This document shows, piece by piece, positions 1 to 58,012 of a DNA stretch of 58,012 bases. Position 1 is the stretch's first letter; each line of letters begins with the position of its first letter. This stretch comes from an uncultured Pseudomonadota bacterium. Lineage in GTDB: Bacteria; Pseudomonadota; Gammaproteobacteria; Steroidobacterales; Steroidobacteraceae. Where the stretch lies: assembly GCA_903839465.1 (NCBI GenBank), contig CAIMCI010000004.1, positions 1-58,012 of the forward strand, read 5' to 3'. The notes beneath the pieces are model-generated. The model was not told the origin of the DNA. It searched no databases and worked only from the letters and a program-made list of their open reading frames with translations. A program made the translations under genes and the position numbers.

Positions 1-166
1 CCCGACCGTGCATAAGATAGTTAAAGAGATACCCCGCTGCGCCTGTGGTGAAGCCATCCCTAAAATTGCCTCCGCTAAGTGCCGCCGTGCCTCCACCAAC
101 TAGGCCGACTTCGGCCGCCTGAATGACATCACCCCAGTCACCGAGGGACTTGCCAGACAACGGGTT
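1..166 (-). pseudogene. Rhs/hemagglutinin-like C-terminal tail fragment fused to IS5 transposase
   Basis: The minus-strand frame of the IS5 transposase changes character after about base 167. It continues as a Gly/Ala-rich stretch containing ALSGGNFRDGFTTGAAGYLFN. Tails of this kind (GG-x-L-x-GG-x-F-x-x-G-x-x-TGA-x-x-YLFN) are typical of the region just before the toxin tip in Rhs and filamentous-hemagglutinin proteins. The frame stays open to the window edge, so the end is not seen. I read it as a deletion or recombination scar joining a truncated transposase to part of an Rhs-like gene. A second, separate Rhs remnant lies at 8.5-9.9 kb. Confidence 0.5.
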
Positions 167-655
167 GCTATCATCCCGCTTTCCATCCTGGTTCTTGGTC
201 GAGCTGGGGGCACCGATGATCGTCGCGTCGACGATGGTGCCCTTGGTGATCTTGATGCCAGTCCTACGCAGGTGGTCGTTCACCGCCGTCAGCAGCACCT
301 TGCCGAGCTTGTGCTTCTCCAGCAGGTGCCGGAACTTGCAGATCGTCGTCTCGTCCGGCGCGCCTTCCACGCCCAGATCGATGCCGACGAAGCTGCGCAT
401 CGCGACGGAGTCGTACAGCGCTTCCTCGACTGCCGGGTCCGACAGGTTGAACCACAGCTGCAGGAAGTAGATCCGCAGCATCCGCTCCAGCGGAATCGGC
501 GGACGACCGCCGTGCTCGCCGACCTTCGGATACGCCGTCTGCACCGCCGCCGCCAGCTCCGGCCATGGAATGATCTTGTCCATGTCCGCCAGGAACTGCG
601 CTCAGCGCATCGTCTTCCCGTACTTCTCAAATCCCGTCAACGTCGGCTGCTTCAT
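167..655 (-). pseudogene. IS5-family transposase, truncated and with an in-frame stop
   Basis: Translation from ATG 655 gives MKQPTLTGFEKYGKTMR, then a TGA at 602-604 where IS5 transposases normally have Arg. After it comes AQFLADMDKIIPWPEL and the IS5 hallmarks LERMLRIYFLQLWFNLSD and APDETTICKFRHLLE. The frame keeps about 163 codons of a family usually near 320 residues and includes the first DDE Asp region (GTIVDATIIGAPSSTKN). The C-terminal catalytic part is missing and replaced by an Rhs-like tail. The element is therefore dead twice over: a nonsense codon and a 3' deletion. Confidence 0.8.
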
Positions 656-690
656 CGTCACGCTCGCACGTACCCGAATGCTCAGTAAGA

Positions 691-715
691 CACTACAGGT
701 AAATCAGAGTTTCCC
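691..715. repeat. Terminal inverted repeat end of the IS5 remnant
   Basis: Read on the minus strand, 715 to 691 begins GGGAAACTCTGATTTACCTG, a typical outer end of an IS5-subgroup element, 36 bases before the transposase start. The adjoining TTAG at 716-719 fits the YTAR target preference of IS5 elements. The partner end is not in the window. Confidence 0.5.
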
Positions 716-838
716 TTAGTCATGTACACTTTTAAAGCTCCTATCTCCCGCGTTTACACTCAAAGGCTATGTTTCGTAATATGCGGTCGGACCTTTTGGC
801 TTAGAAGGTTGGGTTCGTGGGGGCTTGACTGGGAATGC

Positions 839-2935
839 CTACTGGCCATCGCGCGGTACAGTGGCCTGCCACAGTTTGCTGCGTATGACCTTGCCGTTCT
901 CGACGAGCTCGCGCTTGTATTGCACGTAGAAGTACTGTTGGTCGCTGTGCGTGTCGAGAATGCCGCGCCAGACCAGTGCACGCTCTTTGAGCGCGACAGC
1001 CATTTCGGCTTCGCCGTGTACGGAGCTTGTCTCCGGATGCACGTCATCTGCCCGGTAGACCATGAGCTCGCGGGTGTCCTCCTGGCCCCACGGGTAGTCA
1101 TTGGAACTGCCGCCGCGCCATTCGACGGTTGCCTGCTGGTGGACCGGGTCGCGACTCACCGTCCAGCTTAGAGCTGGCACATTCGAGCTTATGTTCATTT
1201 CCGACGGCGCCTGTGCTTCGGCCGAGCCGGTCGTGGCAGCCTCTGGGGCACGGAACTGCGGTATTGGCAACGGGCCCTGGTCCGGCACCACCGGCAGATC
1301 GATCCGTGACCCATCGACCCCGCCGAGCCGCAGCGAGGTCGTCATTGGGTACGGAGTCGGCCAGATCATGGGCCACATCGCGTTCGAGACCGCCACTCGG
1401 ATGCGGTGATCCGTCGGGAACACCCAGGACGTGAGATGCAGATCGAAGCAGAGCGCGTAATCGTGGTTCGGCGCCAGCGGCGTTGGATTGCGCGGTGACT
1501 CACGCTGGGCGCCGTTCAGGCCGGCACCGGCGACCAGCGTCGTCACCCCATCCGGTGCCACGTCCGACACACGCACGAACCATTCAGCCGATGGCGCACT
1601 GGCCGCTGCCTGCAGGCAGACCCGCGGCTGGCCGAGAATGGAAAGTGCTTGCCGCAAAGGCGCCGAGTCGTAGATCAGGCTGTAGGCGTCGACCGATCGT
1701 TGATCTCCATTGACGTCTCCCCACCAGAAGTCCGGGCCTCCCGCCTCCAGCGCGGCGGCGGGGCGATAGGCGAGCTCGTGGCGGGTGGGCTCAGCCTCGC
1801 CCAGACGCAGCGAGTGGTCGCCGCCAAAGTAAAAGGACTGTGCGTGAGCGTCCTTCGGCGGCCAACCGTCTTCGGCGCGCCACTCTCCGGGGATCTCTCG
1901 GATGCGAACATCGGGCGGATACCAGCGGTTCATGTACACGGCGAGCTTCGGCCCCTGCAGAGTGGATCTCGAATTCGGCTTCAGCCAATGGGTCCACCAC
2001 TCGACGGCCTGGTCACGCCACTCGATGGCCGGACCCGGTACCGCGTCGTGCGGCTCGCTGTGGTTCCATGGCCCTAGCAGCGCCTTGGTCGGCGCCTTGA
2101 TGCGCTCGAGCATGCGCGGAATACTGTCCCGATACCCATCGAGCATGCCGCCGATCATGAATACCGGTACCCTGATCGACTCGAGCGGGCGAACCGGTGC
2201 ATCCCAGAACGCGCCGGCGCGGGGGTGTTGTTTGTACATGACGAACCATGGCGGATTGTCGAAGCGCTCGGCGAGGCTCGCTTCATTCGTGGGAAAATCG
2301 GGAGAGCGGGTCATGGAGTTCTGCAGGTCGACGTTCAGTTCGTATTCGTCGTCATGCATCATTCCATCGATGAAGTGGACGTCATCGTGAAATAGTTCCT
2401 CGGTCGCGCAGATCGCGATGATCGCCTTCAGGCCCGGCGGATTGCGCATCGCCATCTGCACGGAGTTAAAGCCGCCCCACGAGATGCCGAACATGCCGAC
2501 GTTGCCGTTCGACCACGCTTGGTGGGCGAGCCATGCGATCACCTGTTCCGCGTCCTTCTGTTCCACTTGCGAGTATTCACGGTCCGGGGCATGACCATCA
2601 CTGCGTCCGGTGCCGCGAATGTCCACGCGGGCGGAGACGAAGCCATGACGCGCAAAATAGTCGTGGACAAGCGCATAGCTCTTCAACTCGTCCTTCCGGT
2701 AGGGCAAATACTCGAGCACGGCTGGGAACTTCTCACCGCGCCGCTTCGACGTCGGGACGTAAAGCGTCGCCGACAGTCGGACGCCATCCTTCATGGGGAT
2801 CCATACTTCCCGGACCGCAACGTCGTAGAGAGGCTCGGCGACGGGCGCGCCTATTGCGAAGCATTTCGCGCCGGTCAGCAGTAGGATCATTGCGACGAGA
2901 GCACAAGACGCGAGTTGCATGCAGCGCGGATTCAT
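839..2935 (-). CDS. Secreted CocE/NonD family (peptidase S15-type) hydrolase
   Basis: A 698-residue serine hydrolase of the X-Pro dipeptidyl-peptidase/cocaine-esterase group, which cleaves acyl esters or amides. An N-terminal signal peptide with a hydrophobic run at about residues 8-22 predicts export. The alpha/beta-hydrolase core holds the nucleophile in GISWGG (Ser152), a likely acid in the GMLDGYRDS region and the histidine in GPWNHSEP. The C-terminal part has the jelly-roll signature of S15 enzymes (YALCFDLHLTSWVFPTDHRIRVAVSNAMWPM region). Length is normal for the family. The gene follows the amidohydrolase at 3012-4718 in the same direction with a 76-base gap, so they may be cotranscribed. 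Substrate is unknown. Confidence 0.88.
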   Translation of the reverse strand: MNPRCMQLASCALVAMILLLTGAKCFAIGAPVAEPLYDVAVREVWIPMKDGVRLSATLYVPTSKRRGEKFPAVLEYLPYRKDELKSYALVHDYFARHGFVSARVDIRGTGRSDGHAPDREYSQVEQKDAEQVIAWLAHQAWSNGNVGMFGISWGGFNSVQMAMRNPPGLKAIIAICATEELFHDDVHFIDGMMHDDEYELNVDLQNSMTRSPDFPTNEASLAERFDNPPWFVMYKQHPRAGAFWDAPVRPLESIRVPVFMIGGMLDGYRDSIPRMLERIKAPTKALLGPWNHSEPHDAVPGPAIEWRDQAVEWWTHWLKPNSRSTLQGPKLAVYMNRWYPPDVRIREIPGEWRAEDGWPPKDAHAQSFYFGGDHSLRLGEAEPTRHELAYRPAAALEAGGPDFWWGDVNGDQRSVDAYSLIYDSAPLRQALSILGQPRVCLQAAASAPSAEWFVRVSDVAPDGVTTLVAGAGLNGAQRESPRNPTPLAPNHDYALCFDLHLTSWVFPTDHRIRVAVSNAMWPMIWPTPYPMTTSLRLGGVDGSRIDLPVVPDQGPLPIPQFRAPEAATTGSAEAQAPSEMNISSNVPALSWTVSRDPVHQQATVEWRGGSSNDYPWGQEDTRELMVYRADDVHPETSSVHGEAEMAVALKERALVWRGILDTHSDQQYFYVQYKRELVENGKVIRSKLWQATVPRDGQ

Positions 2936-3011
2936 GATCGGCCTCTAAATTACGGTCACGGTTATCGACCTACCGGCATTCGTCAACGCTCGGGCACAGC
3001 CAACTGGTCGT

Positions 3012-4718
3012 TCACTCTTGCGGCCGTGCAAAGACCACCTTGCCGCCGAGCAGTGTCATATCGACTTGTACTTTGTGGATGTCGAGTGGCGCCGTTTCGA
3101 ATATGTTCTGGCTCAGAACGACCAGATCCGCCACCTTTCCCACCGACAGGGTGCCTCTCGTCGTTTCGTCATGCATGAGATAGGCTCCCGCACTGGTGTA
3201 GGCCACGATTGCCTGCTCAAGGTTGACGCGTTCCTGAGGATGCCAACTTTGATCCTCCTTCCCAAACTGATCCTTGCCGCCCGGATAGCGGTGCGTGATC
3301 GCCGTCTCGAGGCCATCCATCGGGGATACTCCCGTGACAGGCCAGTCCGAGCCCCAAACGAGTGTGGCTCCGGCGTCGAGGAGCGAGCGGGTCGGGAAAA
3401 TGTGCTGGCTGCGCTCCGGTCCGAACATGTTCGGCGCATCGACGGTCTCCCACGTGTCGCCGAGACTCCAAATCGGCGTCATGTTCGCGATCACTCCGAG
3501 GGATCGGAATCGAGGAATGTCTTGCGGATCGACGAGCCAGAGATGCGCGATCGTGTGGCGATTGTCGTGAAAGCCGTTCTGACGCCTTGCCTCAGCAAAC
3601 GAATCGAGCCCAGCGCGCACGGCCCAATCGCCTTGAGCGTGCATATGGACCTGAAAGCCAGCCGCGTCGAGGCGTGAGACCAGGCGGTTGAGCCGCGGCT
3701 GTTCCACGAAAAGCTTGCCTCTGCCGAACGAAGGGTCGTCGCTGTAAGGTTGTAATAGCGCGAGTGTGTGAGCTGCCGCGCCATCGTTGAAAATCTTGAC
3801 GCAGGTTGCCCGCAGCAAGCGGCCCGCTAGAGCGGTTCGCTGCGCGATGAAGTACTTGAGCTGCGCGTCGTCGTCTTTCTCAGGCTGATGAAAAAAGCAA
3901 AGGTTGACGTGCTGTTGCAGAAGGCCCTTCTCATCGAGCGTCTTGTACGCGCGGGCGATTTCGGGAGTCGCCATCGCATCTTCGAGCGCCGTGAACCCCA
4001 GACGAGTCATCTCGTGCAGCGACCACGACAGATTCGCCAGCTGCTCCTCGGGCGACTTCGGCGGAATCAAGGATGCGACAAGATTCATCGCGGCGTCTTC
4101 GTGCAGCATGCCCGTCGGTTGACCTTTGGCATCGCGCTCTATGCGGCCATTCGGCGGATCGGGAGTTTTTGCAGTGATGTGGGCGGCGGCCAACGCCCGT
4201 GAATTGACCCACGCGTCATGGCCGGAGTTATCGTTGATGAATGCCGGGCGGTCTGGGACCAAGGCGTCGAGCATTTCTAGAGTCGGCATGCGACTCGGTA
4301 AAAATGCGACTTCGTCCCACCCGAAACCCGTGATCCATGTTTTCTCGGGATGCGCTCGCGCAAACTGCCGGATCCGGTCGAATACCTGCTCGCGAGTCAC
4401 CAGGCCCAGGAAGTCCAGCGAGGTCGCGGGATTCGGTGCATCGGCTGGATGCACATGCGAGTCCTGGAAGCCCGGGAGCAACATTCGATGCTTCAAATCG
4501 ATGACGCGGGTGGTCGACCCGACGAAAGTTCGTGCTGTCGCATCATCGCCGACGTAGGTGATGCGATCGCCCGTGACGACGAGCGCCGAGGCCCAGCTGC
4601 GCGCGGCATCGACCGTGTAGACTGGGCCGTTCACGAAAACAAGATCGCCCGGCGATGCCGCTAAGCCAACTGCCGCATAGAGCAATCCCAAGACGCCACA
4701 TAAAACTCGACATCCCAT
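3012..4718 (-). CDS. Secreted YtcJ-like amidohydrolase
   Basis: A 568-residue metal-dependent hydrolase of the amidohydrolase superfamily. A signal peptide ends near AVGLAA (residues 16-21). The start of the TIM barrel shows PGFQDSHVH, with the metal-binding pair His88 and His90. The insert and C-terminal motifs HMHAQGDWAVR, TIAHLWLVD and WGSDWPV are those of YtcJ/AtzF-type enzymes, and the final segment VGKVADLVVLSQNIF closes the beta-sandwich. Members hydrolyse amide or imide bonds, but specificity cannot be read from the sequence. It lies upstream of the CocE/NonD hydrolase in the same orientation; a secreted esterase plus amidase pair would suit scavenging of an ester- or amide-bearing compound. 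Confidence 0.88.
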   Translation of the reverse strand: MGCRVLCGVLGLLYAAVGLAASPGDLVFVNGPVYTVDAARSWASALVVTGDRITYVGDDATARTFVGSTTRVIDLKHRMLLPGFQDSHVHPADAPNPATSLDFLGLVTREQVFDRIRQFARAHPEKTWITGFGWDEVAFLPSRMPTLEMLDALVPDRPAFINDNSGHDAWVNSRALAAAHITAKTPDPPNGRIERDAKGQPTGMLHEDAAMNLVASLIPPKSPEEQLANLSWSLHEMTRLGFTALEDAMATPEIARAYKTLDEKGLLQQHVNLCFFHQPEKDDDAQLKYFIAQRTALAGRLLRATCVKIFNDGAAAHTLALLQPYSDDPSFGRGKLFVEQPRLNRLVSRLDAAGFQVHMHAQGDWAVRAGLDSFAEARRQNGFHDNRHTIAHLWLVDPQDIPRFRSLGVIANMTPIWSLGDTWETVDAPNMFGPERSQHIFPTRSLLDAGATLVWGSDWPVTGVSPMDGLETAITHRYPGGKDQFGKEDQSWHPQERVNLEQAIVAYTSAGAYLMHDETTRGTLSVGKVADLVVLSQNIFETAPLDIHKVQVDMTLLGGKVVFARPQE

Positions 4719-4910
4719 TAAAGCGACCGCTTTCCTAACTCCCGAGAAGCGTTCAGTGCACCTTTTTTAAAGATAACACGTCATTGACTTGATTTGGGGT
4801 CCCCTCATTGCTCCGCCAGGCCAAGAGGTACGCCTGCGGTGGGGAATGACCAGGCTAAGGCGGCTCTGCAATCCTATTAGCCAGGGCGTTCATTCAGCGG
4901 CAGCGCGCCT

Positions 4911-5118
4911 TTAGGGCGGACTAACAGGGAATGCCGCGAGGGCGTCGTGCGCGAGCAGGATGCGGATGTCGCTGAACGTGCCGAGGTCCAGAAGGTCGCG
5001 ATCGCGCGTAACGATGATCGCTGCGTCGGCGCCAACGGCGCAGGCAAGCACATGATCGTCGTCCGGATCGCGCGCGGTCACAGCTGGTCCCGGTTCTTCA
5101 GACAGATTTCTTCTTCGG
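4911..5118 (-). pseudogene. PIN-domain (VapC-like) toxin C-terminal fragment cut by IS3 insertion
   Basis: The minus-strand frame ending at TAA 4911-4913 reads LSEEPGPAVTARDPDDDHVL, then ACAVGADAAIIVTRDRDLL, and closes with AHDALAAFPVSPP. RDPDDDxVLACA and the IVTRDxDLL block are the last acidic motifs of PIN-domain ribonucleases of the VapC/PIN_3 type. No start codon or N-terminal half exists. The recognisable sequence stops where the left terminal repeat of the IS3-family element begins at about 5119, so insertion of that element most likely destroyed the gene. No antitoxin partner is visible. Confidence 0.7.
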
Positions 5119-5238
5119 TTAAGTGGATTCGTCTTCCGTCTGATTGATCTCTTTGCCTTTTGTCCTCGTCAATCATCCTCCCCAACCGCGGTCTGACGCA
5201 CAGCGTCAGAAGCTCTTCGGGTCTGATCTGGATCTCGA

Positions 5239-6066
5239 TCATGCCGCCGCCTTCAGCGTCGGACGATCATAGTAAACGTCATCGGGTCGTCGGTAGTCCA
5301 GCGCCTGGTGCGTGCGCTCGACGTTATAGAACTCGAAGTATTCGGCGAGACCTTGGCGCAATGCCGAGCCCGTTTCATACGCCTTGAGATAAACGTTCTC
5401 GTACTTCACGCTGCGCCACAGCCGCTCGATGAACACGTTGTCGATCCAGCGACCTTTACCGTCCATGCTGATCGCAACGCCCGCCGCCTTCAATTCGTTC
5501 GTCCAGTCGTCGCTCGTAAACTGCGATCCTTGATCGGTGTTGAATACCTCTGGTCGTCCGTGCGTCGCCAGGGCCGCCTGCAGCGCCTCCACGCAAAAGT
5601 CCGGCGTCATCGTGTTGGACACGCGCCACGACAGCACCTTGCGGCTCCAGACGTCGAGGATCGCCACCAGATACTGGAAGCCGTGTGCCATCGGGATATA
5701 CGTCAGATCCGCCGCCCAGACCTGATTGGGACGCTCGATGACCAGACCCGTCAGCAGGTACGGCTTAATCGCCGCCTGCCGCGCCGGGATGCTCGTGCGC
5801 GGCTTGCGATAGATCGTCTCCATCCCCATCCGTCGCATCAGCGTTCGCACGTGCCGCAGACCGACCGCATGGCCGTCAAACATCAGCTCGCGCCTGAGCT
5901 TGCGCGCCCCGTAGAACGGCCACTTCAGGTGCAGCTCGTCCATCCGACGCATCAGCACCAGATCCCGCTCAGACAGCGGCCGCGGCTCGTAGTACACGCT
6001 CGAGCGGCTCAGCTCGAGCAGCCGCGCCTGACTCGTCACCGGCAGATCCGAGCCCCGATCAATCAT
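5239..6066 (-). CDS. IS3-family transposase OrfB (DDE integrase core)
   Basis: A 275-residue rve-type transposase. The N-terminal HTH_21 region includes [16 protein letters not shown]. The catalytic core shows the first Asp in [10 protein letters not shown], the second in [10 protein letters not shown] and the Glu in [14 protein letters not shown], followed by [16 protein letters not shown]. All DDE residues are present and length is normal, so the protein looks functional. Its ATG overlaps the orfA stop by four bases (6063-6066), consistent with translational coupling or the programmed frameshift common in IS3 elements. Confidence 0.93.
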
Positions 6067-6365
6067 CTTTTGCCGCTCAGGCCGGGGAGCTTCCCGAGCG
6101 CGTTCTCTAAAAAATCATTCTCCATCATGAGCTGGCCGATCTTCGCTCGCAGCTCATGGATCTGAGCCTTGCTGTCATCGTCCACCGCCGTCTTGGTGAA
6201 CGCCCCGGTCATACTCTCCAGCGCCTGCGTCTTCCAGGTCGTCACCTGGTTCGCGTGCACCTCGTGGTGCGCCGCAATCTGCGCTACCGTCTTCTCGCCC
6301 CGGATCGCCTCCAGGGCCACCCGGGCCTTGAACGACGCCGAGTGATTACGTCTTGGCTTCCTCAT
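6063..6365 (-). CDS. IS3-family transposase OrfA (helix-turn-helix)
   Basis: A 100-residue DNA-binding protein of the HTH_8 transposase group. NHSASFKARVALEAIRGEKT is the usual OrfA opening, followed by AQIAAHHEVHANQVTTWK, the recognition helix, and a C-terminal leucine-zipper-like stretch (IHELRAKIGQLMMENDFLENAL). It acts with OrfB in transposition. Start ATG at 6365 lies 48 bases inside the inferred right end. Confidence 0.92.
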   Translation of the reverse strand: MRKPRRNHSASFKARVALEAIRGEKTVAQIAAHHEVHANQVTTWKTQALESMTGAFTKTAVDDDSKAQIHELRAKIGQLMMENDFLENALGKLPGLSGKR

Positions 6366-6984
6366 GAGTCTCGTACCTCCGGTTATGTTGCCGGCAAGCC
6401 GAAATCCACCTTATACCCGTGTCCGAAATTCCGAAACCAGCTCTGCCCTGTCACTGGCGGCCAGCCTTGGCGTAACGCCGCTTGCCGTTGCCACCGAACC
6501 GTGGCCGATGGTGGCGCTGGATCCGGTAAAGCTCGAACTGGTCCTGCAGCTCGTCGTTACCTGCTCGAATCCGGAGAAGGTGGGTGGCTCACTGGACAGC
6601 AAGGACGGCAAGCGACAGGAAATCTGGCCGATCGTTGGCGGTCGTTTTGAGGGCAAGGGAATCCGCGGTACGGTAATTCCTGGCGGGGGTGATTTTCCCG
6701 TGCTTCGCCCCGACGGAGTCGAGGTCGTTGATGCGTTGTACCGCATTCGGACCGACGATGGCGTCACCATCATCATCCACAACGTGGGCCTGACCTATCC
6801 GGGTGCGAAGCCGGGGGACGAGCGGTATCGCCTTGCACCTCAATTCACCGCGCCAGTCGGCAAATATGACTGGCTGAACCGAAACGTGTTCATTGCGACG
6901 CTCAGTGATGTGCCGAAGAGCATGCAACTCGCCAAGGGTCCGGGCGAGAACGATCGACTGATACAGGTCTACCGCGTGTACTGA
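6364..6984 (+). CDS. DUF3237 family protein, 5' end supplied by the IS3 element
   Basis: A 206-codon frame whose core LELVLQLVVTCSNPEKVGGS, EIWPIVGGRFEGKGIRGTVIP, GGDFPVLRPDGVEVVDALYRIRT and NRNVFIATLSDVP matches DUF3237, a small beta-barrel family of unknown function. The first 17 or so codons lie inside the end of the IS3 element, so the native start is lost. The following SSALSLAASLGVTPLAVA looks like part of an original signal peptide. The chimeric reading frame is open throughout and could still be made, but without its natural promoter it may be silent. Confidence 0.72.
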   Translation: MSLVPPVMLPASRNPPYTRVRNSETSSALSLAASLGVTPLAVATEPWPMVALDPVKLELVLQLVVTCSNPEKVGGSLDSKDGKRQEIWPIVGGRFEGKGIRGTVIPGGGDFPVLRPDGVEVVDALYRIRTDDGVTIIIHNVGLTYPGAKPGDERYRLAPQFTAPVGKYDWLNRNVFIATLSDVPKSMQLAKGPGENDRLIQVYRVY

Positions 6985-7225
6985 TCAATGACTGGACGGA
7001 ACTGCAATGAAGCCACCGAAGCAATGCAAACGCCGGTAATCCGCTCGTCGTGACGAGTATTAGAGAACCGCACGCGACAGCTAGCATTAGCTCAAAAAGG
7101 TGCTGGGTCCTCCCGACTACGTCTACCCAAGGGTACGCGCCCTCACGGGGATAAATGACAGCGATCAGTGCAAGTGCAGGGGCGAAGGCCGCCACAACGA
7201 AGGCCGCAAAGAAAGACTTCCACAT
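6902..7225 (-). CDS. Truncated small membrane protein
   Basis: From ATG 7225 the protein starts MWKSFFAAFVVAAFAPALAL and has two hydrophobic spans, the second around LMLAVACGSLILVTTSGLPAF. I do not recognise the family. After LLRWLHC, about residue 72, the sequence turns into low-complexity Arg/Ser-rich coding antisense to the DUF3237 3' end. The true gene was probably cut near base 7010. The ATG, preceded by AAGG, was chosen over an upstream GTG at 7231. Confidence 0.4.
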   Translation of the reverse strand: MWKSFFAAFVVAAFAPALALIAVIYPREGAYPWVDVVGRTQHLFELMLAVACGSLILVTTSGLPAFALLRWLHCSSVQSLISTRGRPVSVDRSRPDPWRVACSSAHH

Positions 7226-7279
7226 AAGCACGCCTTCTAACGAATGTAAGGGACTTCCCCGTCCCTAACGGGCACGTGA

Positions 7280-8116
7280 GTGCCAAGATTGGGCTGCGAG
7301 GTCAATCCATTAAGAAGGCGAAGTCCCACGTACCTGGTTTCTACGGTTGGAATCGACTTGGCAAAGAATCTGTTCTCCGTGCATGCGGTGGACGCCCGGG
7401 GCAAGGTGGTACTGCGGCGGACGGTGCCGCGAGCAAAGCTCAGTGATCTGATTGCGCAACTTCCGCCCTGCCTGATTGGCATGGAAACCTGCTCCGGCGC
7501 CCAACAATGGGCCCGGCGATTCGTCGAGTGGGGCCATAACGTTAAATTGATCGCGCCGAAGTTCGTGACCCCGTACCGCAAGGGCGGCAAGAACGGCGGT
7601 AACGACGCCGAGGCGACCTGCGAGGCCGTCGCGCGCCCTAATATGCGGTTCTTTCCGGTCAAGACACTAGAGCAGCAGTCGGATCTGACGCAGCACCGCG
7701 TCAGGCAAGGCTTCGTTGCGGAACGTACGGCTACGCTGAACCGGATCCGCGGTCTGCTCGCCGAGTTTGGCCACGTGATGGCGCAAGGCGCCAACGAAGT
7801 CGCTCGACACGCGCCGCTGCTCGCCGCTCGGATACCGACTCAGGCAGCGGCTTGCGTGCGTGACCTGCTTGAGAACGCCGCGCGACTCGAAGCCAAGGCC
7901 CTCCAATACGAACGCGAGATCAAAGTGCACGTTCGACACAACGAGCTCGCGCGGCGCGCGGTAGTAGTACAGAAATATGGTGAGAACATCCCCTCGCGAA
8001 ACCTGCATTTCATCATGAGGAACATGGCCATGCGGCCATGGCAGTTCATCGTCATCAGCCTGCTGCGCTCAGGCCTCGATCCAGATCAGCTCGCGCGCCA
8101 GAGGGTGCTGTTCTAG
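7280..8116 (+). pseudogene. IS110-family transposase, C-terminal half missing
   Basis: The frame opens with STVGIDLAKNLFSVHAVDA, the first Asp region of the RuvC-like DEDD domain, and continues with GMETCSGAQQWARRF and the DAEA motif in NGGNDAEATCEAVA. That makes it a DEDD_Tnp_IS110 protein. Homology ends after VRHNELARR (about base 7957), just before the Transposase_20 domain with its catalytic serine should begin. The remaining 50 codons are foreign. IS110 transposases are usually 330-400 residues and this one keeps about 225, so it cannot be active. The start is uncertain because 7280 is a GTG. Confidence 0.8.
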
Positions 8117-8145
8117 GGCAATCCAGCCCAAATTGCGGATGCCAG

Positions 8146-8409
8146 TTATCCTCCCTTAATCCTATCATCGGGGAGCCGGGAGCGATGTAGTTGGCACTTG
8201 ATTCGCTCACCACAAGTCTTGCACCGCAAGAACCTGTACCGAAATATCGGCAAAGCGCCCGCCGCGCCTCGGCAGAATGGGCACTTTGTCGTGTACAGCT
8301 TAATTCCGGGTATGTATAGCATTAACGCGCTGCTATAAAACGCAGCGTAGGTAGGCAAGTCGGAACCGTGGTCGAAGTAACTGCTGACAACGGCGATAAA
8401 TACCGCCAT
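8146..8409 (-). CDS. Small membrane protein with zinc-ribbon cysteines
   Basis: An 87-residue hypothetical protein. It has a hydrophobic N-terminal segment (AVFIAVVSSYF and YSSALMLYIPGI) and then a C-P-F-C plus C-K-T-C arrangement (TKCPFCRGAAG, FLRCKTCGERI) that could bind one zinc. I do not recognise it. It sits in a mobile-element-rich region with no operon partner, and the small size leaves real doubt that it is expressed. Confidence 0.4.
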   Translation of the reverse strand: MAVFIAVVSSYFDHGSDLPTYAAFYSSALMLYIPGIKLYTTKCPFCRGAAGALPIFRYRFLRCKTCGERIKCQLHRSRLPDDRIKGG

Positions 8410-8566
8410 TCCTACCCATCACGCCAGCACCGCATACCAGCACGCTCTCTGGCGACGCTTGATTAGCTCAAGAAACGCGCAACTATCCGGCGACATACCT
8501 GATCTCACTTTGACCCCGCGCAACCGATAAGCGCCCCGATTCCCCGGCTAACCCAAGCGAATAAAT

Positions 8567-9900
8567 TCATCTGCGTCCCCAGGCCGGGTACCCACTCGGT
8601 ATGTAGCCTGGCGTGGCGCCGATATTGAAATACGTCGCAATGGCGTCCAGCGCAGCCGCTAGCGTCGGTGATAAAGCCGTCGACGTGAAGGTCGTTCCGG
8701 TGAACGCTCCCAGCCCTAGCCCGACTCCCGACTTAAACCCTTTGATTCCGCCGACGTCTACTCCGCCACAACTGCTATTGGTGAGGCTAGCCCCAAGGCC
8801 GCCGACAACTCCAGCGTCAATCTCCGCGTACTGAGCGGAGTCAAACCCGGTCGTCGGCGCGTCTGCATGTGCCAGCTGGAGATTTAAATCGAGTCCAAGG
8901 AACATCCCGCCAGCATTCAACGATCCCACATTTGCTTGGTCCTGAATGTATAGCGACGAATTGAAGCCATCGATATTCAGGCCCATATTGAAATTGAGAC
9001 CGCCACCGAATCCCGGCGTGATGATCGTGCCGCCAAAGCCAGCGACGAGCTGCCATGCAAGGCCAAGTGGATCTACGCGCATGGCCGGATTTCCGCCGGC
9101 ATATGCGTAGAGGTTAAGCCCGCCGTGTATTCCGATCGGATCTTCGCTGATGAACCGCCCTAGTTGTGGAGAGTAATAGCGAGCGCGGTAGTAGTACAGC
9201 CCCGATGCGCCATCATTCTTGCGCCCCGTGTAGTCCAACGGCGTCGAATCCGTTCCGGTCCTCGCCGTGTCGCCGTACGGGCGAGTACGCGTACGTCGCC
9301 GTGGTAGCCGCGAACGGGCTGCTCAGCACAGACGTACTACCAAGTCCGTCGGCAAGCATGCTCGTTGCAACACCAGACGAAACGCGGGCGTAATTCTCAT
9401 CCAATCCCAACCCCGCCAGCATGAAATTGCCGCCCAACATGACAGCATTCAACCCATCATATTGGTAGGAGGTCGTTGACCCACCCACAACCGCCGAAGT
9501 GCGCCGCCCAAGGGCATCGTACGATAACGTGCTGGCCCCAGCGCTGGTCGAGACTAGCTGGTTGCGGGCATTCCACGTGTATGTCGCTGCGCCCATACCG
9601 GTCAAGTTTCCGTCTGCGTCATAGGTCAGCGTTGAGCCCAGACGACTGGAAAGACGATTGGCCCCATCGTAGACCGTGCCAGGTGAAGCCGTCGGTGTCA
9701 CGAACGCCGCCAGCGTCCCACTCAGCGATGTTCTCCGACCCCCCACATCGTACCCGTTACGTTCGGCTCGAATCCGGCAACACCTCTTACCCACGCTCGG
9801 AGACGGACCTCGTGCGCTGGGGGCCGCCGCCGTCGCGGGCCTCACCCGCGATCTCGCGCCAAGCCGTCAGGGCCCAAGGCAAGGCCAGTCCCCGATTTTA
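8567..9900 (-). pseudogene. Rhs repeat protein remnant, frameshifted
   Basis: Two overlapping minus-strand frames make one Rhs gene. The upstream frame (to about 9213) has YD repeats such as GSTLTYDADGNLTGMGAATY, SYDALGRRTSAVVGGSTTSY and QYDGLN. It should run ATYAYSPYGDTA but changes frame near base 9270. The downstream frame (9238-8567) resumes with LDYTGRKNDGASGLYYYRAR and the core end RYYSPQLGRFISEDPIGI, NLYAYAGGNPAMRVDPLGL. The roughly 160-residue Gly-rich tip resembles no toxin I know. The 5' end is also lost above about 9770. Rhs proteins deliver polymorphic C-terminal toxins; this copy is broken. Confidence 0.8.
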
Positions 9901-9917
9901 ATTGTTCGCTCAATTAT
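9898..9917. promoter_or_regulatory. AT-rich inverted repeat upstream of TonB receptor 1
   Basis: TTAATTGTTCGCTCAATTAT has AATTG/CAATT arms around a 6-base centre, about 230 bases before the receptor start. It shares the TTAATTG and CAATTA arms of the island-wide dyad but with different spacing. It may be a divergent member or a separate operator. Confidence 0.3.
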
Positions 9918-10144
9918 CATTGACCGGCCGATATTCCCCAGTTAGTCTAATAACGCAAGTGGCTCGCACGACATCCACCGGCGACGGTGTCCGGCCTGAC
10001 GCGCCACGCGCCGATCCAGTTCCCGCGCTTTGGTTCTAACGCATGACTCTTGTGGCTCTATCACGCCCGGTCGCCGGCGGCGGCCGACCCGTCGCCTTCG
10101 GGTGCCGGTGGCAACGGATACAGCCCGCGCTTTGGAGGCACCAC

Positions 10145-12484
10145 ATGTCCAGTCTTCGCCGCTCTGTCCTGAGTGTTGCCGTGGCCGTCAGCGCATTGGC
10201 GCAGTCCTTCGCCGCCAGCGCCGCCGCGCCCGCGGACTCGGCGCCTGTCGCCGGCGACTTGGAGGAAATCCTGGTCACCGCGCAGCGTCGCTCCGAATCG
10301 ATCATGTCTGTGCCCGTCTCGATCACCGCCTTCGGCGGCGACGTCCTCAAGTCGCTGCAGATCAAACAGCCCGCCGATCTGCTCGGTCAGGTGCCCGGAC
10401 TCCAGGTGTCATCGCCCACCGGGGACGCCGGTCCGATCTATGCGATTCGCGGCGTCAGCGAGAACGACTACTCGCCTAACCAGTCCGGACCGATCGCCGT
10501 CTATACCGACGGTGTCTACGCCAGTGGTCTGCACTTTCTCGCCGACCAGACCTTCGACCTGGCACGCGTCGAGGTACTGCGTGGCCCGCAGGGCACGCTG
10601 TACGGACGCAATGCGACGGGTGGCGCGATCAACTTCATCACGGCCAAGCCGGACTTCACGACCAGTGGCTACGTCACCGGCCGCGTCGGCAACTACGGGC
10701 GCACCGAGGGCGAAGGCGCCTTCCAGACGGCGCTCAACGACGAGCTCGCGGTGCGCGTCGCCGCGAACTGGATCAACTCGCGGGGCTTCGTCGAGGACAC
10801 CGTCACCGGGCAGCGCTTCGGCGGCAACCGCCAGTACGGCGTACGCCTGACCTTCGTCTACAAGCCCAATGACCTGATCGAGGCGACGCTGCGCGCCACC
10901 GAGGGCAAGTTCGGCAAGGATCCCTACGCGGTCGCGACCGTGGCGGCCGGCCAGTACGGCTTTGCCGGCGGCAGCAACCCGATCTATCCGTCGTTTCCGA
11001 CGATTCCGCAGGTGCCGGCGAATTTCAACTACTTCCAGTCCTACGGCGCCAACAACCGCACGACCCAGGCCGTGGATACCCCGGCCCTCGGCGCCAGCAG
11101 CTATTACGGGCGGACCGGACAGGTGTCGCTCGACCTCCTGGTGCATGCGCTGCCGACGCTCGACATCGTGTCGATCACCTCCTACGGCCGTGGCCACTAC
11201 GGCGAGACCGAGGATGCGGATCAGTCGCCGCTCGCCCTGTTCGCCGATGGCGGTCAGAATGCCGGCTACCAGCTCGCCGAGGACCTGCGTGTCCAGTCGG
11301 CCGGCAAGGGGCCGTTCAAGTACATCGCCGGGCTCTACTTTTCCAAGGACCAGCTGGAATGGAATGACCGGTACCTGTATTTCGGCGACGTTGATTTCAA
11401 CGGCGACGGCAAGCTCAACAACCTGGACTGCCAGTGGTCGCTGGCCAACGGCTATGCGCCCTACGGGTGCATCCAGAGCAATTTCTTCAACCAGCAGCGC
11501 AAGAGCACCGCGGGCTACGCCGACGGCACGCTCGACCTGAACGACGTGGTCGGCCTGCGCGCCGGCATCCGCTACACGCGCGATCAGATCGATATCGGCA
11601 ATTTCAGGGCGCAGATCCTGGGCACCGACCTCGTGCCGCTCCTGAACACGATTCCCGGCAGCACGACCGACCTCAACGCCGTCTCGCCGGCGATCTCGAA
11701 ATCCTGGTCGAACGTGACCGGCCGGCTCGGCGTCGACGTGCACGTGGCCGGTGGCGGGCTCCTCTACGGCACTCTCAGCACCGGCTACCGGGCCGGTGCC
11801 TTCAACGGGCAGTCCTTCAACGCCCCGGATGAGCTGTCAATCGCCAACCCGGAGAAGCTGGCCGCGGCGGAGCTCGGCTTCAAGGGCTACGCGCTCGAGC
11901 GGCGGCTCGTGCTGACGGCCGAGGGGTTCTACTACCGCTACACGAACCAGCAGGCACTGAACGTCGATCCGACCAACTTCCACCAGACCGAAGTGAACCT
12001 CAGCCGCTCGCACCAGTTTGGCGCCGAGCTCGAGCTCTCGCTGCAGGCAGTGGACTCGCTGCGCATTGGCGCGAACGTCGCGCTGCTGCAGACCAAGGTC
12101 GACGACGCGGTCATCAACGGCAAGGACCTCACGGGCAAGGAACTGGCGCTCGCGCCAAAGTTCACCGGAACCGCGTTCGTCAACTGGACGCTCGTGCAGG
12201 CCGACACGGGCACGCTCAAGCTGCTCGCGCAGGAGATCTACGTCGGCCACCAGTGGTCGGATCTTTTCAACGAGCCGGTGATCGCGCAGGGCGGGCATGC
12301 GCTGACCAATGCGCGGCTCACCTATGACTTCACTCACGAGCCGCTGTCGGTCGGCCTGTGGGGCAAGAACCTCGGCAACAAGGTCTACGTCACGGCGGCG
12401 ACCGACGTCAGCGGGCTTGGGCTGAACTACTTCCACCTCGGCCAGCCGCGCACGTTCGGCGCCGAGGCGACCTACAAGTTCTGA
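10145..12484 (+). CDS. TonB-dependent outer-membrane receptor 1
   Basis: A 779-residue receptor that imports a ligand across the outer membrane using TonB energy. The ATG at 10145 follows GGAGG with 7-base spacing and begins a clean signal peptide (SSLRRSVLSVAVAVSALAQS). The TonB box region is DLEEILVTAQRR. The plug domain has VPVSITAFGGDVLK, IYAIRGVSENDYSP and VEVLRGPQGTLYGRNATGGAINF, and the barrel ends with TFGAEATYKF, a terminal aromatic. It belongs to the FecA/CirA-like catabolic receptors common in sphingomonads and xanthomonad relatives. Ligand is not known; position beside the catabolic island suggests it takes up that substrate. Confidence 0.93.
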   Translation: MSSLRRSVLSVAVAVSALAQSFAASAAAPADSAPVAGDLEEILVTAQRRSESIMSVPVSITAFGGDVLKSLQIKQPADLLGQVPGLQVSSPTGDAGPIYAIRGVSENDYSPNQSGPIAVYTDGVYASGLHFLADQTFDLARVEVLRGPQGTLYGRNATGGAINFITAKPDFTTSGYVTGRVGNYGRTEGEGAFQTALNDELAVRVAANWINSRGFVEDTVTGQRFGGNRQYGVRLTFVYKPNDLIEATLRATEGKFGKDPYAVATVAAGQYGFAGGSNPIYPSFPTIPQVPANFNYFQSYGANNRTTQAVDTPALGASSYYGRTGQVSLDLLVHALPTLDIVSITSYGRGHYGETEDADQSPLALFADGGQNAGYQLAEDLRVQSAGKGPFKYIAGLYFSKDQLEWNDRYLYFGDVDFNGDGKLNNLDCQWSLANGYAPYGCIQSNFFNQQRKSTAGYADGTLDLNDVVGLRAGIRYTRDQIDIGNFRAQILGTDLVPLLNTIPGSTTDLNAVSPAISKSWSNVTGRLGVDVHVAGGGLLYGTLSTGYRAGAFNGQSFNAPDELSIANPEKLAAAELGFKGYALERRLVLTAEGFYYRYTNQQALNVDPTNFHQTEVNLSRSHQFGAELELSLQAVDSLRIGANVALLQTKVDDAVINGKDLTGKELALAPKFTGTAFVNWTLVQADTGTLKLLAQEIYVGHQWSDLFNEPVIAQGGHALTNARLTYDFTHEPLSVGLWGKNLGNKVYVTAATDVSGLGLNYFHLGQPRTFGAEATYKF

Positions 12485-12489
12485 TATGG

Positions 12490-12521
12490 CCCCTCGTGTC
12501 AACGGGCGCGAGGGGGTCTTT
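12490..12521 (+). terminator. Intrinsic terminator after TonB receptor 1
   Basis: CCCCTCG at 12490-12496 pairs with CGAGGGG at 12509-12515. The stem is followed by GTCTTTC and lies six bases past the receptor stop codon. This is a conventional stem with a weak T tract. Confidence 0.65.
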
Positions 12522-12564
12522 CACGAACGCAACGTGCTGAAGGGAGTGGAGCTTGGTGGGGCTT

Positions 12565-12766
12565 CACTCCCGATCGGCAACGCGACGGGCATGACCGTCG
12601 CGACGATGGATCAGTCTGATATCCGCGGGTTGGTTACCGCATGCCATCGGTCCATCGCGGGGCTTCCTCTGTCTGATAAGCGGAGATCGCCGTTTAAGGC
12701 GCCCACGTAGAACTTTCGAGGATTCCCCTTCATCGTGTACGCCCGTCGCGTTGCCGATTGGGAGTG
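12565..12766. repeat. 202-bp MITE-like element with 26-bp terminal inverted repeats
   Basis: Arms at 12565-12590 and 12741-12766 are inverted copies with 25 of 26 bases matching (core ATCGGCAACGCGACGGGC). Between them, on the minus strand at 12611-12733, is a 40-codon frame starting MKGNPRKFYVGALNGDLRLS. It matches nothing I can name. Short length, long arms and a position between a terminator and an IS110 element suggest a non-autonomous mobile element. No target duplication was identified. Confidence 0.5.
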
Positions 12767-12817
12767 GAGTGTTGGGGGGGGTGCTGGGTTGTGCGATCTC
12801 CTTGGGGATTTGTCGGC

Positions 12818-13891
12818 TCACACGGCGGGGGCAGCCTGACGGGCGATGGCTACACAGGTCTTGTTCTGGTGCACGCCGCGTATCGTGAAGCGCCGGTAGC
12901 GATGACACAACCGGGACTGCGCCTTCCAGGCGATCGCCTGTATTGACTGCGGCAGACCCTGGTTGCGTACGACAAGATCCCGACTCATGCGTGCCGGATA
13001 GCGATAGGCCCATGCCGATTCGATGAGGATTCGGCGCACATGGCTGTTGCCGGTCTTGGTGATCTTGCCCTGCACCCTGGAGTCTCCTGTGCTGGCTTCA
13101 CTCGGCACCAGGCCCAGGAACGACATCAGTTGTTTGGGATGTTCGAAGCGAGCCAAGTCACCCAGTTCGCTGATGATGATGGCGGCGGCAACGAAGTCGA
13201 TGCCACGCAGCGCCATGATGGCGCGCACGACCGGGGCGAAGCGCCAGTCCTCGACCTGCTGGCGCAGCGCCTGAGTCAGGCGCTCGACGCGATCGGTAGT
13301 GTCGCGCACTGCCCAGCGGTACTCGGCGAACGCCAGATTCTGCGCGGGATAGTCGAACGTGATCTGGGCGAGGGTTCGTTCGTGAGCAGCCGTCCAGGCG
13401 GTCTTGCCGGAGTATCGGTGGCCGTGACGCAGCAGCATGGCCTTGAGCTGCTGGCGGGCCTTATGGCGCGCACGGACGGCATCTTCGCGGGCTCGCGAGA
13501 GGTCGCGGATAGCCTCGTCTCGCGCGTCGGGGATCGCAACCGCAGTGAGCTCGCCGGATCGCAGATACCGTGCCAACATCAGCGCATCGCGACGGTCGGT
13601 CTTGATCCGGTCGCCGGGTCGTCGCGGGATCTTCGCGACCGCGATGACCTCGCAAGCGTATCCCCGTGCGGCCAACGATCGGGCGAGTGCGTAGCCGGTC
13701 GGACCGGCTTCGTAGGCGAGCCGCAACTGCGTGGCGTCACCCAGACGATCGAGCGCCTTGAGCAACTCGGCAAGCTTCGGTCCCACCGTGCCAACAAATC
13801 GCGGCGCCTCGCGCCCCGGGTCTGCGGCCGCGATCGCAATCGAGTCCTTGTGGACGTCCAGGCCGACGAAAATCGTACTATCCTTGTCCAT
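12818..13891 (-). CDS. IS110-family transposase, apparently intact
   Basis: A 357-residue transposase/recombinase. From ATG 13891 the RuvC-like domain opens TIFVGLDVHKDSIAIAAAD and continues with YEAGPTGYALARSL and IKTDRRDALMLARYLRSGEL, giving the expected acidic residues. The C-terminal Transposase_20 domain is present (IMALRGIDFVAAAIIISELGD, FEHPKQLMSFLGLVPSE, GNSHVRRILIESAW). A longer upstream frame exists but enters the noncoding left end, so the internal ATG was chosen. IS110 enzymes work with a structured noncoding RNA from the element's end; a strong stem lies just upstream at 13891-13991. Confidence 0.9.
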   Translation of the reverse strand: MDKDSTIFVGLDVHKDSIAIAAADPGREAPRFVGTVGPKLAELLKALDRLGDATQLRLAYEAGPTGYALARSLAARGYACEVIAVAKIPRRPGDRIKTDRRDALMLARYLRSGELTAVAIPDARDEAIRDLSRAREDAVRARHKARQQLKAMLLRHGHRYSGKTAWTAAHERTLAQITFDYPAQNLAFAEYRWAVRDTTDRVERLTQALRQQVEDWRFAPVVRAIMALRGIDFVAAAIIISELGDLARFEHPKQLMSFLGLVPSEASTGDSRVQGKITKTGNSHVRRILIESAWAYRYPARMSRDLVVRNQGLPQSIQAIAWKAQSRLCHRYRRFTIRGVHQNKTCVAIARQAAPAV

Positions 13892-13991
13892 GGTCTGCCT
13901 CCCGTGGCTGTTGCAGATGACGCCCTGCGGCGTTCTGCATGTGGCTCGGCGCACCTCGTGCGCAACCCACGATAAGGCGGGAGGCAGACCA
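13891..13991 (-). ncRNA. Stem-loop upstream of IS110 transposase, candidate bridge-RNA region
   Basis: TGGTCTGCCTCCCG at 13891-13904 and CGGGAGGCAGACCA at 13978-13991 are perfect 14-bp inverted copies enclosing 73 bases, directly before the transposase start. In IS110-group elements the noncoding left end encodes the bridge RNA that pairs with donor and target DNA. Position and structure fit, but loop identities were not assigned, so this is a candidate only. Confidence 0.35.
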
Positions 13992-14189
13992 CTTTGAACC
14001 CATCTATGGCTACCACCCGGCTGACTGGGCGGGGCCATGTTGTCTGATCCGAACGCCGTCGGCGGGCGCTCGGCGGCGTGGCGCCGCGGCAGTGACTAAC
14101 CGACGACGGCAGTTCGCTCGCGCAGGTCCGGGCGAAGCGCGGAAGTTGGCGCGCTGCCCCGTGTCGGCGTCGGGGATCGCGCGGCCGCG
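13892..14189. other. Noncoding left end of the IS110 element and flank
   Basis: About 300 bases without a credible gene. It contains the 14-bp inverted repeat described separately. Frames here are antisense or out-of-frame extensions of the transposase. The outer boundary of the element was not found. Confidence 0.4.
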
Positions 14190-14618
14190 CTAGCCGATGC
14201 TGCCCTGGCAGACCTGCTCGTGCGCCACCTTCCAGTCGGCGCCGCGTCGCTGCCACACATACAGCGCGCAGTAGTGCGCATCCGGTTGCGCGCCGTGGTA
14301 GCGACAGGTCACCTGGACGAAGCTCGAGGCGAGGTCACCGGATACCAGTACCGGCTCGCTCGGCACGAACGAGCAGTCAGTGCCCATCTGCTGCAGGTAC
14401 TCGACCGCCAGTGGTCGCAGGTTCTCGACGCCATGCACGGCCTGCCCGAAGCCCTCCCCCGCGACCACCACGTCCGGCCAGTACAGGTGCGTGAGTACCT
14501 CCTGCGCGGTCGCCTTTCGCGCGATCAGCGCGGACAGCTCCTGCAGCAGTCGGGTGACCGTCGCCGCGGCGTCCGTGCTGGCGCGCCCGGCCGGCGTATT
14601 CGATGAGCTCGCGTTCAT
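14190..14618 (-). CDS. NTF2/SnoaL-like protein 1
   Basis: A 142-residue cone-shaped alpha+beta barrel protein of the NTF2-like superfamily. The helix-rich start (VTRLLQELSALIARKATAQE), LTHLYWPDVVVAGEGFGQAV and the closing strands SSFVQVTCRYHG, YCALYVWQRRGADWKVAHEQ are characteristic. Members are small hydrolases, isomerases or non-enzymatic binding proteins. The Y/F-WPD-V/A-V-A-GEG motif recurs in the secreted homologue at 40351-40848 (HFFWPEAVATGEG), so the two are related and probably serve the same pathway. No signal peptide. Specific role unknown. Confidence 0.72.
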   Translation of the reverse strand: MNASSSNTPAGRASTDAAATVTRLLQELSALIARKATAQEVLTHLYWPDVVVAGEGFGQAVHGVENLRPLAVEYLQQMGTDCSFVPSEPVLVSGDLASSFVQVTCRYHGAQPDAHYCALYVWQRRGADWKVAHEQVCQGSIG

Positions 14619-14902
14619 GAAGGCTCGTCTCCTGAGTCAGATGCGCCAGACCTCGGCACCGCAGGAGCGCACAGCGGTCCGGGCGCGGGCCGTGAGCCGC
14701 GGACCGGTCGCCGGCAGCCCGGTGAGGAACGTGCGGATCAAGGTACGGTGGCACGTATAGCAACGCATCGCCCCGCGCCCGTCAATTACTTGTTAGGTCG
14801 GGCGCCCTAAGCTAGCATTCCCTGATCCCGACCTGCCGGGCGCGGCGGGGTGCGGGCACGCGGCAACCGCCGTTGGGGCGCGTCAGCAGGGATACCGAGC
14901 GT

Positions 14903-15712
14903 ATGCACACGGCCCAAGCGGTCCAGATGGCCAATTTCACGGTGCAGCGCGACGGCATCGAGGCCGACCCTGCGACACTGCTGGACTTCGCCGCCCCCGA
15001 TCGCTTTGGCATCGTCGCAACACAGCCGTACGGCGCGCTGGGCGCAGGCCTTCTGATTTCGCTTGCCACCGCCGCCTACTACGACGTCCCCGGCCGGCAG
15101 CGCCGAACCAGCCTGCTGTACCCGGAAATCTACGTCTTTCACGTCGGCGGACCGTGGGGCAACCTGTCCTCGTTCGATTTCTGGCCCGAGCGCAAGGAGC
15201 TGTTCCTGGCGTCCGACCCCAACGCGGTCCTGCGCGCTATCAACCAGTGCGGCATCACGCATCTGGCGGTGCCCGACCTGCCGGAGCGCGAGTTCGCCTA
15301 CGGCTACCGCGAACCGGAGATCGCGGCCGAACGCCTGAAACAGTGCTACGGCTACAGCCCGACCGGCCGCACCGCGGCAGCCGATACCCTCGTTCGCACG
15401 ACGGCCGGCGGGATCCTGTGGAACTACGAAGCGTCGCTCGCACCCGAGCTCTACCTGGAAGACATGGAAAAAGCGGTGGCCACCGACGCCAGGATGCGAT
15501 CGCAGGACCCCGAGGCGCGGGATTTCCGGTGGATCATCGACTACCTGCGCGGTCGCTGGGACGAAGTCAGCCGGGACGATCCGGCCTACCGCGCCGCCTG
15601 GGAGCGCGCCCGCGAGGCCAACGCGGCGGGTCGCCTGGAGGAGAGCTACCGCAGGACTGATGCGCAGCGCGCGCTGCGGCTGCTGGGCGGGGCCGCGGGC
15701 GCGGACCGCTAA
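14903..15712 (+). CDS. Uncharacterised protein, family copy 1 (paralogue of 23572-24360)
   Basis: A 269-residue soluble protein I do not recognise. It is clearly homologous to the protein at 23572-24360: both start MHTA, then share RFGIV-x-x-QPYGALGAGLL, YPEI-x-x-FHVGGPWG and SSFDFWPE-x-KE, and the block LRAIN-x-x-GITHLAVPD. Later shared parts are PEARD-x-x-x-x-I-x-Y-x-R-x-RW-x-EV and a C-terminal ALR-LLG. There is no signal peptide or membrane span. ATG 14903 was chosen over an upstream GTG because the paralogue begins at the equivalent Met. Both copies neighbour an MDR oxidoreductase and a PQQ dehydrogenase. Confidence 0.72.
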   Translation: MHTAQAVQMANFTVQRDGIEADPATLLDFAAPDRFGIVATQPYGALGAGLLISLATAAYYDVPGRQRRTSLLYPEIYVFHVGGPWGNLSSFDFWPERKELFLASDPNAVLRAINQCGITHLAVPDLPEREFAYGYREPEIAAERLKQCYGYSPTGRTAAADTLVRTTAGGILWNYEASLAPELYLEDMEKAVATDARMRSQDPEARDFRWIIDYLRGRWDEVSRDDPAYRAAWERAREANAAGRLEESYRRTDAQRALRLLGGAAGADR

Positions 15713-15751
15713 GACCACGACGCGCGCGCGAGGTAGCCTCGGCTCACCCGA

Positions 15752-16201
15752 TCAGGTGGCCGCGTCCATCCCGATGTACGCCGAATGGTCCGCCACCACA
15801 CGCCAGCCCACGGGTGTCCTCGCCCACGCGTAGAGCGCTTTGCCCTCCTGCCCGTCATCGCCGTGCTTCGCGGGATCGCGCGCCTTGACCTTGAAGTTGA
15901 CGAACTGTGCCGCAGCGTCGGCACCGATCAGCCGCGTCCAGACGACCGTCGCGTTCATCTCCTCGAGTTCGTCCATCGTCTCTTCGATGATCGGCACGAT
16001 CTGCTGCTCGCCATGCCATGTCGTTCGCAACAGCGAAGCCGTAATGATCGCATCGGGCGTGAAGAACTCGCTGACAAACGCCGCCGCGTTCCGCGCTCGC
16101 CACAGGGGTCCGTACACGAAGGCGATCCGGGCGGCGAGCTCGGCTGTGAGTGCGGCCTCGCGCTCGATTGGCTCGTCCCGGTTGCCGACTGTGGACGTCA
16201 T
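15752..16201 (-). CDS. NTF2/SnoaL-like protein (SgcJ/EcaC type)
   Basis: A 149-residue NTF2-fold protein. The helical start ELAARIAFVYGPLWRARNAA, FFTPDAIITASL and the strand pair VNFKVKARDPAKHG, KALYAWARTPVGWRVVADHS are typical of DUF4440/SgcJ-type members. No signal peptide. Its start codon overlaps the stop of the upstream MDR oxidoreductase by four bases (16198-16201), so the two are translationally coupled and likely act together. Function is unassigned; such proteins often act as isomerases or hydratases. Confidence 0.7.
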   Translation of the reverse strand: MTSTVGNRDEPIEREAALTAELAARIAFVYGPLWRARNAAAFVSEFFTPDAIITASLLRTTWHGEQQIVPIIEETMDELEEMNATVVWTRLIGADAAAQFVNFKVKARDPAKHGDDGQEGKALYAWARTPVGWRVVADHSAYIGMDAAT

Positions 16202-17295
16202 GGATCCTCCCGAAGGCGCAGTACGAGCTTGCCTACAAAGTGTCCGGCCTCAAGGTCGGACATCGCCGTCGTGAAATCCTCGAACGCATAGACCTTGTCG
16301 ATGAGGGGATGAATTTGATGGCGCCGCATGAATTCGCACATGCGCGCGAAGTCCGAACGCGAACCGGCCATCACGCCACGTGCGGTGACGCCCTTGCCGA
16401 TCAACGCGAAGGTCGACAGGCTGGCGTCATAGCCGCCGAGCCCGCCGACCAGCGCCACCGTGCCTTCGTAGGCCACGCTCATCATTGACTGGTCAATGGT
16501 CGCCCGGCCACGCATGTCGAGCACCAGGTCCGCACCGCGACCGCCGGTGAGCTCAAGCACCCGCGTGCTCCATTCCGGAACCTGCCGGTAGTTGATGCCG
16601 TGGTGTGCCCCCGCTGCCTGCATGCGTTGCAACTTGACCTCGGAGCTGCTCGTGACGATGACCCGGGCGCCCTGTGCGATTGCAAACTGAATCGCGAAGG
16701 CGGCAACGCCGCCCGTGCCCTGCACGACGACGGTATCCGCGCTGCCCAGGTGGTTGCCGCGACCGGTTGCCGTCCAGGCCGTGATCGCCGACGACGGCAG
16801 GGTCGCCGCTTCCTCGAAGCCCAAGTAGTCGGGCTTGGGCACCACGCCCGTCTCATCTATGACGACGTAGTCGCCGAACACGCCATCGATCGTCCAGCCG
16901 AGCGCCTTCTCGAGCATCGTGGCGTCGAGTGGCCGGTCGACATAGTGCGGAAAGAACTGGGTAACTACCTTCTGCCCGACGCGCACCGACTCCACCCGAC
17001 GCCCCACCTGCACGACGAACCCGGCGGCGTCTGCACCACCAACCTGGCCGGTGCGGTCGTCCACGATCCCGAAGACGTCCGCCATCATCTCGCTGACTTC
17101 GACGTCGCCGCGCTGGATGGCGACCGCATGCACCCGCAGCAGGACCTGGCGATCGCCGACCGCCGGCACTGGTACTCGCGCCAGGCGCCAGCTGTATCGC
17201 CCGTCTTTCACGCTCTTGCGTAGTTGGATCTGACGCGTAGTTTCAGGCGGGTTCGGTGCGCTGGTCTCATCGCCCGGCAGGGTCGTCGCACCCAT
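16198..17295 (-). CDS. MDR-superfamily NAD(P)H oxidoreductase 1
   Basis: A 365-residue medium-chain dehydrogenase/reductase resembling zinc-free quinone oxidoreductases. The GroES-like half has VLLRVHAVAIQRGDVEVSEM and GADAAGFVVQVGRRVESVRV. The linker LGFEEAATLPSSAITAWTA leads to the Rossmann half, VVVQGTGGVAAFAIQFAIAQ, followed by GGRGADLVLDMRG and VALVGGLGGYD. No structural-zinc cysteines are present. ATG 17295 has GGAG ten bases upstream and is preferred to the GTG at 17319. It is a paralogue of the enzyme at 21218-22258. Translationally coupled to the NTF2-like gene downstream; probably reduces an enone, quinone or aldehyde intermediate. Confidence 0.85.
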   Translation of the reverse strand: MGATTLPGDETSAPNPPETTRQIQLRKSVKDGRYSWRLARVPVPAVGDRQVLLRVHAVAIQRGDVEVSEMMADVFGIVDDRTGQVGGADAAGFVVQVGRRVESVRVGQKVVTQFFPHYVDRPLDATMLEKALGWTIDGVFGDYVVIDETGVVPKPDYLGFEEAATLPSSAITAWTATGRGNHLGSADTVVVQGTGGVAAFAIQFAIAQGARVIVTSSSEVKLQRMQAAGAHHGINYRQVPEWSTRVLELTGGRGADLVLDMRGRATIDQSMMSVAYEGTVALVGGLGGYDASLSTFALIGKGVTARGVMAGSRSDFARMCEFMRRHQIHPLIDKVYAFEDFTTAMSDLEAGHFVGKLVLRLREDP

Positions 17296-17637
17296 CGTAG
17301 TGATCTCCGGAATCCGCACTGGTCTTCGAGACTACTCGTCGTACCGCAGAGGCGCCGCCGGGTGCCCGTCACCTGGCGGTGGCTTTGCATTGCGCGCAAT
17401 GCGCTCACAGGTGACCACGGTTGCGCCTGGCAGCGCGCCTAGGCCAGGCACAAGCCGGATCTACGCCGAAGCACTGCACCGCTCGAACACGCCGACGATT
17501 TGCGCCAGAGAAGGGCCGGGTAACCCAAGCCCCGGAACTCAACGTGAGTCCCGGGGCCTTCGCGTCACGCTTCGCCACTGGCTGCAAGGTCAGTCGCCAC
17601 GGTTGGTGTTGCGCATGGCCTTGCGCCGTTCAACGGA
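17296..17637. other. Intergenic region between PQQ dehydrogenase 1 and MDR 1
   Basis: Holds the hairpin described at 17529-17557 and otherwise nothing recognisable. Short frames on both strands have biased composition and no ribosome-binding site. Confidence 0.5.
17529..17557 (-). terminator. Hairpin downstream of PQQ dehydrogenase 1
   Basis: GCCCCGG-AACTCA pairs with TGAGT-CCCGGGGC around an ACG loop, giving a 12-bp stem with one mismatch. It lies 80 bases past the PQQ dehydrogenase stop. No T run follows on the minus strand, so it may slow or protect rather than fully terminate. Confidence 0.5.
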
Positions 17638-19707
17638 TTACGGGGCCTGGTTCTTCTTGAGCTGGTCCTCGTAGGCCTGCCAGGATCCGTTGATGATGTA
17701 GGCCCGAATGGACTGGAGCTGTTGATCCGTGAGGTAGTCGAACTGGGGCATGCCCAGAGCCCGGTAGCCGCCGCCACGCACGATGCTGTCGAAGGTTTCC
17801 AGCGTCGGCGGTATCGGGCTGCGGCGTAGGTCCGTCGGAATCGAACCGGCATTGACCAGCTCCATGCCGTGACAGGTCTCGCAGGACTGGCGCGCGTATT
17901 CAACCTTCCCCTCGTTTGCAAGCGCAGCGGGCTGTCGTGGCACGGTGGGCTGCGGGAACGGCGCCGGCGGTACCGGCGGCGGCAGCGTCGCGGTACCGCC
18001 CAGCTTGAAGGCCAGCAGCCTGACCGGGCCGCGGCACAGCTCACAGGTCGCGTACTTCACGGTCGTGAGCGTAGTACCACCGCCGCCCGGACCCGTGGGC
18101 ACGATGATGAGCTGTTCGCCATCGATCTCCACCGTCGAGGGCGAAGCACTCGCGCCGCTGACGTTGTAGGACCACAGCAGCTCACCCGTATCGGCCTTGA
18201 ACGCTTTGAAGTACCCCGTTCCTTCGCCCTCGAACACGAGGTTGCCGGCGGTCGTCAGCACGCCACCGTTGACGGGGAGTTTCTGCCGGTAGCTCCAGCG
18301 TTCCTTGTTGGCCACCGGATCCCAGGCGACCAGCGAGCCGTACGGCTTGAATTTCTCGTCCTGGTAGTACAGGTCCCAATACGAGCCGCCCACGAGCATC
18401 GTTTCATCTTTGCGCAGGAACGTCGGGACGGACATGGCCGGGATGTAGACGAGGCCCGTATTGGGGTTGAAGCCCATCGGGAAGACGTTGTGGGCCCCCA
18501 GCGGACCAGGCGATGCAACGGCACCCTCGGGCCGCTCCCACCAGCGAGCGTCCGCGATGTACATCGGCCGACCCGTCTTCGGGTCGATCCCCGAGGCCCA
18601 GTTGACGGGCACGAAGTTGCCGGCGTTCAGATACTTTCCGGTCTTGGCGTCCAGCACATACAAAAAACCGTTCTTCGGCGCATTCATCACCACGCGCCGG
18701 GTCTTGCCGTGGATTGGCAGATCGGCAATCACGGTGTTCATCGCTTCGAAGTTCCAGCCGTCACCTGGCGCGAGCTTGTAGTGCCACACGTACTCGCCGG
18801 TGTCCGCATTGAGCGCGACGATGGAGCTCGAATACAGTTCGTCCGTAGAGCCGTCGTTGCGCGCCTCGGGATTCCAGGGATCCGCCCCGCCCACGCCCAG
18901 ATACAGCAGGTTCAGCTTCTCGTCATAGGTAATCGCGTCCCAGACCGAGGCGCACCCGCTGGAGGCCTTCCACTTGGTGCCCCAGGTCTTGGCGGCCACC
19001 GCCATCGCCTTGTTTTCAGGCTTGTAGCCCTTCGACGGATCGCCAGGCATCGTGTACCAACGCCACTTGATCTTGCCGGTCTGAGCATCGAAGGCGGTCA
19101 CGAAGCCGCGCGCGCCGCCACCGTCGATACACGAATTGCCGATGAAGACCTTGCCGCCACCGACGTGCGGCGCGCCGGCCTGCATGAAGTTGTCCTTCTT
19201 GTCGCACGACGGGACATCCCAGGCTATCTGGCCGGACTTGCGATCGACCGCGACCATGCGGCAGTCGCCCGTGGCCATGAAAACCTTGTCATTCCACAGC
19301 GCGATCCCGCGGGTCCACAGGGCGCCCATGGAGGTCGCAATGGTGCCCTCCTCGAAATGCACGTGGACATCGGTGTTCCACAGCAGCTTGCCGGTGCGTA
19401 TGTCGTTGGCGTAGATCTGTCCGATCGGACCGCCCTGGTAGACCACGCCGTCGGCGATCAGGGGATTGCCCAGCAGCCCCCCCTTCGTCGGCAGGTCGAC
19501 GTACCAAGCGAGCCCCAGCTTGGCCGCGTTCTTGTCGTTAACCTTGTTGAGCGGACTATAGAACTGCGCGTCGACATTGTTGCCGTACAGCACCCACTGG
19601 CTGTTATCGGTCACTGACGGGGCGGCCACGACGCCGCCTGCGCCTGCAGCCACCATCAGAATCGAGACGGCGAAAGTCCTCGCAGTCGCTTTGAATAGGT
19701 CTTTCAT
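17638..19707 (-). CDS. PQQ-dependent quinohemoprotein dehydrogenase 1 (catalytic Asp replaced by Asn)
   Basis: A 689-residue periplasmic enzyme: signal peptide (residues 1-29), eight-bladed PQQ propeller (about 35-575), Pro-rich linker, and a C-terminal cytochrome c with CETCH at 609-613 and probable ligand Met653 (LGMPQF). Family members oxidise alcohols and pass electrons to the heme. W-motif repeats include DTGEYVWHYKLAPGDGWNFE and DTGELLWSYNVS. At the position of the catalytic Asp (WD-Y in methanol dehydrogenase) it has Asn319, with Glu321 two residues on. The vicinal Cys-Cys that usually stacks on PQQ is absent. It is a paralogue of 27980-30076 and heads a run with MDR 1 and an NTF2-like protein. 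Confidence 0.9.
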   Translation of the reverse strand: MKDLFKATARTFAVSILMVAAGAGGVVAAPSVTDNSQWVLYGNNVDAQFYSPLNKVNDKNAAKLGLAWYVDLPTKGGLLGNPLIADGVVYQGGPIGQIYANDIRTGKLLWNTDVHVHFEEGTIATSMGALWTRGIALWNDKVFMATGDCRMVAVDRKSGQIAWDVPSCDKKDNFMQAGAPHVGGGKVFIGNSCIDGGGARGFVTAFDAQTGKIKWRWYTMPGDPSKGYKPENKAMAVAAKTWGTKWKASSGCASVWDAITYDEKLNLLYLGVGGADPWNPEARNDGSTDELYSSSIVALNADTGEYVWHYKLAPGDGWNFEAMNTVIADLPIHGKTRRVVMNAPKNGFLYVLDAKTGKYLNAGNFVPVNWASGIDPKTGRPMYIADARWWERPEGAVASPGPLGAHNVFPMGFNPNTGLVYIPAMSVPTFLRKDETMLVGGSYWDLYYQDEKFKPYGSLVAWDPVANKERWSYRQKLPVNGGVLTTAGNLVFEGEGTGYFKAFKADTGELLWSYNVSGASASPSTVEIDGEQLIIVPTGPGGGGTTLTTVKYATCELCRGPVRLLAFKLGGTATLPPPVPPAPFPQPTVPRQPAALANEGKVEYARQSCETCHGMELVNAGSIPTDLRRSPIPPTLETFDSIVRGGGYRALGMPQFDYLTDQQLQSIRAYIINGSWQAYEDQLKKNQAP

Positions 19708-20383
19708 ACTGGCTCTTACTCCCGAATCCTACGCCCGGGCGCTCGCGCCACGGGCAATGCCGCTGATCAACAAGGACCGATCGCACGCGCTATGCGCGTT
19801 GCTGGTCGGCACCCATCGCCTACCCGCGTCCGACAAGCAGCATCGCCTGTGCGCGCTGCGGGTGTTTTGAGCCGAGTCCGTTGCATAGCCTCTCGCGCAG
19901 ATGCCGCGCGGCAACAACTTGGAACTCATCTAGCCGTGCGAATATTCGCAGGGGAATACTCGCTGAAAGTCCGTCCGATAACTTTCATGTCTCCTGACCT
20001 AACTTAAGTGTAGGCATCGCAGTATTGCCAGTCAATGCGACCGGCTTGCACATCAACTGCCAGCGCGGCATCGCACGTCGCTGGGCACCAAGGGTGCGCT
20101 GCACAACGAGACTGAGAGCACATGAGCGTTGGCGATCGCCGCGCCTGCAATCACTGTGACGACCGACGTTTAGCACGCTGGGAGGCAAGCACACGTCGCC
20201 AGCTCCAACGCGACCGCGCGACGGCTCGCAGGATCAACCATCAGCAACGCCGCAGCGCAGCAATCCAGGAGCACGAGCGAGACTGAACCGGTCCCGCGCC
20301 GGTTGACGACCCCTGGGCCCGGTGCTACCGTCATTAATTGAATGACTGATTAAATTTCTGACCAACACGTTAAAGGTGCACCC
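19708..20383. other. Regulatory intergenic region between divergent PQQ dehydrogenase 1 and the secreted small protein
   Basis: A 676-base divergent region. It holds operator-like site A at 20338-20355 and a different AT-rich stretch, CCTAACTTAAGTGTAGG, at 19998-20014 with an 8-bp ACTTAAGT palindrome, about 290 bases before PQQ dehydrogenase 1. No credible gene was found; the short frames have no homology. Confidence 0.45.
20338..20355. promoter_or_regulatory. Operator site A of the island-wide dyad
   Basis: TTGAATGACTGATTAAAT matches the island consensus TTGATTGAYCAWTTAAWT at 15 of 18 positions and lies 28 bases before the ATG of the secreted small protein, a position suited to repression. 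Confidence 0.65.
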
Positions 20384-20794
20384 ATGATTTGTAACGCTCT
20401 GAAATCATTGATTGCGGCCGCCGGACTGTCGCTGTGCCTCGGCGTTGGGTCTGCCTCGGCTGCGGATGCGGCGCCCGAGAAGACCTACATCATCATCCAC
20501 ATCACTTTCGCGCCGGACCGGTATGAGGAAGGCCTGAAGCAGATCGCCTTGTTTGCGGACTACGAGGCCAAGCACGGTGTCGAATTGGTGGGCAGCTACA
20601 CGATCACCGTTGGCCCGGGTAACCAGATGCTCAACATCTGGGCGGCAGACAGCTACAAGGCCTGGTCGGACACGGTGGACGGCTATATGTCGGTCGTGGA
20701 CGTGAAGACCGCGGTTCAGTCGCTCGTGCGCGAGGACATTTCGCTGGCGGCTCGCAATCCGATCGTGCAGCCCAAAGTCGTGCACGGCCACTGA
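20384..20794 (+). CDS. Secreted dimeric alpha-beta-barrel-type small protein
   Basis: A 136-residue protein with a clear signal peptide ending near GSASAADA. The mature part has the beta-alpha-beta pattern of ferredoxin-like monooxygenase/NIPSNAP folds: TYIIIHITFAPDRYEEGLKQ, then ALFADYEAKHGVELVGSYTI, then MLNIWAADSYKAWSDTVDGY. Family members are small cofactor-free oxygenases, isomerases or binding proteins; which applies here is unknown, and a periplasmic location is unusual. Operator A sits immediately upstream. A 13-bp hairpin follows, and MDR 2 lies downstream on the same strand. Confidence 0.65.
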   Translation: MICNALKSLIAAAGLSLCLGVGSASAADAAPEKTYIIIHITFAPDRYEEGLKQIALFADYEAKHGVELVGSYTITVGPGNQMLNIWAADSYKAWSDTVDGYMSVVDVKTAVQSLVREDISLAARNPIVQPKVVHGH

Positions 20795-21217
20795 GTCTCG
20801 CCGGCAAGTGCGGCTTCGGCACCTCCAGGCACGCCTCATCGGCCGCGTGCGTGCCTGGAGGGACCGGGATCACCGGCTGATCGGCGCTGGCGATCCCCAC
20901 GGCCGGCGCGCAGATGCTGTTACTGGCGCGCCTGGCGGTCCCTCGCCACGCCATAACGTGCGTTCGCGACGCTGGTGGATAGCTGCGGCATCGTCTTGAG
21001 CCGCAACGGCGGCAACCCAGCACCGCCGATCCTTCGACGACATCAACAGCGACCTTCGCGCCGGGCCTTGCCGGCGTTTGTTGGTTGCTGACTTGGTGGG
21101 TGCGATCCACGGTTTCTGAGGAGGCGACATGAGCAACGCACATTGCCCGGCAACTGACCGCCAGGTGGCTCGGAAGACGACGTGCATCCCGTATGCAGCG
21201 TTCGGCGGGAGAGACGC
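20795..21217. other. Intergenic region before MDR 2
   Basis: A 423-base gap. It contains the strong hairpin at 20822-20861. Beyond that I see no gene or repeat; short frames lack homology. Confidence 0.4.
20822..20861 (+). terminator. 13-bp perfect hairpin after the secreted small protein
   Basis: CCTCCAGGCACGC (20822-20834) pairs exactly with GCGTGCCTGGAGG (20849-20861) around a 14-base loop, 28 bases after the stop codon. No T run follows, so it could terminate with Rho or stabilise the transcript. Confidence 0.5.
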
Positions 21218-22258
21218 ATGAGCGGCCATCCGCTGCCAGCGACCACGCGCCGAGTCGAACTCGTCCGCGACCCGAACGGTACCTACACCCGCCGTATCGT
21301 CAATGTGCCGCTGCCGGTACCCGGCGACGGTGAGGTGCTGCTGCACGTGCGTGCCGCATCGATCCAGCGCGCGGAAATCGAAATTCCGACCATGCTGCCG
21401 CCGGACACCGATTTCACGGGACGAATCGTCGGATCGGATGTCGCCGGTGACGTCGTCAGTACCGGCGCACGGGTGCGATCGGTGGCCGCGGGTCAGAAAG
21501 TACTGACCCAGTTCTTTCCGCACTATAACGAGCGGCCCTTGAGCCCACAGAGCAAGAACGGCGCACTGGGCTACCTGGCCGACGGCGTCTTCGGGGACTA
21601 CGTCGTGGTCGAGGAAGCCGCCCTCGCGCCGGCGCCCGAGTCCCTGTCCTATGAGGAGGCCGCGACGCTGCCGAGCTCGCCTCTCACCGCGTGGGTCGCG
21701 CTGGGCGGGCTTGAATCGCCACGCGCGGGCCAGACGGTGGTGATCGAAGGCACGGGCGGAGTGTCCACGTTCGCACTGCAGTTTGCGATTGCCGCCGGGG
21801 CGACCGTGATCGTCGCCAGCAGCTCCGACGACAAGCTCGCGCGCTGCCTTGCGCTCGGCGCAAAACACGGCATCAACTATCGTTCAACACCCGAGTGGGG
21901 CGCGAGGGTACTCGAGCTAACCGGCGGACGTGGCGCGGATCTCATCGTTGACGTCGGTGGTCGCGCGACCCTGGACCAGGCAGCAGCGTGCGCGGCCTAT
22001 GAGGGCACGATCGCCATCGTTGGTGGCCTGGGTGGATACGACGGGAGTGTCGCCGGCTGGCCCGTGATGGACAAGGCGCTGGTGGTGCGCGGCGTCGTGG
22101 CCGGACCCCGCCCGGAGTTCGGGCGCATGTGTAGCTTCATGGCGCAGCACCGTATTCGCCCGATCATCGACCGGATCTACGACTTCGAGGAGATCGAAAC
22201 CGCGATCGCCGCGCTCGGGGCCGGTCAGGTGTTTGGCAAGCTGGTGCTGCGTCTGTAG
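21218..22258 (+). CDS. MDR-superfamily NAD(P)H oxidoreductase 2
   Basis: A 346-residue paralogue of the enzyme at 16198-17295. It shares VLLHVRAASIQRAEIEIPTM, QKVLTQFFPHY, DGVFGDYVVVEEAALAPAPE, YEEAATLPSSPLTAWVALGG and VVIEGTGGVSTFALQFAIAA, with the final VVRGVVAGPRPEFGRMCSFM. ATG 21218 follows GGGAGAG at good spacing and is preferred to a GTG at 21182. Like its paralogue it lacks the structural-zinc cysteines, so a quinone- or enone-reductase role is likely. It ends 19 bases before the convergent MFS gene. Confidence 0.85.
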   Translation: MSGHPLPATTRRVELVRDPNGTYTRRIVNVPLPVPGDGEVLLHVRAASIQRAEIEIPTMLPPDTDFTGRIVGSDVAGDVVSTGARVRSVAAGQKVLTQFFPHYNERPLSPQSKNGALGYLADGVFGDYVVVEEAALAPAPESLSYEEAATLPSSPLTAWVALGGLESPRAGQTVVIEGTGGVSTFALQFAIAAGATVIVASSSDDKLARCLALGAKHGINYRSTPEWGARVLELTGGRGADLIVDVGGRATLDQAAACAAYEGTIAIVGGLGGYDGSVAGWPVMDKALVVRGVVAGPRPEFGRMCSFMAQHRIRPIIDRIYDFEEIETAIAALGAGQVFGKLVLRL

Positions 22259-22277
22259 CGCGTTTCCCGCACACGGC

Positions 22278-23450
22278 TCATGCCGGAGCGCGTCTGCGGT
22301 GCCGGGTGATCGCCGTGAACAACAGCAGCATCGAAAGCGCACAGCAGCCCAGACACACCGCGCTCAACAGCCGGAAGTCCGCGGTCACCAGATAGCCGCA
22401 CACCGCAGGACCCGCGGCATTGCCGAGGTACATGCCCGCATTCACCAGCATGGCCGCGCTGCTGGTCTGGTCGATCTTCGTCACGACCTGGAACTGGAAC
22501 GGCATGATGAACGTCAGCGCGAAGAAGAACACGACGCCGACCAGCAGGAACAGTACGAGCGGCTTTGCCAACAGGTAGGTTGCGAGCGCACCGAGCAAGA
22601 GCGCGTAGCCGCCCACAAGCGGTAACGTGACACCCGGGCGCGAGCTGACGGCGGTCGCCAGCGCCGACCCCGCGATCCCGGCCAGCAGAATCAAGGACAG
22701 GTCGCGCTCGACGTGGGTCGAACTTCCACCCCACGCAATGCCCATGTATTCCAGATAGGCAAATATGCCTCCCACACTGAAGAAGAAGAGCACGACGGAA
22801 CACACGCCGAGCCAGCCCTCCGCCGACACCGTCCTCGACGGAGGTTCATCGAGCACTTTCACGGGCGCGTCGCGAATCGAGCGGCGCGGCGACAGTCGGG
22901 TCAGCACCAGCACGAGGACGCCCAGCCCTGCGAGCACGCTGAACAGCCCATTGGAACCGTACTGGTTGGTAAGCGGTGTCAGGAACTGAATCGCGACGGC
23001 ACCCGCGCTGAGTTGGGCGACGATGACGATCCCGAGCTGGCGCGCGGCGTTGCCCTCCGCCAGGGTGGCATAAACAATCGCCATGGCCATGCCGCAGCCC
23101 AGACCCACGAACGCAAGGCTTGCGAACGTTGACAGGAACGCGCCGGCAGTCGCGCCGAACACGTTCGCCGTGATCATGATCGCCATGCCAAGCGAAACGG
23201 TTCCGCGCCATTTCAGACGCCGTACCACGCTGGGCATCAACGCGCATCCCAGCGTAGCCACCGCCGCCCCAATGGTATAGGCGGCCGCACACAGACCACC
23301 CTGGCCTTCCGTCAGGCTTCGCGTGCGCGACAACACGGCGATGAAGGCCGGCATCGTATTGCCGACCAGCGAGCAGATCATGCCGATGAGGATCGTAGCG
23401 CCAATGGCCAGAGGCGAATGACGCTTGAGGTCGGACACGGACGAGGTCAT
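22278..23450 (-). CDS. MFS permease 1
   Basis: A 390-residue inner-membrane transporter with about 12 hydrophobic spans; the first follows LKRHSPLAIGATILIGMICS. VAVSNTM-like loop motifs are not diagnostic, but LRAL and GRR-type loops between TM2 and TM3 (MPSVVRRLKWRGTVSLG) fit the major facilitator fold. It is a paralogue of 24475-25668, with shared TKIDQTSSAAMLVNAGMYLG versus TRVDESSSAAMLVSAGIMGG. ATG 23450 has AGGAAA upstream. It is the last gene of a run starting at 26707, so site B probably controls it. Probable substrate is the periplasmic oxidation product; direction unknown. Confidence 0.85.
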   Translation of the reverse strand: MTSSVSDLKRHSPLAIGATILIGMICSLVGNTMPAFIAVLSRTRSLTEGQGGLCAAAYTIGAAVATLGCALMPSVVRRLKWRGTVSLGMAIMITANVFGATAGAFLSTFASLAFVGLGCGMAMAIVYATLAEGNAARQLGIVIVAQLSAGAVAIQFLTPLTNQYGSNGLFSVLAGLGVLVLVLTRLSPRRSIRDAPVKVLDEPPSRTVSAEGWLGVCSVVLFFFSVGGIFAYLEYMGIAWGGSSTHVERDLSLILLAGIAGSALATAVSSRPGVTLPLVGGYALLLGALATYLLAKPLVLFLLVGVVFFFALTFIMPFQFQVVTKIDQTSSAAMLVNAGMYLGNAAGPAVCGYLVTADFRLLSAVCLGCCALSMLLLFTAITRHRRRAPA

Positions 23451-23571
23451 GGGACAGTTTCCTGGAGGCGACGGGTAGTGCTGCTCATCGCAACGCACGC
23501 GCTTGGCGCGCAGCACGCGCCGCGCGAACAGGGTTCATATCTATGATCAGGGGAATGACGAATTGCACCGT

Positions 23572-24360
23572 TCAGCCGAGCATGCGAAGCGCTGCCTCGA
23601 CCGGCAGCTTTCTGATCGTTTCCACGATCCGCCCGGCCGCTGCGACATCGCTCACCCGCTGCGCCGCCGCCCGGTAGAATGGATCGCCCCGGTCCACTTC
23701 GCTCCAGCGCTCGCGCACGTAGGCGATCAAGCGGCGGTAGTCACGCGCTTCGGGTGTCTCGAGCTGAAGTGCCGGGTCTGTTCTGACGCTTTCTTCCATC
23801 CGCGTCAGGTACGACTCCGGCACGAGAGTCGTTTCATAGATGGACCGCAGGCCGCTGTCCGTCGAACTCAGCAGCAGGTCGGCGTTCGCGGTCGTGCCGG
23901 TCGGATCGTAGGCGTAGGCATGGCTGATCCTGTCGATGGCCGACTCGGGCTCCTTATTGCGGTGCATGACGTCGCGGCCCGGGCCGTCGGGCACCGCGAG
24001 GTGCGTGATGCCATGGCGGTTGATGGCGCGCAGCGCCTCCACCGGATCGGCCGGTACGAAGACTTCCTTCCCCTCGGGCCAGAAATCAAACGAGGAATGG
24101 CTTCCCCAGGGACCCCCGACGTGGAAGAGAAGGATTTCCGGATACACGGGCCGCGTACGCCGGCCTTTGCCCGGCGTGTCGTAGAACGACGCGACCGCGA
24201 GCAGCACCAGCAGGCCGGCCCCGAGCGCACCGTAAGGCTGGTTGACCACGATGCCGAAGCGGTCGTTCGCACTCCATTGCAGGAGGTCCGAGGGACTGAC
24301 GGGGTGCCCGTCGACCGCTGCCGTAAACATCTCGGCGCGAACCTGCGTAGCCGTGTGCAT
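23572..24360 (-). CDS. Uncharacterised protein, family copy 2 (paralogue of 14903-15712)
   Basis: A 262-residue protein of the same unrecognised family as 14903-15712. Start ATG 24360 has AAAAGGAAA upstream, and MHTA matches the paralogue. Conserved blocks are RFGIVVNQPYGALGAGLL, FYDTPGKGRRT, LLFHVGGPWG and SSFDFWPEGKEVF, then ALRAINRHGITHLAVPDGPG. It lies between two MFS genes in a four-gene run. Conservation is highest in the first half, and the Trp/Asp/His-rich GGPWG-SSFDFWPE block would be a natural binding or catalytic region, but I cannot name a function. Confidence 0.72.
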   Translation of the reverse strand: MHTATQVRAEMFTAAVDGHPVSPSDLLQWSANDRFGIVVNQPYGALGAGLLVLLAVASFYDTPGKGRRTRPVYPEILLFHVGGPWGSHSSFDFWPEGKEVFVPADPVEALRAINRHGITHLAVPDGPGRDVMHRNKEPESAIDRISHAYAYDPTGTTANADLLLSSTDSGLRSIYETTLVPESYLTRMEESVRTDPALQLETPEARDYRRLIAYVRERWSEVDRGDPFYRAAAQRVSDVAAAGRIVETIRKLPVEAALRMLG

Positions 24361-24474
24361 GTGATTTCCTTTTGGAGGCTTTCCGACCCAGCGCCTGCTC
24401 AAAACGTCCCGAACCGAGGATGGCCGCCCCGTTGCCACCGCAACGAGGCCTCGATGTCTCGGTCCGGGACCCCT

Positions 24475-25668
24475 TCACGAAGCGGTGGTTACCGCCCGCG
24501 CCGCGCTGACCCGCTCATGCAAACGTAGCGCGCCGACTATCAAGGCCAGCGCGATCAGAGTCAGTGCGAAGCTCATGCCGTTGACCCACACATAGTCGGA
24601 CGTCACGATGAAACCAGCGATGGCCGGACCTATCGCGATGCCACCCATGATGCCGGCGCTGACGAGCATCGCCGCACTGCTCGATTCGTCGACCCGGGTC
24701 ACCACCTCGAACTGGTAAGGGGTGAGAAAGTTGTAGCTGAAGCCGAACAACGCCGTGATCGCCAGAAACGCACCCAGCGGCTTGAGCCACAGGAAAAGTG
24801 CGAGCGACACCAGCAGGCCGACATATCCGATCAGGAGTGCACGCAACGAGCCCAGGCGTGAACCGAGGATGGCGACGAGGATCACCGCGACCAATCCCGA
24901 AAAGAACATCTTCGACAGCGACAGTTCGACCGCCGCTTCTGTCCCACCCCACGCCACACCCATGTTCGCGATGAAGCCGTACACGGCACCGATGGCGATG
25001 AACTGGATGAAGACGGAGACGACCCCGAGCCAGCCTGCGCGCGTGATCCGTTCCGGGACGTGCGCCGCGTGTGCATCGATGACATGCCTGCGCACGGAAG
25101 CCCTGGGGATCAGCGGGATCAACACGAGACCCAGCACGGCGGCGGTCGCGTACAGCCCGAACACGCCGGTCGCGCCGAACTGCCGGCTGACGGAGCTCAG
25201 AAAAAGGACGGTGATGGAACCGGATACCAGCATGCCGCAGGCAAGAAAGGCTATCAGGCGGGCGCTGTCGCCTTCCGCGAGAACCGCATACACAATTGCC
25301 GTTGCTACCCCGGCGCCGAACCCGGCGCAGAACCGCACGCCGAGGAACGTCGCGAACTCGGGCGTGAAGATCGCGACAAGGTTGGCGGCGCCAAGGATCA
25401 CGGCGCCGACCGCGGCAGTGCCCCGCCAGTTGAGCCGGTCCACGACCTTCGGCAGCAGCGCACACGCCACGATGCCGATAGCGTAGCCACCCATGTCCGC
25501 CATCGCGGCAATCCCGGTCTGGCTCTCACTCAGGCCCCGAATCTGCGCGAGCACGGGCAGAAAGACCGGCAGCGAATTGGCGAGCAGTGAGCAGAGCACG
25601 CCGACCACTATCGTCGTGACCAGCGATAGCGTGCTGTGCCGTCCCGCTCGCGCAACTGAAAGCGTCAT
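24475..25668 (-). CDS. MFS permease 2
   Basis: A 397-residue major facilitator protein. It starts MTLSVARAGRHSTLSLVTTI and has about 12 hydrophobic spans with cytoplasmic loop LLPKVVDRLNWRGTAAVGAV. It is homologous to MFS 1 over its whole length. Inner-membrane uptake or export of a pathway compound is inferred from context. It sits between the 3-hydroxyisobutyrate-dehydrogenase-type gene and family copy 2, all on the minus strand with short gaps. Confidence 0.87.
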   Translation of the reverse strand: MTLSVARAGRHSTLSLVTTIVVGVLCSLLANSLPVFLPVLAQIRGLSESQTGIAAMADMGGYAIGIVACALLPKVVDRLNWRGTAAVGAVILGAANLVAIFTPEFATFLGVRFCAGFGAGVATAIVYAVLAEGDSARLIAFLACGMLVSGSITVLFLSSVSRQFGATGVFGLYATAAVLGLVLIPLIPRASVRRHVIDAHAAHVPERITRAGWLGVVSVFIQFIAIGAVYGFIANMGVAWGGTEAAVELSLSKMFFSGLVAVILVAILGSRLGSLRALLIGYVGLLVSLALFLWLKPLGAFLAITALFGFSYNFLTPYQFEVVTRVDESSSAAMLVSAGIMGGIAIGPAIAGFIVTSDYVWVNGMSFALTLIALALIVGALRLHERVSAARAVTTAS

Positions 25669-25768
25669 TGATACAGTCTCCTGGCGGGGCCCCGATCAGG
25701 CCACGATGCTGGCATCGATGGCGGTCATTAACTCGCACATGCCCACGGATTCGCCCGCTGCGCGGCGC

Positions 25769-26707
25769 TCAGTCGGCGGTGACGGACGGGCCATCGGCAA
25801 CTTCACCGCTGGCCGCTTCAAGGTAGCGATAGATCTCGGTGTGGTCGCGGGGGCCGGCGAGCGTCCGGGAGGCCTGCGCCCACAAGCCCGCCATCAGTTC
25901 CAGCGAAGGCAGTTTCATGCCAAGGTCATGACTCAGCTCAGCAGCGGTCGTGACGTCCTTGGACATCAGCGCCAGGCCAAAGCCGGAGTTGTAGGCGCCG
26001 GAAAGCACGAACTGCTTCATCTTCACTTCGGTTGCGTTGTTGCGCCCCGAGGACGCGTTCAGAACGTCGACGATGACCTCGGGCTGCAGGCCAAACCTGC
26101 CACCGATGATCAGCGCCTCCGCGGCAGCCACCAGGCCCGCGGAGGAGACGAAGTTGTTCAGTGCCTTCATGGCGTGCGCGGATCCCAACGGGCCGGTGGG
26201 GAAGACCGAATTTCCCAGCGCCTCGAACAGGTGACGCGCCGCATCGATGCTGGCGTCGTCGCCGCCGACCATGATGGCGAGCTTGCCTTCGCGTGCGCGC
26301 TTGACGCCGCCGGAAACCGGAGCGTCGATCAGGCGCACGGCCTTTGCGGCCAGTTCCTGGCCCAGCGCGGCCGTCCCGAACGGAGCGGAGGAACTCATGT
26401 CAATGACGAGCGTGTTGGCAGCAGCGATGGCGGATACGACGCCCGGATCCTGCAGGAGCGAGCGTACGATCGCACCGTTGGGCAGCATCAGGATTGCCGC
26501 CGCTGCGCCGTCGACCGCCTGCTGCAGGCTCTGCGTGACCTGCCCGCCCGCGGCGACATACGCGTCCCTCGCGCTTGGCGTGACGTCGTAGCCCCGGACC
26601 TCGAAGCCGGCGGCGGCGAGATTGCGTGCCATCGGCAGGCCCATCTGTCCCAGGCCGATGAAGGCGACGGCGTCTGGCGCCGCGATGACTTTGGAAGGTG
26701 TTGTCAC
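25769..26707 (-). CDS. 3-hydroxyisobutyrate dehydrogenase-family NAD(P)-dependent enzyme
   Basis: A 312-residue beta-hydroxyacid dehydrogenase. The Rossmann motif AFIGLGQMGLPMARNL is at residues 15-30. The substrate-binding DAPVSGGVKRAREGKLAIMV and catalytic GSAHAMKALNNF (Lys181) are intact, and the C-terminal all-alpha domain follows. The family oxidises 3-hydroxyacids to semialdehydes or reduces the reverse; 2-methyl-3-hydroxy acids are typical, which agrees with the methyl-branched theme given by the racemase at 50047-51156. First gene of a minus-strand run, with operator site B 27 bases upstream. Confidence 0.88.
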   Translation of the reverse strand: MTTPSKVIAAPDAVAFIGLGQMGLPMARNLAAAGFEVRGYDVTPSARDAYVAAGGQVTQSLQQAVDGAAAAILMLPNGAIVRSLLQDPGVVSAIAAANTLVIDMSSSAPFGTAALGQELAAKAVRLIDAPVSGGVKRAREGKLAIMVGGDDASIDAARHLFEALGNSVFPTGPLGSAHAMKALNNFVSSAGLVAAAEALIIGGRFGLQPEVIVDVLNASSGRNNATEVKMKQFVLSGAYNSGFGLALMSKDVTTAAELSHDLGMKLPSLELMAGLWAQASRTLAGPRDHTEIYRYLEAASGEVADGPSVTAD

Positions 26708-26733
26708 CGCAGCTCCCTCGCGCGATCAGACAA

Positions 26734-26751
26734 TTGATTGATCATTTAATT
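26734..26751. promoter_or_regulatory. Operator site B (divergent promoter)
   Basis: TTGATTGATCATTTAATT fits the consensus fully. It lies between the start of the 3-hydroxyisobutyrate dehydrogenase (26707, minus) and the MBL hydrolase (26929, plus), so one site may control both directions. Confidence 0.75.
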
Positions 26752-26928
26752 ATTATAGACACAGTTGACGCGAATTGGGTGCAGAGTCGCTTGTAAACTA
26801 CGCTGACACCCGGTTAGGATCCCCGCATCGCGCGCCAGCCGCGCCTGCACGGGTTGCCGCTCGTCGTGCGGGCCGCGCGACCCGGCGGCGATCCGGGCGC
26901 GGCCTGCCATTACCAGGAGCGCCCGCCG

Positions 26929-27723
26929 ATGAGCCTGTGGGAAGTCCATGCGCTGCGCTACGCACGCCACGACGGGCGCACGGCCCACGAGAATTTCCTC
27001 GTGCCCGCCGATCCGCACGATACGACGCCGCTCGACTACTACGTCTGGGTACTGCGCTGCAACAATCGGGTCATCGTCGTTGACACGGGCTTCGGCGAGG
27101 AACAGGCGGCCAGGCGCGGCCGACAAATTCTGACGCCCGTCGGTGAACTGCTGCACCGCTTCGGGGTGGAGCCCGCCACGGTAGCGGACGTCGTGATCAC
27201 GCACCTGCATTACGACCATGCCGGCAATCTCGGTCTGTTTCCGCAAGCACGCTTCCACTTGCAGGATCGGGAAATGAGCTATGCCACGGGCCGCCATATG
27301 CGCAATACCTGTGTCAGCCAGCCTTTCGAGGTCGAGGACGTGGTGAGCATGGTGCGCGCGGTGTATGCGGATCGGGTGACGTTCCACGATGGCGACGCGC
27401 AGATCGCGGACGGGGTCAGCGTGCACCGGGTGGGGGGCCACACCGACGGGCTGCAAATGGTGCGTGTCGTGACCAAGCGCGGCGCGGTCGTGCTGATGAG
27501 CGACGGGTCGCACCTGTACGCCAATATGAACACGGGTCGCCCGTTCCCGATCTTCGTCGACCTCGGCGCGATGACCGACGGCTGGCGGCGGGCGCTTGAA
27601 CTGGCCGAGACGGCCGAGCATCTCATTCCAGGCCATGACCCGCGGGTGCGGGCAATCTACCCCGCGGAACCGGGGACCAATGGCGACATTGTTGCGCTGC
27701 ACAAGGTCCCGCTGCGAGCCTGA
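26929..27723 (+). CDS. MBL-fold metallo-hydrolase (lactonase-like)
   Basis: A 264-residue metallo-beta-lactamase-fold enzyme. THLHYDHAG gives His92, His94, Asp96 and His97. Further metal ligands are expected in GGHTDGLQ, MSDGSHL and LIPGHDP. The arrangement is that of N-acyl-homoserine lactonases and related lactone hydrolases. ATG 26929 follows CAGGAG; an upstream extension has no signal and was rejected. In this context a lactone intermediate made by alcohol oxidation could be the substrate; quorum quenching is the alternative. Confidence 0.85.
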   Translation: MSLWEVHALRYARHDGRTAHENFLVPADPHDTTPLDYYVWVLRCNNRVIVVDTGFGEEQAARRGRQILTPVGELLHRFGVEPATVADVVITHLHYDHAGNLGLFPQARFHLQDREMSYATGRHMRNTCVSQPFEVEDVVSMVRAVYADRVTFHDGDAQIADGVSVHRVGGHTDGLQMVRVVTKRGAVVLMSDGSHLYANMNTGRPFPIFVDLGAMTDGWRRALELAETAEHLIPGHDPRVRAIYPAEPGTNGDIVALHKVPLRA

Positions 27724-27825
27724 CGCCACAGTCGGCAGCCGGCTCCGGGGGGCACCGCACGCCGGCGCGAGGGCGCGTGCGGTGAGCAACGGTTGACACC
27801 AGCCCTCAGGTGTATTCAAATCTTT

Positions 27826-27843
27826 TTGATTGATCATTTAATT
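27826..27843. promoter_or_regulatory. Operator site C upstream of PQQ dehydrogenase 2
   Basis: TTGATTGATCATTTAATT, identical to site B, 136 bases before the PQQ dehydrogenase 2 start at 27980. Confidence 0.75.
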
Positions 27844-27979
27844 TCTACCGAAGCGGGCACTGCCACCGTTTCGCGCATGGCGCCGACGCACCGGGCGCCG
27901 TGCGGGAATGACACCCGTCACGCTCTCGTCCGGCCTGCGTCGCCTGAACGCTGTTTCGAGCTACTCTAAGGAGTTGGAG

Positions 27980-30076
27980 ATGTCCAATCGACAGGCGACC
28001 GGTCTGCGTACACGCTTCGCGCTTTCAGCGCTGCTGGTCGCTGTGGCGCTGGGCATGGGCGCCACTGCGAAGGCCGACCCGACCGCACCGCCCACGAGCG
28101 AATGGTCGCTGCTGGGTGGCAATGACTATGAGCAGCACTACAGCAAACTCAGCCAGATCAACACGACGACCGTCAGCAAGCTGGGCCTGAAGTGGTACGC
28201 CGACATGCCTACCCGCGATGGCCTGACCGGCGTGCCGATGGTGGCCAACGGCGCCGTGTTTCAGAGCGGCGCCCTCGGCAAGGCCTGGGCCCATGACGTA
28301 CGCACGGGCAAGCTCATTTGGGAATTCGACTCGCATATCCAGTTCCCGCTGCCGAACGCGGTTGCTGCCTGGGCCGCGCGCACGTCACGCGGCCTTACCC
28401 TGTGGGGCGACAAGGTGCTGAAGGTCAGCGGCGACTGTCGCCTGTTCGCGCTCGACCAGAAGACCGGCAAGACGATCTGGGAAGTGAAGCCCTGCGACCC
28501 CGCCGATTACAAGGGCATCAGCGCGGCACCGCGGGTCGGCGATGGCAAGGTATTCATCGGCAACAGCAACGCGGACTTCGGCATCGGCCGCGGCTATGTC
28601 GATGCCTACGAGATCGAGTCCGGCAAGCACCTGTGGCGCTTCTGGACCATACCGGGCGATCCGGCAGCCGGTTTCGAAAACAAGACCATGGAGATGGCGG
28701 CCAAGACCTGGGGCAAGGAATACTGGAAGAAGGTCGGCGGCAACAGCGCCTGGGAAGGCATCACGTATGACCCGCGCACGCACCTGGTGCTGATCGGCAC
28801 CGATGGTCCTTCACCCGCCGATCCCACCTTGCGCGGCGAAGGCGCCGGCGACGAGTTGTTCAGCCACGCGATCGTCGCCGTCAACGCGGATACGGGCGAA
28901 TACGTCTGGCACTACTCGTTCAATCCCAACGATGGTTGGAACTGGTCGGCAGTGGCGCCGGTGAATCTCGCGGACCTGACGATCAACGGCGCGCAGACGC
29001 CCGTCATCATGATCGCGCCCAAGAATGGATTCTTCTATGCGCTGGACGCGCGGACCGGCAAGCTCGTCAACGAGCCCAAGCCGATCGTGCCGGTCAACTG
29101 GGCCTCGCGCATCGACATGGCCACGGGCAGGCCCGTGATGATTGGCGACGCCCAATACTGGAAGAAGGGTGTTCAGGGCGCCATCGTACGGCCGGGCGCG
29201 CTTGGCGCGCACAGCTGGATGCCGATGAGCTACAGCCCGCTCACGGGGCTCGTCTATATCCCGGCGGGCGAATACGCGTTCTGGGAAGGCGAAAACCCCA
29301 AGGCGATCGTCGCCCATATCGACGCCGACCAGTACTGGGGCCTCAAGCACGGCAACTGGAAGGGCAAGCTCATCGCCTGGGATCCCATTCGCCAGGAAAA
29401 GCGCTGGGAGGTGGGGTCGGGCCGGCCGTACCAGGGCGGCACGCTCGTCACCGCCGGCAACGTGGTCTTCGAGGGCCACACGGACGGTCATTTCGAGGCC
29501 TATGACGCCGCGACCGGCAAGGTGCTGTGGTCGTACGACACGGGTTCGGCAATCCTCGGCGCGCCCAGCACGGTCGAGATCGACGGCGAGCAACTGGTGA
29601 TCGTGCCGGTCGGGTCCGGCACCACCTCGGCACTCGGGTTCCTGCCGGACGTGGCCGACAAAGCGACCTCCGGTCCCCCGCGCCTGCTGGCGTTCTCGCT
29701 CGGCGGCAAGGTGACGCTGCCGACGGTCGAGCACAAGGTCGTCCCCTTCGACAAGCCGCCCATGCCGGCACCGAAGGCCTCCCTGGTCAAGGCGGGCAAG
29801 GCCGTGTGGGACGGCAACGGCTGCGAGATCTGCCACGGCGTGAATGTCGTCGGCGGCATCGGCTCCGTGCCGGATCTGCGTCGGATCAATGCGGCGCGCC
29901 TGAGCCTGTTCTCGGAAATCGTGCGCGGCGGCCTGCTCAAGGCCAACGGCATGCCGATCTTCGCCGACAGCATCAGCGAGAAGGATCTGCCCTCGCTGAA
30001 GGCCTACCTGATGAACGAGGCCTGGCGCGCCTACCGCGCGCAAGGCACCGCGACCAAGGCGCCCGCCGGCCAATGA
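27980..30076 (+). CDS. PQQ-dependent quinohemoprotein dehydrogenase 2 (catalytic Asp replaced by Asn)
   Basis: A 698-residue periplasmic enzyme. ATG 27980 has AAGGAG seven bases upstream, then a signal peptide (residues 1-32). The PQQ propeller contains DTGEYVWHYSFNPNDGWNW, IAPKNGFFYALDARTGKLVN and ATGKVLWSYDTGS. The C-terminal cytochrome c has CEICH at 615-619 and likely ligand Met658. The catalytic-Asp position is Asn321 with Ser323 two residues later, and no vicinal Cys-Cys is present. Resembles quinohemoprotein alcohol dehydrogenases in layout. It is close to dehydrogenase 1, including the shared STVEIDGEQL-IIVP tail, and is followed by an amidohydrolase on the same strand. Confidence 0.9.
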   Translation: MSNRQATGLRTRFALSALLVAVALGMGATAKADPTAPPTSEWSLLGGNDYEQHYSKLSQINTTTVSKLGLKWYADMPTRDGLTGVPMVANGAVFQSGALGKAWAHDVRTGKLIWEFDSHIQFPLPNAVAAWAARTSRGLTLWGDKVLKVSGDCRLFALDQKTGKTIWEVKPCDPADYKGISAAPRVGDGKVFIGNSNADFGIGRGYVDAYEIESGKHLWRFWTIPGDPAAGFENKTMEMAAKTWGKEYWKKVGGNSAWEGITYDPRTHLVLIGTDGPSPADPTLRGEGAGDELFSHAIVAVNADTGEYVWHYSFNPNDGWNWSAVAPVNLADLTINGAQTPVIMIAPKNGFFYALDARTGKLVNEPKPIVPVNWASRIDMATGRPVMIGDAQYWKKGVQGAIVRPGALGAHSWMPMSYSPLTGLVYIPAGEYAFWEGENPKAIVAHIDADQYWGLKHGNWKGKLIAWDPIRQEKRWEVGSGRPYQGGTLVTAGNVVFEGHTDGHFEAYDAATGKVLWSYDTGSAILGAPSTVEIDGEQLVIVPVGSGTTSALGFLPDVADKATSGPPRLLAFSLGGKVTLPTVEHKVVPFDKPPMPAPKASLVKAGKAVWDGNGCEICHGVNVVGGIGSVPDLRRINAARLSLFSEIVRGGLLKANGMPIFADSISEKDLPSLKAYLMNEAWRAYRAQGTATKAPAGQ

Positions 30077-30260
30077 CCCCGCCGCCGACCGGCGTCACCC
30101 ACCAGAGGGGCGCCGACGGTGGCACGCGGCAAAGGCGCCGTGCAGCATACGGCGCGCTGGCTGCAGGCGAGTCGTGAATCGGCGCGGCACCACCGGTGCG
30201 GCCGGTTCGCTCGCGGCGTGGCCAGCGGTTCACTTCCGACCCAGCGAGGCAGTCCGATCC

Positions 30261-31595
30261 ATGCGTACGATGCACCCGGGAATGGCGCTGGTTCTGTTCA
30301 CCTGCCTGTCGATGAATTTCAGCGCGCAGGCGGCTTCCGCCAACAACGGCGACATGGACGTGGGCCTGCGCGCGGAGATCGGCCGCATACGCGCGATCGA
30401 TGCCCACACTCACGTCGATGCGAACACGCCGGGCCACGACAGTCACTGGCGTGCCGAATCGCCGCTCGATCGCGCGTTGGATCCCGGAAGGCCGGTGGCG
30501 ATACGTCGCGGCAACCCCGCGTGGATGGGTGCCTGGAAGGCCCTGTACGGCTACCGCTATAACGACCTGCGCGCGGATCACCTGGCAGAGTTGCTCGAGG
30601 AGAAGCGCCGTCGCATCACCCGCGCCGGCACACAGTGGCCCGCCCAGGTCCTCGACGCCGCGGGCATCGACGTCGCACTGGTCATCAATGACCACCTGGG
30701 TCCCGGCCAGGACGCGCCGCGATTCCGGTGGGTGCCCTACGCTGACGCACTGCTGACGCCCCACTGGGGGGATCGCAGCGTGCTCGACTATCCCGGCTAC
30801 GCGTTCCCGACGATCAACAACCTCAAGGCCGACGCCGCCATCGTGGGCACGCAGCCCAGCCTCGATGCGTATGCGACGGCGGTCATCCAGCCGGTCCTCG
30901 CGCACTGGGTCGCAGCCGGCGTGCCGTCGATCAAGTTCCTGCTGGCCTACTGGCGCGCGCTCGACGTCGCGGTCGTCTCGCGTGACGTCGCCAGCCGCGT
31001 GTACGAGCGTGCCGCGCACGGCGAAGTACTGACGGCTGCCGATGAGAAACTTCTGCAGGACTATCTTTTCATCGAGACCTGCGCGCGCGCCGGCGCACTG
31101 GGCATCGTCGTGCAGATCCACTCCGGGCACGGCGTCGGCGACACGTTCCAGGAGAGTTCATCGAACCCCCTCATGCTCGAGCCCGCGCTGACGGATGCCC
31201 GACTGCGGGATACCCGGTTCGTGCTGGTCCACGGCGGCTGGCCGTATCCCCTGCTGGCGCAGGCCATGATGGCCAAACCCAATACCTACGCGGACTTCTC
31301 CAACCAGGCGGGCTATCTCACCACGCATGCGCTCGCGCAGGTGCTGCGCGGCTGGCTGGGTTGGTATCCCGAGAAGGTCATGTTCGGTACCGACGCGGAA
31401 CCGTCCAGCCGGGATTCACCGCTCACGGACCATGAGGAAATGGAGTGGCTGCTGACCGAGAAGTCCCGGGATGCGGTTGCCATCGCGCTCACGGGCATGA
31501 TCAGGGACCACGAGATCACCCGCCAGCGCGCGAGCGAAATCGCGCGCCTGGTGTTTCGCGACAACGCTATCCGCGTCTACCACCTGGGGAAATAG
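30261..31595 (+). CDS. Secreted amidohydrolase-superfamily protein
   Basis: A 444-residue amidohydrolase with a signal peptide (MRTMHPGMALVLFTCLSMNF, cleaved near AQAAS). AIDAHTHVD supplies the metal-binding HxH near the start of the barrel, with later motifs FVLVHGGWPYPLLAQ, YADFSNQAGYL and VMFGTDAEPSS, which fits amidohydrolase_2-type enzymes. Members hydrolyse C-O, C-N or C-C bonds. ATG 30261 was selected because it begins the hydrophobic signal; a longer frame from 30174 adds a low-complexity leader. It follows PQQ dehydrogenase 2 by 184 bases and likely shares site C. Confidence 0.8.
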   Translation: MRTMHPGMALVLFTCLSMNFSAQAASANNGDMDVGLRAEIGRIRAIDAHTHVDANTPGHDSHWRAESPLDRALDPGRPVAIRRGNPAWMGAWKALYGYRYNDLRADHLAELLEEKRRRITRAGTQWPAQVLDAAGIDVALVINDHLGPGQDAPRFRWVPYADALLTPHWGDRSVLDYPGYAFPTINNLKADAAIVGTQPSLDAYATAVIQPVLAHWVAAGVPSIKFLLAYWRALDVAVVSRDVASRVYERAAHGEVLTAADEKLLQDYLFIETCARAGALGIVVQIHSGHGVGDTFQESSSNPLMLEPALTDARLRDTRFVLVHGGWPYPLLAQAMMAKPNTYADFSNQAGYLTTHALAQVLRGWLGWYPEKVMFGTDAEPSSRDSPLTDHEEMEWLLTEKSRDAVAIALTGMIRDHEITRQRASEIARLVFRDNAIRVYHLGK

Positions 31596-31654
31596 CCGGC
31601 CGGGTCCCCCCGATCGGAAAAGACTGCCGGCGTGCCGCGCTCAACGTTGATTGC

Positions 31655-31676
31655 GGCCCGCTGCACCCGGCGGGCC
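31655..31676. terminator. Hairpin between convergent genes
   Basis: GGCCCGC pairs with GCGGGCC across an 8-base loop, between the convergent ends of the amidohydrolase and the aldo/keto reductase. It is a modest stem without a T run. Confidence 0.35.
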
Positions 31677-31859
31677 CGCCAAGACACTCGCGCTAGGCAA
31701 AGCCAGGCCCGCACAAAATCGTGGGCGCGATCCTCGCCCAACACGTCGCGCCTCGCCGCCACACTCGATTAGATAATCAAGCTCGCAACCCGGAGCGCCG
31801 CCGTCATCCGTGCGGCGGTACCAGCAAGCGGGTGGCCCGCCGCCGAACGACTACCGGTG

Positions 31860-32864
31860 CTAGGAGAAGACCGGCATCCGCGGGTGGTAGGGCGCCTCGA
31901 GCGCCGCGACCTCCTCGGCCGTCAGCGCGATGTCGAGCGCCGCCACCGCGTCGTCGAGGTGCACGGGCTTCGTCGCACCCACGATTGGCGCCACGATGCC
32001 AGGCTTGCCGAGCAGCCACGCCAGCGCCACCCGCGCGGGCGCGACGCCACGCTGGCCCGCGATCTCGCAGAGCTTGGCCACGACCGCCTTGTCGCCTTCT
32101 TCCGTCTTCGCCGAGTAGATGAACTGGCCGAAGCGATCGGTCTTCAGCCGGTCCGTTTCGACGGACTGCCACGGCCGGGTGAGTCGACCGCGTGCGAGCG
32201 GACTCCACGGGATCACGCCGATACCCTCTTCACGGCACAGCGGCAGCATTTCACGCTCCTCCTCGCGGTAGAGAAGGTTGTAGTGGTTCTGCATCGACAC
32301 GAATCGGGTCCAGCTGTTGAGGTCAGCGCGGTACAACGACTTGGCGAACTGCCAGGCGTTGGGCATACAGGCCCCCAGATAGAGCACCTTGCCGGCCCGC
32401 ACGGCGTCATTGAAGGCCTCCAGTGTCTCATCGATCGGCGTATCGGCATCCCAGTAGTGGGTCTGGTAGAGATCGATGTAATCCGTCTGCAGGCGTCGCA
32501 GGCTCTGGTTCAGTTCGTGCGTGATCGCCTTGCGCGACAGACCCGCACCATTGGGATCCTTGCGCATCGGGGCGAACACCTTGGTCGCGATCACCACCGA
32601 CTCGCGAGCGACGTTCTTGTTGAGGAAACGTCCCAGTACCTCCTCGCTGTCACCGTCGGAATAACCGTTCGCCGTGTCGAAGAAGTTGATTCCCAGGTCG
32701 AGTGCCTTGCGAAAGAACGGCTGGCTCTCGGCCTCGCTGAGTGTCCACGGGTGATGACCGGCGGCGATTTCCTCCGGCGTGGATGCCGGCTTGCCGTAGG
32801 TCATGCACCCGAGGCAGATGCGTGAAACCTTCAGACCGCTTCGACCTAGATTTGTGTATTTCAT
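31860..32864 (-). CDS. Aldo/keto reductase
   Basis: A 334-residue NADPH-dependent oxidoreductase. The N-terminus MKYTNLGRSGLKVSRICLGC, the catalytic tetrad region FFDTANGYSDGDSEEVLGRF (Asp, Tyr), VIATKVF (Lys) and LYQTHYWD (His) are all present, and VAPARVALAWLLGKPGIVAP precedes the cofactor-binding end. ATG 32864 has AGGA upstream, while the earlier start at 32879 is a TTG. It is the last gene of the run TonB receptor 2, carboxymuconolactone-decarboxylase-like, PQQ 3, aldo/keto reductase, so it likely handles an aldehyde or ketone from PQQ oxidation. Confidence 0.9.
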   Translation of the reverse strand: MKYTNLGRSGLKVSRICLGCMTYGKPASTPEEIAAGHHPWTLSEAESQPFFRKALDLGINFFDTANGYSDGDSEEVLGRFLNKNVARESVVIATKVFAPMRKDPNGAGLSRKAITHELNQSLRRLQTDYIDLYQTHYWDADTPIDETLEAFNDAVRAGKVLYLGACMPNAWQFAKSLYRADLNSWTRFVSMQNHYNLLYREEEREMLPLCREEGIGVIPWSPLARGRLTRPWQSVETDRLKTDRFGQFIYSAKTEEGDKAVVAKLCEIAGQRGVAPARVALAWLLGKPGIVAPIVGATKPVHLDDAVAALDIALTAEEVAALEAPYHPRMPVFS

Positions 32865-32944
32865 GGGTGTCCTAGTCAAACTGTGTGGAATCCAAATGGG
32901 CTACGCGCGCGCTGCGGTGCACCGACAATGAACGTAGTCGTGGG

Positions 32945-35080
32945 TCAGCGACGCATTTCCTGTGCCTTGGCGCGCAGGTATTGGCGAATATCCGCGAGAT
33001 CTGTATCGGTAAGCTCCTCGAATCTCGGCATGCCATTGGGAACCAGCGCACCGTCGTGAACGATCGCACGCAGCGTCGTCGGATCAACCAAGTACTGCGA
33101 CGAGCGCAGATCCGGCGCGGCTCCGGAGGCGATCATACCCACCCCATGACAGCTGGAGCACCACAGCTCGGCGAGCGCGGTGCCACGCTCGGCACTCTTG
33201 ATGTCGGGCTGGTAGGCGGTGTCGACCACGGGATCGACCACCATCTTCTCGTACGGCGGGAGCTTCTCCTCGCCACCGAGGGCGAAAGTCAGCACGCGCC
33301 GGGCCTGCGTGCGATAAGCGATCGTCATCGAGGGCATCAACGCGCCATAGGCCCCGGGACTCGTGCCGTTGCCGGTAATGACGCTGACCATCTGGCGACC
33401 CTGCGCCATGAAACTGATCGGCGGTGCAATGATCGGTGCGCCCGCATCGTACGACCAGACCAGCTTGCCGGTCGTTGCCTCGTAGGCATTGAACTTGCCA
33501 TCAAGCTGGCCCTGGAACACGAGGTCACCCGCGGTCGCGACCACGCCGCCGCCGAAGGGACCGGGCGTCTTGACGCGCCACACGCTCTTTTGCGCCTTCG
33601 GGTCGTAGGCCTGCAGGTAGCTAGTGCCGTTGTCAGGCCCGGCGTCCGCGGGCAGGACATCCAGGTTCTCGCTCACGTCCGGAATGTTGCCGACCACAGG
33701 CTTCCAGCCGGCGATGTCGATCCCCTCTTCGCTGTAGCGCATCGCCGCTTCGAGCGTCGGAATATAGACGAGGCTGGTGCGCGGGCTGAAGGCCATCGGC
33801 ATCCAGCTATGCGCACCGTTGGCGCCCGGCCACATCAGAAACGCACTGCCATCCGGAAATCTTGAGCGCGGATCCTCGACGGGCCTTCCCGTCACAAGAT
33901 CAATGCGCGATGCCCAGGTGATGTGGTCCGCATAGGGTTGCGCGGAGATCAGTTCCCCGCTGAGGCGATCGATGACGTAGAAGAAGCCGTTCTTCGGCGC
34001 CGTCATCACTACCTTGCGCAGCTTGCCGGCGATCGGCAGGTCGGCAAGTTCGATGTCCATCGCCGCGTTGTAGTCCCAGGTCTCACCCGGGTTCACCTGG
34101 TAGTGCCACTTGTACGCGCCCGTGCGCCCGCTCAGCGCCACGATCGAGCACAGGAACAGGTTGTCTCCCTTGCCCTGGCTGCGAATCCGGTAGTTCCACG
34201 GGAAGCCGTTGCCCGTGCCCAGAAAGACCGTATCGGTGTCGGCGTCATACGCCATCGCGTTCCAGACCGTGCCGCCACCGCCGATCTTCCACCACTCCCC
34301 TGCCCACGTCTTCGCGGCCAGACGCGTCGTCTCGTCCTTGTCGACACCGGGCTGCCCAGGCACGATGTAGAACCGCCACAGCTGCCGACCGGTCTCGGCA
34401 TCGTAGGCCGTCACGTACGCCCGCGTGGGTCCGGAATCCGCGCCGCCGTGGCCGATGATGACCTTGCCATCGAACACCCTCGGCGCGCCGGTGATGAAGC
34501 GGACGTTGTCAGGCGGCACCGTCACGACCGACCAGCGCTCTTTTCCCGTACGCGCATCGATCGCCACCAGGCGACCGTCAACCGTACCGGTGTAGACCTT
34601 TCCGTTCCACCACGCGATGCCGCGCGAACCCCAGCTCACGCGCATGCGGTGTCCCGCGCGCTGGGCGGCACCGGTGTCGTAGTGCCACAGCTCGCGCCCG
34701 GTGGCTGCGTCGATTGCGCGCACGTAACTCAGGCGGTGGGCGAGATAGATTGTGCCGTCGACGGCGATGGGACCGGTCGCGGAATTGCCCGTTCCCAGGT
34801 CCGTGTAGGCGACGAGCCCGAGTTGGCCGACGTTCCCGGCATGGATCTGATCGAGCGGGCTGTAGTGCTGCTCACCGAACGTGCGGCCAAACCCTGCCCA
34901 GTCGGCACCGCTGCCGGAGTCGGTGAGCCTTGCACGTGACGATCGCGCAGACGCCTTCGCGCTCGAGCCGGGGTCAGCCGCGCTCGCAACGACCGCCATC
35001 AACAGGCCAGTCAGCGCAGCCCCTGTTGCGAGCGTCCAGCACCTCGACCGCCGCGCGGATCGATCCTGAAGGATCCACAT
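32945..35080 (-). CDS. PQQ-dependent quinohemoprotein dehydrogenase 3 (catalytic Asp retained)
   Basis: A 711-residue periplasmic dehydrogenase. ATG 35080 begins a signal peptide with basic n-region (QDRSARRSRCWTLATGAALT); an earlier ATG at 35137 would add 19 residues and sits four bases after the preceding stop. The PQQ propeller includes GNGFPWNYRIRSQGKGDNLF and GAYKWHYQVNPGETWDYNA. Asp336 is at the catalytic position, Asn338 two further on. The C-terminal cytochrome c has CSSCH at 641-645 and probable ligand Met684. The vicinal Cys pair is absent. It is the only one of the three with a standard catalytic residue. Confidence 0.9.
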   Translation of the reverse strand: MWILQDRSARRSRCWTLATGAALTGLLMAVVASAADPGSSAKASARSSRARLTDSGSGADWAGFGRTFGEQHYSPLDQIHAGNVGQLGLVAYTDLGTGNSATGPIAVDGTIYLAHRLSYVRAIDAATGRELWHYDTGAAQRAGHRMRVSWGSRGIAWWNGKVYTGTVDGRLVAIDARTGKERWSVVTVPPDNVRFITGAPRVFDGKVIIGHGGADSGPTRAYVTAYDAETGRQLWRFYIVPGQPGVDKDETTRLAAKTWAGEWWKIGGGGTVWNAMAYDADTDTVFLGTGNGFPWNYRIRSQGKGDNLFLCSIVALSGRTGAYKWHYQVNPGETWDYNAAMDIELADLPIAGKLRKVVMTAPKNGFFYVIDRLSGELISAQPYADHITWASRIDLVTGRPVEDPRSRFPDGSAFLMWPGANGAHSWMPMAFSPRTSLVYIPTLEAAMRYSEEGIDIAGWKPVVGNIPDVSENLDVLPADAGPDNGTSYLQAYDPKAQKSVWRVKTPGPFGGGVVATAGDLVFQGQLDGKFNAYEATTGKLVWSYDAGAPIIAPPISFMAQGRQMVSVITGNGTSPGAYGALMPSMTIAYRTQARRVLTFALGGEEKLPPYEKMVVDPVVDTAYQPDIKSAERGTALAELWCSSCHGVGMIASGAAPDLRSSQYLVDPTTLRAIVHDGALVPNGMPRFEELTDTDLADIRQYLRAKAQEMRR

Positions 35081-35141
35081 AAAGCCGCCTCGAAAAGCGA
35101 GACTCCGTTGCTGCGCCGCGAACACCCGGAACCGCATCGTG

Positions 35142-35528
35142 CTACTTCAGAACGCCCTCTGCCTTCAGCACTTCATGGGCGGCCTTGAACGCCTCAAGAC
35201 CGGCCGGAATTCCACAGTACACCGTTGCCTGCAGCAGGATTTCCTGGATCTCCTCGACCGTGACGCCGTTGTTGAGCGCTCCCTTTACGTGCAGCTTGAG
35301 CTCACTGGGCTTGCTGAGCGCGGTCAGCATGGCGAGGTTGACGATGCTGCGGGTACGACGGTCGATCCCGGGCCGACCCCACGCGTAGCCCCAGCACACC
35401 TCGGTCGTGATGCGCTGGAATGCCATCATGAAGTCGTCGGCCTTGGCCAGCGAGCCATCGACGTACTCGGCGCCAAGCACCTCGCGTCGGATCGCGAGAC
35501 CTTTGTTGAACAGCTCGGACTCACTCAT
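35142..35528 (-). CDS. Carboxymuconolactone decarboxylase-family protein
   Basis: A 128-residue all-helical protein. It has the PcaC-type core TTEVCWGYAWGRPGIDRRTR, SIVNLAMLTALSKPSELKLH, NNGVTVEEIQEILLQATVYC and GIPAGLEAFK. PcaC decarboxylates gamma-carboxymuconolactone in protocatechuate breakdown, but many relatives do other chemistry, and no other protocatechuate genes are here. ATG 35528 (MSESELF) is preferred to the longer frame. It lies between TonB receptor 2 and PQQ 3 in the same run. Confidence 0.85.
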   Translation of the reverse strand: MSESELFNKGLAIRREVLGAEYVDGSLAKADDFMMAFQRITTEVCWGYAWGRPGIDRRTRSIVNLAMLTALSKPSELKLHVKGALNNGVTVEEIQEILLQATVYCGIPAGLEAFKAAHEVLKAEGVLK

Positions 35529-35682
35529 CGGTATCACACTCCACGCGCAGGCCATCTGTTGTTGGTGGCAGGCCCCCTCGCGCCAGGCCACCGCGCGGCG
35601 TCCCAGACATCAGGGTGCCATGCCGTGCCCTGCGGGCGCCGCGCGCACGCAGGTTCGCGGGGACCGCAGGACTGGCTCGGTG

Positions 35683-38271
35683 CTACCAGTTGTAGCTTAG
35701 CCGCAGGCCGATCGTCCTCGGCGGCACCACCGTGTACGTGTCGCCGTAGCCGCCGAGGGTCTTGAGATTGGGCACCGAACGGGAGTTGCGCGACGTCACG
35801 CCGAAGCGGTTGGCGAGGTTCGTCCCGAACAGCCCGTAGGTCACGCGGTCCTTCGTGAAATCGAGCGAGCCGTGCAGGAGTCCATAGCCACCGGTGACCG
35901 TCGCCGGACTGATCGCCGGGTTCACGTGCGGGAGCAGGTTGTAGGTGGAGCCGCGATAGTCGGCACCGATATTGCCGGCCAGCTTCGTGCCGCTGCCGAA
36001 CACGGTTGTGTAGTTGACGTTCACGCTGCCGCTCCAGTCCGGCGAGCCAGGCAGGCGATCACCGCTCTGGCCCGCGATGGCCTTCGGATCCGCGATCGGG
36101 GGCGAGAACGGGTTCCCCGGAGTCTGCGGCGCACCGGTAAAGGCCTCGACCGCGAAGTCCTGCGACAGGCGCGCATGCGTGTAGGCAATGCCTATGCCGT
36201 AGGTCAGGCCGGGCAACCCGAGCGGGCCGGTCGATTCGAACTCGAAGCCCTTGGAGACGACTTCCTTCGCGTTGACCACCACCGGGTACTGAATGTACGG
36301 CGTCTGCAAGTCGAGCTGCGGGTCCTTCCAGATGATGTAGAACACGTCGCCGGAGAAATAGAACTGGCCCGACCTGCCCTTGATGCCCACCTCGAAGTTG
36401 TTGTTCGTATCCGACTTGTAGGTCTGCAGTGCCGGATTCTCACCCGTCAGGTAGAAGTACGGGACCGTATCATTCCAGGCTGGATAGGAGTTCGAACCGC
36501 CGCGGCGATAGCCCTGCGACCAGGTGCCGTACGCCTTGTAGGTCGGGCTCAGGTCGTAGGACGTGTTCGCCATGAAGATGGCGCCGTTGTGCGAGTTCGA
36601 GTTATCCGTCTGCTGGTTGATGCCGAAGTTCGGGATGTAGAGCAGCAGGTCGGATTTGAAAGTCTCGCGGAACAGTCGGGTTCCACCCGTGAACTGCCAG
36701 CGGTCGGTGGCATGCCAGGTCAGATTGCCGTAGATCGCCGACTCCTTGTACTTCTGGGAACCGGGGTTGTGCGTCAGCTGCCCGTTCGGCCAGTCGCCAA
36801 CCAGGAACCAGCTCGTCGGCAGACCCGGGTTGGCCGCCAGTTCCTGGGCATAGATGCCCGGGTCGTAGATGTCCTGCGTGAAGGCGCGCGACTGCTGCTC
36901 GAAGTACAGTCCGACGATGTAGTCGAACGTGTTCTTGCCGTTCGACACCAAACGCAATTCCTCGGTCGTGGTCTTGTCGCCGTCGGTCTGCACGTAGGGC
37001 GCAACGAACCGCGGGTTCACCGGCGCGCCGCTGTAATGGTAGCCGCTCGTCCCGTTCAGGATCGGACCGCCCGTGTAGTACGGGGAGTAATTCGGCAGAC
37101 CCAGCAGGTTCGTGGAGCCGTCGAGCAGCGTCTGCGCAGTCGTGCGGCCGTAGGACACGGTTCCGGACAGCGTCGCAAAGCCGAGGTCGTACGAGGGGTC
37201 GACCGAGGTCAGCGTCGTGTTTCGGTGCCAGGGCTCCAGCGTGCGCGCGTTGATCTCATACTTGCCGGTCGCCGGCAGGCTGTGGCCCGGATTCAGCGGC
37301 GTGAGGCTGTAACCGAAATCGGGCGACACGGTCAGGTTGCCGCCGCCGAACGTGTGGTTGTCCTTGGGGCCGCCGACACCTTCCGTGTGGGCGTAGTCGA
37401 ACGAGACGTCCACCTTGAACTCGCTGGACGGCTGAAAGAGCAGCGTGGCGCGGGCGGCCGACGTACGCGTGTAGTTCGCGCCCTTGTCATCGAAGAACAC
37501 CGGCGCACTGGACGCCACGTTCGACGGGTCCGCAAGCACCGGGACACCGGGCCCGTAGTTGCCGCCCTCGCGCGCCAGCACGTTTTTCACGTCGATGAAG
37601 CCCGCGTCGTACTGGTATTTCCCGGCGAGTCGCAAGGCAACCGTCTCGCCCATCGGAATATTCACGGCGCCCACCGCGTCGTAGCTGCTCTTGTCGGCGT
37701 GGCTTACATTCGCGCCACTGCCGGACACGGAGCCACTGAAGACACCGAGCTTGGGCTCGATCGGCACCACCTTCACGGCTCCGGCGAGCGTACCCGCGCC
37801 GTAGAGCGTGCCTTGCGGGCCGCGCAGCACTTCGATGCGCTCGACGTCGAACAGCGGAAGCCCCGGCTCCATCGGCGCATTGCCGAGGTAGGTGCCGACG
37901 GCAGGCTGGAACAGACGCGGCTGGTCGACCTGGCCGCTGGTCTGCGAGACGTTGAGACCCCGCATGATCGGCACCTGCGAGGCGGTGTTGCGGGCACCGG
38001 AATCGATGATCACGAAATTCGGCACCTGCTGGGACAGCGCGGCGATGCTCGTGATGTTGCCGTTCTTCAACGCCTCGCCGCCATAGGCGGAGATGTTGTA
38101 CGGCGCCTTGGAAATACCCTCGTCGCGGCGACTGGCAGTCACGACGATCTCGTCGAGCTCGCCGGTGTCAGCGGCCAATGCTGCGGACCCGTGCAGAATC
38201 AGGCCAATCAGGCCTGCCAGGCTGGTCGCCTTCGAGACATTCGCAAACCGGCTCGCTGAAGCGCTAAGCAT
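35683..38271 (-). CDS. TonB-dependent outer-membrane receptor 2
   Basis: An 862-residue receptor. A signal peptide ends near SAALAAD, then the TonB-box-like ELDEIVVTASRRDEG. The plug has YNISAYGGEALKNGNITSIA and VERIEVLRGPQGTLYGAGTL; the barrel ends GLRLSYNW with the terminal aromatic. The plug region after RGPQGTLYGAGTLAGAV lacks the usual GG-x-I pair seen in receptor 1, and the two receptors are only distantly related. First gene of a four-gene minus-strand run (with carboxymuconolactone-decarboxylase-like, PQQ 3 and aldo/keto reductase), with operator site D about 200 bases upstream. Confidence 0.92.
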   Translation of the reverse strand: MLSASASRFANVSKATSLAGLIGLILHGSAALAADTGELDEIVVTASRRDEGISKAPYNISAYGGEALKNGNITSIAALSQQVPNFVIIDSGARNTASQVPIMRGLNVSQTSGQVDQPRLFQPAVGTYLGNAPMEPGLPLFDVERIEVLRGPQGTLYGAGTLAGAVKVVPIEPKLGVFSGSVSGSGANVSHADKSSYDAVGAVNIPMGETVALRLAGKYQYDAGFIDVKNVLAREGGNYGPGVPVLADPSNVASSAPVFFDDKGANYTRTSAARATLLFQPSSEFKVDVSFDYAHTEGVGGPKDNHTFGGGNLTVSPDFGYSLTPLNPGHSLPATGKYEINARTLEPWHRNTTLTSVDPSYDLGFATLSGTVSYGRTTAQTLLDGSTNLLGLPNYSPYYTGGPILNGTSGYHYSGAPVNPRFVAPYVQTDGDKTTTEELRLVSNGKNTFDYIVGLYFEQQSRAFTQDIYDPGIYAQELAANPGLPTSWFLVGDWPNGQLTHNPGSQKYKESAIYGNLTWHATDRWQFTGGTRLFRETFKSDLLLYIPNFGINQQTDNSNSHNGAIFMANTSYDLSPTYKAYGTWSQGYRRGGSNSYPAWNDTVPYFYLTGENPALQTYKSDTNNNFEVGIKGRSGQFYFSGDVFYIIWKDPQLDLQTPYIQYPVVVNAKEVVSKGFEFESTGPLGLPGLTYGIGIAYTHARLSQDFAVEAFTGAPQTPGNPFSPPIADPKAIAGQSGDRLPGSPDWSGSVNVNYTTVFGSGTKLAGNIGADYRGSTYNLLPHVNPAISPATVTGGYGLLHGSLDFTKDRVTYGLFGTNLANRFGVTSRNSRSVPNLKTLGGYGDTYTVVPPRTIGLRLSYNW

Positions 38272-38832
38272 TTTCCAACCTCACTGTCTGGATTCCGACC
38301 TATAGATGACGAGCCCGCACGACGGCCTGGTATCTGCCTGCTGGCCGACCAACGCCGGGGCGTTCGCGGTAGGCCGCCTAGGCAGGTGCCCGCTGACTTT
38401 CTTGTCACACAACCAAATTCCGTTACATCGGACGCTAAGCGCCAACGTACGCGATGTCAACGTGTTTTTGAATGATTAATTAACAGCACGAACCCGGACT
38501 GTGTATCCGTTGCATGAGCGCAACGCAACACGCCAGGCAAGGGCCCGCAAGCGGCACATTGCGGCTAATTTATAGCGCATCGCAGCATTGGCTCGCGTCG
38601 CGGGCCACGCGTGCAGGAGCTCGCCTGCGCTGGCATTTTCGCAACGACAACACCGTCACCAGGTGTCGAAGCGTGTCCAAGGGGCTGCGTCGGCGCGCCG
38701 CAGCGCGAACCGATTGAATCGCTGAGCAGTTACCTGCCGAGCGGTTCTCGGAGTGGCTTTGCGGACCGGGCGCGAACGACCGTCGTGGCCAGCGTCAGCC
38801 CGTCCTGCGGGCTGATGCTTGTGTGGCTGCCC
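38272..38832. other. Promoter region of TonB receptor 2 and gap after the sulfotransferase
   Basis: A 561-base gap. Operator site D lies at 38468-38485 in an AT-rich patch. The rest shows no credible gene; short plus-strand frames have no homology and no ribosome-binding site. Confidence 0.45.
38468..38485. promoter_or_regulatory. Operator site D upstream of TonB receptor 2
   Basis: TTGAATGATTAATTAACA keeps the TTGAATGA half and the AATTAA half of the consensus. It is 197 bases from the receptor start, farther than the other sites. Confidence 0.55.
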
Positions 38833-40263
38833 TCACGCCCGGTCCGGATCGATCCCTGCCACCTCGAGTACGGCGAGCAACGGCGCCAGGTGCTTGGCGT
38901 AACGCCGCCAGCGCCCGGCCGCGGTCCGGTAGATCGGCCGTCGGACCTGCGCTGCGCTGGCGGTAGCCGACGCGCTGGGATTGTCCTCGATCCGCAGCAT
39001 CGCCTGCGACCACTCCACGCCCAGATGAGCCGCCACACGTGGTCCGTGCGTGCCCGGGGATTCGACGAAGTCCTCGTAGCCAACCTCTAGCAGCTGATCG
39101 CCAGTGCTCGCCTTCCAGTGCGCCATCAGCTTGCGGTAGCCCACGTAGTAGCGACCGAGTTCAGCGAGGTCGTAGCTGAACGGATAGGCGCTTCCGAACA
39201 GCGTCGAGTACATCGCGAGGCAGTTGTCCGCCGGCGAGCGCGCCAGCAGGACGACACGCGCGCCGGGCAGCGTCAGTCGAATGGCGCCGACGTAGAGATA
39301 GTTGAAGGGCAGCTTCTCGAGCACCAGTCGTCGGCCGCGGGCATCCCGTGCGCGCCGGGCGTAGGACTGCCCGACACGCGCCGGATCCGCGCCGGCGAAG
39401 CGCAGGAATACATCCGGTTCGTCCTGCGGTGCGCCCTCGACCAGCGCCTGCAGCAAATTGTCGGTCTCGCCGTTGGACGCCACAGCCTCGTTCCCGGTCA
39501 GGACGCGCTCGATCAGCGTCGTGCCGGAGCGGGGCATGCCGAGTATGAAACCGTGCTCGATCGCTTGCAGCGGCGGGGCATGAGCAAGGCGCTTCGCATC
39601 GAAAACCTCGGTGATCCGCGCCAGTTTCCACAGGTCCCGACCCACATCGTAGTCCAGCGCACGCCGACGGTGCTGGGCCCCGGTCGCGAAGGCGTGAAAC
39701 GCCGCATCGTAGTCGCCCAGATCGTCGAGTTCCTTGCCCAGCGCATAGTGCAGCAGGACGAGTGCCCGCCCATCCTTCGTCGTCGCAAGGCGCCGCCGCA
39801 GGTCGTCGACATGATTGGCCTGCACCGTCTGCTTGCGCACTTCCGAACGCAACAGCGCCGCCTGGAACTGGCTGGGGTCGAGCGCGAGTGCACGATCGCA
39901 GGCGCTCGCGGACTCGTCGAACCGGCCCAGGGTGCGCTCGGCGGAGGCCAGGTTGTACCAGGCCGCCGCATCGGCGGGATGGATGCGGACGATCTGCGCG
40001 TACAGTTCGCACGCAATCTCGTGCGCCCCGAGCCGGAACGCCTCAAACGCCATTGCGTCGAGGTCCACGGGCTGACCACCCGGCAGACGCATCACGGCCT
40101 CGAGTTCCGCGAGTGCCTGGGCGCGCCCGCCGGATTCGGACAGCGCATGAATCCAGCTGACGTGCTCGACCGACTTGACCTTCAACGAGCGGGCCGCCGC
40201 GGCGAGGCGCTGCAGCGCCACGGCGCCCGCCGGCGGCTGAGCAGTTAAGCCTGGCCCGCTCAT
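38833..40263 (-). CDS. TPR-sulfotransferase fusion protein
   Basis: A 476-residue cytoplasmic protein. Residues about 40-210 form tetratricopeptide repeats (ELYAQIVRIHPADAAAWYNL and ASACDRALALDPSQFQAALL). Residues 238-470 are a PAPS-dependent sulfotransferase domain with the 5'-phosphosulfate loop FILGMPRSGTTLIERVL (242-249), the 3'-phosphate loop VVLLARSPADNCLAMY and a C-terminal YRTAAGRWRRYAKHLAPLL. Sulfation of a hydroxyl is expected; use in a catabolic operon is unusual. It is the last gene of a minus-strand run with the ALDH, CoA ligase 1 and a secreted NTF2-like protein. Confidence 0.87.
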   Translation of the reverse strand: MSGPGLTAQPPAGAVALQRLAAAARSLKVKSVEHVSWIHALSESGGRAQALAELEAVMRLPGGQPVDLDAMAFEAFRLGAHEIACELYAQIVRIHPADAAAWYNLASAERTLGRFDESASACDRALALDPSQFQAALLRSEVRKQTVQANHVDDLRRRLATTKDGRALVLLHYALGKELDDLGDYDAAFHAFATGAQHRRRALDYDVGRDLWKLARITEVFDAKRLAHAPPLQAIEHGFILGMPRSGTTLIERVLTGNEAVASNGETDNLLQALVEGAPQDEPDVFLRFAGADPARVGQSYARRARDARGRRLVLEKLPFNYLYVGAIRLTLPGARVVLLARSPADNCLAMYSTLFGSAYPFSYDLAELGRYYVGYRKLMAHWKASTGDQLLEVGYEDFVESPGTHGPRVAAHLGVEWSQAMLRIEDNPSASATASAAQVRRPIYRTAAGRWRRYAKHLAPLLAVLEVAGIDPDRA

Positions 40264-40350
40264 GAGTCCCCTTGAGCCGTCACGATCGCCTCACCGCAGG
40301 CCAACCACACGAAGGTCGGGTCGAGCTTACCGGACGGTGCCGCGCGGCAG

Positions 40351-40848
40351 CTAATTCAGGTTGCCGCTGCTCCAGTGCTCGCGGATGACCTTCCAGCTAT
40401 TGCCACGCTTTTGCCACACGCTCAGCACGCGGGCCTCCTGCGCCGGGCTGCCCTCGCCCGCCTCGCACGTGAACACCGTGAACTCCGCGGCAAGATTGCC
40501 GGAATGGACTATCGGGTCGCGCCGCGACTCCGTGCAGCGCCCGGTCCGGCTGGCATCGACCATCGCGATCAGTGCCGGCATCCCGCGCGCGGCGTTCGGC
40601 AATCCCTCGCCCGTGGCCACGGCCTCCGGCCAGAAGAAGTGCTTGGCCAGTTCTTCGGCCGGCGCATGCCGCGCCTCGAGTTCCTGATACTTCGCCACGC
40701 TCTTGGTGAGTGCCTCCTCGATCGCGGCCGCTTGCTTGCCGTCGGCGGGCTCCGCGCCAAGCGCCGTGCTGGCAACGATACCGCCGAGCATCGCAACACC
40801 CAGCACCGCTCCCGCGCCCCACCTTACCAACGCACTTCGCTTCTTCAT
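40351..40848 (-). CDS. Secreted NTF2/SnoaL-like protein
   Basis: A 165-residue NTF2-fold protein with a signal peptide (MKKRSALVRWGAGAVLGVAM to STALGAEP). HFFWPEAVATGEGLPNAARG, NLAAEFTVFTCEAGEG and ARVLSVWQKRGNSWKVIREH match NTF2-like protein 1 at 14190-14618. ATG 40848 follows AGGAG. It lies between CoA ligase 1 and the sulfotransferase. A secreted member in a degradation operon could bind or isomerise the substrate, but no catalytic residues can be assigned. Confidence 0.75.
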   Translation of the reverse strand: MKKRSALVRWGAGAVLGVAMLGGIVASTALGAEPADGKQAAAIEEALTKSVAKYQELEARHAPAEELAKHFFWPEAVATGEGLPNAARGMPALIAMVDASRTGRCTESRRDPIVHSGNLAAEFTVFTCEAGEGSPAQEARVLSVWQKRGNSWKVIREHWSSGNLN

Positions 40849-40926
40849 GCTCTGCTCCTGTAGTTGACGGTCATCGCGATTGGCAACCCGTGTCGGGTTC
40901 GCCACGACATCGCCGTCCGGATCGAA

Positions 40927-42510
40927 TCACTGCTGCGCAGCAGCGCGATACTCATCCCGAAGCTTGCGCTTGAACAGCTTGCCCGTTGGCTCGCGCGGCA
41001 GCTCCGCGCGAAAGTCGATCTGGCGTGGGAGCTTGATCCGGGAGAGTTTCGGGCCCAGCCACTCGGTGATCTGCGCGGCCAGCGCGGGCCCCGCATCGGC
41101 CATGTCCTTCGGCTGCACCACCGCCACCACGCGCTCGCCCATCTCCGCATCCGGCGCGCCAATCACGGCCACATCCAGCACCTTCGGGTGCATGATGATC
41201 AGGTTCTCTATCTCCTGCGGGTAGATGTTCACGCCGCCCGAGATGATCATGAAGCTCTTGCGATCGGTGAGGTAGAGGTAGCCTTCCTCGTCGAGCCAGC
41301 CGATATCACCGACCGTCGCCCAGCCGTGCTTGTTGTAGGCCTCGCGCGTCTTCTCCGGCTCGTTGTGGTAGCAGAACTTGTTCGGGCTATCAAAGTACAC
41401 GTGGCCTTCGGTGCGCGGTGCCACCTCGTTGCCGCTCTCGTCGCAGATGTGCAAGATGCCCACCCGGGCGCGGCCGACCGACCCTGGGTGAGTCAGGGAT
41501 TCGGCGGCCTTGATGAACGTGGTGCCGTGACCTTCGGAGGCGGCGTAGTACTCGACGATCGCCGCACCCCACCACTCGATCATCGCCTGCTTCACCGGTA
41601 TCGGGCACGGTGCTGCGGCGTGCACTGCGGTCCGGAGCGAGCTCAGGTCGTACTTTCGGCGTACGGCCTCCGGCAGCACCAGGAGCCGGATGAAGTGCGT
41701 CGGTACCCACTGGCTGTCGGTGATGTGGTACTTCTCGATCATCGCGAGCGCCGCCTCGGCGTCGAATTTCTCCATCACCACGACCGTGCCGCCGAGACGA
41801 TGCGTCGCCATCGAGAATCGCACCGGCGCTGCGTGGTACATCGGCGCCGGCGACAGATACACCGATTCGGAACTCCAGCCGAACAGCGCCGCCGAGACCT
41901 TCGTCGTCACCCAGTGTTCGCCGTCGATGGCGGGGTTCTCCGGCAGTCCGATGTCGACTCCCTTCGGCCTGCCGGTGGTGCCGGACGAATACATCATGTC
42001 GGTACCGGCCCGCTGGTCCGCAATGGGCGCGGCGGGCATGGCCGCCAGGGCCGCATCCAGATCGAGCGGCCCGGAGGCCCCGAATCGCAACTGTGCGACC
42101 TGCGGCGAAAGTTCGCGCACGGCATCCAGCACACTCGCCAGGCCCTGGTAGCCCAGCAACAGCTTCGTGCCGCTGTCGCGCAAGATAAAGTCGATTTCCG
42201 CTGCCGTCAGTCGGTAGGACAGCGTGACGTAGACGAGTCCCGCACGCTGCGCACCCCAGGTCAGCACGAGATACAGCGGGTGGTTGTCGAGACAGATCGC
42301 CACCGCGTCGCCGATCTGAAGGCCCTGCGCACGGTACAGCTGCGCTGCACGGTTGCTCAGCGTATCGAGCTCGCCGTACGTGATCACCTGCCCGGATTCA
42401 CCCATGATGATCGCAGGCTTGGCGGGATTGCGCGCGGCGTGACAGCACGGGTGATAGCCAGCGCCACATAGGCCATTTTGCATGTTGCCGTACTCCGGGT
42501 TCAGTCCCAT
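40927..42510 (-). CDS. Acyl-CoA ligase 1 (AMP-binding, ANL family)
   Basis: A 527-residue adenylate-forming ligase that activates a carboxylic acid to its CoA thioester. The P-loop MMYSSGTTGRPKGV is at about residues 172-185. The second motif is YYAASEGHGTTF, the hinge YLYLTDRKSFMIISGGVNIY, and the C-terminal catalytic Lys lies in LPREPTGKLFKRKLRDEY. ATG 42510 follows GGGGAG. It is paralogous to 46576-48162, nearly identical in the C-terminal third. It lies just downstream of the ALDH that would supply its acid; site E controls the run. Confidence 0.9.
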   Translation of the reverse strand: MGLNPEYGNMQNGLCGAGYHPCCHAARNPAKPAIIMGESGQVITYGELDTLSNRAAQLYRAQGLQIGDAVAICLDNHPLYLVLTWGAQRAGLVYVTLSYRLTAAEIDFILRDSGTKLLLGYQGLASVLDAVRELSPQVAQLRFGASGPLDLDAALAAMPAAPIADQRAGTDMMYSSGTTGRPKGVDIGLPENPAIDGEHWVTTKVSAALFGWSSESVYLSPAPMYHAAPVRFSMATHRLGGTVVVMEKFDAEAALAMIEKYHITDSQWVPTHFIRLLVLPEAVRRKYDLSSLRTAVHAAAPCPIPVKQAMIEWWGAAIVEYYAASEGHGTTFIKAAESLTHPGSVGRARVGILHICDESGNEVAPRTEGHVYFDSPNKFCYHNEPEKTREAYNKHGWATVGDIGWLDEEGYLYLTDRKSFMIISGGVNIYPQEIENLIIMHPKVLDVAVIGAPDAEMGERVVAVVQPKDMADAGPALAAQITEWLGPKLSRIKLPRQIDFRAELPREPTGKLFKRKLRDEYRAAAQQ

Positions 42511-42606
42511 AACGCTCCCCAAGCATCGAATCGTGCTGGCGCCAGCGACGCCCTGAATCGCCGCGTGCGTAAGCCCGATGCGCGTCCTCGATCTAGGCCC
42601 GTGGCG

Positions 42607-44034
42607 CTAGGCGACCGGTTTGCGGCTGCGCATGATTGTCTGGGCACTCGTGTACTCGAGCAGGCCCTCGAGTCCGCCTTCCACGCCGATACCCGATTGC
42701 TTCATCCCGCCGAACGCCGCAAACGGCGACAGGACCTGGCGCTCGTTGATCCACACCGTCCCGCTGTTGAACCGCCGCGCCAGCGCCTCTGCGGCATCGG
42801 CGTCCTTGCCCCAGACCGAGCCCGCCAGGCCAAACTCGGTCGCGTTCACGCGGGCAACCACCTCGTCGAGACTGGAATAGCGCAGCAGCGGCAGCACCGG
42901 ACCGAACTGTTCCTCCTGGACAATGCGACTGTGCTCGGGCGGGTTATCGATGATCGTGACCGGTACGAAATAGCCCGGTCCAGCGTGAGGCTCGCCGCCC
43001 AGGGCGATCCGGTAACCCTGGTCCTTCGCATCCCGGATCAGTTCGAGCACGCGCCGGTACTGCGGCGCGTTATTGATCGGGCCGAGCTGGGTGCCTTCGG
43101 CTGCGCCATCGCCAATGCGCACGGTCCTCGCATAGGCGACGAAAGCATCGCGGAAGCGATCGTAGATGTCCTGGTGGACATAGACGCGCTTGGCCGCGGT
43201 GCACACCTGGCCATTGTTGAGAAACGCGGACCAGAAAACCTGCTCGGCCACCTTCTCGACGTCAACGTCCGGCAGTACCACGGCCGCGTCGTTGCCACCG
43301 AGTTCGAGCGTCACGCGCTTGAGCGTCTGCGCGGCTGAGGCCATCACGCGCCGGCCGGTGTGCGTGGAACCGGTGAAGCTGATCTTGTCGAATCCCGGAT
43401 GCGAGGTCATCCACGGGCCCAGCTCGTCCCCGCCCGACACGATGTTGAGCACGCCGGGTGGCAGTATCTGGGCGGCGAGCTCGCCGAACTTGAGCGTCGT
43501 GAGCGGGGTAAAGGGCGATGGCTTGAGCACCACGGTGTTGCCCGTGAGCAGCGCCGGCGGGAGCTTGTTCATCGCGACGAACAACGGGTAGTTCCACGGC
43601 GCGATCGCACCGACGACGCCGAGCGGCACGTGTCGCGTCTCGCTGAAGCGCTCGTCGGTGTCCTCGTTGACGGTCACGGGCGGGTTGAGTGCGATGTAGG
43701 CCTGCAACCAGTAGCCAGATCCCATGACTTCGATGGCGGCTTCCTGGGCAGGCTTGCCCTGCTCGGCCGTGAGCAGGCGGCCGAGCCCCTCGGCGTTGGC
43801 GAACACGGCGTCGCCCAGCTCCTTGAGCCGCGCCTTGCGCTCCGCAATCGGCATCGCGGCCCAGGCCGGGAACGCCCGACGCGCGGCAGCAACGGCGCGG
43901 TCTAGGTCTGCAGACGTCGCTTGCGGGGCGCGCCCGATGACGGCTCCGTTCGCAGGATTGCGCACTTCAAAAGCGGCGCCGGCCGCTTCGAGCTTGCCGT
44001 CGATGAGCATGCGGTAGTCGTTCGTGAAGTCCAC
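42607..44034 (-). CDS. NAD(P)-dependent aldehyde dehydrogenase
   Basis: A 475-residue ALDH-superfamily enzyme oxidising an aldehyde to a carboxylate. The general base Glu244 is in VTLELGGND and the nucleophile Cys278 in NNGQVCTAAKR; GVVGAIAPWNYPLFVAM and SFTGSTHTGRRV are NAD-binding motifs. GTG 44034 with AGGGG upstream is a better start than the ATG at 44010, which lacks a ribosome site. First gene of a minus-strand run with CoA ligase 1, NTF2-like and sulfotransferase genes. It would link aldehydes from the PQQ or amine dehydrogenases to the ligase. Confidence 0.92.
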   Translation of the reverse strand: MDFTNDYRMLIDGKLEAAGAAFEVRNPANGAVIGRAPQATSADLDRAVAAARRAFPAWAAMPIAERKARLKELGDAVFANAEGLGRLLTAEQGKPAQEAAIEVMGSGYWLQAYIALNPPVTVNEDTDERFSETRHVPLGVVGAIAPWNYPLFVAMNKLPPALLTGNTVVLKPSPFTPLTTLKFGELAAQILPPGVLNIVSGGDELGPWMTSHPGFDKISFTGSTHTGRRVMASAAQTLKRVTLELGGNDAAVVLPDVDVEKVAEQVFWSAFLNNGQVCTAAKRVYVHQDIYDRFRDAFVAYARTVRIGDGAAEGTQLGPINNAPQYRRVLELIRDAKDQGYRIALGGEPHAGPGYFVPVTIIDNPPEHSRIVQEEQFGPVLPLLRYSSLDEVVARVNATEFGLAGSVWGKDADAAEALARRFNSGTVWINERQVLSPFAAFGGMKQSGIGVEGGLEGLLEYTSAQTIMRSRKPVA

Positions 44035-44140
44035 TGTGTCCCCTTTCGTGCACGCACAGCCCCGTTCGCGCGGGCCGCGCCAGGTTACCGCTCGGCGGTC
44101 CAGGACGACCGTGGTGGCCGAACAATCCGTGTGGCACCGA

Positions 44141-44158
44141 CTGATCGTTCAATTAATT
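44141..44158. promoter_or_regulatory. Operator site E upstream of ALDH
   Basis: CTGATCGTTCAATTAATT matches the consensus at about 15 of 18 positions, including the whole TCAATTAA half. It lies 107 bases from the ALDH start. Confidence 0.6.
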
Positions 44159-44276
44159 TTAGAATGGTAGTCCACTCGCCGGCGTCCGTCTACCGATTTC
44201 TCGCGGTTTTTGCCCGAAAATGGCGCACTACGGCAGAACCGGCGATCGTATTTCCGTTCGCTTTCGCACGCATTGT

Positions 44277-44294
44277 TTGATTAGGCATTTAATC
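44277..44294. promoter_or_regulatory. Operator site F upstream of acyl-CoA dehydrogenase
   Basis: TTGATTAGGCATTTAATC keeps TTGATT and CATTTAAT; the centre is altered. It lies 95 bases before ATG 44389. Confidence 0.55.
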
Positions 44295-44388
44295 GCCGTC
44301 AAGACGCTGCTACACTCGTTCTGACCGGCTCGGACATGGGACGAAATTCCGTCCGGCGCACGCGCAACCACACCATCGAGGACTAGCC

Positions 44389-45531
44389 ATGCTGGAGACC
44401 ACCGGCCGCATCGCCTACACCGAGGACCACGAGCTGTTTCGCGACGGTGTGCGCAAGTTCTGCGAACGCGAGCTGGTACCGCACCTGGCGCGCTTCGACA
44501 AGCAAGGCATCGTCGACCGCGAGGTCTGGAAGCTTGCCGGAACTGCGGGGCTGCTGTGCCCGGGCGTGCCCGAGACCTACGGCGGCATGGGAGTGGACTA
44601 TCGCTACAACGCGATCATCGACGAAGAGATCTCCTACATCGGGGCCAACGTCGGCTTCCCGCTGCAGTCCAACATCACCGTCGACTACATCCTGCACTAC
44701 GGCACTGAAGAGCAGAAGCAACGCTGGCTGCCGCCGATGGTCAGCGGTGACGTGATCACGGCGATCGCGATGACCGAACCCGGCACCGGGTCCGATCTGC
44801 AGGCGATCCGCACCACCGCCGTGCGCAAGGGCGATCACTACGTCATCAACGGATCAAAGACCTATATCACCAACGGCCAGAATGCCGACCTCGTGATCCT
44901 CGTCGCCAAGACCGATCCCAGCGCACGCGCCAAGGGAATCAGCCTGATACTCGTGGAAGCGGACCGGCCCGGTTTCCAGCGCGGCCGCAACCTCGACAAG
45001 ATCGGCATGGATGCCGCCGATACGTCGGAGCTGTTCTTCAATGACGTGCGTGTGCCAGTCGAGAACTGCCTGGGGGCGGAGGGCGAAGGGTTCGCCTGCC
45101 TGATGAGCCAGCTGCCACAGGAACGCCTGTCGATCGCGGTCCTGGGTCAGGCCTGTGCCCAGCGCGCCTTTGACGAAGCCGTGAAGTTCACCAAGGAACG
45201 CAAGGCGTTCGGCAAGACGGTATTCGAGTTCCAGAACACGCGCTACGAACTTGCCGATATGTACGCAAAGCTCCAGGCCGGCTGGGCGCACCTGGATTGG
45301 TGCCTGCTGCGACACGTCGCCGGAAAGCTGACGACGGCTGAAGCCTCGGCCGCGAAGCTCTGGCACAGCGAGCTGCAGTTTGAGATCTGCGATCGCGCAC
45401 TGCAGCTGCACGGCGGCGCCGGCTACATGAACGAGTACCTGATCGCCCGGCTGTGGCGTGACGCCCGCGTGTCACGAATCTACGGTGGCACCAGCGAGAT
45501 CATGAAAGAGGTCATCGCGCGCGCGCTGTAA
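44389..45531 (+). CDS. Acyl-CoA dehydrogenase
   Basis: A 380-residue FAD flavoenzyme introducing the alpha-beta double bond into acyl-CoA. The FAD/substrate loops ITAIAMTEPGTGSDLQAIRT and YVINGSKTYITNGQNADLVI are followed by the helical domain, RKAFGKTVFEFQNTRYELAD, and the end LQLHGGAGYMNEYLIARLWR, then IYGGTSEIMKEVIARAL. The Glu of the medium-chain IYEGT motif is Gly here, as in branched-chain and long-chain-type members where the base comes from another helix, which suits a branched substrate. It is alone on the plus strand, with site F upstream and a hairpin downstream. Confidence 0.93.
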   Translation: MLETTGRIAYTEDHELFRDGVRKFCERELVPHLARFDKQGIVDREVWKLAGTAGLLCPGVPETYGGMGVDYRYNAIIDEEISYIGANVGFPLQSNITVDYILHYGTEEQKQRWLPPMVSGDVITAIAMTEPGTGSDLQAIRTTAVRKGDHYVINGSKTYITNGQNADLVILVAKTDPSARAKGISLILVEADRPGFQRGRNLDKIGMDAADTSELFFNDVRVPVENCLGAEGEGFACLMSQLPQERLSIAVLGQACAQRAFDEAVKFTKERKAFGKTVFEFQNTRYELADMYAKLQAGWAHLDWCLLRHVAGKLTTAEASAAKLWHSELQFEICDRALQLHGGAGYMNEYLIARLWRDARVSRIYGGTSEIMKEVIARAL

Positions 45532-45601
45532 GGTGCGGCCCAGCGCTCAGCGACACATCAGCCACGAGCGCCGACCTGGCAAGCCAGCGGCGGCAGCTGA
45601 T

Positions 45602-45628
45602 CGCGCGACGACGCTGACCCGTCGCGCG
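45602..45628. terminator. Bidirectional hairpin between convergent genes
   Basis: CGCGCGACG (45602-45610) pairs exactly with CGTCGCGCG (45620-45628) over a 9-base loop, between the ends of the acyl-CoA dehydrogenase and the enoyl-CoA hydratase. Confidence 0.5.
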
Positions 45629-45648
45629 TCCAGCTCGAACGGGCGTCC

Positions 45649-46533
45649 TCAGGCGCTGCCTTCCTTCTTGGTCGCATAGGTCACGCTCTTCGACAGCTTC
45701 GCCACCGATGAGGTGGGGTCGACCAGCAGCCCATACACCTGCATGTTGTGGGCGTGGCCGAGCTGATGCAGCGCAAACTGCACCTGCATCGCCGAGGTGC
45801 GCCCCGCCGCGTCCTGCGCCGCGTTCACCGCCTCCTTCACGCACTTGAGCGCAAACAGCGGCTGGGTGGCGATGCGCTTGGCGAGTTCCAGGCTGAACTC
45901 CTGGAGCTTGTCGACAGGCACCACGTGGTTGACCATTCCAAGGCGATGCGCCTCGGCAGCGGTCCACCAGCCGGAAGTGAACAGCAGCTCCTTCGCTTTG
46001 CGCACGCCCAGTTCCCACGGATGATTGAAGAACTCCGCGCCGGCGAGCCCCATGTTCACGGTGTTGTCCATGAACAGCGCGTCTTCGCTCGCGATGATGA
46101 TGTCGCAGGGCCACACGAGCATCAGGCCACCGGCGATGCACTTGCCATGCACCGCGGCGATGGTCGGCTTCGCAAAATTGCGCCAGCGCTCGCTGAAGCC
46201 GATATAGATCTCCTTCTCGCGCGCCATCTGTCCCTCGGCACCGGCGCAGCCAAAGCCGCACCACGTTCCGACTACGTCGTACGGGGACATGTCGACCTTG
46301 CGCGGATCCTCGTGCACATCGTGGCCGGCCGAAAAATCCTTGCCGTTCGCCGCGAGGATCACGACCTTGACATTGTCATCCTGCGCCGCGCGGTCGAACG
46401 CCGCATTGAGCTCGTAGAGGAGCTTCGTGTCCTGGGCGTTTCGCGCATTCGGGCGATTGAGCACGATCCGCGCGACGTGGTCGGCCGGCGCCTCATAGAG
46501 GATATGTTGGAAGTCCGTCGTCACGTCGGTCAT
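45649..46533 (-). CDS. Enoyl-CoA hydratase/isomerase-family protein
   Basis: A 294-residue crotonase-fold protein. IVLNRPNARNAQDTKLLYEL and VVILAANGKDFSAGHDVHED give the first oxyanion-hole strand. IAAVHGKCIAGGLMLVWPCD gives the second, and the later EFFNHPWELGVRKAKELLFT holds the expected acidic position. The SAGHD form and a C-terminal extension separate it from plain FadB hydratases; hydration or CoA-thioester cleavage are both possible. ATG 46533 follows GGAG. It is 42 bases downstream of acyl-CoA ligase 2 in the same run. Confidence 0.9.
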   Translation of the reverse strand: MTDVTTDFQHILYEAPADHVARIVLNRPNARNAQDTKLLYELNAAFDRAAQDDNVKVVILAANGKDFSAGHDVHEDPRKVDMSPYDVVGTWCGFGCAGAEGQMAREKEIYIGFSERWRNFAKPTIAAVHGKCIAGGLMLVWPCDIIIASEDALFMDNTVNMGLAGAEFFNHPWELGVRKAKELLFTSGWWTAAEAHRLGMVNHVVPVDKLQEFSLELAKRIATQPLFALKCVKEAVNAAQDAAGRTSAMQVQFALHQLGHAHNMQVYGLLVDPTSSVAKLSKSVTYATKKEGSA

Positions 46534-46575
46534 GCTGGTCTCCAGGAATGGGGAATTGGGGCGTCGCGCGCAGTC

Positions 46576-48162
46576 TTACTGCTGCGCGGCGTCGCGATAC
46601 TCGTCGCGCAACTTGCGCTTGAAAAGCTTGCCCGTTGGCTCGCGCGGCAGTTCCGCGCGAAAATCGATCTGGCGCGGCAGTTTCACGCGCGACAGCCTGG
46701 GACCCAGCCATTCGGTGATCTCGGCTGCCAGCGCGGGGCCCGCGTCGGCCATGTCCTTGGGCTGCACGACCGCCACCACGCGCTCACCCATCTCAGGGTC
46801 CGGCGCGCCTATCACCGCAACGTCCAGCACCTTGGGGTGCATGATGATCAGGTTCTCGATCTCCTGCGGATAGATGTTCACGCCACCCGAGATGATCATG
46901 AAGCTCTTGCGATCCGTCAGGTACAGATAGCCTTCCTCGTCGAGCCAGCCAATGTCGCCGACCGTGATCCAGCCATGCTTGTTAAAGGCCTGACGGGTCT
47001 TGTCCGGGTCGTTGTGGTAGCTGAACGTGCGATGGGTCTCGAAGCAGATGTGACCCTGGCTGCGTGCGGGCACTTCGTCGTCGTTGTCACCGCAGATGTG
47101 GACGACGCCGATCGCGGAACGCCCGACCGAGCCGGGGTGCGCGAGCCATTCGTCACTCCTGATGAACGTCACGCCGACCGCCTCGGAGGAGGCGTAGTAC
47201 TCCATGATCGCCTTGCCCCACCACTCGATCATGGCCTGCTTGACCGGTACGGGGCAGGGCGCTGCGGAGTGCACCGCGGTCTTGAGTGAACTCAGGTCGT
47301 ACCTGGAACGCACGGCCGCCGGCAGCGCCAGCAGGCGGATGAAATGGGTCGGCACCCACTGGCTGTCGGTGACGCGGTACTTCTCTATCATCGAAAGCGC
47401 CGCTTCCGCGTCGAACTTTTCCATCACCACGACCGTACCGCCGAGCCGATGAGTCGCCATCGAAAAGCGCAGCGGCGCCGCGTGGTACATCGGCGTCGGT
47501 GACAGGTAGACCGTGTCCGGACCGTAGCCGAACAAATCCCGGTTCATGTCGGCCATCGGATGTGGTCCGTCGATCGCAGGATTGGCGGGCAGGCCGATGC
47601 TGACGCCCTTGGGACGGCCCGTCGTACCTGACGAGTAGAGCATCTCGGTACCCGCCCGCTGATCGGCGATCGGCACGCTGGGCATCGCGGAAAGCGCTGC
47701 ATCCAGGTCGAGTACACCGCTAGCGCCGAAGCGCAGTTGCGCGGTCGAGGGTGCGAGTGCCAGCACCTCGTCCAGAACGCCGGCGAGTCCTTCGAAGCCG
47801 AACAGCAGCTTCGCGCCGCTGTCCTCGAGGATATAGACGAGCTCCGGCACGGTTAGCCGATAGGGGACCGGAACATAGACCAGCCCGGCGCGCTCCACCC
47901 CGAACGCGAGCGGCAGATACAGCGGATGGTTGTCCAGGCAGATCGCGACCGTATCGCCGATCTGCAGCCCGCGGCTGCGCACCAGCTGGGCGACACGGTT
48001 GCTCACCGCATCGAGTTCGGCATAAGTGGTTACCTGCCCGGACTCGCCGAGGATGATCGCCGGTTTCGAGGGGTGCGCTCGCGCGTGGACGCACGGGTGG
48101 AAGCCGTCGCCTGACAGTCCCGGCGTCGCTGGATCGGCTTGCGCCTGGGAATCGGTAACCAT
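46576..48162 (-). CDS. Acyl-CoA ligase 2 (AMP-binding, ANL family)
   Basis: A 528-residue paralogue of acyl-CoA ligase 1. It has the P-loop MLYSSGTTGRPKGVSIGLPA, YYASSEAVGVTF, the hinge YLYLTDRKSFMIISGGVNIY and the catalytic Lys in REPTGKLFKRKLRDEYR. The N-terminal half has diverged more than the C-terminal third, which is almost the same at both DNA and protein level. ATG 48162 has GGGGAG upstream. It lies upstream of the enoyl-CoA hydratase, with operator site G 58 bases before its start. The two ligases may act on different intermediates of one route. Confidence 0.9.
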   Translation of the reverse strand: MVTDSQAQADPATPGLSGDGFHPCVHARAHPSKPAIILGESGQVTTYAELDAVSNRVAQLVRSRGLQIGDTVAICLDNHPLYLPLAFGVERAGLVYVPVPYRLTVPELVYILEDSGAKLLFGFEGLAGVLDEVLALAPSTAQLRFGASGVLDLDAALSAMPSVPIADQRAGTEMLYSSGTTGRPKGVSIGLPANPAIDGPHPMADMNRDLFGYGPDTVYLSPTPMYHAAPLRFSMATHRLGGTVVVMEKFDAEAALSMIEKYRVTDSQWVPTHFIRLLALPAAVRSRYDLSSLKTAVHSAAPCPVPVKQAMIEWWGKAIMEYYASSEAVGVTFIRSDEWLAHPGSVGRSAIGVVHICGDNDDEVPARSQGHICFETHRTFSYHNDPDKTRQAFNKHGWITVGDIGWLDEEGYLYLTDRKSFMIISGGVNIYPQEIENLIIMHPKVLDVAVIGAPDPEMGERVVAVVQPKDMADAGPALAAEITEWLGPRLSRVKLPRQIDFRAELPREPTGKLFKRKLRDEYRDAAQQ

Positions 48163-48219
48163 TGCACTCCCCTCGAGCGTCGGAATGCAGAATACGGCCG
48201 AAATCCTACGTTCGCAATG

Positions 48220-48237
48220 ATTTAATTGGTCATTTAA
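48220..48237. promoter_or_regulatory. Operator site G upstream of acyl-CoA ligase 2
   Basis: On the minus strand TTAAATGACCAATTAAAT, very close to site I (TTGATTGACCAATTAAAT). It lies 58 bases before the ligase start. Confidence 0.7.
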
Positions 48238-48288
48238 TAAATACCGTCCGAGAGCCCGGTTCGAAGCGCCGAAAGGGCAGCCGAGCCG

Positions 48289-49062
48289 TCAGGCGGTCCG
48301 CGTGCCGCCGTCCACGAGCAGCTCGGCACCCGTGACGTAGGCGGCCTCGTCGCTGGCGAGATAGACGACGGCATTGGCGACGTCCACCGGCTGTCCGATC
48401 CTGCCCAGCGGCACGTTGCCGACCAGTGTCTGGCGGACCTGCTCGGCGCTGCCGGCGGCCCCCGCCAGCGCGCGCAACGTCGAATCCAGCGCCCAGGTCT
48501 GGATCATGCCCGGCGTCACCAGGTTGACCCGGATACCCTGTGCGGCGAGCTTCGCCGCGGCCGAGCGACTCATCGCAATCACGGCCGCCTTCGCCGACGA
48601 ATAGCCGATGTTGTCGGCGGCGCCGCCATGCGCCATGGTGCTGGCGATGTTGACCATGGCGCCGCCGGCGCGCATGAGCGCCGAGCAGGCCCGCATGCCG
48701 AAGAACACGCCTGACGAGGTCGCGGCGAAGCACGCCTGCCAGCCCGCGTCGGACAGGTCAGCGACCGAGCCGGCCGGCCCGGAATAAAACGCGGTAACCA
48801 GGATATCGAGGTGGCCGAAGCGCGCGACCGTGTCGGCCGCCAGGGCGTTCCAGCTCTCAGGCGATGTGGCATCCAGCTCGCCAAAGGAAACGGCCCCGTC
48901 GACGCCAGCAAGGCGGCTGACGACTTCCTCGGCACGCGAGCGTGACTTGTCCGCGCAGACGACACGCGCGCCCTCCTCGAGAAAGCGGCGGCAGATCTCG
49001 GCGCCGATGCCGCCCGCACCACCCGCAACGATCGCCACTTTGCCAACCAGTCGCACTGTCAT
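48289..49062 (-). CDS. Short-chain dehydrogenase/reductase
   Basis: A 257-residue classical SDR. The cofactor motif is VAIVAGGAGGIGAEICRRF (residues 9-27); Asp at the end of strand 2 (VVCADKSRSR) suggests NAD(H). The catalytic Ser141 (IASTMAH), Tyr154 and Lys158 (YSSAKAAV) are present, as is the substrate loop LVTPGMIQTWALDS. It probably oxidises a hydroxyacyl-CoA or secondary alcohol. The TetR gene lies just upstream in the same direction (69-base gap), so the two may be cotranscribed. Confidence 0.92.
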   Translation of the reverse strand: MTVRLVGKVAIVAGGAGGIGAEICRRFLEEGARVVCADKSRSRAEEVVSRLAGVDGAVSFGELDATSPESWNALAADTVARFGHLDILVTAFYSGPAGSVADLSDAGWQACFAATSSGVFFGMRACSALMRAGGAMVNIASTMAHGGAADNIGYSSAKAAVIAMSRSAAAKLAAQGIRVNLVTPGMIQTWALDSTLRALAGAAGSAEQVRQTLVGNVPLGRIGQPVDVANAVVYLASDEAAYVTGAELLVDGGTRTA

Positions 49063-49131
49063 CGATCGAGTCGCCCCTTGAAATTTAAACGCTGGAGCTC
49101 GGCCTCTGCCAGACGTGTACCCGCCGGACCG

Positions 49132-49833
49132 TTACTCGGATCGCATGCCCGACAGCAGGATCTCGTAGAACGCATCCGCGAAGTGGCGCACGAAGTCCTC
49201 GCCGAGTTCGGCGGTGCCGAGCGCCGAGGTGAGAATGCGCCGCCGCGCCGCCAGGTGATCCGCCGTACCCAGCATGATCAGGTACAGGTCCATCGGATCG
49301 ATCGGCCGCAGCGTCTGCTCGCGCACGCCCTGCGCGATCAGCTCCCGGTAGAACGAGACCACGCGCATCACATAGAAGTCCGAGATTCGCTTGGCCTCGG
49401 CGGCATCGGAGGCGTCGATCAGATGGTGCAGCAGCCGGTCGAGGTACGGCGCCTTCGCGTACGTCTTCACCAGCGCGCGCACGTGTAGCTTCAGCTTCAC
49501 GACCGCCGGAAAATCCATCACCAGCAGGCTGTGCAGCTGCTTTACCGCCTGGCCCGAGCTCCATTCCAGCAACGCGCTGAGCAGCCCATGCTTGCTGCCG
49601 AAATAGTAGCTGACGAGGGCGGCGCTCAGGTTGGTTCGCGCGGCCACTTCGGCGAGCGAGAAATCCAGACTGCCCCGCTCCATCAACAGCGCATCGGCAG
49701 CAGCGAGCAGCGCGTACTCGGTCTCCGTGTCGGCAGTCTTGCGCTTGGGGAGCTTGGCGGGCTTGGGCTGCTTCGCGGCCTTGGCACGCACTCGCTTGGT
49801 CCGAGTGACGATGGAGCTGCTTCGAGTGGCCAT
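49132..49833 (-). CDS. TetR-family transcriptional regulator, candidate regulator of the island
   Basis: A 233-residue repressor. After a basic Lys/Pro-rich leader (about 30 residues), the DNA-binding helix-turn-helix spans about 48-95: EYALLAAADALLMERGSLDF, SLAEVAARTNLSAALVSYYF, GSKHGLLSALLEW. The C-terminal half is the variable ligand-binding domain (VSFYRELIAQGVREQTLRPI), resembling TetR proteins that sense acyl-CoAs or hydrophobic compounds. It is the only regulator in the window. The upstream strand reads TTGATTGA directly before its ATG (49834-49841), a half of the nine-site dyad, so autoregulation and control of the island are proposed. Confidence 0.88.
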   Translation of the reverse strand: MATRSSSIVTRTKRVRAKAAKQPKPAKLPKRKTADTETEYALLAAADALLMERGSLDFSLAEVAARTNLSAALVSYYFGSKHGLLSALLEWSSGQAVKQLHSLLVMDFPAVVKLKLHVRALVKTYAKAPYLDRLLHHLIDASDAAEAKRISDFYVMRVVSFYRELIAQGVREQTLRPIDPMDLYLIMLGTADHLAARRRILTSALGTAELGEDFVRHFADAFYEILLSGMRSE

Positions 49834-49841
49834 TCAATCAA
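49834..49841 (-). promoter_or_regulatory. Operator half-site at the TetR start codon
   Basis: TTGATTGA on the minus strand abuts the TetR ATG. It equals the left half of the island dyad; the second half is not preserved. Confidence 0.4.
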
Positions 49842-50046
49842 CCTTTGCCGCCGGTACAGGACCGCAACTCGAACCGCCCGGGTCCTTCAGACCTGGCGTG
49901 CTCATGGGCGTGCGGGCGTGAGCGCATCTTAGCCGAAGCGCGAGCCGATTGCCTGATCGTCCAGGTTGGCCCCCATACCCGCTGCCGCCATGCCGCGCCG
50001 GGCCCTGGCAACGGCTCGCCCTGGACACGCCACGAGCGCCGGCAGA

Positions 50047-51156
50047 TCACGGGGTGGGCGGCTGGGCGCCCCAGCGGCGCAGCAGTTCCTCACCCTCCAC
50101 GCTCGCTCGCGCCGCGCCCGGCGTGCGCGAGAAGCGCGGCGCCGGCGCGGCATGGGCCACGCCGTCGATCTCGACGTAGGTGCCGCGCGCACTCAGGTGG
50201 TCATTCTGGGCGGTCTCGGTGATGGCGAGCACCGGCGCGAAGCACGCGTCGACTCCGGCAAAGATCCGGCACCATTCGTCGCGGGTCTTCTGCGCGAAGA
50301 TCCCCGCGAACTCCCGGCCTCGTGACTCCCACTCGGCCACGTCGTACTGGGTGGCATGGTAGCTGTCCGGCGCACCGATTGCGCGCAGCACTTCGCGGTA
50401 GAAGCGCGGCTCGAGCGCACCGACCGCGACCTCGCGGCCATCGGCGCACGTATAGCAGCGATAGAACGGCGCATCACCGCCGAGCATGTTCCGGCCCGGA
50501 TCGAGCGACAGCGAGCCCGCGGCCGTGAATCCCGCGGCCACCGACATCATCGACGCCGTGCCGTCCACGATCGCGGCATCGATGACCTGGCCGCGCCCGG
50601 ATCGCTGCCGCTCCCAGAGCGCTGCCATGATGCCGAACGCTGCAAACAGCGAACCGCCGCCGTAGTCGCCGACGAGGTTGAGCGGTGGTACGGGACGCGA
50701 CCCCACCGCGCGAAAATGCGCGAGCGCACCGGCCAGCGCGATGTAGTTGAGGTCATGGCCCACCCGGGGCGCGAGGGGCCCAGCCTGCCCCCAGCCGGTC
50801 AGCCGGGCGTACACCAGTCGCGGGTTATCGGCGCACAGCACGTCCGGGCCCAACCCGAGCCGCTCCATGACGCCCGGGCGGAACCCCTCGATGACCACGT
50901 CGGCCAGCGCCACCGCGGCGCGGCAGCGCGCAACGTCCGCCGCGTCCTTGAGATTCGCGGACAGGCCGTGCCGGCCGCGGTCCAGGACCGGATTCGGAAA
51001 CTCATTGCCCTCGGGCCGCTCGAAGCGAAGCACCTGCGCACCGAGGTCCGCCAGCAGCATGGCGCAGTGCGGAGCTGGCCCCAGCCCGGCAAATTCTACC
51101 ACCCGCAGACCGACCAGCGGTCCCGTGGGATGCTGACCGATGCCGACGTTCGTCAT
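50047..51156 (-). CDS. CoA-transferase family III protein, alpha-methylacyl-CoA racemase-like
   Basis: A 369-residue CaiB/BaiF-fold enzyme. The N-terminal GLRVVEFAGLGPAPHCAMLL, the motif NPRLVYARLTGWGQAGPLAP and GHDLNYIALAGAL (His134, Asp135), then LVGDYGGGSLFAAFGIMAAL (acidic Asp164) and later GGDAPFYRCYTCADGREVAV and EWCRIFAGVDACFAPVL match alpha-methylacyl-CoA racemases much better than CaiB or Frc. Racemases invert the C2 methyl centre so that the acyl-CoA dehydrogenase can act. Hence the island probably treats 2-methyl-branched acyl-CoAs. Site H lies 67 bases upstream. Confidence 0.85.
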   Translation of the reverse strand: MTNVGIGQHPTGPLVGLRVVEFAGLGPAPHCAMLLADLGAQVLRFERPEGNEFPNPVLDRGRHGLSANLKDAADVARCRAAVALADVVIEGFRPGVMERLGLGPDVLCADNPRLVYARLTGWGQAGPLAPRVGHDLNYIALAGALAHFRAVGSRPVPPLNLVGDYGGGSLFAAFGIMAALWERQRSGRGQVIDAAIVDGTASMMSVAAGFTAAGSLSLDPGRNMLGGDAPFYRCYTCADGREVAVGALEPRFYREVLRAIGAPDSYHATQYDVAEWESRGREFAGIFAQKTRDEWCRIFAGVDACFAPVLAITETAQNDHLSARGTYVEIDGVAHAAPAPRFSRTPGAARASVEGEELLRRWGAQPPTP

Positions 51157-51222
51157 CGCGCGCCTCCGTCAAAAAGCCTGATTCCGCCTGCCACCGGAGC
51201 GTCGGGCAGGGGTGCGAAATCA

Positions 51223-51244
51223 ATTTAACCAAACGTTCAATCAA
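51223..51244. promoter_or_regulatory. Operator-like site H with longer spacer
   Basis: On the minus strand TTGATTGA, then ACGTTTGG, then TTAAAT. Both half-sites of the dyad are present but the centre is four bases longer than at other sites. It lies 67 bases before the racemase-like gene. Confidence 0.5.
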
Positions 51245-51278
51245 TATAGCACGCCGCGCACGTCGCCGGATGCGGAAG

Positions 51279-52583
51279 TCAGGCCGAAGGGGTCACGAGT
51301 GCGGCCCGCGACACCGCCGCGGCCCGGGAGGCAAAGAGGTAATGAACCGCCGCCCAGAGCGCGGCCGCCGGAACCAGCCACAGGCACGCCTGTCGCAACG
51401 AGTCGCTGCCGGCGCTGCCGGCCAGGACATCGCTCAGCCTGCCAATGACGAGCGGGCCGACGCCCAGCCCGGCCACATTGACGACGACGGACAGAATCGA
51501 GGAAGCCGTGCCACGGGCGTTGGCCGGCACCATGCCGTGCAGCGCCGCAAGGCTCGGACTCAGGAACGCAGCACCCAGGCCGCAGGGCAGGAACAACCAC
51601 AGAAAGGCGCCCGTCCGCGTGGCAGCCGTCAAGGCCAGCGCAATGCCGACGGCGACCAGGACACTGGTCGCAGCAGCGACGATCAGGCAACCATTGGGCG
51701 AGCGACGCGCGAACCGGTTGGCGAGCTGGCCCGCAACCACCAGGCCGATCGCGCCACCGATACCAGAAGCGCACGCGAGCCATGTGCCCGCCTGGGCGAG
51801 CGTTGCGCCGTGGGAGCGAATCATCACCGACGCGCTCCACGAGGTGATGGAATAGCCGACGAATCCTGACAGCGCGAGCGCTGCCAGCAACTGACGAATC
51901 GCCGGCTGGGACCACATGATGTGCCAGACATCGCGCAGCGAGCGAAGCGTCTCGGATCCCGTGCTGGCGCCTTCCTGCGCACCGCGCACCGGCTCCGGCA
52001 CGGCGACCCGGAACACGAGCGCAAGCAGCAGCCCCGGCACGCCCGCCAGCACCAGCACCCAGCGCCAATCCATGTACTTCGTCAGAAGGCCGCCGGCAAG
52101 AAATCCTACGAGAATGCCGATGTTGTTGCCGGACGAGTAGATCGCCATCGCGCCGGCCCGCTTCGCCGGCTTGTAAAGGTCCGAGATCATCGAGTGCGCG
52201 GCCGGGTTGCAGCCGGCTTCGCCGACGCCTACACCGACCCGCGTGAGCGCAAGCAGCCAGAAGTTCTGCGCAGCACCGGACAGCGCCGTCATGACGCTCC
52301 ACAACGCAAGCGACACCGAGATGACCCTACTACGGGCGGACCGATCCACCAGTCGCCCGAGCGGTACGCCGGCAAGCACATAGAAGAACGCGAATGCCGT
52401 GCCGGTCAGCAAGCCGAGCTGTGCATCGCTCAAAGCCAGGTCGCGTTTCACCGGCTCCTGCAGGATCGACAGGATCTGGCGATCCAGGAAGCTCACCGCG
52501 TAGGCCGCGGTCAGCAGTCCGAGGGTCAGGGCGCGGCGGTACGCCGTGGCTGGCTGCGCCGTGCTGGTGATACTCGTGGACAT
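51279..52583 (-). CDS. MFS permease 3
   Basis: A 434-residue 12-span transporter. RRALTLGLLTAAYAVSFLDR, then LGRLVDRSARSRVISVSLAL (the GxLaDrxGRkxxl-like loop) and GVGVGEAGCNPAAHSMISDL (motif C region). The GVGEAG-x-NPA motif is typical of the Spinster/hexuronate-like MFS group. ATG 52583 follows GGAG and is preferred to 52613. It is the last gene of the amine dehydrogenase operon, 45 bases after the nitroreductase, and probably imports the product of amine oxidation. Confidence 0.87.
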   Translation of the reverse strand: MSTSITSTAQPATAYRRALTLGLLTAAYAVSFLDRQILSILQEPVKRDLALSDAQLGLLTGTAFAFFYVLAGVPLGRLVDRSARSRVISVSLALWSVMTALSGAAQNFWLLALTRVGVGVGEAGCNPAAHSMISDLYKPAKRAGAMAIYSSGNNIGILVGFLAGGLLTKYMDWRWVLVLAGVPGLLLALVFRVAVPEPVRGAQEGASTGSETLRSLRDVWHIMWSQPAIRQLLAALALSGFVGYSITSWSASVMIRSHGATLAQAGTWLACASGIGGAIGLVVAGQLANRFARRSPNGCLIVAAATSVLVAVGIALALTAATRTGAFLWLFLPCGLGAAFLSPSLAALHGMVPANARGTASSILSVVVNVAGLGVGPLVIGRLSDVLAGSAGSDSLRQACLWLVPAAALWAAVHYLFASRAAAVSRAALVTPSA

Positions 52584-52628
52584 GGTGCGGTCTCCGTTAA
52601 GGGTCTGGTCCACGCGCGGCGTGATTGC

Positions 52629-53315
52629 CTAGCGGTGAAACGTAGCGAATTCCTCGACGGGTGCACGCCGGGAACGCAGGCCGTTGATGGGCGCGTCTGC
52701 GTCGCGATAGCCGATCGCCATACCGCAGAACAGCATCAGCTCTGGCGGCGTGCCGAGGAACCCGGTGATCTCGGCGTGCCAGCTCGACCATGCCTCCTGT
52801 GCGCACGTATCCAGACCCTGCTCACGCGCGAGCAACATCAAGCTTTGCATCAGCATCCCGATGTCGGCCCATTGCGGCGGCCCCATCTGGCGGTCGACGA
52901 GAAAGAACAGCGCGGCTGGCGCACCAAAAAAGTCGTAGTTGCGCAGGAACTGCCGCACGCGGCCAGGCCGGTCGTCGCGCACAACGCCGATCGTCCGGAA
53001 CATGTCCTCACCCACCTGAAAGCGCCGCGTGCGATACGGCTCGCCGAGGCTGGGCGGGTAAACGTGATACTCGGCCTTGCCGCCCATCGGGTTCCCCACC
53101 AGCAGCGGTTCGAGCATCGCCCTGAACTTCGCCATCGAATCGCCCAGCAGTACGTGCACGACCCAAGGCTGCAAATTACCGCCGGACGGCGACCTGCTGG
53201 CCACCTCCAGCAGCTGGCGCAGCACTGCTTCGTCCACGGGGCGCGGCGCGAACGCGCGACACGAGAATCGAGAGCGGATCGCGTCGGTAACAGACGAAGC
53301 TTCGTCAGCGATCAT
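52629..53315 (-). CDS. Nitroreductase-family flavoprotein
   Basis: A 228-residue FMN-dependent NAD(P)H oxidoreductase. AIRSRFSCRAFAPRPVDEAV, RQLLEVASRSPSGGNLQPWV (FMN-phosphate loop) and the later LMQSLMLLAREQGLDTCAQE and MLFCGMAIGYRDADAPIN are classical. ATG 53315 has GGAGA upstream; the longer frame from 53474 lacks homology. It sits in the amine dehydrogenase operon between the diheme cytochrome and MFS 3. Reduction of nitro, quinone or enone groups is possible; some members dehalogenate. Confidence 0.88.
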   Translation of the reverse strand: MIADEASSVTDAIRSRFSCRAFAPRPVDEAVLRQLLEVASRSPSGGNLQPWVVHVLLGDSMAKFRAMLEPLLVGNPMGGKAEYHVYPPSLGEPYRTRRFQVGEDMFRTIGVVRDDRPGRVRQFLRNYDFFGAPAALFFLVDRQMGPPQWADIGMLMQSLMLLAREQGLDTCAQEAWSSWHAEITGFLGTPPELMLFCGMAIGYRDADAPINGLRSRRAPVEEFATFHR

Positions 53316-53484
53316 GCACAAGTCTCCACGGTTTATCGCCGGTTCCGGGGTCCGATAACGGCCAGGGGTCCACAGCAAATGCACTCGACATCGCATGTCA
53401 CCGGGTTCAACGACTGCGACCCGGTGCGTCTCTTGGGGGACCGACTTCGCGGCGTGTGCTTCGAGCGCCGCCATGCGGTGAGGC

Positions 53485-54303
53485 TCACGGATTCAGCGAG
53501 TTCAGATAATCCACGATCGCCTTGCGATCGGCGGGATCGGCGACACCGCCGAAGGACATCATCGTGCCGGGCACTTTTGCGGCCACGTCCTGCAGAAACG
53601 AGTCGATTTCTGCCGCGGACCAGACGATACCCGCGTCGCGCATCGCCTTGGAGTACGGGTATTTCGGTGCGCTGCCCGAGCGCCGCCCGATGACGCCGCG
53701 CAGATTGGGCCCGATCGAATGATCGCCGCTCGGCGACACCGAATGGCAGGCGCCGCAGATCGCAAATGCCGCTGGCGGCTGGACTGGCGGCGTAGCAGCG
53801 ACTGTGGTGGAGGTAGCTGACTGCGCGACCAACATGAACACCGGCGTGTCCGTAGTGGCTGCGACCAGCGAGAGAACCTGCGCGCGTGCCGCCGTGCTCG
53901 CCGAGATGGGCGTGCGGCGCAGCTGCGCGATCTCGTTGGCTTCATACGGCGCAAAGTTTACCGGCAGGTCGGCCGGATCGTAGGTCGTCACGATCCAGTT
54001 CAGTACGTCCGCCAGGTCCCGGTTCGACAGCATCGCCTGCGCGGAGCCCGGCACCTGAGCAAGGAACGCGCGACCTTCCGGCACCGCCAGGTACTTCGCG
54101 ACGTGCCCGCGCAGCGGCGGCACTATCCCCGGATAGCCGGAGCCGTCCGCCATGTGACAGCCGGAGCAGTTGATCGTGTAGTTCAGGCTGGAGGCGTAGC
54201 CCGTGGATGCCACGGCACCCAGCGCTGCACGCTGTCCGGGGACGCACGCCACCACGAGCACCGCCACGGCTGCAAGGAATCGTCCCAACCCCGCGCTCAT
54301 CAT
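53485..54303 (-). CDS. Diheme cytochrome c, candidate electron acceptor of the amine dehydrogenase
   Basis: A 272-residue exported protein with two c-type heme domains. A signal peptide lies in GLGRFLAAVAVLVVACVPGQ. Domain 1 carries CSGCH (NYTINCSGCHMADGSGYPGI) and SAQAMLSNRDLADVLNWIV. Domain 2 carries CGACH and is class-I c2/c550-like (GPNLRGVIGRRSGSAPKYPY, FGGVADPADRKAIVDYLNSL). ATG 54303 with AGGGG upstream is preferred to the TTG at 54339. TTQ dehydrogenases usually pass electrons to amicyanin, azurin or a monoheme cytochrome; this two-domain protein may replace them. It is shorter than MauG and does not look like a MauG peroxidase. Confidence 0.85.
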   Translation of the reverse strand: MMSAGLGRFLAAVAVLVVACVPGQRAALGAVASTGYASSLNYTINCSGCHMADGSGYPGIVPPLRGHVAKYLAVPEGRAFLAQVPGSAQAMLSNRDLADVLNWIVTTYDPADLPVNFAPYEANEIAQLRRTPISASTAARAQVLSLVAATTDTPVFMLVAQSATSTTVAATPPVQPPAAFAICGACHSVSPSGDHSIGPNLRGVIGRRSGSAPKYPYSKAMRDAGIVWSAAEIDSFLQDVAAKVPGTMMSFGGVADPADRKAIVDYLNSLNP

Positions 54304-54328
54304 GGCTGGCGCCCCCTTCAGCAAGCGC

Positions 54329-54901
54329 CTACTCGGCAACCGAGAGTTGCTTGGAGATCGTGCAGTTGTAGCCCGTCGGCTGGGCCGAGCCGTAGCACCA
54401 GTTCACGTACGGCGAGCGCTGTAACCGGTAGCGAGGCGTGGAGCCTTCCTCGCGGTGGCACACACAGTCGTAGCAGCCCGTCGTGCCGCAGCAGTCGTGG
54501 TAGGACATCACGTAGGACTTGCCGTCGCCGGGGTTGCGGCACGTACCCACCCATGCGATGGAGGATGCCGAAGTACCCGGGGGGCACTTGCTGGACGTGC
54601 CACCGCAGCAGGCGCACAGGCCGCCACCCATCGAACAATAGGCCCAATAGTCGCAGCTCTTCGGATTGTTCCAGTCCGGATGCTCGGCCATCCACTGCTT
54701 AGGATCCATGGCGTCCTTGCCAGCGTTGTTCTCCGCGGCGTCGGCTTCCGTGAAACGGGCCACGGGCAGCAGCGGAAGCAGCGTCGCGCCTACCATCGCG
54801 CCACCCAACTTGCCGAGGAACGAGCGCCGCCCGCTCCTTTCCGCCAGCGTGCGGCTCGATGCCTCGAACATGCTGTCGAACCAGTTCTTATGCTTGCTCA
54901 T
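54329..54901 (-). CDS. mauA: TTQ amine dehydrogenase light chain (MauA/AauA-like)
   Basis: A 190-residue small subunit. The N-terminal Tat-like signal has twin Arg at 25-26 (RSGRRSFLGKLGG). The Cys-rich core contains CDYWAYC, LCACCGG, KCPPGT and SYHDCCG. The two Trp that form tryptophan tryptophylquinone in methylamine dehydrogenase correspond to Trp117 (AWVGTC) and Trp168 (VNWC), and the Asp76 equivalent is Asp136. The Asp32 equivalent is Gly92 (CSMGGGLC instead of C-A-V-D-G-F-L-C). ATG 54901 begins the Tat motif; the longer frame from 55012 is out of homology. The operon order heavy chain, MauE, MauD, light chain is standard. Confidence 0.9.
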   Translation of the reverse strand: MSKHKNWFDSMFEASSRTLAERSGRRSFLGKLGGAMVGATLLPLLPVARFTEADAAENNAGKDAMDPKQWMAEHPDWNNPKSCDYWAYCSMGGGLCACCGGTSSKCPPGTSASSIAWVGTCRNPGDGKSYVMSYHDCCGTTGCYDCVCHREEGSTPRYRLQRSPYVNWCYGSAQPTGYNCTISKQLSVAE

Positions 54902-54911
54902 GATCCGTCCT

Positions 54912-55541
54912 CTAAATCGCGTTTTGCGTCTCAGCGCGCTGATGCTCGCGCTCCATGTAGTCCTGGATGGAGCCGACACCGAGGCGCTTCGCCTCGAACA
55001 GGCTCTCCACATGCTCGCGGGTATTGCACAGACCCTGGGCCACCATCACGCCCTGCTCATCGAGCAAGACACCATACGGTAGCCGCCCAATCTGGTACGT
55101 CGTTCCGAGTTCCTGGGACAGCACGTACGGGTGCCCGCTCAGGCCCTTCGCGAGCCAGAATTTCTTCTGCACTTCCAGTTCGCCGTCGCTCGCAAACACC
55201 AGTCGCAACCAGGATGTCTCGGAGGCGCCGATCGACTTCAGCGCCGGGAGCAGCTTCGCGCACACCGGGCACTCGGGGGCCACAAACATCACCAGCGTGC
55301 TGCGACCCGCAGCGTCCGCGCCACCAATCACGACCTCCTGGGCGTCCACCGAGCGCAACTTGAACTCCGGTGAGCGTTCGCCAATCTTGATCCCGCGGCT
55401 GATCATCAGGGCACCCGGCGCCGGACCAAACCGCGCGTGCAGCACACCGACCTGCCGGACCAGCGCCAGCATCACTACCGCCATCGCGATCATGAACACC
55501 CACTGCAAGACCAGCACCACCACGAGCGTCGTATCCATCAT
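54912..55541 (-). CDS. mauD: MauD-like thiol-disulfide protein for light-chain maturation
   Basis: A 209-residue membrane-anchored thioredoxin-fold protein. One N-terminal transmembrane helix (TTLVVVLVLQWVFMIAMAVV) is followed by a periplasmic domain with GERSPEFKLRSVDAQEVVIG and the redox site FVAPECPVCAKLLPAL (CPVC, residues 91-94). MauD helps form the disulfides of the light chain. The start overlaps the MauE stop by four bases. Ten bases separate its stop from the light-chain ATG. Confidence 0.9.
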   Translation of the reverse strand: MMDTTLVVVLVLQWVFMIAMAVVMLALVRQVGVLHARFGPAPGALMISRGIKIGERSPEFKLRSVDAQEVVIGGADAAGRSTLVMFVAPECPVCAKLLPALKSIGASETSWLRLVFASDGELEVQKKFWLAKGLSGHPYVLSQELGTTYQIGRLPYGVLLDEQGVMVAQGLCNTREHVESLFEAKRLGVGSIQDYMEREHQRAETQNAI

Positions 55542-56083
55542 GTAGTCCCGCCCGTTGCGAAGGGTTCGGTAAAGAGCCGGTTGGCTGCCGCGTAGACCAA
55601 CGCGGACAATGCGACGCCAGCAAGTACAGTCACAAGATCAAGGCCACCTAGCGATCGCGGTGCAGACGGTAGCGCCAACACCAGTGCGAGCGCCGCGAGC
55701 AGCAGGTTGCGGTACACCAGCGGGTAGCCGACCGTCTGCCGAAGACTGCCCCAGTTGCACCCGCAGTCGAGCAAGGTATTGCCGCGAAGCAAATTGCCGG
55801 CCATCGCCGCTGCATACAACAGCAGGATGCCCGAGATTACCCCCGCGCGCAGCGCATGCGCGACAGGGACCACGCAGACGACGAGCGCCCCGGCTTCACC
55901 GAGCATTACCGCGAGCGCCGCGACCAGTGCTATCGGCCCGCGCCCCAGCGGCAAGCCACGCCCATAGGCCGCAACCGTCGGCACGAACGAATCGAAGCGC
56001 AATGCCTTGTGGGCAAGCGCCGCTGCAAACAGCGCGATAAACGCGCCGCGCAGAACGAGTTCGACGGCCGGGTCAAGGTACAT
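55538..56083 (-). CDS. mauE: MauE-like membrane protein
   Basis: A 181-residue integral membrane protein with four to five hydrophobic spans (VELVLRGAFIALFAAALAHK, ALVAALAVMLGEAGALVVCV and ALRAGVISGILLLYAAAMAG). The conserved LLRGNTLLDCGCNWGSLRQT contains the Cys pair of the family. MauE works with MauD in assembling the light chain. It is 12 bases downstream of the heavy-chain gene and overlaps mauD. No mauF gene is present. Confidence 0.88.
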   Translation of the reverse strand: MYLDPAVELVLRGAFIALFAAALAHKALRFDSFVPTVAAYGRGLPLGRGPIALVAALAVMLGEAGALVVCVVPVAHALRAGVISGILLLYAAAMAGNLLRGNTLLDCGCNWGSLRQTVGYPLVYRNLLLAALALVLALPSAPRSLGGLDLVTVLAGVALSALVYAAANRLFTEPFATGGTT

Positions 56084-56095
56084 CGCGACTGCCCG

Positions 56096-57262
56096 TCACT
56101 CGACCGGCTGGAGCACGGTGGGCATGCCCGGAATCGTCAGCTGCCGGAGCAGTTTGCCACTCGCCTCGTCATAGATCCCGACGTTGAGCTGCCATGTGGC
56201 GCCAGCGTAGACGTAGGGCTTGCTGTCCTGGCTGACGGCGATGTGCGATACGGGGTCCTTGGTCTTGATCCTGCGCAGCAGCTGCTTGGACTTCAGGTCA
56301 TAGATCCAAACCTCAGACGCATCCCGGCCATGAAAGTCGTAGCCGCTTAATTTCGGCTTCAGATCCGACAACTGCATGGGGACGTAGAGCCGACCGAGAC
56401 TCTTGTTTGCGGCCAGCGACTGCATCCAGGCACCCGGTACCCAGGTGTTGGCGCCCTCTTTCTTGGCCACCTTCCAGACGGGCAGGAACTTGAGCTCGGG
56501 TCCCGAAACATCGACGGAGTGGACGTCGCCGTAATGCGAGACGAAGTACCACACGTCACCCGAACGGGCTCCCGAACCATTTACCGGATCGTTGTCAGCG
56601 TCAAAGAATCCGGGATAGCGCTTGCGCGACGCTTCATGGCCAGTCTCGTCGAGATTGACCGCGAGCAATCCGCCGTCGCCGCAAAGCGAGATGAAGCGGC
56701 GATTGCCCGCCGGCATCACGTGCGCACAGCCGGTGGTTTCGATTTCTGCAGCGAATTTATCGCTTCGCAAATCGGTCACGCCAACCGTCGACGCAGGCGT
56801 CATCAGCTGCGCGAGGAAAAACGAGTCGTCGTCGGTCAGACCCGTCAGCGTCGGATCCGGCCAGCCCTTGACCGTACGCGGTGGCGTCTCGATCTCCAGT
56901 CGCGGCATGAACGTGTGCTTGTCGTACTTGGTGACGGTGTCCGTGCGCTTGCCACGGAACCCGCGCGACATGTACGCGCCGACACTGACGATGTCATTAC
57001 CCGAGTGGGGAAACTCGAGCTTGATGCCTTCCCAGCCTGTCTCGATCGCGCCCATGTTCTCGCCGGTCTCGGCGTTGTACAGGACCATCTTGTTGTAGTT
57101 GCCGAGCTGCAGGTCGTTGACCCATACCCAATGCTCGCTCGCCGGGCGGTCGGGCACGCGGACATTTTCTACCGGTTGGCCCAGCGCAGGTGCTGTTACA
57201 CATCCCAGCATGAGGGTCGTCAGCAGCGACCGAGACAACCGCGTCATACCTTCGCGCATCAT
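56096..57262 (-). CDS. mauB: TTQ amine dehydrogenase heavy chain (MauB/AauB-like)
   Basis: A 388-residue exported beta-propeller. The signal peptide is in MTRLSRSLLTTLMLGCVTAP (cleavage near ALGQP). The mature start RPASEHWVWVNDLQLGNYNK and repeated blade motifs (AETGENMGAIETGWEGIKLE, RVYVPMQL-like LGRLYVPMQLSDLKPK, LKSKQLLRRIKTKDPVSHIA) match amine dehydrogenase large subunits, slightly nearer to aromatic amine dehydrogenase by length. ATG 57262 has GGGGAG eight bases upstream; other near ATGs are possible. It is the first gene of the operon, with operator site I 66 bases upstream. Confidence 0.88.
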   Translation of the reverse strand: MMREGMTRLSRSLLTTLMLGCVTAPALGQPVENVRVPDRPASEHWVWVNDLQLGNYNKMVLYNAETGENMGAIETGWEGIKLEFPHSGNDIVSVGAYMSRGFRGKRTDTVTKYDKHTFMPRLEIETPPRTVKGWPDPTLTGLTDDDSFFLAQLMTPASTVGVTDLRSDKFAAEIETTGCAHVMPAGNRRFISLCGDGGLLAVNLDETGHEASRKRYPGFFDADNDPVNGSGARSGDVWYFVSHYGDVHSVDVSGPELKFLPVWKVAKKEGANTWVPGAWMQSLAANKSLGRLYVPMQLSDLKPKLSGYDFHGRDASEVWIYDLKSKQLLRRIKTKDPVSHIAVSQDSKPYVYAGATWQLNVGIYDEASGKLLRQLTIPGMPTVLQPVE

Positions 57263-57327
57263 GACCATTACTCCCCGGTGGATCTTGAACCCAAGCCTAG
57301 TCGTGCGTTGGGTCCAAGTCAATTAGG

Positions 57328-57345
57328 TTGATTGACCAATTAAAT
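57328..57345. promoter_or_regulatory. Operator site I upstream of the amine dehydrogenase operon
   Basis: TTGATTGACCAATTAAAT, among the best consensus matches, followed by AATTAATT. It lies 66 bases before the heavy-chain start. Confidence 0.75.
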
Positions 57346-58012
57346 AATTAATTCTTGCGCGCGCATTCACAGCCCATCCGCCCGGTCACTCCGGGTCGAG
57401 CCGCTGAGTCGCCGTCACCGTATGGCGCAGTGCAGCAACTCGCGCCTTCGTTCGCGCAGTTGCTGATGGCCGGTCCTCGCTCGCCGTCTGCATGCGACCT
57501 AGAACGCCCCCTGCCGAGACGGCCGACGTACTGTGCTCGACCGCGGCTCAGCCCGCCTCGCGCTTCGAGGTGTTGCGACGAATCGCCCGACGGTATTGCT
57601 CGAAAATCGGACGACGCAGTTCGTCGTGCGCTCGAAAAGCCTCCAACCGATCGACACCAGCACCAAACCAGCGGTCTGCACTGCGCCCTACCACGGCTCG
57701 CTACGCAGCCTCGGCCGCCACGACGTGCGCGCGCGCAAGCCGCGGACATCGCAAGAGCACCTCCCAGCGAACGACGGTGGCGACGAAGTGGCGCGTTGTC
57801 GTCGCCGCAAAATTCACATCAGGGACACTATTAGGTCCGGTGACATTGACCCTACCGGCGGCGCACCAGCTCCGTGGTGCGCGGGAGCCTGTCCGCAGGA
57901 TGACCACCGCTGACTTCGCCTGCACGGCGGCGGCCTGCACGCCGACCGCTGCAGACGGTATATTCTTCGAGGAACGTATCGTCTAGGTTTGGCTGTCACG
58001 TTTAGCGGGCGA
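57346..58012. other. Unassigned 667-base right edge with degenerate minus-strand frame
   Basis: No recognisable gene. A minus-strand frame from 57940 to 57704 ends in a TAG (57701-57703) and then continues in the same frame to TGA at 57548-57550 with protein-like charge patterning (LEAFRAHDELRRPIFEQYRR). This could be a decayed gene, but I cannot name the family. The other frames look random. Confidence 0.3.

Follow-up and report, generated by a model that had tools for sequence, protein, structure and literature searches.

Glycine in place of the active-site aspartate Asp32 in a TTQ-type amine dehydrogenase light chain and the absence of Asp32 from other branches of the family

The stretch of DNA analysed here (the window, 58,012 nucleotides of contig CAIMCI010000004.1 from an uncultured Steroidobacteraceae bacterium, assembly GCA_903839465.1) contains a gene whose product resembles the light chains of TTQ-dependent amine dehydrogenases, with a glycine where methylamine dehydrogenase (MADH) has the active-site aspartate Asp32 (Asp84 in the aromatic amine enzyme, AADH). 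This raises the question of whether the gene encodes a sound member of the family, whether the glycine is peculiar to it, and what the loss of Asp32 would mean for the enzyme.

The light chain gene and its operon

The reading frame runs from 54901 to 54329 on the minus strand, encodes 190 amino acids with no inner stops and scores 134.2 bits against PF02975 in a profile search (cut-off 25), and the solved light chains of both MADH and AADH align to it by phmmer. Its product carries SGRRSFLG, an RR signal-like motif which we take to resemble a twin-arginine signal, near the N-terminus; an alternative in-frame start at 55012 would overlap mauD. A Foldseek search with the AlphaFold model of residues 60-190 (pLDDT 79.2, pTM 0.69) gave 32 matches at E <= 0.001, all of them AADH or MADH light chains with AADH first, and on this model the fold is that of the AADH/MADH light chains and is not in doubt. 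The gene and the codons discussed below are:

54329..54901, minus strand: light chain of the TTQ type, MauA/AauA-like, 190 amino acids (PF02975, phmmer)
54626..54628, minus strand: codon GGT for Gly92, at the position of MADH Asp32 and AADH Asp84 (alignment)
54620..54622, minus strand: codon for Gly94, at MADH position 34 (alignment, survey)
54551..54553, minus strand: codon for Trp117, equivalent to Trp57, TTQ precursor (alignment, survey)
54494..54496, minus strand: codon for Asp136, equivalent to Asp76, active-site acid (invariant in the survey)
54410..54412, minus strand: codon for Pro164, at the Asn104 position, a second conserved residue lost (alignment)
54398..54400, minus strand: codon for Trp168, equivalent to Trp108, TTQ precursor (alignment, survey)

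A preliminary description of this DNA had placed a glycine opposite Asp32, and the phmmer alignments bear this out: Gly92, in CSMGGGLC, faces the Asp of CSIDGNIC in MADH and of CAVDGFLC in AADH. It was also right that the cofactor tryptophans and Asp76 are retained (Trp117, Trp168 and Asp136 lie opposite Trp57, Trp108 and Asp76), and the numbering offset of 60, which it took to be constant, applies as far as Trp168 but becomes 59 at Tyr119 and Thr122 (Tyr178 and Thr181 of the window chain), both of which are likewise kept. The loss of Asn104 is a second change that the preliminary description did not contain. Cysteine is present at all 12 of the cysteine positions examined, and the LCxCCGG segment is retained as in AADH. 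Judged from its sequence, the reading frame encodes a TTQ-type amine dehydrogenase light chain in which Gly92 replaces Asp32.

On the minus strand the heavy chain, MauE, MauD, light chain and two-haem cytochrome c genes follow one another in an intact mau/aau-like operon, with further genes on the same strand beyond it:

56096..57322, minus strand: heavy chain, MauB/AauB-like (PF06433, 107.1 bits; start uncertain, first ATG codon at 57268)
56327..56329, minus strand: codon for a heavy-chain Gly, residue 332 counted from 57322, where most Asp32 enzymes have Lys or Arg (motif H-K/R)
55538..56083, minus strand: MauE-like membrane protein (PF07291, 49.1 bits, cut-off 27)
54912..55541, minus strand: MauD, thioredoxin-like accessory protein (TIGR02661, 212 bits, cut-off 188.6)
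53485..54339, minus strand: cytochrome c with two haem motifs, CSGCH and CGACH (profile match, CxxCH motifs)
52629..53474, minus strand: nitroreductase-family protein, 10 bases downstream of the cytochrome c
51279..52613, minus strand: MFS transporter
45649..51156, minus strand: CoA-transferase III, TetR regulator, SDR, acyl-CoA synthetase and enoyl-CoA hydratase

The two-haem cytochrome c is the likely electron acceptor, and the acyl-CoA genes are a possible downstream pathway. Among solved structures the heavy chain is nearest to that of AADH (151.8 bits; best MADH 115.9), as the light-chain model is, and the AADH of Alcaligenes faecalis (aauB/aauA) shares the TTQ residues and the Asp76 equivalent. 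It differs from the window, however, at MADH positions 32 and 104 (Asp and Asn against Gly92 and Pro164), at residue 34 (Phe against Gly) and in the heavy chain (H-K against H-G). The two do not cluster either, the window lying in a 38-row group and the A. faecalis enzyme (a row with the light chain only) in a 32-row group in a different part of the 98-row tree described below. MADH (mauB/mauA, Paracoccus) has the same light-chain fold and cofactor residues, and MauE and MauD stand beside the window chain too, but the window lacks the Asp32 of MADH and falls below the MADH equivalog cut-offs for both the light chain (174.1 against 196.85 bits, TIGR02659) and the heavy chain (117.9 against 454.45 bits, TIGR02658). 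P. denitrificans has amicyanin, MauG, MauF and MauJ, none of which is among the neighbours identified in the window.

The fused two-haem cytochrome c of the window (53485-54339) is also found in a Haliea MAG (L032, 2874-3653), while locus L185 has only a single-haem protein resembling the C-terminal domain of the window's cytochrome; members of one clade thus differ in their likely electron acceptor. The window's genome contains a second light chain (L001, contig C172) which keeps both Asp32 and Asn104; there the heavy and light chains adjoin without MauE/MauD between them and are followed by two cytochrome-like ORFs, and in L185, L034 and L170 MauE/MauD were likewise not found beside the heavy/light pair.

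Position 32 in relatives and its changes on the tree

Light-chain matches were found in 86 of 217 genomes from the window's family, 47 of 196 from its order, 14 of 369 from its class and 13 of 398 from its phylum, and further chains came from named genomes (42 loci) and two other families (matches in 22 of 107 genomes of one and 6 of 9 of the other). A plasmid search gave 31 records, of which 9 were sampled (their counted chains had eight Asp and one Cys at position 32), and viral contigs gave 2 pattern matches and 0 confirmed relatives. The 297 matching ORFs were reduced to 287 with at least 95 matched residues and then to 239 distinct light chains; the ten ORFs below 95 matched residues, including two from Thermomicrobium in which position 32 is Cys or Arg, were excluded. 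On the Thermomicrobium roseum plasmid (L199, 1-8131) there are three light-chain-like ORFs, two with Cys and one with Arg at this position, near a 596-amino-acid protein that contains a MauE domain. Three proteins of the same stretch, 403-456 amino acids long, had no Pfam match at E 0.001, and a heavy chain was not recognised there.

Of the 239 distinct chains, 205 have Asp at position 32, 16 have Gly, 12 His, 5 Ser and 1 Cys, in a non-random sample (window-like and family queries plus one Gly-type query) whose fractions are not natural frequencies. Position 32, which the preliminary description had treated as fixed, is thus not fixed in TTQ light chains: Asp32 is missing from 34 of 239 chains, the window chain included, and so does not define the PF02975 light chains. 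Trp57, Asp76 and Trp108, by comparison, were invariant (239/239), including in the 34 chains without Asp32. In MADH and AADH we take Asp76 to be the base that accepts the substrate proton. The earlier suggestion of a changed catalytic base is not supported, given the invariance of Asp76, which is present whatever residue occupies position 32. Among the loci sampled, at least 8 of the 22 genomes with Gly/Ser chains (the window's included) also have an Asp32 chain, which fits a division of labour.

Two 'quick' trees were made, a first of 107 rows and a second of 98 rows from light and heavy chains together, with the trait columns excluded and with rows lacking a heavy chain only weakly placed. 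The window falls in a four-row clade (support 100, 98-row tree) of which it is the sole Gly member, so that whether close homologues share the glycine, a question raised in the preliminary description, is answered in the negative. Its three clade-mates and nearest relatives (one of the same family, one Haliea MAG and one MAG titled Klebsiella) all have Asp32, and they keep Asn104, an Arg in the heavy-chain H-K/R motif and a larger residue 34 (Trp, Trp and Val). On the window branch Asn104 has become Pro, residue 34 Gly and the basic heavy-chain residue Gly. The MAG titled Klebsiella pneumoniae (L033) carries the operon, and since its kin in the tree are the Haliea MAG and the window's group its species label looks doubtful.

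A sequencing or assembly error, GAT read as GGT, would need only one A-to-G change, and no second copy of the gene was found, the closest aligned chain (L032) being 64% identical. Because Asn104, residue 34 and the heavy-chain residue all changed on the same branch, however, a single base error is unlikely, and with Gly also found in other lineages we consider that this reading can hardly be credited.

Gly at position 32 occurs in three separate parts of the 98-row tree, namely the window, a clade from one genus and a 19-row Gly/Ser clade, mostly from one related family, which has two Asp members. The His32 chains form one clade, and a lone Ser chain (L212, light chain only) is placed elsewhere. 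In the first tree of 107 rows a single clade for its 10 Gly rows was rejected (p-AU 8.2e-33), these rows having been picked by residue rather than from the tree and the test having been run after the tree was seen. At least 7 changes between Asp and non-Asp are needed in either tree, and the first needs at least 5 between Gly and not-Gly; such counts do not separate gain from loss. The two Asp32 chains within the Gly/Ser clade (L260 and L279) combine a small residue 34 with the absence of Asn104, a pattern that would fit a return of Asp or the earlier occurrence of the other changes.

The 98-row tree bears on whether the window chain has decayed into a non-catalytic form that makes no TTQ, leaving the complex inactive or in another role. 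That two near-invariant residues are gone, and that the window is the only Gly in its four-row clade, would agree with decay. The reading frame is nevertheless full-length, with its 12 cysteines, both tryptophans and Asp76, in an intact gene order; its end branch has a length of 0.55 against 0.40 for its sister, not a large difference, and Gly or Ser has been maintained in several genomes of other clades. Decay is improbable on this evidence.

Residues that change together with Asp32

Other changes in chains without Asp32 were counted at 33 positions, each of them conserved in 95% or more of the Asp32 chains. The window keeps 31 of the 33 and breaks only positions 32 and 104 (Asn to Pro), the latter of which we take to be occupied by Asn156 in AADH. 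Among the 21 Gly/Ser chains (window included) position 32 is broken in 21, 104 in 16, 119 in 2, 53 in 1 and 121 in 1 (a gap), with none broken at the other 28 positions; Asn104 is thus missing from 16 and retained by 5 of the 21, and it is missing from 4 of the 205 Asp32 chains. All 12 His chains are broken at 32, 104 and 119 and at none of the remaining conserved positions. Residue 34 is small in 34/34 non-Asp32 chains against 49/205 Asp32 chains, and in the heavy chain 144 of 162 Asp32 rows have Lys or Arg after a conserved His, against 0 of 24 others. These raw counts, taken over related sequences, overstate the covariation, and the heavy-chain column scans gave many associations that may merely track clade membership, of which only H-K/R was taken further.

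With correction for kinship, Asn104 was lost with Asp32 in 4 of 7 pairs and the opposite occurred in 0 (p 0.125) in one tree, and in the other 3.0 pairs went the same way, 0.2 the opposite way and 2.8 were tied (p 0.25). For residue 34 the values were p 0.0625 and 0.125 in the two trees, and for the absence of Lys/Arg from the heavy chain p 0.125 in both. Almost all comparisons of independent pairs thus point in one direction, with none reaching 0.05 at the median (p 0.0625-0.25). Asp32 is absent in separate branches, and Asn104 has frequently been lost alongside it.

The other chains without Asp32 (the Gly/Ser, one-genus Gly and His clades) share with the window Asp76, both tryptophans, a small residue 34 and, usually, the loss of Asn104, although they sit in separate parts of the tree. 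Unlike the window, the His clade has lost Tyr119 (12/12) and, in the rows inspected, Cys38. This clade (L037, L042, L049, L051, L052, L056, L064, L067 and L070-L073; Celeribacter, Gluconacetobacter, Nguyenibacter, Acidomonas, Kaistia and Devosia) has Ser for Asn104, Ile or Val for Tyr119, and an acidic residue aligned at Cys86. Cys38 and Cys86 presumably form a disulfide pair, and from its sequences the clade may be one disulfide short; it is a separate remodelling of the same pocket.

We also considered whether a carboxylate supplied from elsewhere, such as the Glu of a GWEG motif in the heavy chain (codon from 57031), leaves the chemistry unchanged. The motif is present in 4/4 members of the window's clade, and by phmmer its Glu aligns to an Asn beside a Phe in the AADH heavy chain. 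Three of those four, however, are relatives that keep Asp32, so the Glu did not arise to replace it, and the Gly rows of other clades that were inspected have no such motif. This Glu was rejected as a compensating carboxylate, and the wider reading is very improbable.

A remodelled pocket and its significance

A discussion passage in PMC7876137, with Jones 2005 among its citations, describes an Asp near the cofactor as strictly conserved across the tryptophylquinone enzymes and as acting in the first hydroxyl-Trp formation, and notes that in GoxA mutation of the matching Asp does not abolish the cofactor; the strictly conserved Asp in our survey of 239 chains is Asp76. The Asp32 named in the passages of PMC9850906 is unrelated, the passages of PMC4949571 and PMC4030948 hold no residue detail on Asp32/Asp84, and no report of variation at position 32 was found in the literature searched, most subscription papers being outside its reach.

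A role in cofactor formation leads to the alternative that Asp32 and Asn104 serve TTQ assembly, and that in lineages maturing the cofactor by some route other than MauG the pair has become dispensable and drifts with the substrate little changed. The role described for the conserved Asp in that passage of PMC7876137 would agree with this, as would the absence of CCP_MauG matches from the window's genome, where one may have been missed among the 421 contigs, and the matching of 3 ORFs by the MauG profile in 265 loci, many of which are short so that neighbours can be missed. Against it, the other light chain encoded in this genome, likewise with no MauG match, keeps both Asp32 and Asn104, and residue 34 and the heavy-chain residue change as well, so we regard the alternative as possible but doubtful.

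We take Asp32 and Asn104 to be pocket residues in MADH and AADH. The reading that we favour, with a probability of roughly 0.6, is of a TTQ enzyme that keeps Asp76 and in which the Asp32/Asn104 side of the pocket has been emptied, probably for another amine; of the earlier suggestions, a changed pocket or substrate remains plausible from the sequences. Active-site aspartates were reportedly found by Jones in 2005 to be critical for TTQ formation in P. denitrificans MADH, so that the loss of one could harm the cofactor, which weighs against this reading. The light chain and its AADH-nearest heavy chain would form a periplasmic TTQ-dependent amine dehydrogenase in which Trp117 and Trp168 would be joined as TTQ and Asp136, the equivalent of Asp76, would remove the proton from the amine adduct, the base role that Asp76 has in MADH/AADH. 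Electrons would leave through the adjacent two-haem cytochrome. One side of the predicted pocket, where most members have Asp32 and Asn104 together with a larger residue 34 and a basic residue of the heavy chain, would here consist of Gly, Pro, Gly and Gly, and has most likely been refitted to a different amine, probably one that is bulkier or differently charged. The oxidised product would then pass to acyl-CoA enzymes whose genes lie downstream on this strand, and these genes suggest its further use in the form of a carboxylic acid.

What makes the glycine interesting is less its own oddity than its place in a repeated and coupled loss. Tentatively, TTQ enzymes without Asp32 might be a recurrent functional class, arrived at independently in at least four lineages (the window, the one-genus Gly clade, the Gly/Ser clade and the His clade), in which the Asp32/Asn104 half of the active site would be dispensable for building and running TTQ and its removal would mark a change to another kind of substrate or half-reaction. 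The survey separates the two active-site aspartates, since Asp76 never varies and Asp32 does. Nature supplies Gly, Ser and His versions with which the roles of Asp32 and Asn104 can be probed, and the chains without Asp32 point to amine dehydrogenases with unexplored substrates.
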